Assembly (NCBI GenBank): GCA_947497485.1
Contig: CANMHB010000003.1
Span: 186,001 to 250,000, forward strand
Reading direction: 5' to 3'
Length of the DNA stretch: 64,000 bases
Source: Flavobacteriales bacterium
Lineage (GTDB): Bacteria > Bacteroidota > Bacteroidia > Flavobacteriales_D > Crocinitomicaceae
Below the pieces are notes generated by a model. The model did not search any database. It worked only from the letters and a program-made list of their open reading frames with translations, and was not told where the DNA came from. The stretch's first letter is position 1, and each line of letters opens with the position of its first letter. Positions 1-64,000 of this stretch are shown piece after piece. The position numbers and the translations under genes are program-made.

Positions 1-1
1 T

Positions 2-553
2 CCTTACGTTTTTCTTGTCGGATTGGAAGAAAATCTTTTTCCTTCACAAATGTCGTTAAACACTCGAACTGAACTAGAAGAAGAACGTCGTTTGTTTTAT
101 GTTGCTGTTACTCGCGCAATGAATGCCTGCACGCTTTCTTACGCTTCATCTCGATTCGTTTGGGGTCAACTTATTAGCTCCGAACCTAGTCGGTTTATCG
201 ATGAAATCGAACCTGAATATTTGCACTTTGAGACCCCACAAAGAGGAGCAGGCAGATCACTTATGGGTGGAGGTTTCGAGCGACAACATACTGGAGGACT
301 GAATAAAAATCCTGGACTTTCACAACCAAATCTCAAGTCTCTTAAAGACATTCAAGGAAACGGAAAGTCAGAAAGTCCTGGAGAACAAGATATTAAAGTT
401 GGATACAATGTTGAACATGATCGATTTGGCAAAGGCAAAGTGACTAAATTAGAAGGAAATGGGGCCGACCGCAAAGCGACGATTTTCTTTCCTCATCACG
501 GAAGTAAAACGCTCTTATTAAGGTTCGCCAATTTAATCATTCTTGAAGAGTAG
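2..553 (+). CDS. UvrD/PcrA-type DNA helicase, C-terminal fragment
   Basis: This is the 3' end of a superfamily 1 DNA helicase whose start lies before the window; the frame is already open at base 2. UvrD/PcrA unwinds DNA in nucleotide excision repair and at stalled transcription complexes. The fragment opens with the helicase-core sequence PYVFLVGLEENLFPSQ, followed by motif VI (EEERRLFYVAVTRA), which carries the arginine that contacts ATP. A poorly conserved linker follows, and the last 45 residues (GYNVEHDRFGKGKVTKLEG onward) match the small Tudor-like tail of PcrA that binds RNA polymerase. It ends 5 bases before the next gene, so the two are probably cotranscribed. UvrD versus PcrA naming cannot be settled from the fragment. 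Confidence 0.93.
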   Translation, partial: PYVFLVGLEENLFPSQMSLNTRTELEEERRLFYVAVTRAMNACTLSYASSRFVWGQLISSEPSRFIDEIEPEYLHFETPQRGAGRSLMGGGFERQHTGGLNKNPGLSQPNLKSLKDIQGNGKSESPGEQDIKVGYNVEHDRFGKGKVTKLEGNGADRKATIFFPHHGSKTLLLRFANLIILEE

Positions 554-558
554 TAGTT

Positions 559-1065
559 TTGAAACGCATTGGTTTACTGTCAGATACACACAGTTATTTA
601 GATCCAAAAATTAAATCATATTTTCAAGATGTAGACGAAATATGGCACGCTGGTGATATTGGGTCAATTGAACTTCTAGATGAACTTAAATCGTTTAAAC
701 CAACACGAGCAGTCTGGGGTAATATCGACAATCACGAAATAAGAAGAGAAACAATAGAATTTTTGAGGTTTACCATTGAAGGTGTCGAAGTTTTAATAAC
801 TCACATTGGAGGAAGACCGGGGAAATATTCAAAACCAGCATTCGATGAACTTTCAAAAAATGGTGCACCTAAACTTTTCATATGTGGTCATTCGCATATC
901 ACCTTGGTTCAAATGGATAAAATATATAATATGCTTTGGATGAATCCTGGTGCATGCGGTTTTAAGGGATTTCATGCAATAAAAACCATTTTAAGGTTTT
1001 CAATTTCAGGAGATCGTATTCATGATTTGGAGGTTATCGAATTAGGCAAGCGTGTTGAATCATAA
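559..1065 (+). CDS. YfcE/MJ0936-type metallophosphoesterase
   Basis: A small cytoplasmic calcineurin-like phosphodiesterase of the YfcE/MJ0936 family, which hydrolyses phosphodiester bonds with two metal ions; the natural substrate is not known. All metal-binding motifs are present: SDTH (residues 8-11), HAGD (30-33), GNIDNHE (54-60), TH (81-82) and GHSH (110-113). At 168 residues it is the normal length for the family and complete. It starts with TTG five bases after the helicase stop; no better-placed ATG exists before the first motif. The helicase neighbour suggests shared transcription but says little about function. Confidence 0.92.
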   Translation: MKRIGLLSDTHSYLDPKIKSYFQDVDEIWHAGDIGSIELLDELKSFKPTRAVWGNIDNHEIRRETIEFLRFTIEGVEVLITHIGGRPGKYSKPAFDELSKNGAPKLFICGHSHITLVQMDKIYNMLWMNPGACGFKGFHAIKTILRFSISGDRIHDLEVIELGKRVES

Positions 1066-1095
1066 TTTTTATTTAAATTCACATTAAAAATTAAA

Positions 1096-2685
1096 TTGAA
1101 AAATAGATTAATCTCTTTTCTGATAATCGTATTAGCTCTGTCATCTTGTAAAAAAGAAAAAACAAGTTGGAATACCGAATGGGGAGCTCCTTTAGCTTAT
1201 GACACACTTAGTTTAAAGAATTTTTATAATGATTCAACGATTGTATCCAATGATGGTATTACGCTCGATTTTAATTTATCTAGAACGATATTAAACTTGG
1301 GAATCAATGATCTAGTTGAGATTCCAGACACCATAATTTCTCAAACAACGAGTCCCATAATTAATCTCAATAATGTAACTCCAGGAACAAATTTCATCAA
1401 TCAAACAGAGGAACATGATCTAAATCTTGATGGAATCCAATTGAAAAAAGTAATCATTTCATCAGGTACAATTAAGGTGAAAGTTTTCAATCCAATTGGG
1501 ACCAAAGCTTTTTATACCGTTCAAATTCCAGGAGCCACAAAAAATGGCGTTCTTTTCGAAGAAACATACACTGTTGACGGTGGAACTCAAACAAATCCAG
1601 GAACAACGCAAGAAACAATTGACCTTTCGGGCTATACGATTGACCTAAGCGGAATAAATCAATTGAGTTACAACAAACTTCAATCAAAATTGATTATAAA
1701 ATCAGATCCAGATGGACCAGCAGTTTCCGTTTCAACATTGAATGTATTTAAGTTTGATGCTGAAATTTCCGGAATTAAAATAGATTATGCCCGTGGTTAT
1801 TTCGGAAATCAAATCATTTCAGATACAAGTAATCTAAATATAGATTTTCTAAATAATGTTGTTTCAGGCGCAATTGACTTGCCGAATACATCTTTATCCT
1901 TTGAAATCGAGAATGGAGCAAAAATTTCAATGCGCGGCAAACTAACACTAGCTGAAAACACCAATTCTCAAGGAAATACAATTGCTTTGAATTCATCGAA
2001 TATTGGAACAGATCTAATTGTTTCACCGGCTACTGGAACATGGAATTCCTTGAATCCATCAAATCAATCCCTTCAGCTGAATTCAGGAAATAGTAATATT
2101 GAACAGTATTTAGAAAATCTTGGTTCTAACAATCGAATCGGATATAGCCTACAACTCAATCCTTGGGGGAATCTATCAGGCGGTAACGATGAAATCTTTC
2201 CAAATAGCCGAATCAAAGTAAAATTAAAGAGTCAAATGCCTCTAACTATTGGTTCGGATGGACTTACCTTGAGGGATACCTTCAATATTGATATCGCAAA
2301 CGATTTATCAAAATCACACATTCACTCAGGCGTATTCACCTTAAATGCCACAAATGCATTTCCAATGAGCTGTCAACCAATTCTATACCTTATGGATGAA
2401 AATAACTTTATCCTACATACAATTGTTGGATCTAGTCAAATTTCAAGCTCATTATTTGGTAGTTTTGATTCAAATGACGGACTTTATAAAAAGAAATCTA
2501 ACGTAGAATTTATAATTGATGAGGGTGCAGCCATGGATTTATCAAAAATCAAAAAAGTTATCGTTGAAACGGAATTCAATACTCCGGTTCCCAATAATTC
2601 AAACAATCAACCACAAAGTATTCCTTTTGGAGCTTTTCTTGCCATAAATCTCAAATTAAAACTTAATACAAAAATCGTTCTTTAA
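1096..2685 (+). CDS. Putative lipoprotein of unknown function
   Basis: A 529-residue protein with a lipoprotein signal: a short positive N-terminus, a hydrophobic stretch and a lipobox ending LALSSC, so Cys18 is the probable lipid-modified residue. The mature part is rich in Asn, Ser, Ile and Thr and looks like a beta-rich extracellular protein; I recognise no enzymatic motif. The start is TTG at 1096, chosen because it gives an intact signal sequence. Its stop overlaps the next start (TAATG), and the genes behind it encode an outer-membrane protein and a T9SS-secreted protein, so this is probably the first gene of a three-gene cell-envelope operon. Confidence 0.8.
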   Translation: MKNRLISFLIIVLALSSCKKEKTSWNTEWGAPLAYDTLSLKNFYNDSTIVSNDGITLDFNLSRTILNLGINDLVEIPDTIISQTTSPIINLNNVTPGTNFINQTEEHDLNLDGIQLKKVIISSGTIKVKVFNPIGTKAFYTVQIPGATKNGVLFEETYTVDGGTQTNPGTTQETIDLSGYTIDLSGINQLSYNKLQSKLIIKSDPDGPAVSVSTLNVFKFDAEISGIKIDYARGYFGNQIISDTSNLNIDFLNNVVSGAIDLPNTSLSFEIENGAKISMRGKLTLAENTNSQGNTIALNSSNIGTDLIVSPATGTWNSLNPSNQSLQLNSGNSNIEQYLENLGSNNRIGYSLQLNPWGNLSGGNDEIFPNSRIKVKLKSQMPLTIGSDGLTLRDTFNIDIANDLSKSHIHSGVFTLNATNAFPMSCQPILYLMDENNFILHTIVGSSQISSSLFGSFDSNDGLYKKKSNVEFIIDEGAAMDLSKIKKVIVETEFNTPVPNNSNNQPQSIPFGAFLAINLKLKLNTKIVL

Positions 2686-3953
2686 TGAAAAAAATCACAT
2701 TAATCTTAATTTGCTTTTTCTCATATAATTTAATTGCTCAGCATTATTTACCGATACAACATGATACGCTAGTTGCTTTTTCTATTGAAAGAATAATTAA
2801 TAATACGAAGATCAATAAGAATAAACAAAACGAGCTCATTATAACTGGAATTGCAGATTATTCTGGAACTTCTTTGGGAAAGGATATCGCTCAGAAATTT
2901 TTCTATGGTGGTGAAATTTCAGATTCAATGAAACAAAAATCACTAAATAGACACAAAGCAATTAATCGATTTGGATCTGACACACAAGCTGAACTAGAAT
3001 ACCGAAATTATAAGGTTAATTTATTTAAGAACGAGAATTGGGGATTTGTCGTTAAAACTGGAATGTATAATTTCTTGCAAGCGATTTATAGTAAAGATTT
3101 TTTTACTTTCCCGATGTATGGGAACACTTATTTTGAAGGAGACACAGCTAAATTTTCAGGATCTCAATTTTCGAATATCACGTATCAAAAAGTTGGCTTT
3201 GGATGGCTCGATAAAAAATCAAAGTCAGCGATTTGCCTTAATTTATTCGGTTTAAACAACGCATCCAACCTTTCATTGTATGATGCAGAAATATTTCAAA
3301 ATACAGGATTTGATTCACTTTCCTTTAATTACAATGGTAGAGCGTCTTTTTCAAATAACCCTAATTATTTAAAAGGAATAGGTTTAGGAATTGATGCGGA
3401 TATACGTTGGCATTCTAAAAATTTAAAAGGAAAACCGCATTTTCAATTTTTAATGCGAAATATTGGATTCATCACGCAGACTGCAAATTTCACGCAATAT
3501 ACAGCAGACACTTCATTCAGTTTCAATGGTTTCTCATACGACCAAATCGCAAACGGAACAAGTTTTCAATCTGAAAATTTTGCTTTTTTAGACACGCTCG
3601 GAATCAAAAAAAGTGAATCGAAAACAACATTTATGCTACCAGGAATAATTCAAGTATCAAAGCTAATTGATCAATCAGAAGGAGCAAAAACAAAGAAGCT
3701 ACAAGAATTTTATGGTGCACGACTTTATTTTTCTTCAATGTCGATTCCAATGATTTTTGGAGGACTTGATTATAATCCATTTAACGGATTCGTTCATTTC
3801 GGTGCAAGTGTCAGTTATGGAGGATATTCACGACTAAAAGCTGGATGTTATTCAAGTATGCAATGGAAAAATATCAGCATTGGAATATCGAGTGAAAACT
3901 TATTCAACCCAACGGGGCAATCCATAATTTTTAGATTACAATGCGTTTTTTAG
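2685..3953 (+). CDS. Outer-membrane beta-barrel-like protein (DUF5723-like)
   Basis: A 422-residue exported protein with a cleavable signal peptide (MKKITLILICFFSYNLIAQ). The mature chain shows many alternating aromatic and polar strands and ends SIIFRLQCVF, a pattern expected of an outer-membrane beta barrel. It resembles what I recall of DUF5723 proteins of Bacteroidota, an assignment made from overall pattern rather than a sharp motif. Its ATG overlaps the stop of the preceding lipoprotein gene and its 3' end overlaps the next gene by 13 bases, so all three appear translationally coupled. The exact role is unknown. Confidence 0.75.
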   Translation: MKKITLILICFFSYNLIAQHYLPIQHDTLVAFSIERIINNTKINKNKQNELIITGIADYSGTSLGKDIAQKFFYGGEISDSMKQKSLNRHKAINRFGSDTQAELEYRNYKVNLFKNENWGFVVKTGMYNFLQAIYSKDFFTFPMYGNTYFEGDTAKFSGSQFSNITYQKVGFGWLDKKSKSAICLNLFGLNNASNLSLYDAEIFQNTGFDSLSFNYNGRASFSNNPNYLKGIGLGIDADIRWHSKNLKGKPHFQFLMRNIGFITQTANFTQYTADTSFSFNGFSYDQIANGTSFQSENFAFLDTLGIKKSESKTTFMLPGIIQVSKLIDQSEGAKTKKLQEFYGARLYFSSMSIPMIFGGLDYNPFNGFVHFGASVSYGGYSRLKAGCYSSMQWKNISIGISSENLFNPTGQSIIFRLQCVF

Positions 3954-5395
3954 GATTTATTATTTTCTTTAGTTGTTTTTTCAACTCATTTGGACAGGAT
4001 ACTTTTTATAAATTATATTCTGGAAATGGCTTTGACAAGGGAGAAGGAATTGTTCAATTACCCGATTCATCGTATGTTCTAACGGGAAGTTCTGGTAGCT
4101 TTGCAGAACATAATCAGACTTATTTATTGGCTGTCGACAAGGCTGGAAATTATATGTGGAGTAAATCCTATGGTGGTCCTGAATCTGATTTAGGTAAAAG
4201 GGTTTTGCATATTCCGAATAGTGGCTATCTGATTGCAGGAATATCTAATTCATACGGACAAGGTGATTTTGATGCATTTTTAATTAAAACTGATTTGAAC
4301 GGGCAAGAAGAATGGATTAAGAATTATGAAGTTCCAAATAGCTGGGAAAAAATTAATGATGCTACATTGACTTTAGACTCAGGTGTAGTAATGGTGGGAG
4401 AAATTCTTCCAATGTCAAATGGTAATTCTGATATCTATCTTATTCGAACAGATAAAAACGGGGACACTCTTTGGACTAAACGATGGGGAACGGAAGGGAA
4501 TGAATTTGCCACTTCTATTGTAAATAAAGGGACTGGATTTATTATTTCTGGTCAATGGTATATTTCAGATTCTACTTTGGTTAAAGGGCTTCTGCTTGAA
4601 ATTGATGGAGATGGAAATGAAATCTGGCGGGACACCATAACTGACATTGATGGAAGTTATTCCATAACTGATATTTCAATAAGCAACTCAAAAATTTATG
4701 TCGTAGGAAGAAATGAAACTCCAACAAAAATTAGAGGTTATTTTGGGGTTTTTGACCTTAATGGAAATCTGTTAAATCAATATTCTCAAAATATGAGTGA
4801 TGGTAAAAATGAATGCCGACAAGTCGTTTACAATGCCACGCTTGATAAAGTTGTTGTTTCCTATCACCTGCTGAATCCTGGAACTTACCAAGATGATTAC
4901 GATCTGGTTTATGCCTATTTCGACTCACAATTTCTGTATTGGATGAACCAATCAAATTCTGTGAGTAATGAAGGAAGAGACGAAGTCGGACAAATAATTC
5001 CAACTAGTGACGGTGGCTTTATTGGGGTTGGCTTTAGCCATTCAACAGGATCTAGCGCATTTACCTTTAATGGCGGCAGCCATATTTATCTCTTCAAAGT
5101 TAGCGCGAGTAATGTCTTTCCATTTACAGAAAATGTCGTTCTTATGAATCAACTTGTTTCATTGAATGAAGTTGAAACGTTCAATGGTCGCTACTACCCC
5201 AACCCTGTTCGCGAAAAATTGTTCATCGAAATTAACACCCAGAATGAGCAAACCTATCAGCTTTTCGATTTGTTTGGAAATCAACTTCAAAAAGGAACAA
5301 TTACAAAACAAAGCGAAATTGACTTTGTTGAATTACCTAAAGGAATCTATTTATTAAAAGTTGGAAACTCAACCTTTAAAGTCATAAAAGATTAA
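3941..5395 (+). CDS. T9SS-secreted beta-propeller protein with C-terminal sorting domain
   Basis: A 484-residue secreted protein. It starts with a signal peptide (cleavage after about NSFGQ, residue 19), continues with several repeats of the type GGxxxDxGxxxxxxxxxGYxxxG...D..LIKTDxNG that suggest a beta-propeller fold, and ends with a type IX secretion type A sorting domain of about 70 residues (YYPNPVREKLFIE ... LPKGIYLLKV ... FKVIKD). Such proteins cross the outer membrane through the Por/T9SS machine, lose the C-terminal domain and are often anchored at the surface. It overlaps the upstream barrel gene by 13 bases. Its stop overlaps the convergent proline dehydrogenase stop. Confidence 0.88.
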   Translation: MRFLGFIIFFSCFFNSFGQDTFYKLYSGNGFDKGEGIVQLPDSSYVLTGSSGSFAEHNQTYLLAVDKAGNYMWSKSYGGPESDLGKRVLHIPNSGYLIAGISNSYGQGDFDAFLIKTDLNGQEEWIKNYEVPNSWEKINDATLTLDSGVVMVGEILPMSNGNSDIYLIRTDKNGDTLWTKRWGTEGNEFATSIVNKGTGFIISGQWYISDSTLVKGLLLEIDGDGNEIWRDTITDIDGSYSITDISISNSKIYVVGRNETPTKIRGYFGVFDLNGNLLNQYSQNMSDGKNECRQVVYNATLDKVVVSYHLLNPGTYQDDYDLVYAYFDSQFLYWMNQSNSVSNEGRDEVGQIIPTSDGGFIGVGFSHSTGSSAFTFNGGSHIYLFKVSASNVFPFTENVVLMNQLVSLNEVETFNGRYYPNPVREKLFIEINTQNEQTYQLFDLFGNQLQKGTITKQSEIDFVELPKGIYLLKVGNSTFKVIKD

Positions 5396-6561
5396 GACAA
5401 TTTTCGTCGTTTGAGTTCTTTCATTATCAAACTAAGCTCTCGCCCTGTTTGCCCAGCAACAGAAGTATTTTCATCTGCCCTTCTCAACAAATATGGCATC
5501 ACTTCACGAACAGGTCCGAAAGGAACATATTTAGCAACGTTATAACCTGCCTCTGATAAATTATAAGAAATGTGATCGCTCATTCCTAGCAACTGAGCAC
5601 CGTAAAATCGATTGTCATTTGCGGAAATTCCAGCTTTTTGCAAAAGTTCTGTTAAATAAAGTGAACTATGTTCATTATGGGTTCCTGCGCAAAGCGCGAA
5701 ATGCTCAGCATTGGATACAATAAATTCAAGTGCTAGGTTGTAATCTCGATCTGATGCCGCTTTGTCCGGTTGAATTGGAGAAGGATATCCTATTTGAGAG
5801 GCTCTTAATCGCTCTTTTTCCATGTAGGCACCACGAACGAGTTTAACTCCATATTTAACGTTGTTATCCTTAGCCATTGATAAACAAGATTTTAAGTATA
5901 CCAAACGATCGTGTCGATACATTTGAATCGTATTAAATACAATAGCACTTTCTCGGTTGTATTTCAACATCATTTCAAAAGCCCATTTGTCAATCGCATC
6001 TTGAATCCATGATTCTTCGGCATCAATAAAAACAGGAACATTAGCATCATAAGCCGCTTTGCAAATACGATCAATTCGATTAACAATAATTGAAATTTCC
6101 TCTTTTTCTTTGGTTGATAAATCCGTGTTTTCGCTACTTGCTTTTTGAATAAGGTCAAAACGTCCTATTCCAGTAACTTTAAAAACTCCAAAGGGAATAT
6201 TTTTATCCTCTTTCCCTCGCAAAAGTGTTTGTATGATAATATTTACCGTTTCATCGAAATCTTCGTCAGAAGTTTTACCTTCAACCGAATAATCCAAAAT
6301 AGTTCCGACCTTGAATTCCCCTAATTTACTGATGGTTGAATTACAATCTGAAATCGTTTCACCACCACAGAATTGCCTAAAAATCGTCGCTTTAACAATA
6401 CTTTTTATAGGTAAGCGCAACTTCAAGGCAATGTTAGTCGCAATTTTACCAAAGCGGACAATTGATGGTGAGGCAATGATTTTGAAAAGCCAATAGGCTC
6501 GTTTAAGATCTTTATTGGATTTACTTCGAAAAGCAATTTCTGTATTTTCAAAAGATATCAT
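5392..6561 (-). CDS. Proline dehydrogenase
   Basis: FAD-dependent proline dehydrogenase of the monofunctional PutA-type family, oxidising proline to delta-1-pyrroline-5-carboxylate at the membrane. The beta/alpha barrel is clear: QFCGGE near the N-terminus, VFIDAEESWIQ and KLVRGAYMEKER in the middle, and the C-terminal YLLRRADENTS motif that binds the substrate carboxylate. The open frame extends to 6591, but I place the start at ATG 6561 (MISFENTEIAF), which matches the usual family N-terminus. A TTG-N18-TAATTTTG promoter-like sequence lies directly upstream, ending only three bases before the ATG. It is divergent from aroB and convergent with the T9SS gene. Confidence 0.92.
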   Translation of the reverse strand: MISFENTEIAFRSKSNKDLKRAYWLFKIIASPSIVRFGKIATNIALKLRLPIKSIVKATIFRQFCGGETISDCNSTISKLGEFKVGTILDYSVEGKTSDEDFDETVNIIIQTLLRGKEDKNIPFGVFKVTGIGRFDLIQKASSENTDLSTKEKEEISIIVNRIDRICKAAYDANVPVFIDAEESWIQDAIDKWAFEMMLKYNRESAIVFNTIQMYRHDRLVYLKSCLSMAKDNNVKYGVKLVRGAYMEKERLRASQIGYPSPIQPDKAASDRDYNLALEFIVSNAEHFALCAGTHNEHSSLYLTELLQKAGISANDNRFYGAQLLGMSDHISYNLSEAGYNVAKYVPFGPVREVMPYLLRRADENTSVAGQTGRELSLIMKELKRRKLS

Positions 6562-6612
6562 ACCCAAAATTAATTTGTTTTTTGGAACCACAATCGAAGT
6601 GAAAAGATTAAT

Positions 6613-6620
6613 TACCTTTG
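6613..6620 (+). promoter_or_regulatory. Putative -7 promoter element of aroB
   Basis: TACCTTTG matches the Bacteroidota -7 consensus TAnnTTTG and ends 15 bases before the chosen aroB ATG. No good -33 TTTG is present at the usual spacing, so the promoter is tentative. Confidence 0.4.
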
Positions 6621-6635
6621 AATAGCATAATAGAT

Positions 6636-7712
6636 ATGAAAGTCATTCAAGCAACAGATTACTCCGTTGAAATTGGAAATCTCGAAGAAGGTTCATTTTC
6701 TAAGTTTATAAAGGAATTTGAGAATCATCGAATCATTATTATGGTGGATGAAAATTCACATGATTGTTGCTTAGAATATTTATTGACATCTTTTCCAGAA
6801 CTCGAACGGGCAGAAATAATGTTGTTACCCGTTGGGGAGGAAAACAAGGTAATGGAAGTTTGTTTTCAAGTTTGGCAAGCCTTTACAGAATATGAATTTA
6901 GCCGTAAAGACCTTGTAATAAACGTTGGTGGTGGAGTGGTAACGGATATGGGCGGTTTCATCGCATCAATTTTCAAACGAGGCATGAAATTTATAAATAT
7001 TCCAACTTCACTTCTAGGAATGGTAGACGCTTCTATTGGTGGAAAGACAGGAATTGATTTAGGTAACTACAAAAACCAACTTGGCACTTTTTGTCATCCT
7101 GAACGAATATACATTGATACCAAGTTCCTTCATACCTTACCAGAAGAAGAAATTTTCAATGGTTATGCGGAAATGCTGAAACATGCATTGATAAGAGATA
7201 AAGAGCTCTGGGAGAAAATTAAAACAATTCATTCGGAAGAGGAATTAATTAAAGAAGATGTCATTTTTAGTTCCGTTAAAATTAAAACTGACATCATCGA
7301 ACTCGACCCAAAAGAAGGTGGACTCCGAAAGATTTTAAATTTTGGGCATACAATCGGTCATGCTTTGGAAAGTTACTTTTTAGATAAAACACCTATTTCA
7401 CATGGACATGCAGTAGCTTTGGGAATGTGCGCTGAAGCTCATATTTCTTGGAAACAAAACCGAATTTCGAAGCAAGAATTCATTGAAATAGAGAAAACAA
7501 TTACAGAAAGTTTCCCTATGATTTCCTTGGATGCAGATGACGTTAAAAACGTAATTTCTTTCATGCGCCAAGACAAAAAAAATGAAAAAGGAATGATTTT
7601 GTGTAGTTTGTTAAATGGAATAGGAAACTGTGACTATAACATTGAAATTAATGAGAAAGAAACTGGCGATGCTTTATTTCACTTAAGCTTACTCTCTAAC
7701 AAATCGAATTAA
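6636..7712 (+). CDS. aroB: 3-dehydroquinate synthase
   Basis: Second enzyme of the shikimate pathway, converting DAHP to 3-dehydroquinate with NAD+ and a divalent metal. Recognisable motifs are the NAD-binding GGGVVTDMGGF, IPTSLLGMVDASIGGKTGID, the metal ligand region EMLKHALI, and FGHTIGHALE with SHGHAVALGM near the C-terminus. The frame is open from a TTG at 6618, but that codon lies inside a TAnnTTTG promoter element (6613-6620), so ATG 6636 (MKVIQATDYSV) is the better start. The rest of the aromatic pathway in this window (DAHP synthase, aroA, pheA) is about 46 kb away, so aroB is probably regulated separately. Confidence 0.95.
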   Translation: MKVIQATDYSVEIGNLEEGSFSKFIKEFENHRIIIMVDENSHDCCLEYLLTSFPELERAEIMLLPVGEENKVMEVCFQVWQAFTEYEFSRKDLVINVGGGVVTDMGGFIASIFKRGMKFINIPTSLLGMVDASIGGKTGIDLGNYKNQLGTFCHPERIYIDTKFLHTLPEEEIFNGYAEMLKHALIRDKELWEKIKTIHSEEELIKEDVIFSSVKIKTDIIELDPKEGGLRKILNFGHTIGHALESYFLDKTPISHGHAVALGMCAEAHISWKQNRISKQEFIEIEKTITESFPMISLDADDVKNVISFMRQDKKNEKGMILCSLLNGIGNCDYNIEINEKETGDALFHLSLLSNKSN

Positions 7713-8920
7713 TAACCAACATTTCTACCTGCAATAAATCCTGTTGTCCAGGCAGCTTGAAAATTAAATCCACCCGTAATTCCATCAATATCCAACACTT
7801 CGCCTGCGAAAAATATTCCAGGAGCTTTTTTGCTTTCCATCGTCTTGAAATTCACATCATATAAGGAAACGCCTCCAGCAGTGACAAATTCTTCTTTGAA
7901 AGTAGTTTTACCAAAAACATCGTACCGATCATTTAGGAGCGTATTTACGAGTTTATTTATATTCTTTTTACCTAAATCTTTCCATCTCATTTCTAGATGT
8001 ATTTCTGATTTTTCAAGCAAAAAGTGCCAAAGTCGATTAGTAATCGAAAACGGATTCAAATTTGAAACCATTTTGCCACCATACACCAACATTACTCGTT
8101 GAATTTCGTTGCGCAAAGATTCTTCTTTCGTATCATTCAACCAATTAACAAGAATAGCAAAATCGTAGTTCTTCTCCTGTAAAATTCGCGCTCCCCAAGC
8201 CGAGAGTTTCAAAATTGCAGGACCGCTCATTCCCCAATGAGTAATCAATAATGGACCATCACCAATTAATTTCGTTCCTTCAACTTTAACAACAGCATTT
8301 TCGACCACATTTCCCATCAAGGCACAAATGGGATTTTTAGGCATATTGAAGGTAAATAAAGATGGAACTGGTTCTATAATATCGTGTCCTAAGTACTCAA
8401 GCCAATTTAATCCATCTTTTTTTGGTTGACCTCCAATGGTGACAATGATTCGATCAAATTGATAATTCTTTTCAGCAGTGAAAATTTCGAAACCAGATTC
8501 AAATTTCTCGATACGTTTTACGTTTTCTTGAAGCAAAAGCTGAATTCCCAATTTCTTTGCCGCATTCATAAAACAATCGATAATCGTTTGTGAATCATTC
8601 GATTGTGGAAAAATACAGTTATCAGGTAAAGTCGTTAGTTTCACTCCCCTACTTTGAAACCAATCTATTGTTGACTGCACATTGAATTGTTCGAATGCTT
8701 TTCGAAGTTGATTTTCTCCTCTTGGATAATGTTGTGAAAGTAATTTATTGTCGAAACAAGCATTGGTAACATTACACCTACCACCGCCTGAAATTTTAAC
8801 TTTGGCCAAAAATTTTGCTGATTTCTCTAAAATAACAACATGGGAATGCGGGAAAAAGTGTTTTGCATTAATTGCTGCGAAAAAACCAGCTGCACCTCCA
8901 CCTATAACTGCTATTTTCAA
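7709..8920 (-). CDS. HI0933/YhiN-type FAD-dependent oxidoreductase
   Basis: A 403-residue flavoprotein of the HI0933 (YhiN/BaiN-like) family. The N-terminal FAD-binding motif is GGGAAGFFAAI (about residues 7-17), followed by the family signature KISGGGRCNVTN. The C-terminal end has AGEVLDIDGITGGFNFQAAW, which closes the FAD site. Family members are soluble oxidoreductases of mostly unknown physiological substrate; a few are implicated in bile-acid reduction, which should not be assumed here. The gene is convergent with aroB, the two stops overlapping by four bases. No operon partner is evident. Confidence 0.92.
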   Translation of the reverse strand: MKIAVIGGGAAGFFAAINAKHFFPHSHVVILEKSAKFLAKVKISGGGRCNVTNACFDNKLLSQHYPRGENQLRKAFEQFNVQSTIDWFQSRGVKLTTLPDNCIFPQSNDSQTIIDCFMNAAKKLGIQLLLQENVKRIEKFESGFEIFTAEKNYQFDRIIVTIGGQPKKDGLNWLEYLGHDIIEPVPSLFTFNMPKNPICALMGNVVENAVVKVEGTKLIGDGPLLITHWGMSGPAILKLSAWGARILQEKNYDFAILVNWLNDTKEESLRNEIQRVMLVYGGKMVSNLNPFSITNRLWHFLLEKSEIHLEMRWKDLGKKNINKLVNTLLNDRYDVFGKTTFKEEFVTAGGVSLYDVNFKTMESKKAPGIFFAGEVLDIDGITGGFNFQAAWTTGFIAGRNVGY

Positions 8921-8997
8921 GTTTTTTTATTGCAAAGGTAGGGTTTATGTCGAAAGGTAGCGTTGGGAACGAGTTAATTGCGAACTAGGAACTAATA

Positions 8998-9077
8998 AAT
9001 TGCGAGTTGCGAATTATTAATGATGTTGGTAATTATGAAGTTTTAATTCGCAATTATATAATTCGCAACTCGCAATT
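8998..9077. repeat. Long inverted repeat with 20-bp perfect arms
   Basis: Bases 8998-9017 and 9058-9077 are exact reverse complements over 20 bases, separated by 40 bases that contain further AATTCGCAATT-like motifs. The sequence lies between the 5' end of the HI0933-type gene and the 3' end of the RND gene. There is no U-tract on either side, so it is not a typical intrinsic terminator. The core AATTGCGAGTTGC recurs at 60289-60301 between cysN and cysD, so it is probably a dispersed intergenic repeat. Confidence 0.8.
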
Positions 9078-9100
9078 CTAGTATTCGCAATTCTATAAAT

Positions 9101-12100
9101 CTAAATCTCGCCCTCCAAAACATTCTCTGGATCTCCTTTGAAAAAGCTTCGATTTCGCCATTTATCCTGAATTCGATCTACTACATAATAAATCATCGGA
9201 ACCACTACGATTGTTAAGAACATCGAACTTGTTAATCCACCTATAAGAATCCAAGCAAGACCATTTTTCCACTCAGCGCCGGAACCTTCGGCAATGGCAA
9301 TAGGAATCATACCGATAACCATAGCTATGGTGGTCATTAAAATCGGACGCATACGTTCCCTAACAGACTCCAATAAGGCATTGTAGCTTGATAAACCTTT
9401 TGCCTTGAGGTGATTCGTAAAGTCGACGATTAAAATAGCGTTCTTCGCAACAAGTCCCAAGAGCATGAGCATTCCAAGCATGGTAAAAATTCCCATATTC
9501 GAAGAACTTAAATTCAAAGCTAAAAGTGCACCAATTAAGGCAACAGGAATTGAGAAAATTACAACGAACGGATAGATGAAGTTGTCATACAATGCAACCA
9601 TAATTAAGTAAACCAAAATAAATCCGATTCCCATTGCAGTGCCCAGTGCTCCCATCGATTCTTTTTGACGTTTTACTTCTCCCCCCCAAAGCATTCGGAC
9701 ATTTGGATCTAAAGGATTCTTTTTCAAATAGGTTTCAATCGCTGAAGAAACGTTACCCGCAGCTGTGCCTAAAACATAGCAACGAAGTGTCGTATTTGAA
9801 ATTCTATTTTTACGCTCCAAAGATCCAGCAGCATTGTCAACATCAACTTTGGCGAATTCACTCAATCGGACTTGTTTACCATCATTTGTGGTGAACGTCA
9901 GGCTATTAATGTCTTCAACATTCTTACGATCATTCGGATCCATCATCACACGTATGTCATATTCGTTTCCTTTGTCATCGAATTGTGCGTCCGTATTCCC
10001 GGTTAACGCATTTTGTAATTGGATTCCAATTGTGGCAATTGGCAAACCGAGTTGACCCATTTTTTCACGGTCCAAATCAATTTTAACTTCCGGAGAAATA
10101 TCTTCCGTAGAAATCGTTGGATCTTTTGCTCCGGGAATATTTAAAATCATCGCTTTCATGCGTTTCGCCTCCCTCATTAACAGTTCACTGTCGTCCGAAG
10201 ATAAAAAGATTTCGACCGGCGCTTCTTCCGATTCAACCATACCAATGTTTATGGCTTTTACTTCAATTCCAGGATATTTGCTTTCTATCTTCTTACGAAT
10301 AGCCGTCATGTATTTTATTGTCGGATATTTTTTCTGCATTCCCGGTTTCATTTTAACCGTAAGTTCCGATTTGTTTTCAGCACCGAATGATGCCGCACCC
10401 ATACCTGAACTTGGTCCACCAACATTGGCAAAAACAATATCCACAACTTCTTTCTGAGCCAAAAGCAATTGTTCAATTTTCAAAGTTGTCGCATTGTTTT
10501 CTTCAAACGTTGTGCTTTTATCGTATTTCAGTTTAACCATAAATTTCCCTTGATCACCCTGCGCAACGAATTCCTGACCAACAATACCAAGACTCATCAC
10601 CATGATACTACCGGCAAAAATTCCAATAATAATTAAGGTTGTAACTATTTTATGACGCAAGGTCCAAGCAACCAAATTAACATATTGATCGGTAAAAATC
10701 GAAACGCGTTTTTCAAACCAGATCAAGAACGCTTGGAACGGATTTTTTGGATTCAATTTTGTTTCTTTTGCAAATCTGGAAGCCAACCAAGGAGTCAGCG
10801 TAAAGCAAACAAAAAGAGACATTAAGGTTGAAACAACCACCACAATTGAAAACTGATGTAAAATGTCTGAAATCGTTCCTTCGATAAATACGACTGGCGA
10901 AAAAACCACAACATCAACAAGGGTAATTGCCAAAGCTGTAAATCCAATTTCATTTCTACCTTCCAAAGCAGCAACTCTGCGGTGTTTTCCCATTTGAAGA
11001 TGGCGGTAAATATTTTCCAACACAACAATTGAGTCATCAACCAAAATTCCAATTACCAAGGACATCGCCAATAAAGTCATCAAATTGAGTGTGTAACCCA
11101 ACAGATACATCGCAATAAACGTTGATATCAAAGAAGCTGGAATAGAAATTAAGACAATAACCGCGTTTCTCAAACTGTGCAAGAACAATAGCATTACGGC
11201 CGCAACGAGAATTACTGCCAACTCTAGATCGTGAATTACAGCATCTACCGAATCAATCGTTGGGATGGAAGTATCGGTTGCAACGGTAAATTTCAGCCCT
11301 TGCTCCGCGTATTTTTTTTCCAAATCCTTGAATTTCTCTTTCGTAGCCGTCGACATATCCACAGCATTTGCATCACTTTGCTTTTTAATGCGCATCCCTA
11401 CTCCATTCACACCATTTAATCGACAAACAGTCGTTTGATCTTCAATTGCATCAACCACTTCAGCAACATCTTTCAAACGAACAGGCGATGTTCCACGAGA
11501 ATAAATGATTAGGTTTTCCAAGTCTTTAACCGAAGAGAATTTTCCAGCTAAACGAACAGTCATTTGTTCGTTAGCATCTTTCACTTTCCCTGTAGGAAAT
11601 TCAACATTGGCTCCAGCTATTGCTTGATTTATCGAAGAAAGCGACAAATTATAGCGACGCATTTTATCCTTATCCACATTTACGCGGAATGCACGATTTT
11701 CACCACCGATAACCTGAACTTCAGCGACACCTTTCGTTTGTTTGATTTGCGGAATGATTTCTTCGTCCATCATTTGCATGAAATCGCGGTCATCGATATT
11801 TGGCGCAACCGCACTGACTTGTAATACTGGCGATGCATTCGGCTCAATTTTAGCAATTACCGGAGTTTTCGCACCCGATGGCAATGAATTCTGAACGTTA
11901 TTTACTTTTCGCTGAGCATCTTCTAATGCATTATCCATGTTGGCATTTGCCTTGAATTCAAGCAGAACTACAGAAGCATTGTCAAGTGAAAAACAAGTTA
12001 CTTCACTGATGTTTTCCAGTCCACTTAGGGCATCTTCAAGTGGTTTGGATACTTGACTTTCCACTGTTGCAGGTGATGCTCCCGGATAAGTCGTGGTAAT

Positions 12101-12238
12101 TGTTAATATAGGTGGAGAAAAATCAGGTAAAAGCTCATAGCTCAATTGATTATAACTCAGCAATCCGCCACCAATCAAAATCGTAAATACAACGATGATG
12201 AAAGAAGGACGTTTTATCGATAATTCGGTTAATGTCAT
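9101..12238 (-). CDS. RND multidrug efflux transporter, inner-membrane pump
   Basis: A 1045-residue inner-membrane pump of the resistance-nodulation-division superfamily (HAE1/AcrB-like), using the proton gradient to expel compounds through a tripartite complex. The family order is complete: an N-terminal transmembrane helix, a large periplasmic porter domain, membrane helices, a second porter domain and C-terminal helices. The proton-relay aspartates are visible in GILVDDSIVVLEN, and the matching lysine region in LVAKNAILIVDF. It is the last gene of tetR-tolC-MFP-RND, only six bases after the fusion-protein gene. The absence of metal-binding Met clusters argues against a CusA-type metal pump. 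Substrates cannot be predicted. Confidence 0.96.
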   Translation of the reverse strand: MTLTELSIKRPSFIIVVFTILIGGGLLSYNQLSYELLPDFSPPILTITTTYPGASPATVESQVSKPLEDALSGLENISEVTCFSLDNASVVLLEFKANANMDNALEDAQRKVNNVQNSLPSGAKTPVIAKIEPNASPVLQVSAVAPNIDDRDFMQMMDEEIIPQIKQTKGVAEVQVIGGENRAFRVNVDKDKMRRYNLSLSSINQAIAGANVEFPTGKVKDANEQMTVRLAGKFSSVKDLENLIIYSRGTSPVRLKDVAEVVDAIEDQTTVCRLNGVNGVGMRIKKQSDANAVDMSTATKEKFKDLEKKYAEQGLKFTVATDTSIPTIDSVDAVIHDLELAVILVAAVMLLFLHSLRNAVIVLISIPASLISTFIAMYLLGYTLNLMTLLAMSLVIGILVDDSIVVLENIYRHLQMGKHRRVAALEGRNEIGFTALAITLVDVVVFSPVVFIEGTISDILHQFSIVVVVSTLMSLFVCFTLTPWLASRFAKETKLNPKNPFQAFLIWFEKRVSIFTDQYVNLVAWTLRHKIVTTLIIIGIFAGSIMVMSLGIVGQEFVAQGDQGKFMVKLKYDKSTTFEENNATTLKIEQLLLAQKEVVDIVFANVGGPSSGMGAASFGAENKSELTVKMKPGMQKKYPTIKYMTAIRKKIESKYPGIEVKAINIGMVESEEAPVEIFLSSDDSELLMREAKRMKAMILNIPGAKDPTISTEDISPEVKIDLDREKMGQLGLPIATIGIQLQNALTGNTDAQFDDKGNEYDIRVMMDPNDRKNVEDINSLTFTTNDGKQVRLSEFAKVDVDNAAGSLERKNRISNTTLRCYVLGTAAGNVSSAIETYLKKNPLDPNVRMLWGGEVKRQKESMGALGTAMGIGFILVYLIMVALYDNFIYPFVVIFSIPVALIGALLALNLSSSNMGIFTMLGMLMLLGLVAKNAILIVDFTNHLKAKGLSSYNALLESVRERMRPILMTTIAMVIGMIPIAIAEGSGAEWKNGLAWILIGGLTSSMFLTIVVVPMIYYVVDRIQDKWRNRSFFKGDPENVLEGEI

Positions 12239-12244
12239 AATAGC

Positions 12245-13300
12245 TTATTTTGCAATTTTCACGTTTGAATTGTCTTGAAGATTTACTTGACCTTTGATTA
12301 CAATTTGATCACCTTGGTTCAAGCCTGAAACAACTTCAATGAATTCCCCATCCGAAGTTCCAGCGTTGAAGGATGTCAATTTCGCTTTTCCATTTCGAAC
12401 AACATAAACTTTAGGACTTTTAGAAGAACCCACCAATGCCTTTCTAGGAACCGACAAAGCAGTTGTGCTCTTCGAATTGCTTAACGAAACACTTCCATAC
12501 ATTCCTGCCATCAATCTATTCGAATTGGAATTCTTGATAGTTGATTGAACTTTAAAATTATGCGAAGCATCCGCTTGAACCGCAATGTTTGAAATCACAC
12601 CATTGAAATCTACATCACTATAAACATCTGCGTTTGCAACAACTTTTTGTCCTTTCTGAAATTTAAGAATATCTCTTTCAGGAACTGAAACCGATAATTT
12701 TAAAGAAGAAATATCAGTCAATTCAACAATTGGCGTCCCTGGCATCACCATCGAACCTAAGTCAACCATTTTCTTACTTACGACACCGCTAAATGGCGCA
12801 ACAATAGAAGTTGAACGCAGTTGTTTTTGAAGTTGTTTTAATTGAACTTCAGCGGATTTTAAACCAAGTTCTACTTTTTCTGCTTCCACATTAGAAATGG
12901 CGTTTTCCTTTTTCAAAACAGAAAATCTTGCGTTATCATTTTTTAGTTGCTCGATGTTTAATTGAACATTTTGAATTTGTAATTGAATCATTTCATCATC
13001 CAATTTGGCGATTGTTTGCCCAGCTCTCACAAAATCGCCTTCTTCAACTAGTAAATTCAATAGCTTACCAGAACCATCTGAAGCAACATTATTTTGATGC
13101 AAAGCGTCGAATACTCCCAAAAATGAAAGTGATTTTTCAAACGTGTGAGTTTGCGGTGAAGTAGTCGAAACCAAAATAGCTTCGGTTGAATCACGAATAT
13201 ATAATTTTTCCTCTACCGCCTTTTTGTTGGACTTTAATTTAATCGCGGCCAAAACAATTAATGCCACTACAATAACTGAAACTGTAACTACTCTTTTCAT
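12245..13300 (-). CDS. RND efflux periplasmic adaptor (membrane fusion protein)
   Basis: A 351-residue HlyD/AcrA-type adaptor bridging the RND pump and the TolC-type channel. It has one N-terminal membrane anchor (VSVIVVALIVLAAIKL), then a barrel-lipoyl pattern (LLVEEGDFVRAGQTIAKLDDEMI), an alpha-helical hairpin rich in Gln, Leu and Lys, the second lipoyl half (IVAPFSGVVSKKMVDLGSMV) and C-terminal beta-barrel and membrane-proximal domains. There is no lipobox cysteine, so it is anchored by the helix. The gene sits two bases after tolC and six before the RND gene. Confidence 0.94.
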   Translation of the reverse strand: MKRVVTVSVIVVALIVLAAIKLKSNKKAVEEKLYIRDSTEAILVSTTSPQTHTFEKSLSFLGVFDALHQNNVASDGSGKLLNLLVEEGDFVRAGQTIAKLDDEMIQLQIQNVQLNIEQLKNDNARFSVLKKENAISNVEAEKVELGLKSAEVQLKQLQKQLRSTSIVAPFSGVVSKKMVDLGSMVMPGTPIVELTDISSLKLSVSVPERDILKFQKGQKVVANADVYSDVDFNGVISNIAVQADASHNFKVQSTIKNSNSNRLMAGMYGSVSLSNSKSTTALSVPRKALVGSSKSPKVYVVRNGKAKLTSFNAGTSDGEFIEVVSGLNQGDQIVIKGQVNLQDNSNVKIAK

Positions 13301-13302
13301 TT

Positions 13303-14619
13303 TTATTTGATATTTCCGATTGATTTTAAATATTCTAATTCAGCTTGTCTTAATTGAATGTAGGCTGAAACTACATTTGTTTGCGCTTGTTGCAATCCAT
13401 TATCTGCTAGGATTAAATCATTAGAACTAATGAGACCTTGATGAAATTTTAGATTTGCATTTTTATAAACCTTTTCGGCCAGAACCAATTGCTCCTTTGT
13501 CAATTGAAGACTTTTTCCCTTCACTTCGATTTGATTTCGATTGTTCTCTGCATTCATTTCAAGCTGCTGCTGAACTAAATTATACTGATTTTCAATTTTC
13601 TCACGATTGAATGCATTCACCTTGTATTTATGGAACTTGTCAAGTCCGTCAAAAAGATTCCAGTCCATGCGCAAACCGATGAAGGCGCCATCAATTCCTT
13701 TTCGAAAATTATCTTCTGGCTTAATATTGATGTTGTAGTTATATGCTGCATAGAATGCAAGATTTGGCAGGTATCCCATTTTGATTCCTTTCTTTTCTTC
13801 TGCATTCATCTTCTTCTGAAGGCCTATTAAATTAAGTGCGAAGTAATTTTTAGATTCACTGTTGATCAATAACGTTTTTTCCACCAACTCATCAGATTCG
13901 AAAGCAAGATTTTTATCATTTGGATATCCAATTAAAATCTTCATTAAAGCATAAAGTTGGTCCAAATTTGCTGTAAGAGTCGTTTTTGTATTCAACAAAG
14001 TCAATTCTGAAATTTTGATTTTATCTGCTTCTGTTTCAACCACCATTCCCTGTTGAACCATGGTCTCCATATTCTTCAATAAAACTCTTGTATTCAACAG
14101 ATTACTATCAATGAATTGTATCTGTTGATTAAGCGCTTGAATTAAAAAATAGGTGTTTGAAACCTGGTATCGAATATCCTGAACGGTCATTTCACCTTGT
14201 GTTGCAACTATTTCGCTGTTTATTTTAAGTGCCTGCAAACCATAGTTTAATTGCGAATTGAATAAAATCTGAGAAAACTGCAGCGTGTTGCTGAACACAT
14301 ACGGAACTCCAAACTGCACTGTTGAGTATGTTCCTGGCTGACCTCCAAAAAATGCAGCAGGAACAACCTGCCCGGGAATTTTTGCATTGTATTTATAATC
14401 AGCATTGAAATTCAACTGTGGAAGACGTGCTGAAAGAAACGAACCACGTTGCTCCTTATTAATTTCTTGATCAAGTCGTGCGTTGCGTATGGCTAAACTT
14501 GCCGTATCAGCCATTCTCAAGCAAGCATTCAAATCTAGGGTTTGACTCAACGAATGGAAACCATTCAGTCCAATCACAATTAAAAAAACAACCTTTATAA
14601 ATCTATTTTTCATTCTCAT
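13303..14619 (-). CDS. TolC-family outer-membrane efflux protein
   Basis: A 438-residue outer-membrane channel of the TolC/OEP family that forms the exit duct for the adjacent pump. A signal peptide ends near GFHSLSQ, followed by two OEP halves with long coiled-coil segments (heptads rich in Gln, Leu, Asn). The second half ends QAQTNVVSAYIQLRQAELEYLKSIG, typical of the family. Its ATG overlaps the tetR stop (TAATG); a second in-frame ATG lies six bases further in (14613). Transcribed with tetR upstream and the MFP and RND genes downstream. Confidence 0.94.
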   Translation of the reverse strand: MRMKNRFIKVVFLIVIGLNGFHSLSQTLDLNACLRMADTASLAIRNARLDQEINKEQRGSFLSARLPQLNFNADYKYNAKIPGQVVPAAFFGGQPGTYSTVQFGVPYVFSNTLQFSQILFNSQLNYGLQALKINSEIVATQGEMTVQDIRYQVSNTYFLIQALNQQIQFIDSNLLNTRVLLKNMETMVQQGMVVETEADKIKISELTLLNTKTTLTANLDQLYALMKILIGYPNDKNLAFESDELVEKTLLINSESKNYFALNLIGLQKKMNAEEKKGIKMGYLPNLAFYAAYNYNINIKPEDNFRKGIDGAFIGLRMDWNLFDGLDKFHKYKVNAFNREKIENQYNLVQQQLEMNAENNRNQIEVKGKSLQLTKEQLVLAEKVYKNANLKFHQGLISSNDLILADNGLQQAQTNVVSAYIQLRQAELEYLKSIGNIK

Positions 14620-15230
14620 TATTTTTTTGGAAATAAGTAATTAACGAGTAACTCTGTAACGTGTGTTTTATGCAATTCAATTGCTTCTTTCCATTGATTG
14701 CTATCAATTTTAAGCATACTTTTCATCATATTTTTACTCATGAAAGGATAATGGCAATTCGACAAGATCAGCAATGTCATGTTTCGAATATCAATTTCTC
14801 GCATTTCACCTTTTTGTTGTGCTTCAATGCATTGCTCAAAAATTCCAGTTTGTGAAATTTTCTCAAAGAAACCAGCATTCGTAAAGGATATTCCTGATTC
14901 TCGATTTGTTTCATTGATAATAAAAGCAGGAAGTTCTGGGTGTTTCGAAAGAAAATCATATTCCTTATCAATTAAGATGCGCATTTTTTCAGGGAGTGAC
15001 AAATCCCTTCCGAATACCTCTACCATGGTATTGGTAAAGTCTTCCATCGCAGCGTTAAAAATCAAGGCAAATAATTGGCTTTTGGAGCGGAAATAATAAT
15101 TCACAAGGGCAACATTCATCCCTGAAGCCTTGGCAATTTCGCGCGTAGAACAACCAGCAAAACCCTTGGAAATGAACACTTCCTTTGCGGCCTGCTTAAT
15201 TTTTTCTTCTGTCGAATTATCCTTTTTCAT
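14619..15230 (-). CDS. TetR/AcrR-family transcriptional repressor
   Basis: A 203-residue TetR-family regulator. The N-terminal helix-turn-helix is unmistakable: EEKIKQAAKEVFISKGF, then CSTREIAKASGMNVALVNYYF, then the ligand-binding helical domain. As first gene of the efflux operon, with its stop overlapping the tolC start, it most likely represses its own operon. An inverted repeat with 10-bp arms sits immediately upstream and overlaps the promoter (15246-15274). Ligand unknown. The final helices contain no clue to a metal sensor. Confidence 0.94.
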   Translation of the reverse strand: MKKDNSTEEKIKQAAKEVFISKGFAGCSTREIAKASGMNVALVNYYFRSKSQLFALIFNAAMEDFTNTMVEVFGRDLSLPEKMRILIDKEYDFLSKHPELPAFIINETNRESGISFTNAGFFEKISQTGIFEQCIEAQQKGEMREIDIRNMTLLILSNCHYPFMSKNMMKSMLKIDSNQWKEAIELHKTHVTELLVNYLFPKK

Positions 15231-15240
15231 AAAAGCGCTG

Positions 15241-15274
15241 CAAAATTAAACAACTATTTTAAACAGTTGTTTAA
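15241..15274 (-). promoter_or_regulatory. Promoter and probable operator of the tetR efflux operon
   Basis: On the minus strand, TAATTTTG (15241-15248) matches the -7 consensus and lies 10 bases before the tetR ATG. Overlapping it is a perfect inverted repeat: TTAAACAACT at 15246-15255 and AGTTGTTTAA at 15265-15274, with a 9-base spacer. Size and position fit a TetR-dimer operator that blocks RNA polymerase, giving autorepression. The sequence is seen; the binding is inferred. Confidence 0.7.
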
Positions 15275-15289
15275 ATTATTTTAATAAAA

Positions 15290-15310
15290 GTTAAATCCTG
15301 GGGATTTAAC
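15290..15310 (-). terminator. Probable terminator of the 15347-16450 gene
   Basis: Arms of 9 bp (15290-15298 and 15302-15310) with a 3-base loop form a hairpin of the type GTTAAATCC/GGATTTAAC. On the minus strand it is followed by TTTTATT. It lies 36 bases after the stop of the regulator-like gene and before the tetR operator. The weak U-tract limits confidence. Confidence 0.5.
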
Positions 15311-15346
15311 AAGAGATTAGAAATTCAGTATAAAATTAGAATAGAC

Positions 15347-16450
15347 TTACTTACGAAGTAAACCTTTTTGATAACTGCTGTAAACCTTTTTCAAACCAAG
15401 TGCTTTCGCGATCAGCATTTCAGATTCAAATAAGGCGTTTTTCCAACGGTTATTGTGATAAAAAGACAAGCTTAGTTTTAATGCTGAATCATGTTTTAAA
15501 ACTGCGTAAATCGGCGCTTTAAATTCAAATTCCAGTTCATTTAAATTGACAACACCCACACAAAATTGTTTGGTTTCTTCATCTAAGATGATCTTATTTT
15601 CAATACCGGTGTGACAAGCGGCTCTGAACAACCTACCAAAAACAATAATTTTATAATATTCGCTCCTGTTTTTTAACAGTTTGATAGTATGATCGAGCCG
15701 TTCCTGAAAGAAATCTACTAAGTTTTTTGGCTCTTTAGCAGCCATTTGCAAAATTTCAATTTCCAAAATCCGAGAGTAAAGATGAACCGATTGATTGAGA
15801 GATAAATTAGGAAGTTGCAATTGATTTGTATTGTCTCTTCTCAACATTTTTTTTCGTTCGAGAAATAAATTCTTGAAGTTTTGAAAATCAGCTGTTTGTT
15901 TTTCAGCGTTGGAAGCATGTTTAATAAACCATTCATAATGTCCAAAAGGATCGTCTTCATAAATAAAATGATCCATGAAATTTACCTCAGCAATTCCATT
16001 CGCAACGAGGTGTTCCAATTCTTTTTGTGGCAAGATTTGATTATTAAATAGATATAATGCAATGTCTTGACAAAGCCAATCCGATAGTTTAGGGTGATTT
16101 TTCCGAATATCGATAAACAATTCAAGTCCTTTGAGTCGATTTCCAAAGAACAACTCCGATTTCATTTCTAATACTTTGCGCGTATATTCCTCCAGTTCTT
16201 CAGAAGAGTTTTCAAAGATCTCGATGAAGTGCTCGTAGGATCGATATCCTAAAAAAACACTCAGTTCATTCAATGTTGTATTTCTTGGAACAGTTGTTTT
16301 GTTTCCAATCGAAAACATGCGCGCCAAACTGCTGTATGAAATAAAAATGCTTTTGTTTTGAAGCAGGTTTTCTAATCTGCGGCAATTCTTAAACGAATCG
16401 ATCGCAAACCCAACTTTCTTTTCCAATTCACTTTTAAGTGCACTAAGCAT
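15347..16450 (-). CDS. Putative regulator with Bacteroidota N-terminal HTH-like domain (paralog 1)
   Basis: Function not firmly known. About the first 80 residues (from MLSALKSELEKKVGF) carry a pattern I associate with a helix-turn-helix-like domain common in Bacteroidota: a helix with FKNCRRLENLL, then SYSSLARMF, then NTTLNELSVFLGYRSYEHF. The remaining roughly 280 residues are helical and Leu/Phe-rich, possibly TPR-like, with no enzymatic motif. It is a clear paralog of the gene at 23000-24217, with the same layout and the shared SxLARxFxI and NxTLNxLxxxLG motifs. I place the start at ATG 16450; the frame is open to 16483. A TTTG-N21-TATTTTTG promoter ends three bases before this ATG. Upstream lie four phased GAAGCA-type repeats. 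Confidence 0.7.
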   Translation of the reverse strand: MLSALKSELEKKVGFAIDSFKNCRRLENLLQNKSIFISYSSLARMFSIGNKTTVPRNTTLNELSVFLGYRSYEHFIEIFENSSEELEEYTRKVLEMKSELFFGNRLKGLELFIDIRKNHPKLSDWLCQDIALYLFNNQILPQKELEHLVANGIAEVNFMDHFIYEDDPFGHYEWFIKHASNAEKQTADFQNFKNLFLERKKMLRRDNTNQLQLPNLSLNQSVHLYSRILEIEILQMAAKEPKNLVDFFQERLDHTIKLLKNRSEYYKIIVFGRLFRAACHTGIENKIILDEETKQFCVGVVNLNELEFEFKAPIYAVLKHDSALKLSLSFYHNNRWKNALFESEMLIAKALGLKKVYSSYQKGLLRK

Positions 16451-16453
16451 AAA

Positions 16454-16516
16454 CAAAAATAAAATATTATTCATTCGAAGCACAAATGAAGCGATAAATG
16501 AAGCAAGAGTGAAGCA
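16454..16516. promoter_or_regulatory. Divergent control region with phased GAAGCA repeats
   Basis: Four copies of GAAGC(A/G) begin at 16477, 16488, 16500 and 16511, spacings of 11, 12 and 11 bases, about one helical turn each. On the minus strand a TATTTTTG -7 element (16454-16461) with TTTG at 16483-16486 points into the regulator-like gene. The repeats sit over and just upstream of that promoter and just before the forward promoter of the GIY-YIG gene, where an operator for both would be expected. Confidence 0.5.
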
Positions 16517-16537
16517 AGTTGAACGTTTTGAGGGGTG

Positions 16538-16545
16538 TATATTTG
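16538..16545 (+). promoter_or_regulatory. Putative -7 promoter element of the GIY-YIG gene
   Basis: TATATTTG matches TAnnTTTG and ends 16 bases before the ATG at 16562. A TTG at 16519-16521 gives a 16-base spacer, somewhat short for a -33 element. Confidence 0.45.
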
Positions 16546-16561
16546 GGTATTCATTGTTTAA

Positions 16562-17125
16562 ATGTCAAATAATCTTTTTATACCTAACTGGGAAAGTTCT
16601 ATCGATAATACATTGGTTGATAGTATTATTAATCATTTGGAAAGTGAGAAAAGTGTTGCTTTGAAAGATTTCAATTTTCTGGAATACACAAAAGGAATTA
16701 CTTTCGAAAACGAACAGTGCGAAAACGGCATGTATATCTTTCGTTTCTCGGATGGAAAGTATTATGTAGGTAAAGCAAGTAGTTGCACTTTGTTGGAACG
16801 AATTTCCAAGCACATTGATGGGAGAAGATGGGGCGGATTTAATGCTGTTCTAAAAGAACTTGGCTACAATGATAAAAGTCTAGATTATCACATTGAAAAC
16901 CAACTAGCGTTTTTGAATGCTAAAGTGGTTTTATTGCCAATATCATGGAAATCATTATCACAAAGTAACGTGGATCCAAAAATCGATAAACCACTGCACA
17001 AACTAGAAAGCGATTTGATATTATTGTTCAAGAAACGCTTTTCAGAAACCCAAGTATTTAACAAAACTAATCCGAAAGAACTTTCGGGGATGTTTGAATT
17101 AAGTTTAATCAAAATAAATCAATAA
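16562..17125 (+). CDS. GIY-YIG-like nuclease-fold protein
   Basis: A 187-residue protein whose middle part fits the GIY-YIG fold: GMYIFRF (the GIY strand, about residues 57-63), KYYVGKA (the YIG strand, about 67-73), then LLERISKHI with the conserved arginine and histidine. The C-terminal part has ESDLILLFKKRF and FNKTNP, which could supply the catalytic glutamate and an asparagine. This is a motif reading, not a database match. GIY-YIG proteins include homing, repair and restriction nucleases, and no partner domain is present. It is two bases before the large T9SS protein gene and probably cotranscribed with it, an unusual pairing. Confidence 0.6.
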   Translation: MSNNLFIPNWESSIDNTLVDSIINHLESEKSVALKDFNFLEYTKGITFENEQCENGMYIFRFSDGKYYVGKASSCTLLERISKHIDGRRWGGFNAVLKELGYNDKSLDYHIENQLAFLNAKVVLLPISWKSLSQSNVDPKIDKPLHKLESDLILLFKKRFSETQVFNKTNPKELSGMFELSLIKINQ

Positions 17126-17126
17126 A

Positions 17127-19706
17127 ATGAAAAACACACTTTTATTCTTATTCACTTCAACTGCAATGAATTTGTTTGGGCAATATTTTGTGCTTGATAA
17201 CACATTCAATTGTGGATTCAATGCCCCGGTAAAATGTATTTCTGTTCAAGCCGATGGAAAATATCTTGTTGGAGGCGAATTTACAAGTACTAATTTGGGG
17301 CAACCGTTAAATAGTTTAGCTAGAATAAATGTTGATGGCTCTGTTGATAATTCATTTAATTCAGGATTGGGAATAATAGATGATCCACTGGGGCCAATAC
17401 AATCGATTATTTTTTCGACAATTATACAAACTGATGGAAAAATAATCATAGGAGGTTATTTCAGCACATATGATGGGGATAGTATATCTGGTGTAGCAAG
17501 ATTAAATAGTAACGGTTCATTAGATACAACTTTTAATCCTTACCCTGCTTTTCAAGGTGTTGTTGCAGCTATTCAATTACAAACAGACGGTAAAATATTG
17601 GTTAGTAGAGGTTATGATATTATTAGATTAAATACTAACGGTTCGATAGATAATACATTTAACGCGCAACTTCAGTATGGGGATGTGAGAGATATTCTCT
17701 TGCAATCAGATGGGAAAATTCTCATTAAAAATGGTGATTCTGAATGGTCATACCGAATAAATAATGATGGATCTTTGGATATTAGTTTTGACTCAGGTAT
17801 TACAGGCTGGTATGATATGGCATTGCAATCAGATGGGAAAATTCTTTGTAGTTATAATGGATCAGTGTTTAGGTTGAATTCTGATGGCACTAATGATTTA
17901 ACTTTTAATATAATAACTCCTCAGAGTTATGCTTTACATTATCAGCCAAATGGGAAAATTCTAACACTTTTCAACGGAACCTTTAAGAGATTCAATTCAA
18001 ATGGTAGCTCAGATTTAACAATAGGTGATTTTAATAATAATGGTGTTTCAAAAAAAGCAATCCAAACTCTTCCAGATGGTAAGATTTTAGTGGGAGGTTC
18101 ATTTTCTAGTTTCAATGGTACACCTTGTTTTGCAATTGCTCGTTTAGAAGAAACTATTTGTAATCCCAATGTTTCAATAAATATTTCACCAAGTCCTAGC
18201 TTTGGAACAGCCCCACTCAACGTAGCATTTGCCAATCAAACGGCCAACTTAAGCAATTATAATTTCACCTGGTATTTTGGAGATGGAACTTCGCAACAAT
18301 CCAATGCACCGTTCTTAAGCCATACATATACGCAAGATGGTTATTCTGACGTAACTGTTGTTGCAGAAAACATATCAAACAATTGTACCTATACTCAATC
18401 CTTCAATGATATGATCTTTGTAATTGGTGGGGTTACATGTACTCACACCGCAACAATTAGCCAATCCGGGCCTTTGAATGGCTGTGCGGGAGATTCGCTT
18501 TTGTTGAGTTGTAATATAGATCCGTCATTCACCTATCAATGGAACAGAAATGGAGTTCCTGTTAGCGGCGCAACAACTAGTTCGTTTTATCCAACGCAAA
18601 GCGGTTCATATACCGTTACCATTTATCAAAACAATTGTCCGGTAACTTCGGCTGGAATATCTGTAACGATTAATCCTCTACCTTCCGTTCCAACGATTAC
18701 TTCAAGTGGAACAATTACGCCTTGTTCGGGAGGTTCAATGACTTTAATTGCTCCTAGTGGTTTTGCAAGTTATTTATGGAATACGGGTTCAACTTCAAGT
18801 TCTTTGGTGGTTTCACAGTCCGGCAATTATTCTGTAACGGTTACAAACAATAACGGTTGTTCACGAACTTCCAATCCATTTACAGTAAATGCCTCTTTTA
18901 TTGCAGCACCACAAGTGTGTATCGTGGGAGTAGATTCGTTAACCAATGAAAACCGTGTGGTTTGGGAGAAAACCTTAACGCAAGGAATTGATTCATTCTA
19001 CGTGTACAAAGAAAGCAACGTATCGAATGTTTACACAAAGATTGGCGCTACGGATTACAACGATCTAGCTGTGTTCTTGGATGTGAATTCAAACCCGGCT
19101 GTTCAAGCATATCGCTATAAAATCGCTGCCTTGGATACATGTGGTGTTGAAACAAACGTAGGTGATTTCCATAAAACCATTCACCTAACCATCAACCAAG
19201 GAATTGGTGGTGCTTGGAACTTAATTTGGAGCCATTACGAAGGATTGAATTTTGGGAGTTACAATATTTACCGAGGAACGGATCCATCAAATATCAGTTT
19301 ACTTACAACGATTCAAAGTAACTTGAATTCTTATACGGATTTATCGCCACCTATTGGAGCTGTTTATTACCAGATTGAGGTGGTTAATCCGGTTAATTGT
19401 GATCCAACTAAAGTCCTGAATTACGGAGTATCTCGCTCAAATATTGTAAATAACGGGCAGAGCAACATAAATGAGGCGTTAATCTCAACAATTCAAGTCT
19501 ATCCAAACCCAACCAATGACAAATTTACATTAGAGGTTTCGAATGATGTAATTGGCAAAGCTTACTTTATAACCGATTTTGCTGGGCGAGTTATCCAACA
19601 AGGGAAAATAAATTCCATCAAAGAACATATTGATTTGCAAACCGTTTCCAATGGATCTTATTTTCTAAAAGTAGAAGGAAAGTCAATTAAGGTTGTAAAA
19701 CAATAA
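17127..19706 (+). CDS. Large T9SS-secreted protein with delta-60, PKD and Ig-like domains
   Basis: An 859-residue secreted surface protein. Domains in order: signal peptide (to about NLFGQ, residue 19); about seven delta-60 (DUF5122) repeats of the form (Q/P)(S/T/P)DGKIL...LN..GS.D..FN (residues 30-340); a PKD domain (about 350-430, with FTWYFGDGTS); two Ig-like segments (about 440-600); a fibronectin-like part with VVWEK and YRYKIAALD; and a T9SS type A sorting domain (YPNPTNDKFTLEV ... NGSYFLKVEG ... KVVKQ). Such proteins are usually adhesins or matrix components. A terminator-like hairpin follows 20 bases after the stop. Confidence 0.9.
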   Translation: MKNTLLFLFTSTAMNLFGQYFVLDNTFNCGFNAPVKCISVQADGKYLVGGEFTSTNLGQPLNSLARINVDGSVDNSFNSGLGIIDDPLGPIQSIIFSTIIQTDGKIIIGGYFSTYDGDSISGVARLNSNGSLDTTFNPYPAFQGVVAAIQLQTDGKILVSRGYDIIRLNTNGSIDNTFNAQLQYGDVRDILLQSDGKILIKNGDSEWSYRINNDGSLDISFDSGITGWYDMALQSDGKILCSYNGSVFRLNSDGTNDLTFNIITPQSYALHYQPNGKILTLFNGTFKRFNSNGSSDLTIGDFNNNGVSKKAIQTLPDGKILVGGSFSSFNGTPCFAIARLEETICNPNVSINISPSPSFGTAPLNVAFANQTANLSNYNFTWYFGDGTSQQSNAPFLSHTYTQDGYSDVTVVAENISNNCTYTQSFNDMIFVIGGVTCTHTATISQSGPLNGCAGDSLLLSCNIDPSFTYQWNRNGVPVSGATTSSFYPTQSGSYTVTIYQNNCPVTSAGISVTINPLPSVPTITSSGTITPCSGGSMTLIAPSGFASYLWNTGSTSSSLVVSQSGNYSVTVTNNNGCSRTSNPFTVNASFIAAPQVCIVGVDSLTNENRVVWEKTLTQGIDSFYVYKESNVSNVYTKIGATDYNDLAVFLDVNSNPAVQAYRYKIAALDTCGVETNVGDFHKTIHLTINQGIGGAWNLIWSHYEGLNFGSYNIYRGTDPSNISLLTTIQSNLNSYTDLSPPIGAVYYQIEVVNPVNCDPTKVLNYGVSRSNIVNNGQSNINEALISTIQVYPNPTNDKFTLEVSNDVIGKAYFITDFAGRVIQQGKINSIKEHIDLQTVSNGSYFLKVEGKSIKVVKQ

Positions 19707-19723
19707 ATAACTTATTTCCAAGC

Positions 19724-19763
19724 TGCAAAAGCCTCAATTCGATTTATCGGTTGGGGCTTTTTT
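19724..19763 (+). terminator. Repeated terminator element, copy 1
   Basis: A strong intrinsic terminator: AAAAGCCTCAA (19727-19737) pairs with TTGGGGCTTTT (19751-19761) with one G-U pair, and the 3' arm runs into a T-tract. It follows the T9SS gene. The same sequence, about 37 bases, recurs at 21291 and 26195. Confidence 0.85.
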
Positions 19764-19819
19764 GTTGTCATATACAAAACGCTAGACCAAAAATTATAAT
19801 GATTGAACTATAAATCATT

Positions 19820-19889
19820 AAAACTTGCAAAATGTACAAGTTTTACTAAATGTTAAAAAAGAAGGTCTAAATTGAAGTAATAACTTCAA
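19820..19889. other. Two short palindromes upstream of the AAA ATPase gene
   Basis: AAAACTTG (19820-19827) is mirrored by CAAGTTTT (19837-19844), and TTGAAGT (19872-19878) by ACTTCAA (19883-19889). Neither is followed by a T-tract. Together with a TATATTTG element at 19941-19948, 16 bases before the ATG at 19965, they may be operator sites; nothing further supports this. Confidence 0.3.
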
Positions 19890-19964
19890 CATTTAAACTC
19901 ATGAAAAAAGTATTTTTTTCGTCTATAGAAGAAAATTATTTATATTTGATTCTTATTTTATTAT

Positions 19965-21233
19965 ATGGAAGAATTTTATTCGCGGTTTCAAAAATATAAT
20001 TTTTGGGATAAACATGTGCCAAAGCTTGGATTCTTGAGACAAGGGTATCTGGATAAAATTTTCCAGTTTTGTAATAATTCGTTAGTAAAAGTATTGGTTG
20101 GTCAAAGGCGAACCGGTAAAAGTTATTTACTCCGACAAATAGCTTATAACTTCATTCAAAATGGCGTTCAAGCTAAAAACATTTTCTTTATCAACAAAGA
20201 ATTCATTGAGTTTGATGAAATTAAAGATTATAAAGATTTAGACCAACTAATCAAACTTTATCAAAAAAATCTAAAGCCTTCGGGAAAGGTTTACCTCTTC
20301 ATCGATGAAGTTCAAAACATTCAACAATGGGAGCGATTAATTAACTCATATGCACAGAATTATGCAGAGAGCTATGAAATTTTCATAAGTGGTTCTAATT
20401 CAAAAATGCTTTCAGGAGAACTAGCCACACTACTTTCCGGTAGATATATCAATTTTGAAATTTTTCCTTTCAGTTACACCGAATACTTGGGAATAAAAGA
20501 ATTAAACAACCAGAAAGATTCCTATCTTACCTATTTACAAAGTGGAGGTTTACCGGAACTTTTTTCGCTACCCAACGAAGAAACAAAACAACACTACGTT
20601 TCAGCAGTTCGAGATACCGTTTTACTGAGGGATGTTATCCAGCGACACGCCATAAAAGAACCAAAATTATTGGAAGATTTGTTTATCTATGTGGTAAATA
20701 CAGCTTCAAATTTGATGTCATTGAATAACATTACCAATTATTTTAAAAGTAAAGGAAGAAAAACGACTTATGATACAATTGCGACTTATTTGGGCTATAT
20801 CGAAGATACGTTTCTGATTCATAAAGTAGAACGTTATGATATTCGAGGAAAAGAAACGATTTCAGGTAATGTTAAATATTATTGCAATGATTTAGCCTAC
20901 AAAAACTTTTTATTTAGCGGATTTGCTCATGGAACTGGCTATCTTTTGGAGAATCTCATCTTCTTAGATTTGAAACGAGCTGGATATCACGTATATGTTG
21001 GTGTTTTACCAAACAAAGAAGTTGATTTTGTTGCTAAAAAAGCTGATCGTTGCATTTATGTTCAATGCACCTACAACCTTAATGACGAAATAACAATTTT
21101 GCGCGAATATACGGCACTAGAGGCGATTCCGGATCATTACGAAAAAATAATCGTTTCGTTAGATGAACTTAAATTTCCAAATAAAAATGGTATCAATCAC
21201 CTTCAAGCATGGAAGTTTCATGCATTTATTTAG
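19965..21233 (+). CDS. AAA-type ATPase with DUF4143 domain
   Basis: A 422-residue ATP-binding protein of the AAA_14/DUF4143 type. The Walker A motif is GQRRTGKS (residues 46-53), Walker B is VYLFIDEVQ (about 108-116), and a sensor-like FISGSNSKML follows. The C-terminal DUF4143 part carries RDTVLLRDVIQRHAI and ENLIFLDLKRAGYHVYVG, ending with a PDDEXK-like EVDFVA segment. These proteins are widespread, often horizontally spread, and of unknown function. It lies between two near-identical terminator elements, beside an AbiE toxin-antitoxin pair, consistent with an accessory gene. Confidence 0.92.
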   Translation: MEEFYSRFQKYNFWDKHVPKLGFLRQGYLDKIFQFCNNSLVKVLVGQRRTGKSYLLRQIAYNFIQNGVQAKNIFFINKEFIEFDEIKDYKDLDQLIKLYQKNLKPSGKVYLFIDEVQNIQQWERLINSYAQNYAESYEIFISGSNSKMLSGELATLLSGRYINFEIFPFSYTEYLGIKELNNQKDSYLTYLQSGGLPELFSLPNEETKQHYVSAVRDTVLLRDVIQRHAIKEPKLLEDLFIYVVNTASNLMSLNNITNYFKSKGRKTTYDTIATYLGYIEDTFLIHKVERYDIRGKETISGNVKYYCNDLAYKNFLFSGFAHGTGYLLENLIFLDLKRAGYHVYVGVLPNKEVDFVAKKADRCIYVQCTYNLNDEITILREYTALEAIPDHYEKIIVSLDELKFPNKNGINHLQAWKFHAFI

Positions 21234-21290
21234 GTGTTAATCTTAATTGGTGAGAACATTTTTTTTAGTAATTATTATCACAATTCCAAC

Positions 21291-21325
21291 ACCTCAATTC
21301 GATTTATCGGTTGGGGCTTTTTTTT
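21291..21325 (+). terminator. Repeated terminator element, copy 2
   Basis: CCTCAA (21292-21297) pairs with TTGGGG (21311-21316), followed by a T-tract from 21318. The interior and 3' half are identical to copy 1, but the 5' arm is shortened because AAAAG is replaced by AACAC. It lies between the ATPase gene and the convergent AbiEii gene. Confidence 0.75.
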
Positions 21326-21340
21326 TAAAGAAAATCAACC

Positions 21341-22192
21341 CTATTCAAACTTCATTTTCTGGATCAAATCCTTGAAATAATTCACGCTCCAAATTTTCAA
21401 TTTTTCATCATTTGGGATAAATCTTCTGACATCCTCTTTGACGGCTTCAAATGAAACATCCTTTATTTTTTCCGTCAAAAGTTGTAAAATTTGTTCGCTG
21501 GTAATTGTTTCTTCTTTCCAGTCTTTGGTTTCTATGGCTCGATTTAAAAAATGCTGTGTGTTAAGTGGGACGCCTTTCCGAATGTACCATTCCATATCAT
21601 ACCAATCCCTTCCTTTTACTCGGTTTTTCCATTTTCTGAATAATAGTGCATGTAATTTTCCCGCAAACAAACTGGGAAGCGAAAAACAATTGACATAAAA
21701 TGAAAACGGTCGTACCAAAAGTTTTTCTTCAGTTTCAAAACCCAAAGGTGGAATGCGATCGATTTCGATTTTAATTTTAATCGATTTATTCGAAGAAATT
21801 CCATGCTGCTTCACAACATCTTCCAAAACCAATTCCTGCCAAATGGTCTCAGATTTCAAGAATGCTGATTCAATCGGCGTTTTGATGCGTTTATCCTTCT
21901 CACGAATACTTACACGAATTCCAAGTGACTCAAATTCGTCAATAATTACAGAAAAATAAGGAGCTAACGAAAAGTTTGGATCTGATTCCAAAAGGGAAAA
22001 ATCCAAATCTTCGGAATATCGGTCCAATCCGTAAAATATGCGGAGTGCTGTTCCTCCGTAAAATGCTGCCTTTTTATAAAAATCAGTTCTTGACAAAGCT
22101 GCAAGCGCAATTTCTTGCATGATTTCGCGCATTGCAGCCAGTGTTTCTTCTTCGTTTTGCGGATTATATTCCGCGATCCAATCTTTCATCAT
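21341..22192 (-). CDS. AbiEii-type nucleotidyltransferase toxin
   Basis: A 283-residue nucleotidyltransferase of the AbiEii/AbiGii family, the toxin of type IV AbiE systems. Nucleotidyltransferase motif I is GGTALR (46-51) with the catalytic SEDLDFSL (60-67); the C-terminal half has the family segment GRDWYDMEWYI. AbiEii proteins are cytoplasmic enzymes that arrest growth, protecting populations from phage; some related enzymes modify tRNA. Its ATG overlaps the upstream antitoxin gene by four bases (ATGA), the usual antitoxin-toxin arrangement. Length and motifs look intact, so the system may be active. Confidence 0.9.
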   Translation of the reverse strand: MMKDWIAEYNPQNEEETLAAMREIMQEIALAALSRTDFYKKAAFYGGTALRIFYGLDRYSEDLDFSLLESDPNFSLAPYFSVIIDEFESLGIRVSIREKDKRIKTPIESAFLKSETIWQELVLEDVVKQHGISSNKSIKIKIEIDRIPPLGFETEEKLLVRPFSFYVNCFSLPSLFAGKLHALLFRKWKNRVKGRDWYDMEWYIRKGVPLNTQHFLNRAIETKDWKEETITSEQILQLLTEKIKDVSFEAVKEDVRRFIPNDEKLKIWSVNYFKDLIQKMKFE

Positions 22193-22827
22193 AAGCGTTG
22201 AAGCGTATTGACAAGCATTTGTAAACTAGACCTTTTTGGAGCATCTTCAACCCAGGATTGAATTGCGGAAATATCCAAATTTTGCAAATGCTCCTCATCC
22301 ATGCGCATATCATCGATGAGGAAATCCATTGTTTGACTTACGCTCCTCAATAGAATGCCTGATGTTAAAACGATTTTATCACAAATAGCTTTTTCGGGCG
22401 ATGCGATCAAGGCTGTTTGGAATTCAGTTAATCGCACACTTCTAATTCCAAATGCGTAATAGGGCGTTGGCAGATGTTGAAAGCTAAACCGACCAATCGC
22501 TGTATTATATATTTTGGACGTTTTTGTTGTAACGGAACTAATTTCATAAACACGTTCAGGAATTAGATTCCAATAGGAAAGCGCCGATTCCAAAGATATG
22601 TAACTCGGACCTCTCAGGTGATTGGCTACTACAAAACTATCCGGAAGTGGCAAATCCAACTCGGGGCCCGGCACATACAAACCTCGACGTAACGACACCA
22701 GCTCTCCGCTTTTAATCATTTCACTGATTTTGTCATTGGGACGATTATAGGAAGAAAGTGCTTCCATTACGACATTGTGCGATAATGGCGCTGCAACATA
22801 TTCTTTTATTTTTCTCCTCAAATTCAC
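22189..22827 (-). CDS. AbiEi-type antitoxin and autoregulator
   Basis: A 212-residue protein matching the AbiEi antitoxin family: an N-terminal winged-helix segment (SEMIKSGELVSLRRGLYVPG, about 35-54), the conserved SYISLESALSYWNLIPERV and a C-terminal helical domain (AICDKIVLTSG). In characterised AbiE systems this protein both counteracts the toxin and represses the operon by binding inverted repeats in the promoter. It starts with GTG at 22827; no ATG is available before the winged helix. Two ATCGG-N7-CCGAT repeats lie upstream. Confidence 0.87.
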   Translation of the reverse strand: MNLRRKIKEYVAAPLSHNVVMEALSSYNRPNDKISEMIKSGELVSLRRGLYVPGPELDLPLPDSFVVANHLRGPSYISLESALSYWNLIPERVYEISSVTTKTSKIYNTAIGRFSFQHLPTPYYAFGIRSVRLTEFQTALIASPEKAICDKIVLTSGILLRSVSQTMDFLIDDMRMDEEHLQNLDISAIQSWVEDAPKRSSLQMLVNTLQRL

Positions 22828-22842
22828 TATGTAAATTTACAA

Positions 22843-22928
22843 CAAATTTATCGGTTATTTTCCGATTATTTAATTTTATTTCAACAAATATATAGAAATA
22901 TTAGCATTTTAATCGGTTATATTCCGAT
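22843..22928 (-). promoter_or_regulatory. abiE promoter region with two identical operator-like repeats
   Basis: ATCGG-N7-CCGAT occurs at 22850-22866 and again at 22912-22928, both within a larger shared sequence (ATCGGTTATnTTCCGATTAT). The proximal copy abuts a TAAATTTG -7 element (22843-22850, minus strand) that ends 15 bases before the GTG. A second possible -7 element, TATATTTG, is at 22885-22892 between the copies. The pair fits cooperative AbiEi binding. Confidence 0.75.
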
Positions 22929-22999
22929 TATTATATCATAAAATTACATTTTTAATTGATTATAACTTTGTGAAACATCAAATCCACTCAAAAGAGTCC

Positions 23000-24217
23000 T
23001 TACTTATTTGTGATCAAACCTTTAATCCAGCCGTTGCCTGTTTTTTCTGCAAAAGAAAACAAATTACTTTCAATTACTTTTTTAATAGGCTCTTGAGCGT
23101 AAAGAAATGCAGTCGCCGATTCAATTGAAATTCGCGCATTAGTTTCGTTGATATGGCTTCCATTCAATCTTTTTAAAGGAAGATTTTCATACGATTCATC
23201 ATAAATTAATTTACAAATAAATTGAATGATTAAATCCCCAACCACATCAACTTTTCCTCCTTTTTGAATATAATAATCTATTATTTTTAGTTTAAAACTA
23301 TGGAAATTCAATGCTTTTTTTAGTCTATCAGTAAATGCCAATGCTTTAATTGCGCGTGAAAGAAACCAAACTTGATCTTCCAATTCATAACTTGGTAAAA
23401 TGTTTAACATTTCATCAATTATTGCCTCTGTCTGAGACATTGGTTTATTTTCAATTCCTGATACTAAAATTTTCAATTCAATAATTCTCGAAATCACATG
23501 AAAATGAAGTTGATTATAATTGAAATTAAAAATAAATTCCAGTTCTTTTTTAGAATAGCACTTATAATTATATATGCTCTTAGCACAATTGAAGCAACAC
23601 GTAAAAAGTTGACTCATTTCATCATTGCGATAAACTAAATAATATTTTGATAATGAATCGGAGTAATAATTTTCAAAATCATCCTCATCCACAAAGCTCT
23701 CATAAAACAATATCCTACCATTCTCAATTTCGCTTAAAGCGGCCAAAAATTCTCCTTTCTTTTTGTGATTTCTTACTGCATTTCCCAAAAACTCGACAAC
23801 TTGATTTTTCTCTAAAGAATTTCTGAAATCATATGATTCTAAAATAAACTGAAGGTTTTTCCAATCATTCGATAAAATTGCTAATTCCAATGCGATATAA
23901 GAAAAGTCTCCGGATTTAAAACAAGCCGGATTTATCAATAAGTTAGAATTTGACGATTTAATTTTGGAACAAAAAATTGAAAAATTGCGAAAACCCAAAT
24001 AAAGTGCCAATAGATTCAAAGTAGAATTATATGGTCGATGATTATCTTTCAATATGCCAAATAAACGTGCAAGTGTATGGGAAGAAACCGTAATCTTTTC
24101 TTGTTTTAATAAGTCTGAAAAAAAACGACAATCGTGAAAATGAAGAATTTGAAAACCAATTTTAACTTCGAGTTTTTCCTTTAGCTGCTGGATAAAAAAA
24201 GTTTCAGTTTGCTCCAT
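23000..24217 (-). CDS. Putative regulator with Bacteroidota N-terminal HTH-like domain (paralog 2)
   Basis: A 405-residue cytoplasmic protein paralogous to the gene at 15347-16450. Residues 1-85 carry the same pattern: KLEVKIGFQILHFHDCRFF, then SSHTLARLFGIL, then NSTLNLLALYLGFRNFSIF. The rest is helical and Phe/Leu/Asn-rich, with no recognised catalytic motif and no signal peptide or membrane helix. I infer a DNA-binding regulator with a helical sensor part, but this is unproven. It is divergent from a gene for a secreted protein, and two GATGCAA repeats 10 bases apart sit between them, echoing the phased repeats beside paralog 1. Confidence 0.7.
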   Translation of the reverse strand: MEQTETFFIQQLKEKLEVKIGFQILHFHDCRFFSDLLKQEKITVSSHTLARLFGILKDNHRPYNSTLNLLALYLGFRNFSIFCSKIKSSNSNLLINPACFKSGDFSYIALELAILSNDWKNLQFILESYDFRNSLEKNQVVEFLGNAVRNHKKKGEFLAALSEIENGRILFYESFVDEDDFENYYSDSLSKYYLVYRNDEMSQLFTCCFNCAKSIYNYKCYSKKELEFIFNFNYNQLHFHVISRIIELKILVSGIENKPMSQTEAIIDEMLNILPSYELEDQVWFLSRAIKALAFTDRLKKALNFHSFKLKIIDYYIQKGGKVDVVGDLIIQFICKLIYDESYENLPLKRLNGSHINETNARISIESATAFLYAQEPIKKVIESNLFSFAEKTGNGWIKGLITNK

Positions 24218-24264
24218 ATTACAAATAAAGTTCTTTTAAAGATACTGAATTTTCATCATCGAGA

Positions 24265-24281
24265 GATGCAACAAGATGCAA
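24265..24281. promoter_or_regulatory. Direct GATGCAA repeats in a divergent promoter region
   Basis: GATGCAA begins at 24265 and 24275, a 10-base spacing. The site lies between the divergent starts at 24217 and 24328. On the minus strand it reads TTGCATC twice, similar to the TTGCTTC units beside paralog 1. Probably a protein-binding site; no binding evidence. Confidence 0.4.
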
Positions 24282-24327
24282 CACTAGTGAAAATTTCTCC
24301 TACTTACTTTTACAGAAATAAATTACT

Positions 24328-26154
24328 ATGAAAAAAATAATTACCTGCTCAATATTTGCATTTTTAGCAAATACACTTGTTTTCGGTCAAAATACAATAG
24401 TTAAGAAAACTTATTATGATGTCTATCATACTAAGCTGAAAGCTGAATGGCAACAAACGGCAAATGGTTACACAAATGGATTTCACAAAGAATATTATCC
24501 AAGTGGTAAAATATATATTGACCGAATAGTAAAAACAGAGGATGTCTATCCTTATTGGTCTTATGATGTTAAATGTAAAATCTATGATGAAGCTGGAGGT
24601 TTGCTATGGTCGACCCAAAGAACTGCTCGAAATGTTTATGAAGGGGAACAACTATCATACAGCAGAGTTGGTCCAAATTTAAAATTAAATACAAAGGCCG
24701 TTTTTAAAAGTGGTAAAATGATCAGTTACCAGTATTTTAATGAAAATGGAACTAAAACTTATGAAATAATTAACGGAAAGTCATTTAAGACATTTACATC
24801 ATCCGGAGAATTAGTTAATAATATTGATTTTTCAAATGCTGGATTGTTTACTGGTAATTTATATAAAGGTGAAAACGAGGAAATAAAGATTGAATTAAAG
24901 GATGGCAAAATTCAAAAAATCTATAACAAAACCCCATCAGGATCCATAGATAATTGGAGCGTAGATAGAATCTCAGGTGATACAATTGTATGTGCTTATG
25001 TTGAAAATGGGTTCAATTACAAGAAATATTATTTAGATACCGTTCTAGTTAAATTGAGTTACGAGCCCAAAATCACAACAGAAGTTTCGGATATACAAAA
25101 TGGGGAAATAGGATTGGATTTTGGATTTAGAAACAATTATTTCATTATTTGGACGAATAAAGAATTTTCATACAATCCAAATAATTTAATCTTTTTGAAA
25201 GAAGAGAAAAGGGATAGCCTAGGTCAAAATCTACTTTCACTGAAATATCCAGACAGATTGGTCGAATTATATGCATCCGGAAAAATAAAAAAAATCAGTT
25301 TTGGTGATTTTAAATTAGGTCGTAACGCTGTGATTAACAACTGGGAAGAATATGATGAAAACGGACAACCTAAAAATAATCTCGAAAAAAACAAATTGGC
25401 TTGGTATGAATATAACTATAACATCGCAAATAATCAAAAAATGGAATTTCTGCGAAATCGTTATGGTTGGAATAAACTCTTTGTTGATTTAATTGAATAC
25501 AGAAAAAACAAAAGTACTTTTATTTCGTCAGATATTAATTCTGTCTTTTACTACGCTAATGGTGAGATCTCCCCTGAAAAAGCCTACAAATTAAGAGGAA
25601 GTAAGATACTATTGAAAGAAAATGAATCCGATGCATTGAAAAGTTTATTAGAAAATAGAGACCGATTTATAAATTATATTTCAATGGACGGAATTGACAA
25701 TGCGTTGTCTTTGTTTGATGAAGTGAAACAGGAAGGAAGTAAATTATATGCTATTAATGTAAAAAATGAATTTAAAAATATTTATTTGGCTTATTCTTTA
25801 TGTGTTAATCATATGATAGACTCATTAACTAAAAACATTTATGAAAATGAACCTAAAACTGTTCTATCACCTAAATGGAAAATTCCAAAAGAGATCGACT
25901 TAAAAAACAATTCAGATATTATAGAACAATTATCAATGGAGAATTTTTCGGACAAAACATTTGATTTCAAGTATACTCCTGATGATTGGATCAACTATAA
26001 TTCAAATTATCTAATATTATTAAAACTTTACAACGATATGGTTGAATTATTCAATTCAGTAGTTCAAAAAAATCCTCAAAAGGCAGAAAAAAAATTAAAG
26101 GATAAAACCAATTTGAATGAGATTTTAACAATTCTTAATTTATATAAATATTAG
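24328..26154 (+). CDS. Secreted protein of unknown function with MORN-like N-terminal part
   Basis: A 608-residue exported protein with a signal peptide (MKKIITCSIFAFLANTLVFGQ). The first 200 residues contain MORN_2-like stretches in which Y(Y/N)xSGKI and Y(D/N)EAGGL segments alternate, as in Bacteroidota antitoxin/membrane-repeat proteins. A similar stretch appears at about 305-340 (ELYASGKIKKISF, YDENGQ). The last 200 residues are charged and helical, with no known motif. There is no T9SS sorting domain, so it is likely periplasmic. It is divergent from the paralog 2 regulator, which may control it. A repeated terminator element follows 45 bases after the stop. Confidence 0.72.
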   Translation: MKKIITCSIFAFLANTLVFGQNTIVKKTYYDVYHTKLKAEWQQTANGYTNGFHKEYYPSGKIYIDRIVKTEDVYPYWSYDVKCKIYDEAGGLLWSTQRTARNVYEGEQLSYSRVGPNLKLNTKAVFKSGKMISYQYFNENGTKTYEIINGKSFKTFTSSGELVNNIDFSNAGLFTGNLYKGENEEIKIELKDGKIQKIYNKTPSGSIDNWSVDRISGDTIVCAYVENGFNYKKYYLDTVLVKLSYEPKITTEVSDIQNGEIGLDFGFRNNYFIIWTNKEFSYNPNNLIFLKEEKRDSLGQNLLSLKYPDRLVELYASGKIKKISFGDFKLGRNAVINNWEEYDENGQPKNNLEKNKLAWYEYNYNIANNQKMEFLRNRYGWNKLFVDLIEYRKNKSTFISSDINSVFYYANGEISPEKAYKLRGSKILLKENESDALKSLLENRDRFINYISMDGIDNALSLFDEVKQEGSKLYAINVKNEFKNIYLAYSLCVNHMIDSLTKNIYENEPKTVLSPKWKIPKEIDLKNNSDIIEQLSMENFSDKTFDFKYTPDDWINYNSNYLILLKLYNDMVELFNSVVQKNPQKAEKKLKDKTNLNEILTILNLYKY

Positions 26155-26188
26155 CAAATATAGAATCAATATTCAATTTGATTAATTA

Positions 26189-27859
26189 TTGTCGCTGCAA
26201 AAGCCTCGTTTCGAATTATCGGTTGGGGCTTTTGGTTTTTTATGTCTCGAAAATATACTATTTTTAACAAACTACTCCTACAGATTTAATTATTCATTAA
26301 TTTGTACTTATCTTTTGTTAATTCTTTTCATTTATTTACTCATTTTAATAGCCATCACCTTCCTGCAAAAGAAAGATTGGCTCCACCCTATTTTCAAATC
26401 GAGTAATAAAGTTTCTTGGTGGATTTCAGGACTATCCTTATATATGCTCTACCTTTCGGTGGATCAAGGCCAATTGTTAACCGGAATCATTGCAGAACAT
26501 GGCATGAAAGGCTTGTGGATGATTTGGGCAGGATGGCTCGGAACATTTGTAGTTCCTTTGGTTTTTGCGCCGCTTTGGCAAAAAATGAATTTTATTACCG
26601 ACAACCAATTTCTTACATTTCGATTTCCAGGGAAAAGTGGCAACATTCTTCATTTGTTTCGCGCTGTTTACGTAGGAGGATCGGTGGTTGCGCTGTCACT
26701 TTGTTTTCACGTATTGGGTTTTGCAAGAGTGATACAAACCTATTTTGAATTGGATGCTACTTCTTCAATTCTTTTAACAGGAACTGTTTTATGCTTGTTT
26801 GCAATGAAAAATGTTTTTGATTTAAAACTGAAAATGGATGTTTTTCATGCTATAATCTATTTCATTAGTTTTCTAGTTATTTTATTTTCCGTTTGGAAGG
26901 TTGCCAAAGGATGGGATGGAATATTTACCTTTTTTGAAAAACATCCTGAGAAACAACAGTTTTTTCCTGCAAAAAGTGATTCAAACGGGTGGTTCTCAAT
27001 CCTTATTTTTCTCGGCGTACAATGGTGGAGTTGCTATTTATTTGACGGGGGCGGACCTGAAATGGCTCGATTTACAGCTGTAAAAGGTAAAAAAAATGCT
27101 GTTCTAACTGGTGTTTTACCCATCGTGATTTCTTTGATTTTGAACTTCTTTGTAGTGGGTCACATTCTATTGATTTTAGGTCTACATAACACCAATTCAA
27201 ATCATGAAATTCAATACGTCGAAAGCGTTTTACAAGTTGTTCCAACGTCGCTTAAATGCTTGATTCTTTTAGGATTCTTTGGAATGTTCATTTCAACTGC
27301 AGAATCAATAATGAACTGGGGCGCATCTTTTTTAACAATCGATGCTTACAAGGGATATTTCCGACCGAAATCCTCCGAACTGCATTTGCGGTTCATTTCT
27401 TTTGGAACAATGATTTTACTTAGTATTCAAGCGATGATCTTCGCCTTACAAATTGATAGCTTACAAAATTTGATTAAAATTACGTTTTCTATTGCTGCTG
27501 GCGTTGCACCGGTTTACATTCTGCGCTGGATTTGGTTTCGCATCAATGCTTGGTCACAGCTCAGCGCAATGCTGAGTTCTGCAGTTTTCACGCTACTCTA
27601 CCCTAGCCTTCATAAGATTTTGCCATTTAGAAGTTTTCCAATGGAAGAATCTCGGGTTCTTGTTGTAACCATTATAACAACTATAATTTGGGTATTAATT
27701 ACATTCCTAACCCCAAATCAAGAAATTGAAGTTCGTAACAAAATGCTTCCTATTCTGGGTAGCCGAAAAGTTTTTATAAAAAGCTTTGTTTTGGCTTTGT
27801 TTTTGGGGATTTTATTGACGCTACTAATTCCGTTTTGCTGGTATTTGATATTGAACTAA
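26189..27859 (+). CDS. Sodium/solute symporter family transporter (start uncertain)
   Basis: An inner-membrane transporter of the sodium:solute symporter (SSS) family with about 13 predicted helices. Family features are the first helix (YLLLILFIYLLILIAI), WWISGLSLYMLYLSVDQ at helix 2, the conserved WWSCYLFDGGGPEMARF in the middle, and FGMFISTAESIMNWGASFLTIDAY. The ligand is unknown. The start is a real problem: the frame opens with TTG 26189, but the first 20 codons translate the terminator hairpin, and no ATG occurs in frame before helix 2. A TTG at 26315, or a one-base frameshift joining ATG 26242, are alternatives. The remaining sequence looks intact. Confidence 0.85.
   Translation: MSLQKPRFELSVGAFGFLCLENILFLTNYSYRFNYSLICTYLLLILFIYLLILIAITFLQKKDWLHPIFKSSNKVSWWISGLSLYMLYLSVDQGQLLTGIIAEHGMKGLWMIWAGWLGTFVVPLVFAPLWQKMNFITDNQFLTFRFPGKSGNILHLFRAVYVGGSVVALSLCFHVLGFARVIQTYFELDATSSILLTGTVLCLFAMKNVFDLKLKMDVFHAIIYFISFLVILFSVWKVAKGWDGIFTFFEKHPEKQQFFPAKSDSNGWFSILIFLGVQWWSCYLFDGGGPEMARFTAVKGKKNAVLTGVLPIVISLILNFFVVGHILLILGLHNTNSNHEIQYVESVLQVVPTSLKCLILLGFFGMFISTAESIMNWGASFLTIDAYKGYFRPKSSELHLRFISFGTMILLSIQAMIFALQIDSLQNLIKITFSIAAGVAPVYILRWIWFRINAWSQLSAMLSSAVFTLLYPSLHKILPFRSFPMEESRVLVVTIITTIIWVLITFLTPNQEIEVRNKMLPILGSRKVFIKSFVLALFLGILLTLLIPFCWYLILN
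26195..26235 (+). terminator. Repeated terminator element, copy 3
   Basis: AAAAGCCTC (26199-26207) pairs with GGGGCTTTT (26225-26233). It shares the leading GCTGCAAAAGCCTC and the trailing TTATCGGTTGGGGCTTTT with copy 1. It follows the secreted-protein gene but lies inside the open frame of the next gene, the symporter. Confidence 0.8.
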
Positions 27860-27871
27860 AACAATAAAAAT

Positions 27872-28399
27872 TCACCCCAAATACAGATCTATCAATCCTT
27901 CTGGCGCTTGAATGTAGAGAATTTTCTTTTTCCGATCAACTTTTTGGATGAGTCCTTCAAAGATTGGAATCAGCACTTCTTTGCTATCCTTTTCTAATCG
28001 TAACAACGGATTGGAAACTAGATCTATGACCGTATCAACGATTCCGATATCTCCTTTAATGGTATCAACAACGTTATACCCTGAGATTTCATGATCATAA
28101 AACTGATTATCGTCCAAATCAGCTAATTCTTCTTCAGGCAAGTATATTGATTTTTTGAGCAGTTTTTTAGCTGCATTTTCGTCATTTACATCAGAAAATT
28201 TAACAGCAATAAAGCCTTTGTTTTTTGGTTTTAGAGAGTCTATGAAAAAAGGAGTTAATACCCCATTTATTTCGACAAAAACACGTTTGAGATTTTCATA
28301 ATCCTTGGGATTAGAAACGTCCAAAAACAACGAAACTTCACCTTTAAATCCGTGAAGTTTCGCAATTTTTCCGAGGTAAAAATATCCCTCTAAATTCAT
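27872..28399 (-). CDS. rimM: 16S rRNA processing protein RimM
   Basis: A 175-residue ribosome maturation factor that assists assembly of the 30S head near S19. The N-terminal RimM domain starts YLGKIAKLHGFKGEVSLFLD, matching the family's G(K/R)I...HG(I/L)(K/R)GE signature. The C-terminal PRC-barrel part includes DHEISGYNVVD and KEVLIPIFEGLI. It lies three bases downstream of rpsP, the classical rpsP-rimM pairing. trmD and rplS, usually next in many bacteria, are not present here. Confidence 0.95.
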   Translation of the reverse strand: MNLEGYFYLGKIAKLHGFKGEVSLFLDVSNPKDYENLKRVFVEINGVLTPFFIDSLKPKNKGFIAVKFSDVNDENAAKKLLKKSIYLPEEELADLDDNQFYDHEISGYNVVDTIKGDIGIVDTVIDLVSNPLLRLEKDSKEVLIPIFEGLIQKVDRKKKILYIQAPEGLIDLYLG

Positions 28400-28402
28400 T
28401 TA

Positions 28403-29017
28403 TTATTCAGCTGATTCCTCTTCAGTTGACTCTTCCGCTGGCGCATCCCCAGCAGTTGGAGTTTCCTCTACAGCAGAAGTTTCTTCGGTTGAAGATGCTT
28501 CTTCAGTTGCAGCTTGTTCCTCAGACTGAGTTTCTTCAACTGTTGGCTCTTCAACTTCAGGTGTGTTTTTTGCAGCAATTTCAGCAGCTTTAGCAGCATT
28601 TGCCTCTTCTTCAGCTTTTTGTTTTGCTATCTTTTCTGCAGCAGCGTTTTTAGCTAGACCGTCTTTTTTATTTTGAATTTTAGACTCTTTGTCTGAAACC
28701 CATTTCGTGAAACGCTCTTCAACTTGCTCAGCAGTTAAAGCACCTTTTTTCACACCATTTAGTAGGTGATTTTTATACAAAACACCTTTGTATGAAAGAA
28801 TTGCTCTTGCTGTATTTGTCATTTCAGCACCAGTTTGAACCCATTTTAAAGTGTTCTCGAAATCGATATCTATAATCGCTGGATTTGCAGTAGGATTGTA
28901 CGTTCCTAATTTTTCGATGAATTTACCATCTCTTTTTGCGCGGCTATCCGCAGCTACTAAATGGAAGAATGGTTTTCCTTTCTTTCCGTGTCTTTGCAAT
29001 CTAATTTTCGTTGCCAT
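28403..29017 (-). CDS. rpsP: 30S ribosomal protein S16 with acidic C-terminal extension
   Basis: Ribosomal protein S16 in the first 80-90 residues ([41 protein letters not shown]). The protein is 204 residues, more than twice the bacterial core length. The tail is first a Lys/Ala helix (residues about 115-150) and then a Glu, Thr, Ser and Ala-rich acidic segment to the end. Tails of this type are known in S16 of Bacteroidota; their role is not established. A TATATTTG promoter lies 56 bases upstream of the ATG. Confidence 0.95.
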
Positions 29018-29073
29018 ACTTTTTGTTTATAAATTGAGGTGCGAAACCTCGGTTAATAATTTATTTTGGGGTG

Positions 29074-29081
29074 CAAATATA
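29074..29081 (-). promoter_or_regulatory. -7 promoter element of rpsP-rimM
   Basis: On the minus strand TATATTTG matches TAnnTTTG, giving a leader of about 50 bases. The leader includes a small hairpin (GAGGT at 29036-29040 with ACCTC at 29046-29050) that may be a regulatory or stabilising structure. The -33 element is not obvious. Confidence 0.6.
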
Positions 29082-29096
29082 CGAATAGAATTTGAA

Positions 29097-30488
29097 TTAC
29101 TTTCCTTTTGCCTTGAAAATAATAATAAATGTATAAAACATAATCTTTACATCAAGTGCTAAACTTCGGTTTTTAAGGTATATTAAGTCAAATTTCATTC
29201 GCTGAAGCATTTGTTCAACATTTTCGGCATATCCGAATTTGACCTGTCCCCATGAAGTAATCCCCGGTCTTACGCGGTTTAAATGCAGATATTGGGGCTC
29301 AATCTTTACGATTTGATCCATATAAAATTGCCGCTCTGGTCTTGGTCCTACCAAAGACATTTGGCCTAATATTACATTTAAAAACTGAGGGAACTCATCC
29401 AATCGCGTTTTACGCATAAATCTGCCTATTTTCGTTATCCTAGGGTCTTCAGCCGAGGACAATTGAGGTCCGTTTGATTCAGCATTCACAACCATTGTTC
29501 GAAACTTGATAATTTTAAAAATTTCACCATCCTTTCCAACTCGTTCTTGTAAAAAGAAAATGGGACCAGGTGATGAGATTTTAACCCCAATTGCACATGC
29601 AATGTATACAGGAATTAATAAAATCATTGCGATAAATGATATCACTATGTCCATTAATCTTTTTACGGCTTGCTGCCAAAAAGGCATTGCCTCGGAAATT
29701 ATCTCAACAAGCAAAGCACCATAAATATTGGTCATTTTTACAGAACCTGAAAGAATTACATAGGTATCCGGGAGCAACTTAATTCTCAAATGTCCATCAT
29801 CAATACGAACAAGAAAATCTTTTAATCGATTATGTTCCGAATTTTCAATTGCAATAATTACCTCCTCTATCTCATTTTCACGAATGACCTTCTCTAAATC
29901 AACTTCATGACCAAAATAATGAAGATGTCCATCGAGCAAACGATCTTTACCATTTACATTCACATAACCTGCAAACGAATTGATTTTCTTGGGGTGAGAA
30001 CTTATTTCGTTATAAATTTCGAGTGCCTTCTCATTCCCTCCAACGATAAGGGTTTTAAATCCTTGTCCAGATTTTCGAATAGAATGAATTAGAAAAGTCC
30101 CTATTACTAATCTAAAAAAAGTAGTAATCGTGAAATGTAATCCAAATAAAAGTCCAATTTCAAAATAATAAAATCGATATCCATTAATTACGTCATCTAA
30201 CAATAACGTAAAGAAAATCACAATTGAGCCAATAAGAGCAGCGATAAACGATAGTGAAATGATCTTAAGGCGAAATATCCCTTTAATTTCAATGTATGTC
30301 CCCTGCAAATAATAGAGTAACAACCAGGCTAATGGAATAACAAAAATTCCAAAAATAAAATTATCATCAACTGTAAAAAATGAATTTTCAAGTTTGGTTT
30401 TTCGCAGATAGAAAAATAGTGACCAGGATAAAACAGCAGAAAACCAATCGAAAATTAAAAAAAATAATACCCAATTACGCTGCTTCAT
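29097..30488 (-). CDS. Undecaprenyl-phosphate sugar phosphotransferase
   Basis: A 463-residue polyprenyl-glycosylphosphotransferase (WcaJ/WbaP-like) that starts exopolysaccharide or O-antigen synthesis by transferring a sugar-1-phosphate to undecaprenyl phosphate at the inner membrane. Four to five N-terminal helices are followed by a nucleotide-binding-like domain (LIVGGNEKALEIY) and a C-terminal catalytic domain with KRLMDIVISFIAM, SSPGPIFFLQERVGKDG, KFRTM and TRLDEFPQFLNVI. Which sugar is transferred cannot be read from the sequence. It is two bases after a lipoprotein gene; a flippase and glycosyltransferase are encoded about 15 kb away. Confidence 0.93.
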   Translation of the reverse strand: MKQRNWVLFFLIFDWFSAVLSWSLFFYLRKTKLENSFFTVDDNFIFGIFVIPLAWLLLYYLQGTYIEIKGIFRLKIISLSFIAALIGSIVIFFTLLLDDVINGYRFYYFEIGLLFGLHFTITTFFRLVIGTFLIHSIRKSGQGFKTLIVGGNEKALEIYNEISSHPKKINSFAGYVNVNGKDRLLDGHLHYFGHEVDLEKVIRENEIEEVIIAIENSEHNRLKDFLVRIDDGHLRIKLLPDTYVILSGSVKMTNIYGALLVEIISEAMPFWQQAVKRLMDIVISFIAMILLIPVYIACAIGVKISSPGPIFFLQERVGKDGEIFKIIKFRTMVVNAESNGPQLSSAEDPRITKIGRFMRKTRLDEFPQFLNVILGQMSLVGPRPERQFYMDQIVKIEPQYLHLNRVRPGITSWGQVKFGYAENVEQMLQRMKFDLIYLKNRSLALDVKIMFYTFIIIFKAKGK

Positions 30489-30490
30489 CC

Positions 30491-31357
30491 TTAATCGAAA
30501 TAAACCAATTTAATGTTATCAATCCGAATTTCAGAATTTGTTTTACCCGAATTTAGTCGCGCTTGAAAAGATTGCAGAAAATTTGACCCGGGAGGCGAGT
30601 TTCCAATCAATTCTTTTAAATCGATGTAGATTTTTTTCCAACGAACATCAGAATCACTTTGGCCATTCAATTGAATATTTGGATTATCCGTTGTAGTTCC
30701 ATCAGGCTCAACGAAAATCAAACCAGTTATAACTGAATTTGTATTGTAATAATCCAATTCAAGATACACATCTCTGCCTTTAACAAACTGCAATTGCTCG
30801 GTTGTGTAGGCTACCCATGCAGTATCAATTTGATTAAGTAATACCTTGCCGTAAAAATTACCATTAAAAGCTTGTAAATCCGTATTCGCATATTCAATCT
30901 GAGCTAATGAAGTATTTGGATCATTCTCTAAAAACATATTAGTCAACTCAAAATCATAGATTTTAAATTTGGTTATTGATTTATATTTCGTTGTTGGATT
31001 AAACACAACCGTTTGATTCTGAACTAATTCTTGATTGACCTCATAAACTTCTAGAAATGGATATATCTTTTTCGATGCTGAAATACCATTGTTTTTTACT
31101 GCCGGGAAAATTTTGATGTTCGCCATTCCACTTGTTAAAACTGGAATCTTACAAGGGACTTGAAAAACACCAATAATTTTATCATTCACATAAACCCACG
31201 CTTCTGAAATATTTTCAGTTAACTCACCTTCTGCACCAGAAAGTTCAATATTGCTTTGTAATGACCATTCATTGATTTGAATCCAAGATGGGTCGGGATT
31301 ATTTTTTATACAAGAACTTAAAATTAAAAAAGGAATGAAATAGATAAACCTTATCAT
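30491..31357 (-). CDS. Putative lipoprotein of unknown function
   Basis: A 288-residue protein with a lipobox (FLILSSC; Cys16) after a short hydrophobic signal. The mature part looks beta-rich, with no enzyme motif, and ends with a carbohydrate-binding-like pattern (VRWKKIYIDLKELI ... EIRIDNIKLVYF) resembling a jelly-roll edge. The gene lies between an oxidoreductase gene and the sugar phosphotransferase gene on the same strand, so a role in surface polysaccharide is possible but only inferred from context. Confidence 0.75.
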   Translation of the reverse strand: MIRFIYFIPFLILSSCIKNNPDPSWIQINEWSLQSNIELSGAEGELTENISEAWVYVNDKIIGVFQVPCKIPVLTSGMANIKIFPAVKNNGISASKKIYPFLEVYEVNQELVQNQTVVFNPTTKYKSITKFKIYDFELTNMFLENDPNTSLAQIEYANTDLQAFNGNFYGKVLLNQIDTAWVAYTTEQLQFVKGRDVYLELDYYNTNSVITGLIFVEPDGTTTDNPNIQLNGQSDSDVRWKKIYIDLKELIGNSPPGSNFLQSFQARLNSGKTNSEIRIDNIKLVYFD

Positions 31358-31389
31358 ACTATTGAAACGTAGTGTTATGAAAATTATTG

Positions 31390-32376
31390 TTAAAAAATGA
31401 TTGGGGATTTATCTAGTTTTCTCAAAATTTCATGAGCAACCTCTAACGCTTCGTAACCATGTTCGATTGAAACTTTAGGAGTCATATTGGTTATAATTGA
31501 ATCGTGAAATGACTTCAGCTCTTCTTTAATGGCATTTACTTCCGCAAGTTCAGGTTTATCAATAAGAATGCGTTTTTTCAAATTTCCAGGACCAATCTCA
31601 AGTGTGATATCAAATGGATCAGGATCGCCAACAACATCTTCCATACGCACCACTTCAAGTTCTTTCGAGAGAAAATCAACACTGATGTAAGCATCTTTCT
31701 GAAAGAATCGAGACTTTCGCATGTTTTTAAGTGAAATTCTAGACGCGGTAAGATTTGCGACACATCCGTTTTCGAACTCTAATCGCGCATTCGTCATATC
31801 ATGCGAATCACTTACCACCGCTACACCGGAAGCAGATACTTTTTTTACCCGTGATTTCACTACACTTAAAATGATATCCAAATCATGAATCATTAAATCC
31901 AAAACAACAGGCACATCCGTTCCCCTCGGATTAAACTGAGCCAATCGATGGGTTTCGATAAACATCGGAGAATTGAAAAAAGGCAACGCCGCCTCAAACG
32001 CTGGGTTAAAACGCTCAACGTGACCAACTTGAACTTTCACATCCGCCTCGTGACACAATGCAACCATTTTCTTTGCCTCATCAATTGTTTCAGCTAATGG
32101 CTTCTCAATGAACACATGTTTCCTTTGACGCATCGCTTCTGAGGCAATTTCAAAATGAGATAATGTGGGAGTTACAATATCAGCACAATCGATTAAATTC
32201 AACAATTCCTGCGCAGAGTCATAACTTTTAATATTAAACTCATCTGACACAAGTTTTGCGGTTTGATCATTTGAGTCATAAAATCCCACTAGCTCAAAAT
32301 CATTCGTTAATTCTTTAATCAAACGAATATGAATTTTACCTAAATGCCCAGCTCCAAAAACCCCAATTTTCAACAT
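31390..32376 (-). CDS. Gfo/Idh/MocA-family oxidoreductase
   Basis: A 328-residue NAD(P)-dependent oxidoreductase. The N-terminal Rossmann motif is GVFGAGHLGKIHIRL, followed by the family's catalytic EKPLAETIDEAKKM with the conserved lysine. A later VLDLMIHDLDIIL contains the histidine-aspartate pair typical of sugar dehydrogenases in this family. The substrate is probably a nucleotide sugar or related compound, given the sugar phosphotransferase downstream, but it cannot be named. It heads a three-gene unit on the minus strand. Confidence 0.93.
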   Translation of the reverse strand: MLKIGVFGAGHLGKIHIRLIKELTNDFELVGFYDSNDQTAKLVSDEFNIKSYDSAQELLNLIDCADIVTPTLSHFEIASEAMRQRKHVFIEKPLAETIDEAKKMVALCHEADVKVQVGHVERFNPAFEAALPFFNSPMFIETHRLAQFNPRGTDVPVVLDLMIHDLDIILSVVKSRVKKVSASGVAVVSDSHDMTNARLEFENGCVANLTASRISLKNMRKSRFFQKDAYISVDFLSKELEVVRMEDVVGDPDPFDITLEIGPGNLKKRILIDKPELAEVNAIKEELKSFHDSIITNMTPKVSIEHGYEALEVAHEILRKLDKSPIIF

Positions 32377-32472
32377 AGAATTTGAATTTTTGTCAAAATT
32401 ACGAATACCAAAGCGAAACGATTTTCAGTCTTCAATAACTTTTCAACAATCATAGACATGGAATGGATTTTT

Positions 32473-32511
32473 TAAAAAAAATAAAAAAGGCTATCTCAAA
32501 TCGAGATAGCC
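32473..32511 (-). terminator. Terminator of the thrS-infC-rpmI-rplT operon
   Basis: A perfect 9-bp stem (32489-32497 with 32503-32511, GGCTATCTC/GAGATAGCC) and 5-base loop, followed on the minus strand by a long run of T residues (complement of 32473-32488). It lies 22 bases after the rplT stop. Confidence 0.92.
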
Positions 32512-32533
32512 CTATGCTGATATAGTTTAAAAT

Positions 32534-32881
32534 TTATTTTTTGATTTGATCAACAACCGCCTTGAATGCTTCTGGATGGTTCAATGCTAAATCCGCAAGA
32601 ACCTTTCTGTTCAATTCAATACCGCTTTTGTTAACTTCACCCATAAATTTTGAGTAACTCATTCCGTGTAATCTGGCACCCGCATTAATACGAGTTATCC
32701 ATAGTGAGCGGAAATTTCTTTTCTTTTGTTTACGACCTGAATAAGCATACAACAACCCTTTTTCAACGGCGTTTTTAGCTACAGTCCAAACATTTTTTCT
32801 TCTTCCAAAGTAACCTTTGGCTAGTTTCATCAAGTTCTTTCTTCTTGCTCTTGATGCTACGTGATTTACTGATCTTGGCAT
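32534..32881 (-). CDS. rplT: 50S ribosomal protein L20
   Basis: L20 binds 23S rRNA early in large-subunit assembly and in some bacteria represses its own operon. The 115-residue sequence is full length ([30 protein letters not shown] ... [20 protein letters not shown]), with the highly basic N-terminal arm. Final gene of the infC-rpmI-rplT cluster; a strong terminator follows. Confidence 0.98.
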
Positions 32882-32969
32882 AATTTTAAGTTTTTTAATA
32901 AAGAGTGTCCTTAAAAGGATCTTAATTACTCATTTACTTGGTTAAACAATTTAATAAACCTGAATTTGA

Positions 32970-33167
32970 CTACTTCATACAAAGTTGCAACTTCACATTA
33001 GATAGATCCGAAGAATGAACCAATCCAGCATGTGTTAAGTTACGCTTACGTTTCGTAGACATTTTTGTTAAAATGTGGCTTTTAAAAGCGTGTTTACGCT
33101 TAATCTTACCACTCCCAGTAATCGTGAATCTCTTCTTCGCACTGGATTTTGTTTTCATTTTAGGCAT
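32970..33167 (-). CDS. rpmI: 50S ribosomal protein L35
   Basis: A 65-residue L35 protein ([31 protein letters not shown]) of standard length, very basic. It sits between infC and rplT as in most bacteria, with an 88-base gap before rplT and a 114-base gap after infC. Confidence 0.98.
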
Positions 33168-33281
33168 TTTGCTTCTTTTTTGAGTTAAACATCTATATCA
33201 GCATCTTTTAAAGTTAAAAGTTTAGAGTTGAGAGATAAATTCTTTTATTTACTTTCAGCTATCAGTTTAAACCTTTATCTT

Positions 33282-33827
33282 TTATTTTTTCTTCGAATTA
33301 ATCATCAAAATCATTTTTTTTCCTTCAAGTTTCGGTAATTGCTCAACCACACCCACATCTGCCAATTCTTGAGCAAACTTTAAAAGTAAAATTTCTCCTC
33401 TGTCTTTAAAAACAATTGTTCTTCCACGGAAAAAAACGTAGGCTTTCACCTTGCTGCCCTCTTCCAAGAACTTTTTCGCATGAGCTAACTTAAAGTTGAA
33501 ATCGTGGTCATCTGTATTTGGTCCGAAACGAATTTCCTTTACTACAACTTTACTCTGCTTTGCTTTTAATTCTTTTTGTTTACGCTTTTGGTTATACAAG
33601 AATTTCTTGTAATCCATTATTTTACAAACTGGAGGATTTGCATTTGGTGAGATTTCAACCAGATCTAGTTCTTGCTCCTCAGCCATGGCCAATGCTTTAG
33701 AAACGGACATTACTTTTGGTTCTTCACCGTCGATAATTAGACGGATTTCTGTCGCTAGAATTTTGTCATTTATTCGATGAAGCGCTTCTTCTTCTCTCTT
33801 TACAAACTGTCTGGTGTTTTTTCTCAT
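33282..33827 (-). CDS. infC: Translation initiation factor IF-3
   Basis: IF-3 keeps the 30S subunit free and checks start-codon pairing. The N-terminal domain ([15 protein letters not shown] ... [29 protein letters not shown]) and the C-terminal domain ([32 protein letters not shown]) are both complete at 181 residues. The start is ATG, not the AUU or AUA codons used for autoregulation in many bacteria, so that control is probably absent. It begins one base after the thrS stop, indicating tight coupling. Confidence 0.98.
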
Positions 33828-35780
33828 TTAATTATTTAAAATTTCAGTTGACAACTCACGAATTACGGCATTGTTTACTAATTCAACAAATTCACTATAC
33901 GACAATGCGCCCAAGTCCCCTAATCCTCTTTGTCTCACAGAAACTTGATTCTGATCGAACTCTTTCTCCCCTACTATAAGCATAAATGGCACTTTAGCCA
34001 ACTCTGCATCACGTATTTTCTTACCGATTTTTTCGTTTCGGTCGTCAACAAGACCGCGAATATCGGAATTATTTAGGAATTCTGAAACTTTTTGAGCGTA
34101 GTCATTAAATTTCTCAGAGATTGGAAGCACTATAAATTGTTCCGTTGTTAGCCATAATGGAAAATCACCGGCACAATGCTCAAGTAAAACTGCCAAGAAT
34201 CTTTCCATTGATCCAAATGGAGCACGGTGAATCATAACAGGTCGATGTTTTTGATTGTCGGCACCAATATATTCTAATTCAAATCTTTCAGGAAGATTGT
34301 AATCAACTTGAATTGTACCTAATTGCCACTCACGACCTAATGCGTCTTGAACCATAAAATCTAGTTTCGGCCCATAGAATGCTGCCTCGCCGTATTCTAC
34401 AACCGTCGGCAAATTCTTTTCAGCTGCAGCCTCGATAATTGCATTTTCTGCTTTCACCCAATTTTCTTCTGAACCTATGTATTTCGCACGATTGACTTTG
34501 TCTCGAAGTGAAATCTGCGCCTTAAAATTTTGAAAATCGAGCGTTTTTAAAACGTAAAGTACGATATCGATAACTTTCTTAAACTCGTCTTTAACTTGAT
34601 CTTGTGTGCAAAAAATATGTGCATCATCTTGTGTAAACCCACGAACACGAGTAAGTCCATGTAATTCACCTGATTGCTCATAGCGGTATACAGTTCCAAA
34701 TTCTGCAAAGCGCGCAGGCAAATCTTTGTATGATCTCGGTTTAGACTTGAAAATCTCACAATGATGCGGGCAATTCATCGGTTTCAAGTAAAATTCTTCG
34801 TTTGGATCAGGTGTTTTAATCGGCTGAAATGAATCAGCACCATATTTTTCGTAGTGACCTGAGGTCACATATAAATCTTTATTTCCAATGTGAGGGGTAA
34901 TAACTTGCTGATAACCTGCTGCACGCTGAGCTCTTTTAAGGAAATTTTCTAATCGTTCTCTTAACGCAGCTCCTTTTGGCAACCACATAGGCAATCCTTG
35001 ACCTACTTTTTGTGAGAATGTAAACAATTCAAGTTCCTTCCCTAATTTTCGGTGATCGCGCCGTTTTGCTTCTTCAACTTTTTCTAAGTATTCAGTTAAT
35101 TCAGCTTGTTTTGGAAACGTAATTCCGTAAATACGCGTTAACTGCTTATTTTTCTCATCGCCACGCCAATAAGCACCAGCAATTGATGTTAATTTAACAG
35201 CTTTAATGAAACCTGTATCCGGCAAATGCGGGCCGCGACACAAATCGGTAAAATTTCCTTGTGTGTAAAACGTAATATTTCCGTCTTCGAGATCTGAAAT
35301 TAATTCAAGTTTGTAAGGATCTTTTTTTTCTTCGAAATAGGCAACCGCTTCTGCTTTTGATATTTCTTTACGAATGAATGGATTTTTCTCCTTTGCCAAA
35401 TCCTTCATTTTTTGTTCGATTTTCGCTAAATCCTCTTCTTTTATGGAGTAATCCATGAAATCAACGTCGTAGTAAAAACCATTGGTAATCGGTGGGCCAA
35501 TTGCCAATTTAATTCCTGGATAATAAAATTCGAGTGCTTCAGCCATTAAATGCGCTGAAGAATGCCACATCGTTGACTTTCCCTCTTCATCATTCCATGT
35601 TAAAAGTTGCAGTGAAACATCTTCGTTTATCGGAAGTGTAGCATCTTTAACTTCTCCGTTGATTTTGGCTGAAAGCACATTTCGCGCTAAACCTTCTGAA
35701 ATACTTAATGCAACACCGAGAGCTGTTGTCCCATTTTCATATTCACGAACTGAGCCATCGGGTAATGTGATTCGAATCAT
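33828..35780 (-). CDS. thrS: Threonine-tRNA ligase
   Basis: A 650-residue class II aminoacyl-tRNA synthetase charging tRNA-Thr. Domains in order: N-terminal TGS (residues 1-60), an editing domain with [12 protein letters not shown] and the second zinc-like [11 protein letters not shown], the catalytic core with NCPHHCEIF and zinc ligand residues, class II motifs around [20 protein letters not shown] and [11 protein letters not shown], and a C-terminal anticodon-binding domain. It leads the thrS-infC-rpmI-rplT operon. The leader is about 20 bases, too short for a T-box. Confidence 0.98.
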
Positions 35781-35802
35781 TTGTTATCCTTTAAATCGGG
35801 TG

Positions 35803-35810
35803 CAAAGATA
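35803..35810 (-). promoter_or_regulatory. -7 promoter element of the thrS operon
   Basis: On the minus strand TATCTTTG matches TAnnTTTG exactly and ends 22 bases before the thrS ATG. No consensus TTTG was found at -33 (a TTTTCG is nearest). Confidence 0.6.
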
Positions 35811-35839
35811 CGAAACTGAAGCAGAATCGAAAACTATAA

Positions 35840-36652
35840 TCATGCTTTTGAATCGATCCGACTTAATATTTTAAAAATATCTTGATGTAAATTGCGATAT
35901 GCTACTGATAAGTCGTTATCATCTAAGCGAACATCTGGGATTTCCTTTGAAATGTACGAAACAAACTTCCAAATCTCTAAAATAGACGACAAATGAACGG
36001 AGTAAGGTTCAAATTGAGGGTTCGATGACACCAAAAGAAAAGTTTGATTTTCATCGAGATGTGGATATAAAAATTTAAAAACGATTCCGTCTTCCTTTGA
36101 AACTACAATGCAAGGTGTGCCATTTTTGATTGTTGTCCAATCCTGAATAAACTCTCCTACCACATAAGAACCTGAAACCACAGGAGGCATTGAATCTCCC
36201 GAAATCGGAAATGCACGGTATTTTTTATTCTTCGATAAAAATGGTAACTGAAAACTTGGTAATTCTTTAACGAATTCGGGATCAGAATAACCTGCTACAT
36301 AGCCAGCTCGTGCTTTTTCAGGTATTAGTTCAATTGTTTCCTCGTTATTTTGATCGACCACGGATGTTAAAATTCGTAAACTCGAACCGGAAGCTTGGTT
36401 ACGCCATTCGTTTGAAAATTGCTCCCATTCAGAATTGCTTAAGCTAGCCAGATCTTTCTGAATTAAATGGTCAATTGAAATTTGAAAATACTTACTAAAT
36501 AAGACTAGATTTTCAATGTTTGGGGTTGCCACTTCATTTTCATAACCACTATAAGTTGAACGATGCATTTTTAGTTCATTAGCAACTTCTTCTTGTGATT
36601 TTTTACAACGTTTACGGAGAACTTTCAAATTTTTAGCTACAAACATTTTCAT
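35840..36652 (-). CDS. XRE-family regulator with S24 peptidase-like domain
   Basis: A 270-residue LexA/CI-like repressor. The N-terminal helix-turn-helix is KNLKVLRKRCKKSQEEVANELKM with YSGYENEVATPNIENL. The C-terminal S24 domain has a possible self-cleavage site ARAGY (Ala-Gly), the serine motif GDSMPP and the lysine in VFKFLYPH, so the catalytic dyad looks intact. Such proteins regulate stress or prophage genes, but no prophage is seen here. The promoter is TTTG-N20-TATTTTTG just upstream (36662-36669). Targets are unknown. Confidence 0.88.
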   Translation of the reverse strand: MKMFVAKNLKVLRKRCKKSQEEVANELKMHRSTYSGYENEVATPNIENLVLFSKYFQISIDHLIQKDLASLSNSEWEQFSNEWRNQASGSSLRILTSVVDQNNEETIELIPEKARAGYVAGYSDPEFVKELPSFQLPFLSKNKKYRAFPISGDSMPPVVSGSYVVGEFIQDWTTIKNGTPCIVVSKEDGIVFKFLYPHLDENQTFLLVSSNPQFEPYSVHLSSILEIWKFVSYISKEIPDVRLDDNDLSVAYRNLHQDIFKILSRIDSKA

Positions 36653-36661
36653 TCTTTTTTA

Positions 36662-36693
36662 CAAAAATAAAAATTTCCAATAAAGTAACCAAA
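36662..36693 (-). promoter_or_regulatory. Promoter of the S24-type regulator gene
   Basis: Minus-strand TATTTTTG (36662-36669) is preceded by TTTG with a 20-base spacer, matching both Bacteroidota promoter boxes. It lies about 10 bases before the first ATG. Confidence 0.6.
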
Positions 36694-36715
36694 ATTATGA
36701 TTGTATTTTAATCAA

Positions 36716-37498
36716 TTATTGCGAGACGAATTGATAAATAATATAACCAGTTTGTTGAACCGCAGCGCTTCCGGAATAATTAAAACGTGACAGCTTGGCA
36801 TATTTCTGAGCTTGTTCAATCATACACGAAGATGCATTTCGGCTTTTATCAGGTTCATACGTGGCTCGAGAAACATAACCGGATTGATTCACGGAAATAG
36901 AAATATAAACAACTCCTGATCCTTTACCGCAAGTATAACCTGGATTTCGAACATACCAATTATTTCCTTCGAATGCAGTTCTGCCCGGCACACTGAAATC
37001 TACCATAACATTTCCTGCATATTGATTTTGTTTCCCTGATTGATTTGATTCATTCGACTTTGAACCGGAATTATTGTTCTTTTGTGATTTAGTGGATTTT
37101 CTTTCCTCCATTTCTTTTATTATTCGCTCACGTTCTTGCTTACCCCCTGCCTCATCAAAAAGTTTTTTTTCGAAGTCTTTCGCTGCTTTTTCTGGATCGC
37201 CAGAGGATTTATTTTGAGACCATTCTTGGAATGATTTTTCACGTTTGTCATTTACGTCACGTGTTATGTTTTTAACGGGCTGATTTGAATTATTTGGATC
37301 AAGAATTTCAATATTTTCAGGTGTTAGCTCCAACATTTCGTCTTCTATTACTACTTGTGCCTCTGGCCCAAATGGCTCAATCGGAAGGGTATTTTTAACC
37401 GATGTAAATTCGCTGTAAACAAATATAAAAGTATAAACCGCAATAGCCGAAATAATGGCTAACATCAAGCGATCAGTGCGATTCATTACTCTTTTCAT
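36716..37498 (-). CDS. TonB-like membrane-anchored protein
   Basis: A 260-residue protein with one N-terminal membrane helix (MLAIISAIAVYTFIFVYSEF), a long Glu, Lys, Ser and Asn-rich periplasmic linker (about 50-165), and a C-terminal domain (VVYISISVNQSGYVSRATYEP ... AQKYAKLSRF) resembling TonB/AgmX C-domains that contact outer-membrane proteins. Whether it is a true energy transducer is unclear; no ExbB/ExbD genes are nearby. Its ATG overlaps the upstream WG-repeat gene by four bases. Confidence 0.75.
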   Translation of the reverse strand: MKRVMNRTDRLMLAIISAIAVYTFIFVYSEFTSVKNTLPIEPFGPEAQVVIEDEMLELTPENIEILDPNNSNQPVKNITRDVNDKREKSFQEWSQNKSSGDPEKAAKDFEKKLFDEAGGKQERERIIKEMEERKSTKSQKNNNSGSKSNESNQSGKQNQYAGNVMVDFSVPGRTAFEGNNWYVRNPGYTCGKGSGVVYISISVNQSGYVSRATYEPDKSRNASSCMIEQAQKYAKLSRFNYSGSAAVQQTGYIIYQFVSQ

Positions 37499-39591
37499 TC
37501 CGTCCTTTTCAAAAATCGTTTGGTACGAATAAAATAATACAAAAATTCGTTTTCGTTAAATAAAGTTAGGCAATCCTTTTCAAAAAGTTGAATCCGATCG
37601 TAAATAATTGGTAATACTTCTTTACCTGAAAAATCATACAGGCCACATTTTGATCCTTTAATTATAATTAAAAACTGTTCTTCGAAAACTTTAATTGAAT
37701 TAAACTCGATTGGCAACACCAAACCCAATTGATAATTGAGCATACCCGTTAGGCCATTCTTTTGGATTAAAATACCTCGATTGTTCCAATCTTCAATTAG
37801 TTCAAATTCATAGGGTGTTACAATTTTACCTTTTAAATCGATTAAACCCCATTTTCCGTCCTTTACTGTTGGGATATAATTTACATACTTTCCGATTTGA
37901 TCCAATGAAGTTTTAAATGCTAATTTCGCTTTATCGTCTATCAACCCAAATTTTCCTTTTTTTCGATAAATGGCATATCCTTTTGAAAATTGAGCTAATT
38001 CCAATGAATTTGGAAAATATTCCATAGATAAATCAAACAACTTTGAACCATCTTTTTTGATCCAGTTTAATTGCGAACCTATTTTAACAATTGCCGTGTT
38101 ATTCTCGGAATTAAAAGCGGATATTTCATCATATATCGGTTCGGTTAACTTAACTCCTTCCGCCGATATTAAGCCTTTCTTGGAGTTTAATGTATAAATA
38201 AATTGACCTTCGTTAAACTTAACTAAGTCATCAAATTGACATTTGATTTTTATATTCAAACTTGAATCAATCAATCCAAATAGATTATTCTGTTTTACAA
38301 TGGTAAATCCGTTTGATAACAAACCTACTTCCTGAAATTCAACCGCAGAAAGTTCTATTAGGTTTTGATCATAAAACACGTAATGAGAATCTAACATTCC
38401 AGCGTAAATATTCGAGGAAAAAACAAACAAATCAGCAAAATCCCTAGATGAGATAATTCTCCCTGATCGATCAATCAAATTATATAAATCATTTTTAATG
38501 ACAATTGCTCTTGCATTGTTGAAATCAAGAATTTCATCAAACCCGAATTCCACAACAAGCTCGTTCTTTTTATTAATGACACCATATTTTGAATATTTTG
38601 AAACTACAGCAAGTCCGTCTTTAAAAGGACCAACTTCATCATATTCAGCAGGAATTACAATCTTACCCGAAGCATTTATATATCCATATTTTTCATTGTA
38701 TGCAACTGGAAAATAAGATTCAAGATAGATGCTTCTGTCCGTTTTTAACTCTTCGATAAAAGGATAATCAGCAAATTCTTTTTGAAAGGAGTCAAATTTA
38801 GCAGGGTCGAAATCCATCATGTAGAGCTGATAAAGCTGTCTCCAAGCATCGTTTATATTTCTATTTTTCGGATACGTAGAAATAAACTGCTTGTATGCGT
38901 TTATATCAGCCAATTTAGTTGCTAATTCGTAAATTCGATTCTCTGCATCAACATAATGTTTATTTTCAGGATAATCATTTACAAACTTTTCATAGTCAGA
39001 CAACATTCCTGAGCGAGTAGCCTCTTCAAATTGCTGATCTTGCAACAAAGAATTGGCAGGTTTTGAATAAATCGAGTTAGGGTATTTTGCTAAAAAATTA
39101 TGCGTCAACTGACTAGTATTAAGCGCTTTCATTTCAAAAAAAGAAATTGAATCCCTCAATAGAATAGCTTTTCCCAATTGATTTGACCAGCTATTTTGAT
39201 CAATGAACTTTTGCAAACTTATTTCTGTGGGAGTATTCAGTATTTCTTCAAAAAGTTCATCACTCACTAATTGCTTCCATGATTGAATAGCCAGCGAATC
39301 AAATTGAAATTTCGAAAACTTAAGCCTATCTTTTGTATTCAACGACCCAAAAGAACTTTCAGATATTAAAATGTATCGGTAGGCACTATCTAAATTTTGA
39401 TAATCGTGTCGCAAATAAAGCTGAGTTAAACCAAAGGCAGAAATGGATTCTTGCTTTTTAATCGATTTTTGGAAAAGCTTATGAGCGGTATAATAATCCT
39501 TGCGATTTAAGGATTCAAAAGCTTTGTCAATTCGATTCGAAAACACCAAATAAGCTTGAAGAAAAACCAGTAAAAATAACAGGAGTTTCAT
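37495..39591 (-). CDS. WG-repeat secreted protein
   Basis: A 698-residue exported protein with an N-terminal hydrophobic signal (LLLFLLVFLQAYLVFS). The first 250 residues are helical, TPR-like, and contain several Tyr-Pro-x-Asn segments. From about 290 on there are roughly eight WG repeats (KYGYINxxGKIVIPxEYDEV, KWGLIDLKGKIVTPYEFELI), a module found in surface proteins of Bacteroidota with no settled function. It lies between nadE and the TonB-like gene, overlapping the latter by four bases. Confidence 0.87.
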   Translation of the reverse strand: MKLLLFLLVFLQAYLVFSNRIDKAFESLNRKDYYTAHKLFQKSIKKQESISAFGLTQLYLRHDYQNLDSAYRYILISESSFGSLNTKDRLKFSKFQFDSLAIQSWKQLVSDELFEEILNTPTEISLQKFIDQNSWSNQLGKAILLRDSISFFEMKALNTSQLTHNFLAKYPNSIYSKPANSLLQDQQFEEATRSGMLSDYEKFVNDYPENKHYVDAENRIYELATKLADINAYKQFISTYPKNRNINDAWRQLYQLYMMDFDPAKFDSFQKEFADYPFIEELKTDRSIYLESYFPVAYNEKYGYINASGKIVIPAEYDEVGPFKDGLAVVSKYSKYGVINKKNELVVEFGFDEILDFNNARAIVIKNDLYNLIDRSGRIISSRDFADLFVFSSNIYAGMLDSHYVFYDQNLIELSAVEFQEVGLLSNGFTIVKQNNLFGLIDSSLNIKIKCQFDDLVKFNEGQFIYTLNSKKGLISAEGVKLTEPIYDEISAFNSENNTAIVKIGSQLNWIKKDGSKLFDLSMEYFPNSLELAQFSKGYAIYRKKGKFGLIDDKAKLAFKTSLDQIGKYVNYIPTVKDGKWGLIDLKGKIVTPYEFELIEDWNNRGILIQKNGLTGMLNYQLGLVLPIEFNSIKVFEEQFLIIIKGSKCGLYDFSGKEVLPIIYDRIQLFEKDCLTLFNENEFLYYFIRTKRFLKRTE

Positions 39592-39607
39592 CCTTGTAAA
39601 TTTGTTT

Positions 39608-40378
39608 TTATTTTAAATTCTTTGGGATTTCACAAACTGGAATTGGAACCATTTTATGCTTATTGGCATTGTGAAATTTAGAGTAAATTGCAACAACCTC
39701 CTTTTGTCGTTCAGACAAAGAAATTTCCTTTCCTGAATTTAGATATTCCATTGCCCATTCGAGCTCTGGATAGGTTGCACCAATTTGATCCTCATCACTG
39801 CGTCCATCTTCCCACAAACCATCCGTTGGAACCGCATTCAAAATTTCATCGATTACGTTCAACTCACGAGCTAACTGAAAAACTTCCGTTTTATATAAAT
39901 CGGCAATTGGACTAACATCTACTCCACCGTCACCATATTTCGTAAAAAAACCAACTCCAAAATCCTCGACCTTGTTACCCGTACCTGCTACCAGACAACC
40001 ATTTGCTTGAGCAACTGCATATAACGTTGTCATTCGAAATCGAGATCGTGAATTTGCCATTGCCAAATTATTTTGCTCAAGATCAAAAGGCATTAACTCC
40101 TCAAATTCACCAAAAACATTGGAAAGGTTTATTTCAAAGGATAAAACATTGGAATAACGCTTCATTAAATCTTGAATGTGCTTTTGAGCACGATCATATT
40201 CAGCTTTCGTTTGACGAATTGGCATATTCAACAAAATAACTTTTCTACCTGTTTCAGCACAGAGTATAGAAGTCAAGGCAGAATCAATCCCTCCAGAAAT
40301 ACCAACAACAAAACCACTTGAATTTGCCTTTTCACAATAGGCTTTAAGCCATTCAACAATATATTTCGATTTACTCAC
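39608..40378 (-). CDS. nadE: Ammonia-dependent NAD+ synthetase
   Basis: The last step of NAD+ synthesis: amidation of nicotinate adenine dinucleotide with ATP and ammonia. The N-type ATP pyrophosphatase P-loop SGGIDSALTSI (about 26-36) is clear, with GTGNKVEDFGVGFFTKYGDGGVD, the family's substrate loop, in the middle. At 256 residues there is no glutaminase domain, so ammonia is used directly. It follows the barrel gene by six bases and lies near gldB-gldC, as in flavobacteria, though on the opposite strand here. Confidence 0.95.
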   Translation of the reverse strand: MSKSKYIVEWLKAYCEKANSSGFVVGISGGIDSALTSILCAETGRKVILLNMPIRQTKAEYDRAQKHIQDLMKRYSNVLSFEINLSNVFGEFEELMPFDLEQNNLAMANSRSRFRMTTLYAVAQANGCLVAGTGNKVEDFGVGFFTKYGDGGVDVSPIADLYKTEVFQLARELNVIDEILNAVPTDGLWEDGRSDEDQIGATYPELEWAMEYLNSGKEISLSERQKEVVAIYSKFHNANKHKMVPIPVCEIPKNLK

Positions 40379-40384
40379 GAAAGA

Positions 40385-41185
40385 TTAAAACAATATTGAA
40401 ACTTTCAACATAATTTGGCTCAAATTCGCATTATTGGAAAAATAACTTCGACTAAGCCCATTGTCCAATGTATACAACGATTTATTTTCTGCCTTGCGAT
40501 CCAAAAACAATGGCGTTATTCCGTAGAAATAACCTGCCTCTGCTACTAAAGCAGTAGAACCAACAAAATTCCATTCCGCGCCCGCTGTCAAACCAACAGA
40601 ACCATTGTAAAAGAATGTTTCCCCACTAGCTCGCATGTTTGAAAATTCTGCTGTTTCATTTGAAACTAAATCAATTCCGGAATCATTCATTTTATTGGAA
40701 ACCAAAAAATTATTTCTGATTCCAAACTTTCCAAAATAACGGAAATCGCCAATAAAATCGGTCCTAAATAAAAACATTAAAGGTATAGTCACATAAATAG
40801 GTTTTTGATTTCGCTCTTGCAATTGAAAAACACCTGTTGCATCATTTGAGTTTTTATCACTTAAAATTTCTTTATCATTGTAATCGTAATAAGTTCCGGA
40901 TGAAGGTTTAAATTTGTATGTCCCAAATTCAAACTCTAATCCATACGCCAACCCCAAATTCTTTGAATTTTTAAAAGAAGAATGAATCAAAACACCAATT
41001 CCTAAGTTAGAACCTACTCCATTTGATTCCATTTTGTTTGTTCCCATACGTAACAAGTTCAAACCAAATGTACCTGTAAGTCCAGCTTGTGTTTTTTTAT
41101 CACTTATTCCCTGGGCGTAACTCGCACCTGCAAACAAAATACCCGCAAAAGCAACAACAATTAATTTCGTGTTAAGTGTTTTCAT
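40385..41185 (-). CDS. Outer-membrane beta-barrel protein
   Basis: A 266-residue protein with a signal peptide ending near GASYAQ and alternating beta strands through the mature chain, ending LSQIMLKVSILF with a terminal aromatic residue. This fits the porin/OmpW-like barrel (outer membrane beta-barrel family) of Bacteroidota, without a closer identity. Its -7 element TATTTTTG is at 41216-41223, back to back with the gldB promoter. Cotranscribed with nadE. Confidence 0.78.
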   Translation of the reverse strand: MKTLNTKLIVVAFAGILFAGASYAQGISDKKTQAGLTGTFGLNLLRMGTNKMESNGVGSNLGIGVLIHSSFKNSKNLGLAYGLEFEFGTYKFKPSSGTYYDYNDKEILSDKNSNDATGVFQLQERNQKPIYVTIPLMFLFRTDFIGDFRYFGKFGIRNNFLVSNKMNDSGIDLVSNETAEFSNMRASGETFFYNGSVGLTAGAEWNFVGSTALVAEAGYFYGITPLFLDRKAENKSLYTLDNGLSRSYFSNNANLSQIMLKVSILF

Positions 41186-41205
41186 GTTAAATTATTTTAT
41201 ATTCT

Positions 41206-41223
41206 TAATTTTGGTCAAAAATA
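41206..41223. promoter_or_regulatory. Back-to-back divergent promoters of gldB and the barrel gene
   Basis: Plus-strand TAATTTTG (41206-41213) reads toward gldB, ending 19 bases before its GTG; minus-strand TATTTTTG (41216-41223) reads toward the barrel gene. The two -7 boxes are only two bases apart, so the two transcripts probably interfere or are coordinated. Confidence 0.55.
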
Positions 41224-41232
41224 CGAAATTTC

Positions 41233-42246
41233 GTGAAACGTCTTTTACAATTAGTTACATCAATCTCAATAATCAGTTTATTTCTTTTTAGTTGCAATTC
41301 GAACCGATTTGACGTTGAAGTTGGTGATATCTCGTTGAACGTCAAATTTGTAAATTTAGATTCCATCCTGCGAAAAGCTACACTCAAGCAAATCGTTGAA
41401 CTTAGAAATGAATTCAAACGTAAAAAATCAGACATACTTGATTACAATGTCGGATATTGTTTACACATTAATTTAAACAACGATACTTCTTTCTTTAATG
41501 GGAAAAGTAGATTTTACACGAACGACTACATTAAGGAATTAGAAACGTACATTTCGAAAAATCAAATTTTAAATCCGGATCGAAAATCCAGAATTGTAAA
41601 TGGATTAAAAAGACTAAAAGCGAACTACCCTAATGGAAAAATCCCAAGTTCAATTTATCAAATTAATTCCTCTTTTTCATCAAGTGTTTTTTGCACTGAA
41701 AGTGAGATTGCGATTGGAATTGAGCGCTATCTTGGACCTGAAAACAAGTTAATTAAACAACTACCAACTCAGGAATTTTATAATTGGATTAAGGAAAGCA
41801 TGCGAGATGAGTACCTTGAACGGGACGTAATTGCAGCTTGGCTGATGACTAACTATGTTGACGAAACCACAGAAAACTTTGCAAGCGAAATGATCCGTTG
41901 GGGTAAGATTTTATATATTACACAAACCTGCCTTCCAGAAATTGATGAACGAATCATTCTGCGTTACGACAAAGAACAATTTGATTGGGCGAATAATTCA
42001 ACGAGTTCTTTCTGGAAATACCTTGTTAAAAATGAAGTTTTATTTAAAATTGATGAGGAAACAAGAATGAACTTATTAAAAGAAGGCCCGCATAGTATAG
42101 GCTTACCTCAAGAAAGCCCAGATCGTATGGGGCAGTTCATGGGTTTTCAAATTGTTAAAAGTTATATGGAAGATCATGATATTTCACTTCCAGAATTGGT
42201 AAAATTACCTTACAACGAAATTCTACAGAAATACAAGCTAGATTAA
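41233..42246 (+). CDS. gldB: Gliding motility lipoprotein GldB
   Basis: A 337-residue lipoprotein of the gliding machinery of Bacteroidota, required for motility in Flavobacterium. The lipobox is LFLFSC (Cys21). Family features include FVNLDSIL near the N-terminus, an aspartate-rich region, ERYLGPENKLIKQLP and the C-terminal GPHSIGLPQESPDRMGQFMG. It starts with GTG at 41233 and is immediately followed by gldC. Together with T9SS-sorted proteins elsewhere, this suggests a T9SS and possibly gliding motility. Confidence 0.9.
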   Translation: MKRLLQLVTSISIISLFLFSCNSNRFDVEVGDISLNVKFVNLDSILRKATLKQIVELRNEFKRKKSDILDYNVGYCLHINLNNDTSFFNGKSRFYTNDYIKELETYISKNQILNPDRKSRIVNGLKRLKANYPNGKIPSSIYQINSSFSSSVFCTESEIAIGIERYLGPENKLIKQLPTQEFYNWIKESMRDEYLERDVIAAWLMTNYVDETTENFASEMIRWGKILYITQTCLPEIDERIILRYDKEQFDWANNSTSSFWKYLVKNEVLFKIDEETRMNLLKEGPHSIGLPQESPDRMGQFMGFQIVKSYMEDHDISLPELVKLPYNEILQKYKLD

Positions 42247-42247
42247 A

Positions 42248-42595
42248 ATGGACGAAAAAATTTCAAAAAAATCAGAGATCAAGATTGAGATTGGACTTAA
42301 CTCAAATAATTTACCATTGCAAATGAATTGGAGTTCATCGGATGGAGGTATTAAAGATTCTCCTGCAAGTGCATTTATGCTTTCACTTTGGGATCCATCT
42401 GAAAAAAATACGATGAAAATAGATCTTTGGACCAAGGATATGACTGTTGAAGAAATGAAACAGTTTTTTCATCAAACTCTACTCACAATGGCAGATTCAT
42501 TTGAAAAGGCAACAGGTGAGCATTTAATTTCAGAAGACCTTCGTGACTACTGTTTCCACTTCGCAAGCAAAATGAATATTCTTCCTGAAGAATGA
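42248..42595 (+). CDS. gldC: Gliding motility protein GldC
   Basis: A 115-residue cytoplasmic protein that improves gliding efficiency; in Flavobacterium it is next to gldB. The family pattern is visible in IEIGLNSNNLPLQMNWSSSD and the conserved segment MKIDLWTKDMTVEEMKQFFHQT. One base separates it from gldB, and its end overlaps the next gene by four bases (ATGA). Confidence 0.9.
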   Translation: MDEKISKKSEIKIEIGLNSNNLPLQMNWSSSDGGIKDSPASAFMLSLWDPSEKNTMKIDLWTKDMTVEEMKQFFHQTLLTMADSFEKATGEHLISEDLRDYCFHFASKMNILPEE

Positions 42596-43383
42596 AATTC
42601 AACCTAAACAAAATGTCAACGGTTCATAATGATGTAATCGAATATGCGTTTATATCCAACGAAATTTCAATTTCGCTTAATGAATATTTAGGTAAAGAAA
42701 TTAAACTGACTTGGACAGGTAACATCTTTTGTCGGAAGTGTTCAAAGAAAACAAAGAAATCATTTGGAGAAGGATTCTGTTATCCTTGTTTCTCGTCGGC
42801 ACCTGAAGCTAGCCCATGTATCCTACACCCTGAATTGTGCGAAGCACATTTGGGAAAAGGTCGTGATTTGGAATATGAACAAAAGAATCACAACCAGCCG
42901 CATTTTGTCTATTTGGCTGCTACAGAAATTGTAAAAGTTGGGGTAACTCGAGCTACGCAAGTCCCAACCCGTTGGATTGATCAAGGAGCGCGTCAAGCCC
43001 TAATTATAGCTGAAACACCCAACCGTTATTTGGCAGGAGTCATCGAAGTTGCTTTAAAAGACATATACTCCGATAAAACAAACTGGCAAAATATGCTTCG
43101 GAATATGACTGATGATTCCATTGATCTTATTGATGAAAAATGGAAAACCGAAGAACTCCTTCCTTCTGATTTATCTTCTTATATTACTGATTCTGAAGAA
43201 GTTTTTGATTTCAATTATCCAATAATTTCCTATCCTGAAAAAGTCACTGCTTTAAACTTTGATAAAACAAGCGATGTTTCAGGAATATTAACTGGAATTA
43301 GAGGACAATATCTTATTTTTGATAATCATAATGTAATAAACATCCGACGACATACTGGATATGAAATTGAATTTAATGCGTAG
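42592..43383 (+). CDS. DUF2797 protein
   Basis: A 263-residue protein of the DUF2797 family. It has a zinc-like CRKCSKKTKKSFGEGFCYPC segment (two Cys pairs) at about 45-64, followed by SAPEASPCILHPELCEAHLGKGRD, which carries further Cys and His residues. A VYLAATEIVKVGVTR segment resembles a GIY-YIG-like strand, seen in this family. Function is unknown. Translationally coupled to gldC and overlapping the next gene by 23 bases or 8, depending on the start chosen there. Confidence 0.88.
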   Translation: MKFNLNKMSTVHNDVIEYAFISNEISISLNEYLGKEIKLTWTGNIFCRKCSKKTKKSFGEGFCYPCFSSAPEASPCILHPELCEAHLGKGRDLEYEQKNHNQPHFVYLAATEIVKVGVTRATQVPTRWIDQGARQALIIAETPNRYLAGVIEVALKDIYSDKTNWQNMLRNMTDDSIDLIDEKWKTEELLPSDLSSYITDSEEVFDFNYPIISYPEKVTALNFDKTSDVSGILTGIRGQYLIFDNHNVINIRRHTGYEIEFNA

Positions 43384-43861
43384 TATAATCATTCACATAT
43401 TAGACTTTTTCTACCCCATTGTTCGGCGTTTTATTCCGAAGGAAACCTATTATTACGCAGCATGTGGTGGAGGAAATCTTGTTCTAAGCTGGTTTTTATT
43501 TTTCTTTTTCTATCAAATTGTTTTTCAAAAAGAAGTTACTCATTATTACATAAGCTGGTTAGGCTACAAGCACGTGGCTATTTCTGCTCATACATATAGT
43601 TCATTTTCGACATTTTTAATTTCATTCACAATCGGATTTCTATTAAATCGTTATGTTGTTTTCACAAAAAGTGAATTGAAAGGATATATTCAGCTTTTTC
43701 GATACGGATTAAGTGCTTGCATTACATATTTCCTAGGGTGGATTTTATTGAAATTATTTGTAGAATCATTGATGATTTTCCCTTCAATTGCAAATATTCT
43801 TTCTTCATGCATTATCGTCGGTTTTAGCTACATAATGCAACGAAAATTTACTTTCAAATAG
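43361..43861 (+). CDS. GtrA-family membrane protein
   Basis: A 166-residue inner-membrane protein with four predicted helices and the GtrA pattern (YAACGGGNLVLSWFLFFFF, GFLLNRYVVF, FRYGLSACITYFLGWIL, IVGFSYIMQRKFTF). GtrA proteins are thought to help move lipid-linked sugars across the membrane. ATG 43361 and ATG 43376 both fit; the second overlaps the DUF2797 gene by only 8 bases. Confidence 0.87.
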   Translation: MKLNLMRSIIIHILDFFYPIVRRFIPKETYYYAACGGGNLVLSWFLFFFFYQIVFQKEVTHYYISWLGYKHVAISAHTYSSFSTFLISFTIGFLLNRYVVFTKSELKGYIQLFRYGLSACITYFLGWILLKLFVESLMIFPSIANILSSCIIVGFSYIMQRKFTFK

Positions 43862-44674
43862 TTATTCAACCGGCTTCATTCGGATATCAACTTCAAAGAA
43901 ATGATTAGGCTTTAAGTGTGGCTTTAATTCGGATGATACTTCCATATTTGGAAGATAAACTGCGCATAAAGTATTTTCAACAAGATAGATATGCTGATGT
44001 TTCTCTTTAGGAATCCCTTTATAAATACCTAATAAAACTTCATAGCGTGGGGTTTCTGTATCGCTTTTTGCATCATGCCAAACCATTATTGAATCATCTG
44101 ATTTTAAAAAAGGCAACATCCGCTTTGTATCAAATTCAACTGCATCTGTATGATGATCTCCATCAATAAAAACTACATCAAATTTCTTGTTTAAATTCTC
44201 AAAATCGAACGTTCTCGAATCACCAAAAAGATGGGTGACATTTTCTTTTTCTTTAGAAAAAAATCGATGCGCATTGATGTAATCCTGAGAAAGATTTAAC
44301 TGTTTTAGTTGCTCATCAGATAAATTCAGGGTGAAACAATTTTCAACAATATCCGAAACGTTTGAGACACTCTCACCTCTCCATGTTCCAATCTCTAAAT
44401 AATCCGAAGCGTTGGTTCGCTGACAAACTAGTTTCAACAAAAGAAAATCCGTAATTAATGAAGAACCACCTAAAAAGGAATAAGGGGTTACTGTTTGAAT
44501 GGATGAAAGATCGCCTATGGAAGCAAGTGAAATTTGTTTGAGGGGATTTGAATTCGGAAATTGTACTTTGAAATCAGATTTAAATGAATCATCTGTATTT
44601 AAAACATTGTTTATCAAATACGGCTTTTTCATTAGTAAAATAATCCCCTTGAAAAATTTCTGAAGTTTGTTCAT
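43862..44674 (-). CDS. Class I SAM-dependent methyltransferase
   Basis: A 270-residue methyltransferase-fold protein. The SAM-binding motif I is YLEIGTWRGES, and a later VVFIDGDHHTDAVEFD is the post-motif acidic strand typical of Methyltransf_24. The acceptor is probably a glycan or related surface molecule, given the flippase and glycosyltransferase next to it; this is context inference. Convergent with the GtrA gene. Confidence 0.87.
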   Translation of the reverse strand: MNKLQKFFKGIILLMKKPYLINNVLNTDDSFKSDFKVQFPNSNPLKQISLASIGDLSSIQTVTPYSFLGGSSLITDFLLLKLVCQRTNASDYLEIGTWRGESVSNVSDIVENCFTLNLSDEQLKQLNLSQDYINAHRFFSKEKENVTHLFGDSRTFDFENLNKKFDVVFIDGDHHTDAVEFDTKRMLPFLKSDDSIMVWHDAKSDTETPRYEVLLGIYKGIPKEKHQHIYLVENTLCAVYLPNMEVSSELKPHLKPNHFFEVDIRMKPVE

Positions 44675-44689
44675 TCCAATTTTATTCCT

Positions 44690-45946
44690 TTAAACTTTAC
44701 TTTTATTCAAAAGTAGACGAATTTCATTAATTCTAGGAAAAACAACAAATCTTCCTCCTTCTTTTAAATAAAAATAAATTACCACGCACGATGTAGCACA
44801 GTATGAGCATACAGCAATAATTGATGCCAAATAAATATCCAAGCTTTTGAAGTAAATCCATGAAAGCACACCAGTAATTAGGAAGCCCACAAACGAGGCG
44901 ACTGCATTAACATAGTATTTTCCTAAACCTGAAAAATAATGACCTAAAATAAGTGCGTAGTTAAAAATAAAAATACCTGGAGCCATTAATCTTATGATTT
45001 TGTTTACTTCTTGAAATTCATTTCCAAACATCCAAACGAAAAACGAAGATGGAATAACCACCGCAATTAGCAATGCAATAAACGCAAGCGATAGCCCAAG
45101 TTTTGTAAGCTTTTCAGTTAACTTCATCGCGTAAGCTTTGTCATTGCTATTTGAAATTCGAGCATACTGATAAAGTGAGATACTACTCGTTATCATCCAG
45201 ATTGATTCAACAATTGACAATCCATTCGAGTATACTCCTACCGATTTACCACCAGCGTTTGCATCCAGTAAGAAGTAACTCAATCGAAAACTCAATAATT
45301 GAAAAATATGAGCCAACTGATTCTGGAATCCATAATAAAACAAGGATTTATATGTAGGAATCACATCTGAAAACTGAAATACGTCATTTTTTGAAATCTC
45401 ACCTTTAACGAATATCAAACTTAAAATTGCTGCCAAAGTATAGGCAACGTATAGCGCGATAAAATAATCCGACAAACTTGGATTTAAACCAAAATAAAAT
45501 TGTTTGATAATTACGACCAATGATAAAAAAGGAATTAAAAAATTAACCAAATTACTTTTTGAAATTTTCTCTTTTCCGATAAGAACAGCAGAATTTATTG
45601 CTGCAATAGAATTTATTCCACTTAAAATTGAAATGGATAGGTTGTACCTCATTGAAAAGCCAGGAACAAAAGTTAGAAAGAGGTAACAAAATAAACTTAC
45701 GAGAATGGTCCAACTATACGATGTAAATAAAACACTTTTCAGACCAAGTCTTGGAGTAAGGTAAACAATTGCAGCACCGCCAATCAAATTGCTTATCAAT
45801 AAAATAAAGGTAATTGTTGCTAAAACAATGCTTTGCTCTCCCTTGCCACTAGCACCTAAGAATTGAGAAACTAAAATAGCTATCAATAAATTGGCTAAGG
45901 CTGAAAAAAAACGAACGGAAAAATTACCAGCAATGACTTTCAACAT
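44690..45946 (-). CDS. Polysaccharide flippase (Wzx/MATE-like)
   Basis: A 418-residue inner-membrane protein with about 12 helices. The N-terminus GNFSVRFFSALANLLIAILVSQFLGASGKGE matches oligosaccharide flippases (MOP superfamily, Wzx-like), which move lipid-linked glycan units to the periplasm. It lies between a methyltransferase gene and a glycosyltransferase gene, so the three probably serve the same surface glycan. Confidence 0.92.
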   Translation of the reverse strand: MLKVIAGNFSVRFFSALANLLIAILVSQFLGASGKGEQSIVLATITFILLISNLIGGAAIVYLTPRLGLKSVLFTSYSWTILVSLFCYLFLTFVPGFSMRYNLSISILSGINSIAAINSAVLIGKEKISKSNLVNFLIPFLSLVVIIKQFYFGLNPSLSDYFIALYVAYTLAAILSLIFVKGEISKNDVFQFSDVIPTYKSLFYYGFQNQLAHIFQLLSFRLSYFLLDANAGGKSVGVYSNGLSIVESIWMITSSISLYQYARISNSNDKAYAMKLTEKLTKLGLSLAFIALLIAVVIPSSFFVWMFGNEFQEVNKIIRLMAPGIFIFNYALILGHYFSGLGKYYVNAVASFVGFLITGVLSWIYFKSLDIYLASIIAVCSYCATSCVVIYFYLKEGGRFVVFPRINEIRLLLNKSKV

Positions 45947-45978
45947 CTTTCTAATCCTTAAACTATTTTAACGGCCAA

Positions 45979-47148
45979 TTATTGCCTATTAATTACTTTT
46001 TCGTAGACTTCATGGAATTTCGTTGAAACCGCTTCATAACTAAAATGATTCAAAGCATACGTTCGAATTTGTTCCGAACGAAAATCATATTTATCATTTA
46101 TAAAATCGATTAAGGCCGTAAGAAGAGCAGCTTCGTCTCCCCTATTTACAAGTATTCCATTATCTGAATGGACGTGCTCCGGAATACCATTTACATTGGT
46201 TGATATCACTGGAATACCACACATAAAAGACTCTGCGATTACGCAAGGAAAATTTTCATAATTACTAAAAAGAACGAGCGCATCGCTGTCTTGAATCATT
46301 TGAGAAATCTCTTCTGTGGTTTTCGTTGAATGAAACGTAATGAATTCATCCAAAACTAATTTTTTAGCCAAATCGATGGCATATTGATAATCACCGTCAC
46401 TAACAAAATTGAAATGGAAATTTGTTTTCTGCTTACTCAATTCAGCCAAAACACGCAGCATTCCTGAAATATTTTTATGTCGATCGTTGGCTGTTGAAAT
46501 ATGAATAAATTGCTTTTTATCTGTTTGAACTTTATTTTTATTCGGTGCGAATAATTTTGAGTCGGCTACATTCGAAATAATTGAAAAACGACTTTTTGGA
46601 CTAAGTAATTTCATATTACTTTTCAAATTCTCACTCACTGGAAGCAAAAAATCAGCATTTCTAAGAATAAATCGACATAATTTCAGAATATGTTTGGGGT
46701 AAACATTATCTCCTCCAACGTGTAACCCTGTTGAATTTTCCGTAACCACGTACGGAATTTTGTATATCCATTTCAACCAAACCGCCCATATTCCAAGTGG
46801 GTAAACAATATTCAAATGCACTATGTCAGGCTTACCCATTTTTGATTTCACAAGCGCATAACCTGCATTAAAAGCCTTCACATGAGCGATGAAGTTTCTA
46901 ATTAAATTGAAAATGTAAAATCCCTTGATTCGCTTCGGGTAATAGATAATTATTTCCTCTAAATTATTGCCGATATTCTGAACAAACCTCTGTTTTTGAG
47001 TGCTTGAATCAGGAAATATAGCAAGTGTGATTACATCATTTTGGATCGAAATGGATTCAGCGTGTTTCTGAACAAAATTACCTAAAGTTGGGTTAAAATC
47101 ATTCGGATACCACGAACAGATATTTAAAACTTTGAATCTTCGATTCAT
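45979..47148 (-). CDS. Family 4 glycosyltransferase
   Basis: A 389-residue GT-B glycosyltransferase of the GT4 type. The N-terminal half has ICSWYPNDFNPTLGNFVQKHAE, DIVHLNIVYPLGIWA and the C-terminal half has STANDRHKNISGMLRVL and the nucleotide-sugar motif ESFMCGIPVISTNVNGIPE. It transfers a sugar from a nucleotide donor with retention; donor and acceptor are unknown. It starts three bases after the cysteine desulfurase gene ends. Confidence 0.93.
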   Translation of the reverse strand: MNRRFKVLNICSWYPNDFNPTLGNFVQKHAESISIQNDVITLAIFPDSSTQKQRFVQNIGNNLEEIIIYYPKRIKGFYIFNLIRNFIAHVKAFNAGYALVKSKMGKPDIVHLNIVYPLGIWAVWLKWIYKIPYVVTENSTGLHVGGDNVYPKHILKLCRFILRNADFLLPVSENLKSNMKLLSPKSRFSIISNVADSKLFAPNKNKVQTDKKQFIHISTANDRHKNISGMLRVLAELSKQKTNFHFNFVSDGDYQYAIDLAKKLVLDEFITFHSTKTTEEISQMIQDSDALVLFSNYENFPCVIAESFMCGIPVISTNVNGIPEHVHSDNGILVNRGDEAALLTALIDFINDKYDFRSEQIRTYALNHFSYEAVSTKFHEVYEKVINRQ

Positions 47149-47151
47149 TGA

Positions 47152-48291
47152 TTATGCTAGGTTTAGTTCAAAGGCCGATTTTAATTGTTCTAGCGCAAAA
47201 TCAATCTCTTCTTTGGTTGTGTAGCGCGAGAATGAAAAACGAACATTTGGTCTGCTCATGTCTGCTTGAATTCCTTCCAACACATGCGAACCTTTCGTAG
47301 CTCCAGATGTGCATGCACTTCCTCCACTTACTGCAACGCCTTTTAAATCTAGCGTAAACAAAAGCATTCCGGCTTTGTCAGTTTTAGGCAAGCAAACATT
47401 CAACACGGTATAAAGGGATTTTACCGGGTCAATTTCTCCATGGAAATCAACATCCGAAAACATTTCTTTCAATCGTTCAATCATGTATGACTTTAAAGAT
47501 TGAACATGCTTTTGGTGTCCTTCAACATCTTCGTAAGCCAATTCAATTGCTTTTGCTAATCCAACAATTCCGTAAATATTTTCTGTTCCACCTCGTAAAC
47601 CGCGTTCCTGTGAACCACCATGAATGAATGAACCAACCTTTGTTTTCTTGTTCACATACAAAAAGCCTATTCCTTTTGGACCATGAAATTTATGGGCTGC
47701 ACAGGTAATAAAATCAATATCCAAATCTTGTAAGTCAAACGTGTAATGCCCCATCGTCTGAACCGTATCCGAATGGAAATAAGCACTGTATTTTCTACAA
47801 ATTTCTGATACTTTTTTCAAAGGCAACAACGTCGCAATTTCGTTATTAGCATGCATCAAGGAAACCAAAGTTGGAATTCCATCTTTTAGTAAGTATTCCA
47901 AATGGGTTAAATCAACATTTCCTTTGGCATCGACATTAACCAATTGCATAGCAACATGACCAAATTTTGCCAACGATTCAACCGTATGACCCACCGCGTG
48001 ATGCTCAATGTTCGTGGTAATAATTCGTTTGACTCCCAACTCAAAAACGGATGCATGCAAAGCCATGTTATCTGCTTCTGTTCCACCAGACATAAAAATG
48101 ATTTCTGAAGCCTGGCAATTCAACTGTTTCGCAATGGTTCTGCGCGAAGTTTCAATCAACGCTTTCGCATTGCGACCATAAAAATGAGTTGATGAAGGAT
48201 TTCCAAATGTTTCTTTCAACACCGGCAACATGGCTTCCACAACTTCAGGAGCAATTGGCGTGGTAGCTGCATTATCAAGATAAACGCGCAT
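47152..48291 (-). CDS. Cysteine desulfurase (NifS/IscS family)
   Basis: A 379-residue PLP enzyme that releases sulfur from cysteine as a protein persulfide for Fe-S clusters or tRNA thiolation. The PLP lysine lies in CAAHKFHGPKGIGF, and the active-site cysteine in SGGSACTSGATKGSHVL. It is of the NifS/IscS group I type because of the short loop around the cysteine. No iscU or other Fe-S genes are close, and the exact name (iscS or nifS) is not assigned. Confidence 0.94.
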   Translation of the reverse strand: MRVYLDNAATTPIAPEVVEAMLPVLKETFGNPSSTHFYGRNAKALIETSRRTIAKQLNCQASEIIFMSGGTEADNMALHASVFELGVKRIITTNIEHHAVGHTVESLAKFGHVAMQLVNVDAKGNVDLTHLEYLLKDGIPTLVSLMHANNEIATLLPLKKVSEICRKYSAYFHSDTVQTMGHYTFDLQDLDIDFITCAAHKFHGPKGIGFLYVNKKTKVGSFIHGGSQERGLRGGTENIYGIVGLAKAIELAYEDVEGHQKHVQSLKSYMIERLKEMFSDVDFHGEIDPVKSLYTVLNVCLPKTDKAGMLLFTLDLKGVAVSGGSACTSGATKGSHVLEGIQADMSRPNVRFSFSRYTTKEEIDFALEQLKSAFELNLA

Positions 48292-48533
48292 TTAAAAACT
48301 TTTGACGAAGATAAGAAATTAGTTCAAGATATTGATTCAGAATGCTCCATCCTTAATCACATCCACCAAAGAAGGATACACAAAGTCGATCGGCAATTTC
48401 CTCTTTATCTTGAAAGATAATTTTCTTTCCAAGTCAAAACAAATATTTTGAAGAAATGATTTTATTCAATTTGTTGCTTAGTTATGTCTATTGCTCTTAC
48501 CTGGCCCTATGATTTTCTTTACACAATCTTTAT
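48292..48533. other. Intergenic stretch with a relic of an acs 3' end
   Basis: Bases 48337-48381 on the minus strand encode VYPSLVDVIKDGAF followed by TGA, nearly the same as the end of Acs (DPSLVDVIKEGAF). The frame stays open upstream to about 48468 but has no start. The rest of the 242 bases shows no gene. The relic and the intact acs 3' end flank the YhcG-type gene. Confidence 0.65.
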
Positions 48534-49601
48534 TTAATCCTGTTCTTTACTTGTGTTTTGATTAAATAACTGTCTTTTGATTTCTAATTCTTGATGAAGT
48601 TTATCTTTTAGCAATTGACGATCCGGTAGTTCTGTCAAATATTCTGCTACTTTAATTCCTGCTTTTTCAAGTTGCAAAAGTTCTATTTGTTCATACCCAC
48701 CTTCAGCACACAATATCAAACCCAAAGGCGTTTCCTCTCCTTCTTGTTTTTCGTATTTGTCTAACCAACGAAGATATAACTCCATTTGTCCTTTATAAGA
48801 GGCTTTAAACTTTCCTAGTTTTAATTCGATAGCAATTAGTCTCTTTAATTTTCTATGGTAAAAAAGTAAGTCGAGGTAAAAATCTTCCCCATCAATTATC
48901 ATTCTTTTTTGTCGTTCTACAAATGTAAACCCTACTCCAAGTTCCATTATAAATTGTTCCAAAGAAGTGATTAGACTATCTTCCAGGCTTTTCTCGCTAT
49001 ACATACCTTTCAATCCAGCAAAGTCTAAAAAGTATGGACTTTTAAAGATTAAGTCTGGTGAAATATTTTCGCCCGAACTCATTTTCTCTAATTCTTTTTT
49101 AATTATTTTTTCAGGCTTTCCACTTATCAAAGAACGCTCATATAACATACCGTCAATTTTTTCTCTCAATTGTTTCGTACTCCATTTTTCATAAATAGAC
49201 ATTTGTGTGTAAAAGTCCCTTTGAATATTATTCTTAACAATTAATAATTCGATAAAGTGTGACCAACTTAATTTTGTCGCCAGCTCCGACACTATTTGAA
49301 AATCAGGAAAAAGTATAGCAAATTTCATCATTCTTCTGATATTTCGTTCTTGAAATCCACGCTCACCAAATTGCATTTGTAATTTGGTCGCCAGCTGCGA
49401 CACAATTTGTTTTCCATAGGCGGAACGATCATCATTAGGTAATTCACTTATTATCCTATTTCCAATTTGCCAGTACATTAAAGTTAGCGAACTATTAGTG
49501 GTTTGTGCAACAAAAGAGCGTGCCTTTTCGATAACTTTACATATATCAACGTAAAGGTTTGAAATAGATTTTTCTGGTTCCATGCCGGTTGCATTTTGCA
49601 T
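48534..49601 (-). CDS. YhcG/DUF1016-type PD-(D/E)XK nuclease
   Basis: A 355-residue protein of the YhcG (DUF1016) family. The N-terminal domain (SLTLMYWQIGNRIISEL ... SWSHFIELLIV) is the DUF1016-N helical domain; the C-terminal nuclease has the D and ExK residues in FYLDLLFYHRKLKRLIAIELKLGKF, so the PD-(D/E)XK site looks intact. YhcG genes are common near restriction-modification loci and vary between strains. Here it stands alone, wedged between acs and an acs-end relic. A possible accessory insertion. Confidence 0.9.
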   Translation of the reverse strand: MQNATGMEPEKSISNLYVDICKVIEKARSFVAQTTNSSLTLMYWQIGNRIISELPNDDRSAYGKQIVSQLATKLQMQFGERGFQERNIRRMMKFAILFPDFQIVSELATKLSWSHFIELLIVKNNIQRDFYTQMSIYEKWSTKQLREKIDGMLYERSLISGKPEKIIKKELEKMSSGENISPDLIFKSPYFLDFAGLKGMYSEKSLEDSLITSLEQFIMELGVGFTFVERQKRMIIDGEDFYLDLLFYHRKLKRLIAIELKLGKFKASYKGQMELYLRWLDKYEKQEGEETPLGLILCAEGGYEQIELLQLEKAGIKVAEYLTELPDRQLLKDKLHQELEIKRQLFNQNTSKEQD

Positions 49602-49670
49602 AAATTTATTTAGATAATGTTGAAATTATTTTTCTTCTAGGAAATGGTTATCTTACATTTTCAATCACGC

Positions 49671-51584
49671 TCAAAAAGCCCCCTCCTTAATTACATCGAC
49701 CAAAGATGGATCCAATAATGTCGAAGTATCACCTAAATTTGAGGTATCACCTTCCGCAATTTTTCGTAAAATGCGGCGCATAATTTTTCCACTTCGAGTT
49801 TTTGGAAGTCCGGGAACGAATTGAATTTTATCCGGCTTTGCAATTGGACCAATTACTCGAGAAACCGTTTGAATGATGTCTTTTTTAGTCAATTCGGCAT
49901 CGCCGTGTGTGTTATCAAAAATCACATAGGCATAAATTCCTTGTCCTTTGATGTCGTGCGGGTAACCGACAACGGCGCTTTCAATTACACCTGTATGCAT
50001 GTTGATTGCATTCTCCACTTCCGCTGTTCCAATGCGATGTCCGCTGACATTCAACACATCATCTACCCTACCCGTAATGCGGTAATTTCCTGTTTCATCG
50101 CGGTAACAACCGTCTCCAGTAAAGTATTTATTGTCGTAAACTGAAAAATACGTTTGACGACAGCGCTCGTGGTCACCATAGGTTGTGCGAATCATTCCCG
50201 GCCAAGGAAATTTAATGCAGAGATTTCCAGAAACGTCATTTCCTTGAATTTCATTCCCGGAATCATCAACCAAGCACGGTTGAACTCCCGGCAAAGGCAG
50301 CGTAGCATAAGAAGGAATTCCAGGAGTGACATTCGCCAAATTAGAAATCATAATTCCACCTGTTTCCGTTTGCCACCACGTATCCACCACAGGACAATTT
50401 TCCTTTCCAATATGTTTATTGTACCAATGCCAAGCTTCCTCATTTATAGGCTCACCCACAGAACCTAATACTTTTAGTGAACTTAAATCTTTGTCATTGA
50501 TAGTATCCAAGCCAAATCCCATCAAACTTCGAATTGCCGTTGGTGCAGTATATAAAATATCCACTTTGTATTTTTGAACGATTTCCCAAAAACGACCTGC
50601 ATCCGGCCACGTTGGGATTCCCTCAAACATCAAGGTGGTTGCTCCTGCACTCAATGGACCGTAAACAATGTAGCTGTGTCCGGTAATCCAACCAATGTCC
50701 GCAGTACAAAAATGAACTTGTCCGGGTTGGTATTGAAATACATTGACAAAGGTGTAATTTGTCCAAACCATGTATCCGGCGGTTGTATGAACCACTCCTT
50801 TTGGTTTACCCGTTGAACCCGAAGTATAAAGAATAAAAAGAATGTCCTCGGCATCCATTGCTTCCGGCTCACAGTATTGCTGTCCCTGTTCGACAACTTT
50901 ATCCATTTCATCACTCCACCATACATCACGTCCTTTAAGCATGCTAACAGGTGTGTGAGTTCTCAGGTAAACGATGACTTTTTTAACCGTTTGATTTCTA
51001 ATCAACGCATCATCCACCACATTTTTCAGTGGAATGTCTTTTGGACCGCGAAAAGCCCCATCACAAGTTATAATAAATTCAGATTGAGCATCTTCCAAGC
51101 GATCAGCAATTGCCTGCGCTGAAAAGCCACCAAAAATAACTGAATGGATTGCACCAATTCGAGCGCAAGCCAAAGTTGCAATGGCTAATTCTGGAATCAT
51201 TCCCATGTAAATACACACACGGTCTCCTTTTTGAACTCCATTGTTCTTCAATACATTGGCAAATTGATTAACTTTATCGTAAAGCTCCTGATACGTCAAA
51301 CTAAGATTGTCTTCTTTTGGATTATTCGACTCCCAAAGAATTGCAGGAACATCCGCATTTTTCGCTAAATGTCGATCCAAGCAGTTTTCGGTTATGTTTA
51401 ATTTTCCTCCTTCAAACCACTTAACACTTGGCGTTTTAAAATCCCAACTCAAAACATTTTCCCATTTCTTTTTCCAAACAAAATGATTTGCAATTTCAGC
51501 CCAGAATTTTTCTGGTTGTTCAATACTTTGCTTGTAATGTTCTTGGTATTCTTCGATTGATTTGATTTGATAAGGGTAATTCAT
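49671..51584 (-). CDS. acs: Acetyl-CoA synthetase
   Basis: AMP-forming acetate-CoA ligase, about 637 residues. Family motifs: YTSGSTGKPKGVVHT (AMP-binding P-loop), DTWWQTETGG, and the C-terminal TRSGKIMRRILRKIAEG with the lysine that is acetylated for control in many bacteria. The frame extends to TTG 51638, but ATG 51584 (MNYPYQIKSIEEYQ) matches the family start. A minus-strand TAAATTTG box ends six bases before this ATG. Confidence 0.96.
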   Translation of the reverse strand: MNYPYQIKSIEEYQEHYKQSIEQPEKFWAEIANHFVWKKKWENVLSWDFKTPSVKWFEGGKLNITENCLDRHLAKNADVPAILWESNNPKEDNLSLTYQELYDKVNQFANVLKNNGVQKGDRVCIYMGMIPELAIATLACARIGAIHSVIFGGFSAQAIADRLEDAQSEFIITCDGAFRGPKDIPLKNVVDDALIRNQTVKKVIVYLRTHTPVSMLKGRDVWWSDEMDKVVEQGQQYCEPEAMDAEDILFILYTSGSTGKPKGVVHTTAGYMVWTNYTFVNVFQYQPGQVHFCTADIGWITGHSYIVYGPLSAGATTLMFEGIPTWPDAGRFWEIVQKYKVDILYTAPTAIRSLMGFGLDTINDKDLSSLKVLGSVGEPINEEAWHWYNKHIGKENCPVVDTWWQTETGGIMISNLANVTPGIPSYATLPLPGVQPCLVDDSGNEIQGNDVSGNLCIKFPWPGMIRTTYGDHERCRQTYFSVYDNKYFTGDGCYRDETGNYRITGRVDDVLNVSGHRIGTAEVENAINMHTGVIESAVVGYPHDIKGQGIYAYVIFDNTHGDAELTKKDIIQTVSRVIGPIAKPDKIQFVPGLPKTRSGKIMRRILRKIAEGDTSNLGDTSTLLDPSLVDVIKEGAF

Positions 51585-51917
51585 GGTTGTCAAATTTACA
51601 TATCTAAAATTAGCGAAAGAAGTGAAAGAAAAAACCAAAATAGTACATTCTTAACATATTTATTTTTAACTACCTTGTGAGTTTAAATAGCAAAACATTG
51701 AATACTAATAAATCAAACTCTTTTTTTTATTTACTTACTTTTTTCCAAAGCAAAAAAAGCAAAGCAAAGCGAAGCAGCAACGAAGTTAAAAAGTGCATTT
51801 TACTTTCATAAGGTATTTCCTTCGGAACACTTGTTTATTTCGCTTCGTGCTTTGGTTCTATTACTCAAGCAAAGCTTTCGCGAACAGCAACTGCGCTCAA
51901 AACTTCATTAATACTTA
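51585..51917. other. Gene-free region with unusual composition
   Basis: No supported gene. The first part holds the acs promoter. From about 51745 to 51900 the composition changes to repeated AAGCAAAGC and CGAAGC motifs, with imperfect inverted repeats including CCAAAGCA (51745-51752) and TGCTTTGG (51848-51855). It stays open in one plus-strand frame without a start codon. It may be a deletion scar or a dispersed repeat. Confidence 0.5.
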
Positions 51918-52901
51918 ATGAAAGTTTGGGACTCACAATTAATATTGAAAAAAATGAAAATCCTTAATTTCTATCAACTTGGAGAATTTTTCGAAAAGAA
52001 CCAAAACAAAAACATTGGCTTATCCCCTACTTTTATAGAGCAAGTTAAAAGTGAATTTCATTTACTATCAAAAGAATTCATCAAAACCAAATTTAAAATC
52101 AGGGATAAATTTTCGCATAAAGGAACCTATGGGCATGCATTGATAATTTCAGGTTCTATAGGCAAAATGGGAGCTTGTGTTTTAAGCACGAAAGCGGCGT
52201 TGCGTTCTGGTGTCGGTTTGGTAACCGCCTTTGTTCCAAAATGTGGACTGGAAATACTTCAAATGACCAATCCAGAAGCCATGTGTGAATTAAGTTTGGA
52301 AGAAAATTACCTTGCTAGTGATTTGAATTGGAAAAAATACAATGCAATTGGAATTGGGCCCGGAATCGGAAAAGAAATAAAAACGATGCAATTAATTGAA
52401 CATTTGTTTACTCATTATGACGGACCAATGGTAATTGATGCCGATGCATTAAATCTGATTTCAGAATACGATTCGTTGTTTGATAAAATCCCCAAGAATG
52501 CTGTTTTAACACCGCACCCAAAAGAATTTGATCGCCTTTTCGGGAGGTCTGAATCCGCAGAACAACGATTAATCAAACAAAGAGCATCTTCGAAAAAATT
52601 GGCTTGCTACATTTTATTAAAAGGGGCACATACTTCGATTTCAACTCCGGAAGGATGCGTTTACATTAACAATACGGGAAATTCAGGAATGGCCAAAGGC
52701 GGATCCGGAGATGTTTTAACCGGATTAATTAGCGGATTACTTGCCCAAGGATATTCTTCCTTGGATGCCAGTTTAATTGGTGTTTGGATTCATGGTTTGG
52801 CAGGTGATTTCGCAAAACAAAAGAAAAATGAAATTACGATGACGGCAATCGATTTGGTTGATGGTTTTACGGAAGCTTTTTCCTCATCAATTAGCCTCTA
52901 A
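51918..52901 (+). CDS. nnrD: ADP-dependent NAD(P)HX dehydratase, lacking the epimerase domain
   Basis: A 327-residue repair enzyme that dehydrates NAD(P)H hydrates. The carbohydrate-kinase-like domain is complete: KGTYGHALIISGS, GIGPGIGKE, VIDADALNL, TPHPKEF, LKGAHT and NTGNSGMAKGGSGDVLTG. In bifunctional Nnr proteins an epimerase domain of about 220 residues precedes it. Here residues 1-45 look like remnants: MKIL (residue 13 on) at the front and IGLSPTFIEQ at the junction. Either ATG 51918 or 51954 could be the start. It is convergent with aroA, three bases between stops. Confidence 0.9.
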   Translation: MKVWDSQLILKKMKILNFYQLGEFFEKNQNKNIGLSPTFIEQVKSEFHLLSKEFIKTKFKIRDKFSHKGTYGHALIISGSIGKMGACVLSTKAALRSGVGLVTAFVPKCGLEILQMTNPEAMCELSLEENYLASDLNWKKYNAIGIGPGIGKEIKTMQLIEHLFTHYDGPMVIDADALNLISEYDSLFDKIPKNAVLTPHPKEFDRLFGRSESAEQRLIKQRASSKKLACYILLKGAHTSISTPEGCVYINNTGNSGMAKGGSGDVLTGLISGLLAQGYSSLDASLIGVWIHGLAGDFAKQKKNEITMTAIDLVDGFTEAFSSSISL

Positions 52902-52904
52902 ACT

Positions 52905-54167
52905 CTAGAGAATTTTGCAATTCAATTGCTCCAAGCATTCAAAAAAATCTGGAAATGACTTTTTCACTACCTCACTATTTTTAATCACAACTGATCCTGA
53001 TGTTGATGATAGTGCCATTATCGATGCAGCCATTGCTATGCGGTGATCCCCATGTGGATTAATCATTGCAGGATACACCTCATCAATTCCATTTATAATC
53101 ATTTCATTACCAACAATTTGAATTTTCGCCCCCAATTTTGTCAGTTCTGATTGAATCGTAGCAGCTCGATTACTTTCTTTGTAAATCAATCTGGAAACAC
53201 CTTTAATCTTTGATTCACCTTGAGCAAACGAGGCCAATACAGTCAATGGCGGAAATAAATCAGGACAATGTGTTGCATCAAATTCAAATGCTTTTGATTG
53301 ATTTTTAACAATCCGAATACCATTGTCAAGTAGAATTTCTGCTCCGAAATCCTTTAAAGCTTCGAGAATTTTTCGGTCCGCTTGCTTTGAATCTATGTTT
53401 AATCCATGAATAGTAATATCGCCTAGTATAGATGCAGCAACTAGAAAGAAAGAAGCACTGCTCCAATCTCCTTCGATTGAAATTTCAGTTTCCTTTAAAT
53501 TATATGGCCCTGAAAATTGAATTTTGTTATTTTCAAATTTCAAATCAACTCCAAAATTTCGCAAAACGTCCAAAGTAAGCTCGATGTATGGAATACTTGT
53601 TGGGTTTACTACTTCTATCGTTTCATTTCTCAATAAAGGAGAGGCGATATAGCCAAGAATTAATCCTGTTACAAACTGTGAACTCAGCGATCCATCAATT
53701 TGAATTGATTTAGGTATCAATGGACCTTTCATTTGAAAAGGAAGTTTCCCCTGATTCGATTGAAAATCAGCTCCTAGAGAAGTCATTAATTCATCAAATT
53801 GATCCATTGGGCGATTCAAGATGCTACCTTCTCCTGTAAGCTCAAGTGTCGATCTGAAATTAGCCAAAATTGGAGTCATCATTCTGGTTGCTAGTCCTGA
53901 CTCATTAATATTGAGTGATGGCATACCCTCATTTTTGAAATCTATTCCTTGAATTTTTATTTCATCTTCATTTTGTAATACTCTTGCACCAGCATCTTTA
54001 ATTAATTGGAAGACAGCTAATTCATCATCTGAATTTCCAAAGTTTTTTATCAAAGTAGTTTCCTGACTAATCAGAGCGCACGCTAGAACCCGTTGAGCAT
54101 GGCTTTTGGAAGGGGGAATTTTTAAAGAACCTTCAACCTTAATTACATTTGATATTATTTTTTCCAT
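52905..54167 (-). CDS. aroA: 3-phosphoshikimate 1-carboxyvinyltransferase
   Basis: EPSP synthase, joining shikimate-3-phosphate and phosphoenolpyruvate. The 420-residue protein has KIPPSKSHAQRVLACALI (substrate-binding Lys-Ser-Arg), NESGLATRM, LSSQFVTGLIL, DWSSASFFLVAA, ESNRAATI and HGDHRIAMAASIMAL. It is the fourth gene of the asnA-pheA-DAHPS/CM-aroA operon, 23 bases after the DAHP synthase gene. Stop codons of aroA and nnrD are almost adjacent, and no terminator hairpin was seen between them. Confidence 0.96.
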   Translation of the reverse strand: MEKIISNVIKVEGSLKIPPSKSHAQRVLACALISQETTLIKNFGNSDDELAVFQLIKDAGARVLQNEDEIKIQGIDFKNEGMPSLNINESGLATRMMTPILANFRSTLELTGEGSILNRPMDQFDELMTSLGADFQSNQGKLPFQMKGPLIPKSIQIDGSLSSQFVTGLILGYIASPLLRNETIEVVNPTSIPYIELTLDVLRNFGVDLKFENNKIQFSGPYNLKETEISIEGDWSSASFFLVAASILGDITIHGLNIDSKQADRKILEALKDFGAEILLDNGIRIVKNQSKAFEFDATHCPDLFPPLTVLASFAQGESKIKGVSRLIYKESNRAATIQSELTKLGAKIQIVGNEMIINGIDEVYPAMINPHGDHRIAMAASIMALSSTSGSVVIKNSEVVKKSFPDFFECLEQLNCKIL

Positions 54168-54190
54168 CAGGCAGTTTGTAGAAATTAGGA

Positions 54191-55237
54191 CTATAATTCA
54201 TGTATTTCATTTTGAAGACGTATACTTTCGACATGTAATAATTCCATCATTGATTTCACAAATTCCTCACTCAATTTAAGTTGCTTTCCTTTAACAATGC
54301 TTTTTAATAGGATTTCATTCCATCTATTATTTTGCAACACAGTTACATTGTTGCTTCTCTTTAATTGCCCTATTTTCTCAGCAATGTTCATTCGAGATCG
54401 GATTAAAGACAATAACTCGTCATCATAAAAATTAATTTGTTCACGGAATTCGTCAATTTGTAACTGAAAATCTGGTAAATCCGTGGTTTTCTTTTTCCAA
54501 ACTAAGTTTTCATAACCAATTTTAAGTTGACTCGGAGTAATTTGCTGATCCTTATCTGTCCATGCTTCATCCGGTGAAATATGTGATTCAATTATTAAAC
54601 CATTATAATCCAAATCTAAACTCTTTTGCGATATTTCAAAGATTCGAGCTCGCTTACCAGTAATGTGTGATGGATCGCAAATCATAGGAATTTCAGGAAA
54701 TAGTCTCTTCATCTCGATTGGAATTTGCCAAAGTGGTGCATTACGAAATTCGGAATTTCCATAAGATGAAAAGCCTCGGTGTATCAATCCTACATTTGTG
54801 ATTCCTGCTTTTTGAATACGCTCCAAAGCCCCAATCCATAACTTTAAGTCTGGATTTACAGGGTTTTTAATAAAAACCATAGCATCTGTTCCTTTTAATG
54901 CATCCGCCACATGCTGAACGCTAAATGGATTAACAGATGTACGCGCTCCAATCCAAAGTAAATCCACATCAAAATTTAAGCAATCTTCCACGTGTTTTCC
55001 TGTAGCAACTTCGGTTGCAGTTTTTAATCCAGTTTCATTTTTCGCGTTTAGCAGCCAAGACAAACCTTTGACTCCCGCCCCCTCATATCCACCAGGATTG
55101 GTTCTTGGTTTCCAAATTCCAGCTCGTAAATAATCAACTAAGCCCGTATCTTTGAGTTGCAATGCGGTATCAACGAGTTGTTTTTCAGTTTCAGCGCTAC
55201 ATGGACCTGAAATAAGTATATTTTTATTTTGTGTCAT
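54191..55237 (-). CDS. Bifunctional DAHP synthase / chorismate mutase
   Basis: A 348-residue fusion. Residues 1-255 are a type I-beta (KDO8PS-like) DAHP synthase (ISGPCSAET, RAGIWKPRTNPG, IHRGFSSYG, CDPSHITGKR), making the first shikimate-pathway intermediate from PEP and erythrose-4-phosphate. Residues about 265-348 are an AroQ-type chorismate mutase (LQIDEFREQINFYDDELLSLIRSRM, IAEKIGQLKR). This order is common in Bacteroidota, where the mutase part can act in feedback control. Its ATG overlaps the pheA stop. Confidence 0.95.
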   Translation of the reverse strand: MTQNKNILISGPCSAETEKQLVDTALQLKDTGLVDYLRAGIWKPRTNPGGYEGAGVKGLSWLLNAKNETGLKTATEVATGKHVEDCLNFDVDLLWIGARTSVNPFSVQHVADALKGTDAMVFIKNPVNPDLKLWIGALERIQKAGITNVGLIHRGFSSYGNSEFRNAPLWQIPIEMKRLFPEIPMICDPSHITGKRARIFEISQKSLDLDYNGLIIESHISPDEAWTDKDQQITPSQLKIGYENLVWKKKTTDLPDFQLQIDEFREQINFYDDELLSLIRSRMNIAEKIGQLKRSNNVTVLQNNRWNEILLKSIVKGKQLKLSEEFVKSMMELLHVESIRLQNEIHEL

Positions 55238-56067
55238 TATTCATTATAATTTGCAGATTTATAAATCCCAAGAATTTTCATTTGTTGAGCAAGCTTTTTA
55301 ACTTCCCCGAGTGATTGATCCAACTCATCTCTATTCGTGAATTCCAAATCTAGATGAAAAATATACTGTTGTGTATTATTGGGAATTGGAACACTTTGAA
55401 TTTTCGTCAAATTAATTCGATATTTTTTGAATATTAAAAGAATTTCGCTTAAGGAGCCTATTTCACTTTGTGAAATTAAATTTACTGATGCCTTATCTGG
55501 GTTTACCACATTAAAGTTTCCTTTGGTCATAATATAGAAACGGGTAAAATTAATTTTTTCATCACAAATATTAGCAGTCAATTTTTGAAGGTTATATTGA
55601 TCTGCTACAGTATTACCGGCAATTACTGCAACATTATTTTTATCACTGTGATTAATCAATTTTGCTGACTCTGCCGTATCCTTGTATTCAGATACTTTTA
55701 CATCATTCAATCCCGAAAGGAATTCTTGACACTGACCAAGGGCCATTGGATGAGAAATAATCTCTGTAATATCTTCTAGCGAAGTTCCATCCTTGGCCAA
55801 TAGATATAATTCAACTGGTAAATAGGTTTCACCAATGATATTTAAATCATAATGCTCAATTAATTGATAATTGAGTAAAATTGTTCCAGCAACCTTATTT
55901 TCAATTGCGATAATTCCGTAGTCAACAAGATTGTTTGATAGACGATCACAAACTTCCCTGAATGAACCGCATTCAATTACATTGATATCATTACCAAAAA
56001 ATTTTTTGGCTGCTTGATCATGAAATGAGGCAATTGAGCCCTGTATTGCAATATTTTCGTTACGCAT
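55237..56067 (-). CDS. pheA: Prephenate dehydratase
   Basis: A 276-residue enzyme turning prephenate into phenylpyruvate, the committed step to phenylalanine. The catalytic domain includes GSIASFHDQAAKKFF, IAIENKVAGT and the conserved INFTRFYIMTKG. The C-terminal ACT domain (about 195-270) has KIQSVPIPN in place of the IESRP motif that binds phenylalanine, while the SEIGSLSEIL part is closer to the usual GALV region. Feedback inhibition by Phe may therefore be changed. One base separates it from asnA. Confidence 0.94.
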   Translation of the reverse strand: MRNENIAIQGSIASFHDQAAKKFFGNDINVIECGSFREVCDRLSNNLVDYGIIAIENKVAGTILLNYQLIEHYDLNIIGETYLPVELYLLAKDGTSLEDITEIISHPMALGQCQEFLSGLNDVKVSEYKDTAESAKLINHSDKNNVAVIAGNTVADQYNLQKLTANICDEKINFTRFYIMTKGNFNVVNPDKASVNLISQSEIGSLSEILLIFKKYRINLTKIQSVPIPNNTQQYIFHLDLEFTNRDELDQSLGEVKKLAQQMKILGIYKSANYNE

Positions 56068-56068
56068 T

Positions 56069-57064
56069 TTATAAAATATTTAATTCGTTTTCAATTGAGT
56101 ATATTTCTTTATCGAAGTTCCATACACTGCTTTGAACCTCTCCAATATGTCGTTTTTGTAATAAGAACATAGCCAATCTTGATTGGCCAATTCCTCCTCC
56201 AATTGTTTGAGGAAGTTTTCCTTCGATAAGCGCTCTATGCCAATCTAGTGATTTTCGTTCTTCATTACCGGCAATTTTTAACTGACGTAAAAGTGATTCT
56301 TTATCAACACGAATTCCCATTGACGAAATTTCAATCGATTTGTTTAAAACGGAGTTCCAAAGAAGTAGATCGCCATTCAGTCCTTTGTATCCAGTCGAAG
56401 TTTCAGATGACCAGTCATCATAGTCTGAAGCTCTACCGTCGTGGGCTTTGCCATCAGCCAATACTCCACCGATGCCGATTAGGAAAACAGCACCATATTT
56501 TTTGCAAATTTCGTTTTCACGTTCTTTTGCTGTTAAATTCGGATATAATTCTAAAACGTCCTCGGTATGTAAATACGTAATTGCCTGAGGTAATTCACTC
56601 ACAATTCCATACTTTTCAGTCAATTCGAATGCCACACTTTTTATTGATTCATAGATTTTAGAAACAGTGGCTTTTAAATAATCCAAATTTCTATCTTCAC
56701 TTGAAATGACTTTTTCCCAATCCCATTGATCAACATAAACACTATGTAATTCCGTTAAAACCTCATCCGTTCGAATAGCGCGCATATCCGTATAAATACC
56801 TTGTTCAGGCTTAGCCCCCAATTTAGCTAACTTTTCTCTTTTCCATTTTGCCAACGAATGAACGATTTCAAATTTTTTGGAAGGAATATTATTGATGGAA
56901 ACAGAAACGGGACTTTCAATGCCATTAAGGTCATCATTGACTCCAGTTCCTTTTTCAACCAATAGTGGAGCTTCCACTTTAATTAGGTTCAATTTCGAAC
57001 TTAGCTCTTTTGCAAATTTTGATTTAACAAATGAAATCTGTTCTTCTCTTTTGTACTTTTCCAT
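56069..57064 (-). CDS. asnA: Aspartate-ammonia ligase (asparagine synthetase A)
   Basis: AsnA makes asparagine from aspartate, ammonia and ATP, with a class II aminoacyl-tRNA-synthetase-like fold. The 331-residue sequence has VEAPLLVEKGTGVNDDLNG, KWKREKLAKLG, MRAIRTDE, DQWDWEKVI and GGGIGQSRLAMFLLQKRHIGEVQ, all typical. It leads an operon with three aromatic amino-acid genes, an uncommon partner set. A leader peptide rich in Asn and Phe and a terminator lie upstream (57094-57241), so expression is probably controlled by attenuation. Confidence 0.96.
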   Translation of the reverse strand: MEKYKREEQISFVKSKFAKELSSKLNLIKVEAPLLVEKGTGVNDDLNGIESPVSVSINNIPSKKFEIVHSLAKWKREKLAKLGAKPEQGIYTDMRAIRTDEVLTELHSVYVDQWDWEKVISSEDRNLDYLKATVSKIYESIKSVAFELTEKYGIVSELPQAITYLHTEDVLELYPNLTAKERENEICKKYGAVFLIGIGGVLADGKAHDGRASDYDDWSSETSTGYKGLNGDLLLWNSVLNKSIEISSMGIRVDKESLLRQLKIAGNEERKSLDWHRALIEGKLPQTIGGGIGQSRLAMFLLQKRHIGEVQSSVWNFDKEIYSIENELNIL

Positions 57065-57093
57065 TTTATTGTTTGTTTTAGAAATTAATAATC

Positions 57094-57121
57094 AAAAAAA
57101 AAGCCTTCAAAATGGAAGGCT
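57094..57121 (-). terminator. Attenuator terminator before asnA
   Basis: Minus-strand hairpin AGCCTTC (57115-57121) with GAAGGCT (57102-57108), 6-base loop, followed by nine T residues (57094-57102). It stands 29 bases before the asnA ATG and after the promoter, so it can only act as an attenuator. Its 5' arm can pair instead with GAAGGT at 57145-57150, just after the leader-peptide stop. Confidence 0.9.
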
Positions 57122-57144
57122 CAAATTTTATATATACAATTCTT

Positions 57145-57169
57145 ACCTTCTCAATCTGATATGAAAAAG
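57145..57169 (-). promoter_or_regulatory. Antiterminator segments of the asnA leader
   Basis: Segment 1, CTTTTTC (57163-57169), lies within the Asn-Phe-Phe codons and can pair with segment 2, GAGAAGG (57146-57152), which overlaps the leader stop. Segment 2 (as GAAGGT, 57145-57150) can also pair with segment 3, GCCTTC of the terminator's 5' arm, with an additional AATT:AATT stem closing the loop. These are the 1:2, 2:3 and 3:4 pairings of a classical attenuator, drawn by eye. Confidence 0.7.
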
Positions 57170-57207
57170 TTAAAATTATTATTTGCTGCGTTTTGCATGT
57201 AAATCAT
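57151..57207 (-). CDS. Asn/Phe-rich leader peptide of the asnA operon
   Basis: An 18-residue open frame, MIYMQNAANNNFNFFISD, ending in TGA. Codons 9-15 read AAT AAT AAT TTT AAC TTT TTC, seven Asn or Phe codons in a row, and a further Asn is at position 6. It begins a few bases after a consensus -7 box; the second ATG (codon 4) may be the real start. By analogy with trp, his and phe leaders, stalling at uncharged tRNA-Asn or tRNA-Phe would favour antitermination. Too short for gene finders. Expression is inferred, not shown. Confidence 0.8.
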   Translation of the reverse strand: MIYMQNAANNNFNFFISD

Positions 57208-57211
57208 GATG

Positions 57212-57241
57212 CAAATTTACATAATAAATTTAATTTTCAAA
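57212..57241 (-). promoter_or_regulatory. Promoter of the asnA leader and operon
   Basis: Minus-strand TTTG (57238-57241), an 18-base spacer and TAAATTTG (57212-57219), matching both Bacteroidota promoter boxes. Transcription should start around 57205-57208, at or just before the leader ATG. Confidence 0.75.
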
Positions 57242-57335
57242 TTAGATTTATTACTTTTTTTACGAATTTTTATTGCCCAACTTACATTTATTTTAAAATC
57301 AACATCATACAATTTATATAAATTCTTTCAGATCA

Positions 57336-58217
57336 TTAATCAAATAAATCGGTGGAAAGATATTTATCTCCGCGGTCACAGATGATGCAAACCACAATTC
57401 CGGAAGTAAGATTTGGAACTAATTTCATTGCAGCTGCAACGCTACCCCCACTGCTCATTCCTGAAAACACGCCTTCCTCTTGCGCCAATCTTCTTGCCAT
57501 TTCCCGTGCCTCTAATTCAGTAACTTCAACAATTTGATCAACACGACTCGCATCAAAGATTCCCGGCAAGTATTCCTTGGGCCATTTTCGAATCCCAGGT
57601 ATTTTTGCATTATCCGCTGGTTGAGCTCCGATAATTTTTATATCCGAATTTTGTTCTTTTAGAAAACGTGAAACGCCCATAATCGTTCCTGTTGTTCCCA
57701 TTGCTGAAACGAAATGAGTGATTTCTCCTTGCGTATCATGAAAAATTTCAGGGCCTGTTGTTTCGTAATGCATTCTCGGGTTATCGAAGTTATTAAACTG
57801 ATCCAGAGAAACATACCCTTCATTATCTACTTTGTTTCTTGCGTAATCAATAGCTGCCTCCATTCCACCAGATTCTGGTGTAAGCGTAACTTTCGCACCA
57901 AATGCCCGCATCGTTTGAACGCGTTCACGCGTTGAATTTTCAGGTAAAACTATTTCAATATCTAACTGATGAAGTTTCGCAATCATTGCCAAAGCAATAC
58001 CTGTATTACCGCTTGTTGCTTCAATTAATTTTGAGTCCGACTTAATAATTCCACGTTCAATTCCGCCTTTAATCAAACCATAAGCTGCTCTATCTTTTAC
58101 GCTACCACCCGGGTTATGACCTTCCAATTTCCCAAACAAACGCACATTCGGATTGGTATTGATATTCTTCAATTCTACCAAGGGTGTATTGCCAATAAAA
58201 TCGAGTAAAGTTGCCAT
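57336..58217 (-). CDS. cysM: Cysteine synthase (O-acetylserine sulfhydrylase, CysM-type)
   Basis: A 293-residue PLP enzyme making cysteine from O-acetylserine and sulfide. The PLP lysine is in NPGGSVKDRAA (about residues 36-46), with EATSGNTGIALAM and the C-terminal GMSSGGSVAAAMKL. The sequence looks more CysM-like than CysK-like; substrate preference (sulfide or thiosulfate) cannot be settled. It directly follows the serine acetyltransferase gene (start one base after the latter's stop) and ends the sulfate-assimilation operon. Confidence 0.94.
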   Translation of the reverse strand: MATLLDFIGNTPLVELKNINTNPNVRLFGKLEGHNPGGSVKDRAAYGLIKGGIERGIIKSDSKLIEATSGNTGIALAMIAKLHQLDIEIVLPENSTRERVQTMRAFGAKVTLTPESGGMEAAIDYARNKVDNEGYVSLDQFNNFDNPRMHYETTGPEIFHDTQGEITHFVSAMGTTGTIMGVSRFLKEQNSDIKIIGAQPADNAKIPGIRKWPKEYLPGIFDASRVDQIVEVTELEAREMARRLAQEEGVFSGMSSGGSVAAAMKLVPNLTSGIVVCIICDRGDKYLSTDLFD

Positions 58218-59021
58218 TTATGCTTTGTTTATAATTAAGTCTGATTGATGATAAACGGTGGAATTTGGTTCAATGCTTTTTGTCAACCAAACATTTCCTC
58301 CGATGATGCTATTTTTTCCTATTACGGTCTTTCCTCCGAGAATGGTCGCTCCTGCGTAAATCACGACATTATCCTCAATTGTCGGATGTCTTTTCGTTTC
58401 GGCCATCTCTTTACTTACACTCAAAGCACCTAGAGTTACACCTTGATATATTTTTACGTTATCACCGATGACACTCGTTTCTCCAATTACGATTCCCGTT
58501 CCATGATCTATGAAAAAATTGGTTCCAATTGTGGCACCTGGATGAATATCAATTCCCGTTTTTTGATGTGCCAGCTCGGTTAAGATCCTTGGAATTGAAG
58601 GAACTTTAAAGTGGTGTAATAAATTGGCAAATCGAAACACACAAATAGCATAGAATCCCGGATATGATCGCATGACTTCTTCAATATTTCGTGCCGCTGG
58701 ATCTCCTTTCTCTATGGATTCAGCATCGGAAATCAATTTTTCATATATGACAGGAATTTCTTGAAAAAAGTCATTGGAAAGGATACTCGGACTTTGCTCC
58801 AAAGAATCTTCGATGTGTTGCAAAAGATGAATTAACTGTTGTTTGTTTCGTTCAAAATCCTCTACTAATTTTGCCACTGAAACAACTTTCCGATTGCTAT
58901 ATGCTGGAAATAAATTCCCCATCAAATCTTCCATGAAACCCTCAACCAATTGTGGCGAAGGAAGATTCGACTTTGAAATGTGACGCTCAAATAATTTTGA
59001 AATGAACTCGTTCGAATACAT
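58218..59021 (-). CDS. Serine O-acetyltransferase
   Basis: A 267-residue serine acetyltransferase of the EpsC/CysE type that makes O-acetylserine for cysteine synthase. An N-terminal helical domain (residues 1-140) is followed by a left-handed beta-helix with hexapeptide repeats (IDIHPGATIGTNFFIDHGTGIVIGETSVIG, GVTLGALS, VVIYAGATILGGKTVIG). The catalytic histidine is in DHGTGIVIGE. The gene sits three bases downstream of cysN and next to cysM, a tight functional pair. Confidence 0.94.
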   Translation of the reverse strand: MYSNEFISKLFERHISKSNLPSPQLVEGFMEDLMGNLFPAYSNRKVVSVAKLVEDFERNKQQLIHLLQHIEDSLEQSPSILSNDFFQEIPVIYEKLISDAESIEKGDPAARNIEEVMRSYPGFYAICVFRFANLLHHFKVPSIPRILTELAHQKTGIDIHPGATIGTNFFIDHGTGIVIGETSVIGDNVKIYQGVTLGALSVSKEMAETKRHPTIEDNVVIYAGATILGGKTVIGKNSIIGGNVWLTKSIEPNSTVYHQSDLIINKA

Positions 59022-59024
59022 GGA

Positions 59025-60269
59025 TCAATGGATTACGCCCGCGGCAACTGTATTGTTTGTGTTTTCGTTAATCAGAATAAAAGCTCCTGTTTTCCGATTT
59101 CTGGAATACGAATCATAGCTAACCGACTCAGCTGTTTTGATATTCACTTTACAGAAATCGTTCAAATTCATGGTTCCGTCGCTTGGAACTTCATCAAACG
59201 AATGAATATCGATTTTCGCTTCAAGTTCTTTTATAACCGCTTTTGAGCGGAAGCTGTTTTGTTGAAATAGTAATTTCTGACCACTTTGATATGCTTTGTT
59301 ATCCATCCAACAAATAGTTGCTTCGATTAAATTATCTGAATTTGGTAGTTCATTTAATTTTACAATCGTGCTGCCTCGACTCACATCAAAATCTTCCGAT
59401 AAATGTATCACAATCGGATCACCTTCCTTGGCTTCATCAACCTCAATTTGAAACTTTTCAATTTTCTCAATGGTAGTTGAAACATCCAAGGGTAAAATTT
59501 GAACGCGATCTCCCTTTCGAAGTGAACCACTCAAAACATTTCCGGCGTATCCGCGATAATCGTGTAATTCATCTGTTTGAGGCCGAATAACATATTGAAC
59601 TTGAAAACGCGCTTCTTTCTGATCGTTTTCTTCAACAACTGGAACATTTTCTAAAAATTTAAAAAGAGATTCTCCTTTAAACCAAGATAAATTTTCAGAG
59701 GATTTCACCACATTATCACCTGCTAAGGCACTCACAGGAATGAATGAAATTTTCTTCAAACCTAACCTTTGTGAAAACTTTAAGTAATCAGATTTAATTT
59801 CTTCAAAAACAGATTCTTTGTATTCAACTAAATCCATTTTATTAACACAAATCAAAATGTGAGGAATTCCCAAAATAGATGAAATAATACTATGTCTTTT
59901 TGTTTGATCGGTAATTCCGTTTCTTGCATCAATTAAGATGATGGCTAAATCCGCGTTCGATGCACCAGTAAACATGTTTCGCGTATATTGGGCATGCCCT
60001 GGCGTATCAGCTATGATAAACTTTCGTTTTTCCGTTGTAAAATACTTATACGCTACATCAATGGTAATACCCTGTTCGCGTTCTGCGCGCAAACCATCTG
60101 TTAGCAATGCCAAATCAATTTCGGTATCAACCCCTGTTGATTTGCTTTGACGGGTCAATGTTTCAATTATGTCCGTCGAAATCGACTTACTGTCATATAG
60201 CAAACGACCGATTAAGGTGCTTTTACCGTCATCTACGTTTCCTGCTGTAAAAAATCTTAGTAATTCCAT
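59025..60269 (-). CDS. cysN: Sulfate adenylyltransferase subunit 1 (GTPase)
   Basis: The regulatory GTPase of ATP sulfurylase, an EF-Tu-like protein that drives APS formation with CysD. G motifs: GNVDDGKSTLIGRLL (G1, residues 10-24), DTPGHAQYTRNM (G3), VNKMD (G4). The 414 residues end with the EF-Tu-like beta barrels, without the APS-kinase (CysC) fusion found in some bacteria. It is 58 bases downstream of cysD; the gap contains a copy of the dispersed GCGAGTTGC repeat. Confidence 0.96.
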   Translation of the reverse strand: MELLRFFTAGNVDDGKSTLIGRLLYDSKSISTDIIETLTRQSKSTGVDTEIDLALLTDGLRAEREQGITIDVAYKYFTTEKRKFIIADTPGHAQYTRNMFTGASNADLAIILIDARNGITDQTKRHSIISSILGIPHILICVNKMDLVEYKESVFEEIKSDYLKFSQRLGLKKISFIPVSALAGDNVVKSSENLSWFKGESLFKFLENVPVVEENDQKEARFQVQYVIRPQTDELHDYRGYAGNVLSGSLRKGDRVQILPLDVSTTIEKIEKFQIEVDEAKEGDPIVIHLSEDFDVSRGSTIVKLNELPNSDNLIEATICWMDNKAYQSGQKLLFQQNSFRSKAVIKELEAKIDIHSFDEVPSDGTMNLNDFCKVNIKTAESVSYDSYSRNRKTGAFILINENTNNTVAAGVIH

Positions 60270-60288
60270 CGTTTTAAATCTTTTATAT

Positions 60289-60330
60289 AATTGCGAGTTG
60301 CTAATTGTGAACTCGAAATTCTAAATTCTA
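60289..60330. repeat. Dispersed intergenic repeat, partial copy
   Basis: AATTGCGAGTTGC at 60289-60301 is identical to part of the inverted repeat at 8998-9017; it is followed by AATTGTGAACTCG and ATTCTAAATTCTA repeats. It lies between cysD and cysN. Confidence 0.6.
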
Positions 60331-61227
60331 AAAATACCCCCCTTTTTTTCGATCTTCCATCGCCGCTTCGCTAACGCGATCATCCATTCTGGTTGCTCCG
60401 CGCTCTGAAATTTTCGTTTCTTTAATTTCCTTGATGATATCATCAACTGTATAAGCCTCACTTTCAACAGCTGCCGTGCAAGTCATATCACCAACTGTTC
60501 GATATCTGACGTTTCTTTTCACAATTACGTCATCCGCGTCGAGTTGAACAAATTCATTGACATTCATTAATTGTCCGTGCTCTGTCAAAATACATTCGCG
60601 TTCGTGGGTAAAATAAATTGATGGTAATTCAATTTGTTCTCTTTTGATGTAATTCCAAACATCTAATTCAGTCCAGTTTGAAATCGGAAAAACGCGCACA
60701 TTCTCACCTTTGTCAATTTTACCATTGTAAATGTTCCACAATTCCGGACGTTGTTTTTTCGGATCCCACTGACCAAATTCATCACGAACTGAGAAAATAC
60801 GCTCTTTCGCTCTTGCTTTTTCTTCATCTCTTCGTGCACCTCCAATACATGCATCGAACTCAAATTCTTCGATGACATCTAAAAGCGTATAGGTCTGTAA
60901 ACCATTTCTGCTCGGAAATTTACCTTTACCATCTTGCAGATTTTTAGCTTTAATGGTGTCTTCAACCTTTCTTACGATTAATCGCTCACCCAATTTTTCA
61001 GCTAAATTATCTCGAAACGTTAGCGCCTCCTCAAAATTGTGACCAGTATCCACGTGAACTAAAGGAAAAGGAAACTTCCCTGGCCGGAAAGCCTTCAAGG
61101 CTAAATGCACCAAACAAATACTATCTTTTCCACCGCTAAACAGCAACGCAGGTCGATCAAACTGGCCGGCGACTTCTCGCAGGATGTAAATGGCTTCAGC
61201 TTCTAATTGATCTAGGTAATCTTTCAT
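60328..61227 (-). CDS. cysD: Sulfate adenylyltransferase subunit 2
   Basis: The catalytic subunit of ATP sulfurylase, converting sulfate and ATP to APS. The PP-loop ATP pyrophosphatase motif is LLFSGGKDSICLVHLAL (about 27-43), followed by LVHVDTGHNFEEAL, ARRDEEKARAKER and the C-terminal ERGATRMDDRVSEAAMEDRKKGGYF, all diagnostic for CysD. At 299 residues it is full length. It follows cysH after a 198-base gap filled by repeats. Confidence 0.97.
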   Translation of the reverse strand: MKDYLDQLEAEAIYILREVAGQFDRPALLFSGGKDSICLVHLALKAFRPGKFPFPLVHVDTGHNFEEALTFRDNLAEKLGERLIVRKVEDTIKAKNLQDGKGKFPSRNGLQTYTLLDVIEEFEFDACIGGARRDEEKARAKERIFSVRDEFGQWDPKKQRPELWNIYNGKIDKGENVRVFPISNWTELDVWNYIKREQIELPSIYFTHERECILTEHGQLMNVNEFVQLDADDVIVKRNVRYRTVGDMTCTAAVESEAYTVDDIIKEIKETKISERGATRMDDRVSEAAMEDRKKGGYF

Positions 61228-61239
61228 TTTTTACTTTTT

Positions 61240-61328
61240 GATATTAGGATATTAGGATTATTTGATTTTAGGATGTTAGGATGTTAGGATTTTAGGATTT
61301 TAGGATGTTAGGATTTTAGGATTTTAGG
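61240..61328. repeat. 8-bp tandem repeat, GATNTTAG units
   Basis: About ten units of GATATTAG, GATGTTAG or GATTTTAG run head to tail with one irregular interruption near 61256-61271. The array lies between cysH and the cysD start and would be in the cysD leader. No gene is present. Confidence 0.85.
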
Positions 61329-61361
61329 AGGAAATGACTTGGCGTGATTTGGACTATTTAC

Positions 61362-61434
61362 ATTCATAATTCTACATTCTACATTTTAAATTCTTAACTC
61401 TCAACTCTTCATTCTCAACTCTCAACTAACTATG
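61362..61434. repeat. Low-complexity ATTCTACATTCT / CTCAACTCTC repeats
   Basis: A run of ATTC(T/A)ACATTCTACATT followed by AACTCTCAACTCTTCATTCTCAACTCTCAACT between cysH and cysD. A single related copy (AGAGTTGAGAGA) occurs near 33223-33234 between infC and rpmI. Likely a dispersed intergenic sequence with no coding content. Confidence 0.6.
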
Positions 61435-62106
61435 TAACCCACACTCTTTCTTACTTTGCTCTTCCCACCACCAGCGACCGGCACGAAAATCCTCACCCTC
61501 TTTAATAGCTCGTGTGCAGGGCTGACAACCAATACTCACAAAACCCTTATCATGCAAAACGTTATATGGTATGTTGTATTTTTTAATCTCAGCTTTCACA
61601 TCATCCAAGGACCAATTTGCGAGCGGATTTACTTTTTGAATTTGTCGTTGCTCATCAAAATCAACAATGGGAAGGGCTTTTCGGTTTTCAGAATGTTCGG
61701 AACGAAGTCCGGTAATCCAACATTCAACACCAATCAATGCACGATTTAAAGGTTCCACTTTTCGAATAAAACAACATTCCTTTCTGTTTTCCAAGGACTC
61801 GTAAAAACTACTTGGGCCTTTTTTTGTTACCAAAGATTCAACGCTTGAAGCTTCTGGAAAATAAACCTCGATTTCCTTTTTGTAACGCTCGCGTGTACTG
61901 TTCAAAACACTGTAAGATTCAGGAAAAATTCGACCAGTATCCAAAGTAAAAACGCGTATTGGTAAATCGTTGGAGAAAATATGATGCGTAATCACCTGAT
62001 CTTCATAACTTAAGCTCGTTGAAAAAGCAATTTTACCAGAAAACATTACGACCAACTCTTGAAGTAATTCAGGCAACGATAATTTATCAAAATCCAATGA
62101 ATTCAT
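61426..62106 (-). CDS. cysH: Phosphoadenylyl/adenylyl-sulfate reductase
   Basis: A 226-residue thioredoxin- or glutathione-dependent reductase of APS (or PAPS) to sulfite. The PP-loop region has TLDTGRIFPES, and the 4Fe-4S ligands characteristic of APS reductases are present: KECCFIRK and IGCQPCTRAI, plus the C-terminal redox motif KKECGLHS. The CC...CxxC pattern argues for APS as substrate, which fits the absence of a CysC kinase gene. It starts eight bases after the aldo/keto reductase gene and is upstream of cysD. Confidence 0.94.
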   Translation of the reverse strand: MNSLDFDKLSLPELLQELVVMFSGKIAFSTSLSYEDQVITHHIFSNDLPIRVFTLDTGRIFPESYSVLNSTRERYKKEIEVYFPEASSVESLVTKKGPSSFYESLENRKECCFIRKVEPLNRALIGVECWITGLRSEHSENRKALPIVDFDEQRQIQKVNPLANWSLDDVKAEIKKYNIPYNVLHDKGFVSIGCQPCTRAIKEGEDFRAGRWWWEEQSKKECGLHS

Positions 62107-62114
62107 CTTTTCAA

Positions 62115-62993
62115 TTAGTTTTTTGTTGCATCATAAATGTAATGCCAATCAGCGTGCGTCAACTGAATTTCATTTGCTGTTGCAGCGTTTCGTATACGTT
62201 CTTTATTTAAACTACCGATAATTGGAAGGGCCCCAAGTTTATAAATCCAAGCCACAGCAATCTGTTCAATGTTGGAATTGTATTTCTCTGCAACGACTTG
62301 AAGACTTTCACGGACACTTATTGCTAAATCATCTTCACCGTTTAAAATACGTCCATCCGCCAAAGGTCCAAAGGCCATCGGTTTGGAATAATTTTCTTTA
62401 ATAAAGTCAATTCGCCCATCTTCCAGCGCCTGTGTATTCAATAAATTCAGTTCAAAATGATTTGTAACGACCTCATTGGAAAGACGAGAAGAAAATAATT
62501 TATGTTGTTGTACATTGAAATTACTCACACCCACATGCTTAACCTTTCCGCGGATTTGAAGTGATGTTAATGTCGAGGCAACAGCGTCAATATTCATCAA
62601 AGGATCATAATCATGAATTAAGAGAACATCTAAATAATCACTATTCAGATTTTTCAAGGTTAAGTCGATTTGCTCTTTAATGCTTTTCTCCGTTAGTTCC
62701 CGATACTCAATTGAACCGTCGGCTAATTCTTTTCGAACACCAATTTTCGAAAAAAGCACCAAATCACTTCTTTTTATTCCTAATTCTTGGATTGCTTTAC
62801 CAAATAATTCTTCCAACTGACCCTTGCCATAAATTGGTGAAATATCAAATGCATTAATACCCAAATCAATTGAGAATTGAATAATATCTTTCAATTTATC
62901 AACTTTTAAATCCGCTTCATTTTGCCAACGCCAAAAACTATAGATAGCACTAGATGTTTCTGGTCCTGAGTCACTTAAAAATACTTTTTTCAT
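62115..62993 (-). CDS. Aldo/keto reductase
   Basis: A 292-residue NADPH-dependent aldo/keto reductase with the catalytic tetrad visible: AFDISPIYGKGQLEELFGKA (Asp and Tyr), the lysine in LVLFSKIG and the histidine in LLIHDYDPL. It resembles the YdhF group. It lies between the TauE/SafE gene and cysH in what looks like one operon for sulfate assimilation, but the family gives no clear role in sulfur metabolism. It may be a hitch-hiker or act on an electron-transfer side product. Confidence 0.92.
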   Translation of the reverse strand: MKKVFLSDSGPETSSAIYSFWRWQNEADLKVDKLKDIIQFSIDLGINAFDISPIYGKGQLEELFGKAIQELGIKRSDLVLFSKIGVRKELADGSIEYRELTEKSIKEQIDLTLKNLNSDYLDVLLIHDYDPLMNIDAVASTLTSLQIRGKVKHVGVSNFNVQQHKLFSSRLSNEVVTNHFELNLLNTQALEDGRIDFIKENYSKPMAFGPLADGRILNGEDDLAISVRESLQVVAEKYNSNIEQIAVAWIYKLGALPIIGSLNKERIRNAATANEIQLTHADWHYIYDATKN

Positions 62994-62998
62994 ACAAA

Positions 62999-63982
62999 TT
63001 ATTTTATTAAAAACAATACAATTGTTCGAATGCTTACAATGATTACCACAATACCAACCAAAAGCATCATCGCTTTAACATTCAGTTTTTTCGATAAATG
63101 CGCAGCAATTGGCGCAGCACAAACGCCTCCCAAAATTAACCCTAAAATTGTTTGCCAATGTGAAGAACCTAAAATTGTAATAAAGGTTAATGAACTTGCT
63201 AAAGAAACAAAAAACTCTGCTAAATTAACAGAACCAACAACTAATCTAGGATTTTTACCATGCGCAATTAGTGTAGAGGAAACAACTGGCCCCCAACCTC
63301 CACCTCCAATGGAATCAAGAAATCCGCCCAAAGTTGCCAACAAACCAGCACGTTTGACCTTTTTTCGATTTTGATTCTTTCGAATTACCTTGTAAATTAT
63401 CAAGGCACCAAGAAACAATGTATAAACGCTTACAATGGGTTTGATGTACGAACCATATTTTTCAAACTCAGTTAGGACATAGGCACCAAGTATGGCTCCA
63501 ATAACACCAGGAATTACAATTGCTTTAAATAAACGATTATGTACGTTTCCAAACTTAAGATGCATCAAACCAGATACACCACTTGTAAATATTTCAGATG
63601 CATGAACACTCATACTTGCAACAGAAATTGGCACCCCATAATTCATTAAAAATGTAGTTGCGCTCAATCCATAAGCCATTCCCAACGCGCCATCAATCAT
63701 TTGAGCAATGAATCCACCTAACATAAAATAAAGAAAAGAACTATCTAACTGATCTACAAGACCAACTGTGCTTGTCCAAATTGCTTTAGGAGGCATTAGC
63801 GAAAAAAAAGCATGACCAGCCAACATGATAGCGAGAACACCTAAAATAGAAAAGATGACTTTTTTCCATTCCAATTCGAACCACTTTCTTTTCTTTTGTT
63901 TAATCAAGGAAGAAGTAATTTTATTGAGTTTCAAGATACGTTGTTTGAAATCACCTTTGATGTGACCTCTAATTTCTTGCAT
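62999..63982 (-). CDS. TauE/SafE-family membrane transporter
   Basis: A 327-residue inner-membrane protein of the TauE/SafE (sulfite exporter) family, with a basic cytoplasmic N-terminus and about eight helices. GGFIAQMIDGALGMAYG and GGFLDSIGGGGWGPVVS are the two inverted-repeat signature motifs. As first visible gene of the sulfate-assimilation operon it probably moves sulfate or another sulfur oxyanion, though family members differ in substrate. The frame remains open to the window edge, so the start may lie further upstream than ATG 63982. Confidence 0.9.
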   Translation of the reverse strand: MQEIRGHIKGDFKQRILKLNKITSSLIKQKKRKWFELEWKKVIFSILGVLAIMLAGHAFFSLMPPKAIWTSTVGLVDQLDSSFLYFMLGGFIAQMIDGALGMAYGLSATTFLMNYGVPISVASMSVHASEIFTSGVSGLMHLKFGNVHNRLFKAIVIPGVIGAILGAYVLTEFEKYGSYIKPIVSVYTLFLGALIIYKVIRKNQNRKKVKRAGLLATLGGFLDSIGGGGWGPVVSSTLIAHGKNPRLVVGSVNLAEFFVSLASSLTFITILGSSHWQTILGLILGGVCAAPIAAHLSKKLNVKAMMLLVGIVVIIVSIRTIVLFLIK

Positions 63983-64000
63983 GTTTTCAATGGAATCATC

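Follow-up and report, generated by a model that had tools for sequence, protein, structure and literature searches.

The asnA-pheA operon and its genomic setting

The window, i.e., the entire 64-kb stretch of DNA analyzed here, carries on its minus strand four genes in the order asnA-pheA-DAHPS/CM-aroA, an order that the original prediction had proposed and that profile matches confirm. They code for aspartate--ammonia ligase (asnA, 56069..57064; TIGR00669, 445 bits, cut-off 292.8), prephenate dehydratase (pheA, 55237..56067; PF00800, 182 bits, cut-off 25.2; also 182 bits with NCBIfam NF008865, under the cut-off of 219), a DAHP synthase/chorismate mutase fusion (54191..55237; PF00793 and PF01817, above cut-off), and EPSP synthase (aroA, 52905..54167; TIGR01356, 337 bits against 287). 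A single base separates asnA from pheA, so neither a promoter nor a gate fits between them. The operon is flanked on one side by an NAD(P)H-hydrate dehydratase gene (PF01256, 51918-52901, plus strand), which converges on aroA until their ends are three bases apart, and on the other by a cysteine synthase gene, which lies 5' of the leader in the same direction as asnA and ends at 57336, 214 nt ahead of the hairpin described below.

The genome to which the window belongs is 99.99% complete, and its relatives on the AsnA tree place the organism in Bacteroidota. No match to TyrA (PF02153) or Phe hydroxylase (PF00351) was found in it, which is consistent with a Phe-only aromatic signal; pheA and chorismate mutase are present, and the organism is probably either auxotrophic for Tyr or equipped with a further route to it. 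Given three further strong matches and one marginal match to the Asn_synthase family in the same genome, asnA may not be its sole route to Asn.

Anatomy of the leader

The region upstream of asnA begins with a predicted promoter (57212..57241, minus strand, as are all features of the leader) comprised of TTTG at 57241-57238, an 18-nt spacer, and TAAATTTG at 57219-57212, which we take to be of the Bacteroidota type. An exact TANNTTTG is found at most 90 nt 5' of the sole or first leader in nine of the 11 asnA-pheA loci for which that leader is listed. The promoter is followed by a leader frame, MIYMQNAANNNFNFFISD, of 18 codons (57151..57207 with its stop), running from an ATG at 57207 to a TGA at 57153-57151; an alternative ATG at 57198 would give the 15-codon MQNAANNNFNFFISD. 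As the first ATG lies only 4 nt past the -7 box, translation is probably leaderless, or else begins at the second ATG. Codons 9-15 (57163..57183) are AAT AAT AAT TTT AAC TTT TTC, i.e., N N N F N F F, and the sole Tyr of the leader falls outside this run. Folding assigns segment 1 (AACTTTTTC, 57163..57171) as a partner of segment 2 (GAGAAGGT, 57145..57152), which contains GAGAAGG, overlaps the stop codon, and can pair instead with segment 3 (AGCCTTC, 57115..57121). The latter is the 5' arm of a terminator hairpin (57122-57101) with an 8-pair stem including 4 G-C pairs, whose segment 4 (GAAGGCT, 57108-57102) runs into a U tract of nine T (57102-57094); the element qualifies as an intrinsic terminator between the leader frame and asnA. 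Every detail of the leader given in the original prediction, namely the TTTG, spacer, box, 18-codon frame, codon run, hairpin, and nine T, was recovered in the sequence. A short frame with an apparent control-codon cluster thus precedes the operon here, as it does in relatives, and the putative control codons correspond to what the operon makes, with AsnA and PheA both identified, although this rule has exceptions elsewhere.

The 117-nt leader folds far better than expected by chance (z = -3.9), and no shuffle out of 200 equalled it. In a test devised after the sequence was seen, an uninterrupted series of seven Asn/Phe codons in a short ATG frame ahead of a terminator turned up a single time in the window and never in 60 dinucleotide shuffles. 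When both strands of the 64-kb window were scanned for short ATG frames enriched in a single residue of whatever kind and placed 12-45 nt ahead of a strong terminator, only this leader, with its two possible starts, was recovered.

Codon-resolved folding model

Placing a ribosome at each codon in turn, we folded with ViennaRNA the RNA that it leaves uncovered, the first uncovered base being 12 nt past the beginning of the A-site codon. In the window leader, the terminator has a modelled probability of 1.00 through codon 7, 0.96 and 0.92 at codons 8-9, then 0.02, 0, 0, 0, 0.05, and 0.08 at N10, N11, F12, N13, F14, and F15, before rising to 0.35 at I16 and 1.00 from S17 onward; varying the ribosome edge between 9 and 16 nt moves the switch by about one codon. 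The 1:2, 2:3, and 3:4 pairings put forward in the original prediction are reproduced by this folding, and in the model they are mutually exclusive and set by the position of the ribosome. A stall at either an Asn or a Phe codon within codons 10-15 is predicted to favor antitermination. On the other hand, a halt at N6 or N9 would leave the 1:2 pairing possible and is predicted to result in termination, so the model prefers slow passage to full arrest.

Equilibrium switching is seen in 14 of the 48 modelled leaders. Summed over these 14, the coincidence of control codons with low terminator probability is 4.72 (null sd 0.63), a value reached in none of 2000 free permutations; under a stricter circular-shift null (sd 1.12) it was reached in none of 5000, and this is unchanged with all 50 leaders (L015 and L155 were omitted from the 48-leader permutation, and the circular-shift repeat was run with and without them). 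No single leader falls below 0.05 under circular shifts, the window itself being at 0.11 and not significant. Only four of the 14 asnA-pheA leaders switch at equilibrium, with the terminator at 95% or above throughout in the other 10, for which the argument is hence kinetic. In transcripts ending before segment 4, the 2:3 pairing is at least 80% at the control codons in all 14 asnA-pheA leaders, and at the stop it is at most 45% in 13 of them, with L010 holding 70%. In the model, the pairings thus follow one another as they do in attenuation.

The whole-leader folds of 11 further leaders have z of -3.5 or lower in seven cases; the fold of L002 does not exceed chance (z -0.86), that of L005 does so only weakly (z -1.84), and the control codons of L011a are out of register with the modelled switch. 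Complementarity between segments 2 and 3 is better than in shuffles at p<0.05 in 12 of 50 leaders (median 0.19), as measured over a narrow stretch that misses a segment 2 lying inside longer frames; L012b and L016b, for which no hairpin was found at this step, were left out of the model.

Relatives with asnA-pheA leaders

Matches to asnA are present in three of 86 genomes of the genus and 24 of 240 of the family, and, at a stricter E-value, in samples of the order (20 of 399) and of the class (23 of 395), with the window genome counted in all four. In family f45, a count that does not include the window genome, asnA is present in five of 46 genomes; an additional asnA sample consists of the best 80 named loci. 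In the family, pheA is matched in 30 of 240 genomes, one of them weakly. We regarded pheA as tied to the asnA promoter where it follows asnA without TANNTTTG in the gap and the upstream region is readable. All 12 such loci besides the window carry an Asn- and Phe-containing leader with a terminator, so that a search for related asnA-pheA operons lacking both codon run and hairpin, the check named in the original prediction, returned none among these 12. Four family loci that start within asnA (L003, L013, L023, and L025) are unjudgeable. The asnA-pheA gaps are 1-10 nt, except for 120 nt in L159 and L210.

Beside the window leader (L001), these include MKMSKVFFNNMFNFFNLD (L002), MIINNNFFFFFNHFKF (the same peptide in L004 and L015), MISISLSINWMNLFFNHFKF (L005), MKTMNNNFFNFNNHTK (L006), MKMMSNNFFFNNNNHIR (L008), MKINNTYFFFNNNYMT (L010), MISSRNNNSFFNYNSM (L014), and MRVNNFSHNFFNTPP (L056, in which the contig end truncates a first unit to NNNFCFFNFKD), while L011, L159, and L210 have two asnA leaders each. 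For L015, whose genome has the pheA side on a separate contig (L025, gap 2 nt), the two parts were taken as one operon. The leader sequences vary while their composition persists, as expected if the codons rather than the peptide matter. Mapped onto the AsnA tree, the asnA-pheA state requires four changes, three of them forced by well-supported branches; the four independent pairs that can be drawn from it go as predicted in a mean of 3.7-3.8 cases with none opposed and the remainder equal, with thresholds set after the data were seen and a number of pairs that cannot reach 0.05.

Leaders of this kind are not universal at asnA. By our filters, six of 21 readable family asnA loci lack an Asn/Phe-rich leader, as do 73 of the best 80 named asnA loci (Bacteroidales, Proteobacteria, Streptococcus, and others, a few with little upstream DNA), 17 of 23 loci in the set L153-L175, two of five in family f45, and L150. 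In L024/L054 (genome G194), asnA is leaderless by the same filters and pheA lies close behind with its own promoter-like motif and Phe leader. L157 was counted as a leader despite being weak (4 Asn, no run), and the Streptococcus loci L057, L060, and L061, which passed a loose filter for Asn and Phe, were excluded from the leader count.

Leader composition and operon content

The mean numbers of Asn, Phe, and Tyr per leader are 4.7/4.0/0.6 for asnA-pheA (14 leaders from 12 loci, window included), 6.0/2.3/0.5 for asnA-only (20 leaders), and 2.1/4.0/1.8 for pheA-only operons (18 leaders). One frame was chosen where several starts or overlapping frames were listed, and L012a (GTG start), L012b, and L016b were picked by hand; L016, whose downstream region is unread, is in the asnA-only means and absent from the density test given below, L009 (likewise unread) is in neither, L015 was left out of the density test, and L210 and L209 were left out of the group means. 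At least 3 Asn together with at least 2 Phe are found in all 14 asnA-pheA leaders, and in six of the 18 pheA-only ones. Where pheA stands apart from asnA, its leaders are of the Phe/Tyr type (e.g., MVQNFNFFFFSFFHKRD, MKTWNNFFFYYSFFTQSE, MTYHNFYFYFFWKK...), and where asnA stands apart from pheA, its leaders are mainly Asn-rich (e.g., MRQFNNSLNNQNRNNNLFRRW... in Hymenobacter, or MKKSINNNNNNNST, the second of two in Mesonia). A simple rule by which Phe is present only if pheA follows was rejected, since 14 of the 20 asnA-only leaders hold at least 2 Phe; the groups are separable by proportion and density only. The Phe of asnA-only leaders sits mainly in first or sole leaders, and in L007 the first asnA leader has four Phe although pheA has its own TANNTTTG and leader. 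Conversely, L044 has a pheA leader with 4 Asn in a genome with no asnA match.

Tandem leaders recur at these loci. Second tandem units often have Pro-Pro past the Asn/Phe run (L011, L012, L016, L056, L153, L159, L209, and L210), in the forms GPPP, NSPPD, KAPPW, NTPP, KSPP, ATPPGGD, NNPPP, and YNPP. L052 and L053 have two tandem Phe/Tyr leaders with separate terminators 5' of pheA, the second one of L053 including Trp (TYWYFFF).

A pair of loci from sister species of one genus, L210 and L209, allows a direct comparison. In L210 (family f45), pheA follows asnA after a 120-nt gap without TANNTTTG, and the two asnA leaders, MRNFNNNNFFNYPII and MNNFFNNNFNYNPP, combine Asn, Phe, and Tyr. In L209, the 219-nt gap contains TANNTTTG, an F/Y leader, MTTTFYNTYFFIYPKYRTER, lies 5' of pheA, and the asnA leaders MKKLNNNNLFNNQF and MKTNINNNLNNNPPPEEGK hold 2 and 0 Phe. 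In this pair, then, the asnA gate contains Phe if pheA depends on it, and hardly any if not. Taken together, the sequences indicate that leader codon content tracks operon content across the groups and in this pair. Between asnA and pheA, L210 has a third, Phe/Tyr-rich frame with a terminator (MTTYFFEYFFKYH, 2491-2593). L197 (same locus as L159) has a similar layout with MNKSITYFFYYFFNFKN (1909-2012) in a gap without TANNTTTG, and its operon continues into an aminotransferase and TyrA (PF02153, 123.6 bits), the latter matching the Tyr codons of its leader. The gap element of L210 and L197 is a candidate gate inside the operon.

The leaders of L210 and L209, the internal gates, and a leader 5' of hisG were modelled as a separate set. 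No equilibrium switch was obtained for L210a-c and L197c, and of the L209 leaders only L209a dips, to a modelled 0.31, at an Asn codon. The hisG element, a candidate leader (MNFTITHHHLLLG) with a terminator in the window genome (L213; G000:C4), has a modelled 2:3 pairing that drops only to 64-75% at the end. It is a possible second amino-acid attenuator, for His, in the window organism, by which leader attenuation may extend past the asnA operon in this genome.

A proposed dual Asn/Phe attenuator and its alternatives

We propose that the window leader is most likely a ribosome-mediated transcription attenuator that reads Asn and Phe together. RNA polymerase would start just 5' of the 15- or 18-codon frame. 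When Asn-tRNA and Phe-tRNA are both plentiful, the ribosome would read through the mixed run (N N N F N F F), reach the stop codon, and mask segment 2, upon which the 3:4 terminator would form and asnA-pheA-DAHPS/CM-aroA would be off. When either charged tRNA is scarce, the ribosome would be slow at the mixed run, segments 2 and 3 would pair, and transcription would proceed into the operon; the logic of the gate would be an OR on scarcity. The reading given in the original prediction is largely supported by the sequence comparisons and the model: the anatomy, the relatives, the codon-operon link, and the modelled switch speak for a dual attenuator, but stalls at N6 and N9 are predicted to terminate rather than to release the operon.

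The Phe codons also make up segment 1, hence part of the Phe content is structural. This opens the way to an Asn-only attenuator, in which Phe itself goes unsensed and its codons are present because pairing with segment 2 (GGAAGG) demands a U/C-rich segment 1, as in UUUCUUC. In the folds of the window, L006, L008, and L010, segment 2 is indeed the partner of the Phe codons in segment 1, and FF is also found in the asnA-only first leaders L012a (NNNFFNTNSNS) and L153a (NNFFNYNSNNN). However, the density of Phe in the sole or gene-proximal leader is higher at the 12 asnA-pheA loci (0.12-0.44) than at the 15 asnA-only loci (0-0.18; p=4e-5, rows non-independent), tandem second leaders hold 3-4 Phe where pheA is tied (L011, L056, L159, and L210) as against 0-1, or none within the Asn run, where it is apart (L007, L012, L080, L153, and L209), and independent pheA operons of the same family carry Phe leaders. 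We therefore consider an Asn-only gate unlikely, and the sensing of Phe beyond its structural role, as judged from sequence and model, well supported if not proven.

The converse, a Phe-only attenuator whose Asn codons derive from A+T-rich sequence or ancestry, could draw on the just 34.9% G+C of the window and on the presence of some Asn in pheA-only leaders (mean 2.1; 4 in L044). It appears improbable in the extreme: the Asn count is 4.7 in asnA-pheA against 2.1 in pheA-only leaders (p=1e-5, rows non-independent), the asnA-pheA leaders L006, L008, and L010 of genus g4 hold 5-6 Asn whereas its five separate-pheA leaders hold 2 each, and Asn runs recur at stand-alone asnA even in Hymenobacter-type loci of 59-68% G+C, where A+T richness is not their source. 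The location of the cysteine synthase gene, in the same direction and 214 nt from the hairpin, raises yet another alternative, namely that the hairpin terminates that gene or is a constitutive partial terminator, with the short frame being an untranslated coincidence. We rejected this as very improbable, given that a promoter-like motif separates the gene from the hairpin, the combination of frame, gap of ~20-40 nt, and terminator recurs before asnA, pheA, and hisG and also in tandem, the five upstream genes compared show no similarity to one another, and codon content follows operon content.

Beyond the dual Asn/Phe attenuator of the window, we lean slightly toward viewing attenuation in Bacteroidota as a rewritable logic layer, in which codons are re-composed as genes join or leave the operon, with tandem gates and, in some species, an internal Phe/Tyr gate. 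Under such a scheme, an asnA gate would read Asn, a pheA gate Phe/Tyr (whether or not tyrA is present), and a joint gate Asn and Phe, with or without Tyr. In the species with an internal gate, this would lie before pheA and a common Asn-or-Phe/Tyr gate would precede asnA; asnA would then answer either shortage and the aromatic genes only their own. If correct, these proposals would extend the range of amino acids sensed by leader peptides to asparagine, have a single leader serve two unrelated pathways, and imply that the ribosome and RNA polymerase travel close together in Bacteroidota. The natural series of Asn, Phe/Tyr, Asn+Phe, Asn+Phe+Tyr, tandem, and internal gates allows control codons to be compared with operon content.

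Comparison with known attenuation systems

The trp, his, leu, and pheA attenuators each read one amino acid, while the leaders of thrABC (Thr, Ile), ilvGMEDA (Ile, Val, Leu), and ilvBN (Val, Leu) read several. Among other leader elements, leu-phe_leader reads Leu or Phe and Bacteroid-trp Trp, each singly, and T-boxes have Asn- or Phe-specific forms in Firmicutes. Like the window leader, the T-box is a sensor of tRNA charging that acts on a terminator; the former, however, would sense it via the translating ribosome, and no T-box covariance match was found at 52000-60000. A comparative survey by Lopatovskaya et al. from 2010 is probably the most relevant one, and such leaders may have been mentioned there earlier.

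The Rfam leader elements leu-phe_leader (RF01743, Lactococcus) and Bacteroid-trp (RF01692, Bacteroidetes), as listed in PMC2864571, share with our case a leader before amino-acid genes, the latter being from the same phylum. Nevertheless, Rfam leader families including these two gave no match at E up to 5 over 52000-60000, where there are only four sub-threshold Rfam matches, the one at the leader being RyhB with 25 bits against a cut-off of 55; a known Rfam identity for the leader was accordingly rejected. In the open-licence PMC literature, a scope outside which most subscription journals lie, we found no Asn or Asn+Phe leader attenuator described in the accessible portions, including those of PMC4833913, PMC2965389, PMC2864571, PMC7366714, PMC1183508, PMC4132733, and PMC1262725. 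Hence, the mechanism is a known one, and what we did not find described is the Asn+Phe pair, an Asn leader, and codon content that tracks operon content.

The attenuation scheme and the list of operons with trp, his, leu, and pheA leaders are given in PMC1183508. With these systems of E. coli and Salmonella, the window leader has in common a short frame with control codons, the 1:2, 2:3, and 3:4 pairings, and a terminator before the first gene; it differs in apparently reading two amino acids of unrelated pathways, in its occurrence in Bacteroidota, and in its near-leaderless start. It resembles the thrABC, ilvGMEDA, and ilvBN leaders in that a single leader carries control codons for several amino acids. 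Yet, the amino acids of those leaders share a pathway or precursor, whereas Asn and Phe do not, and leaders of the window type differ further in that their codons change with operon content between species and in that their candidate gates occur in tandem or inside the operon.
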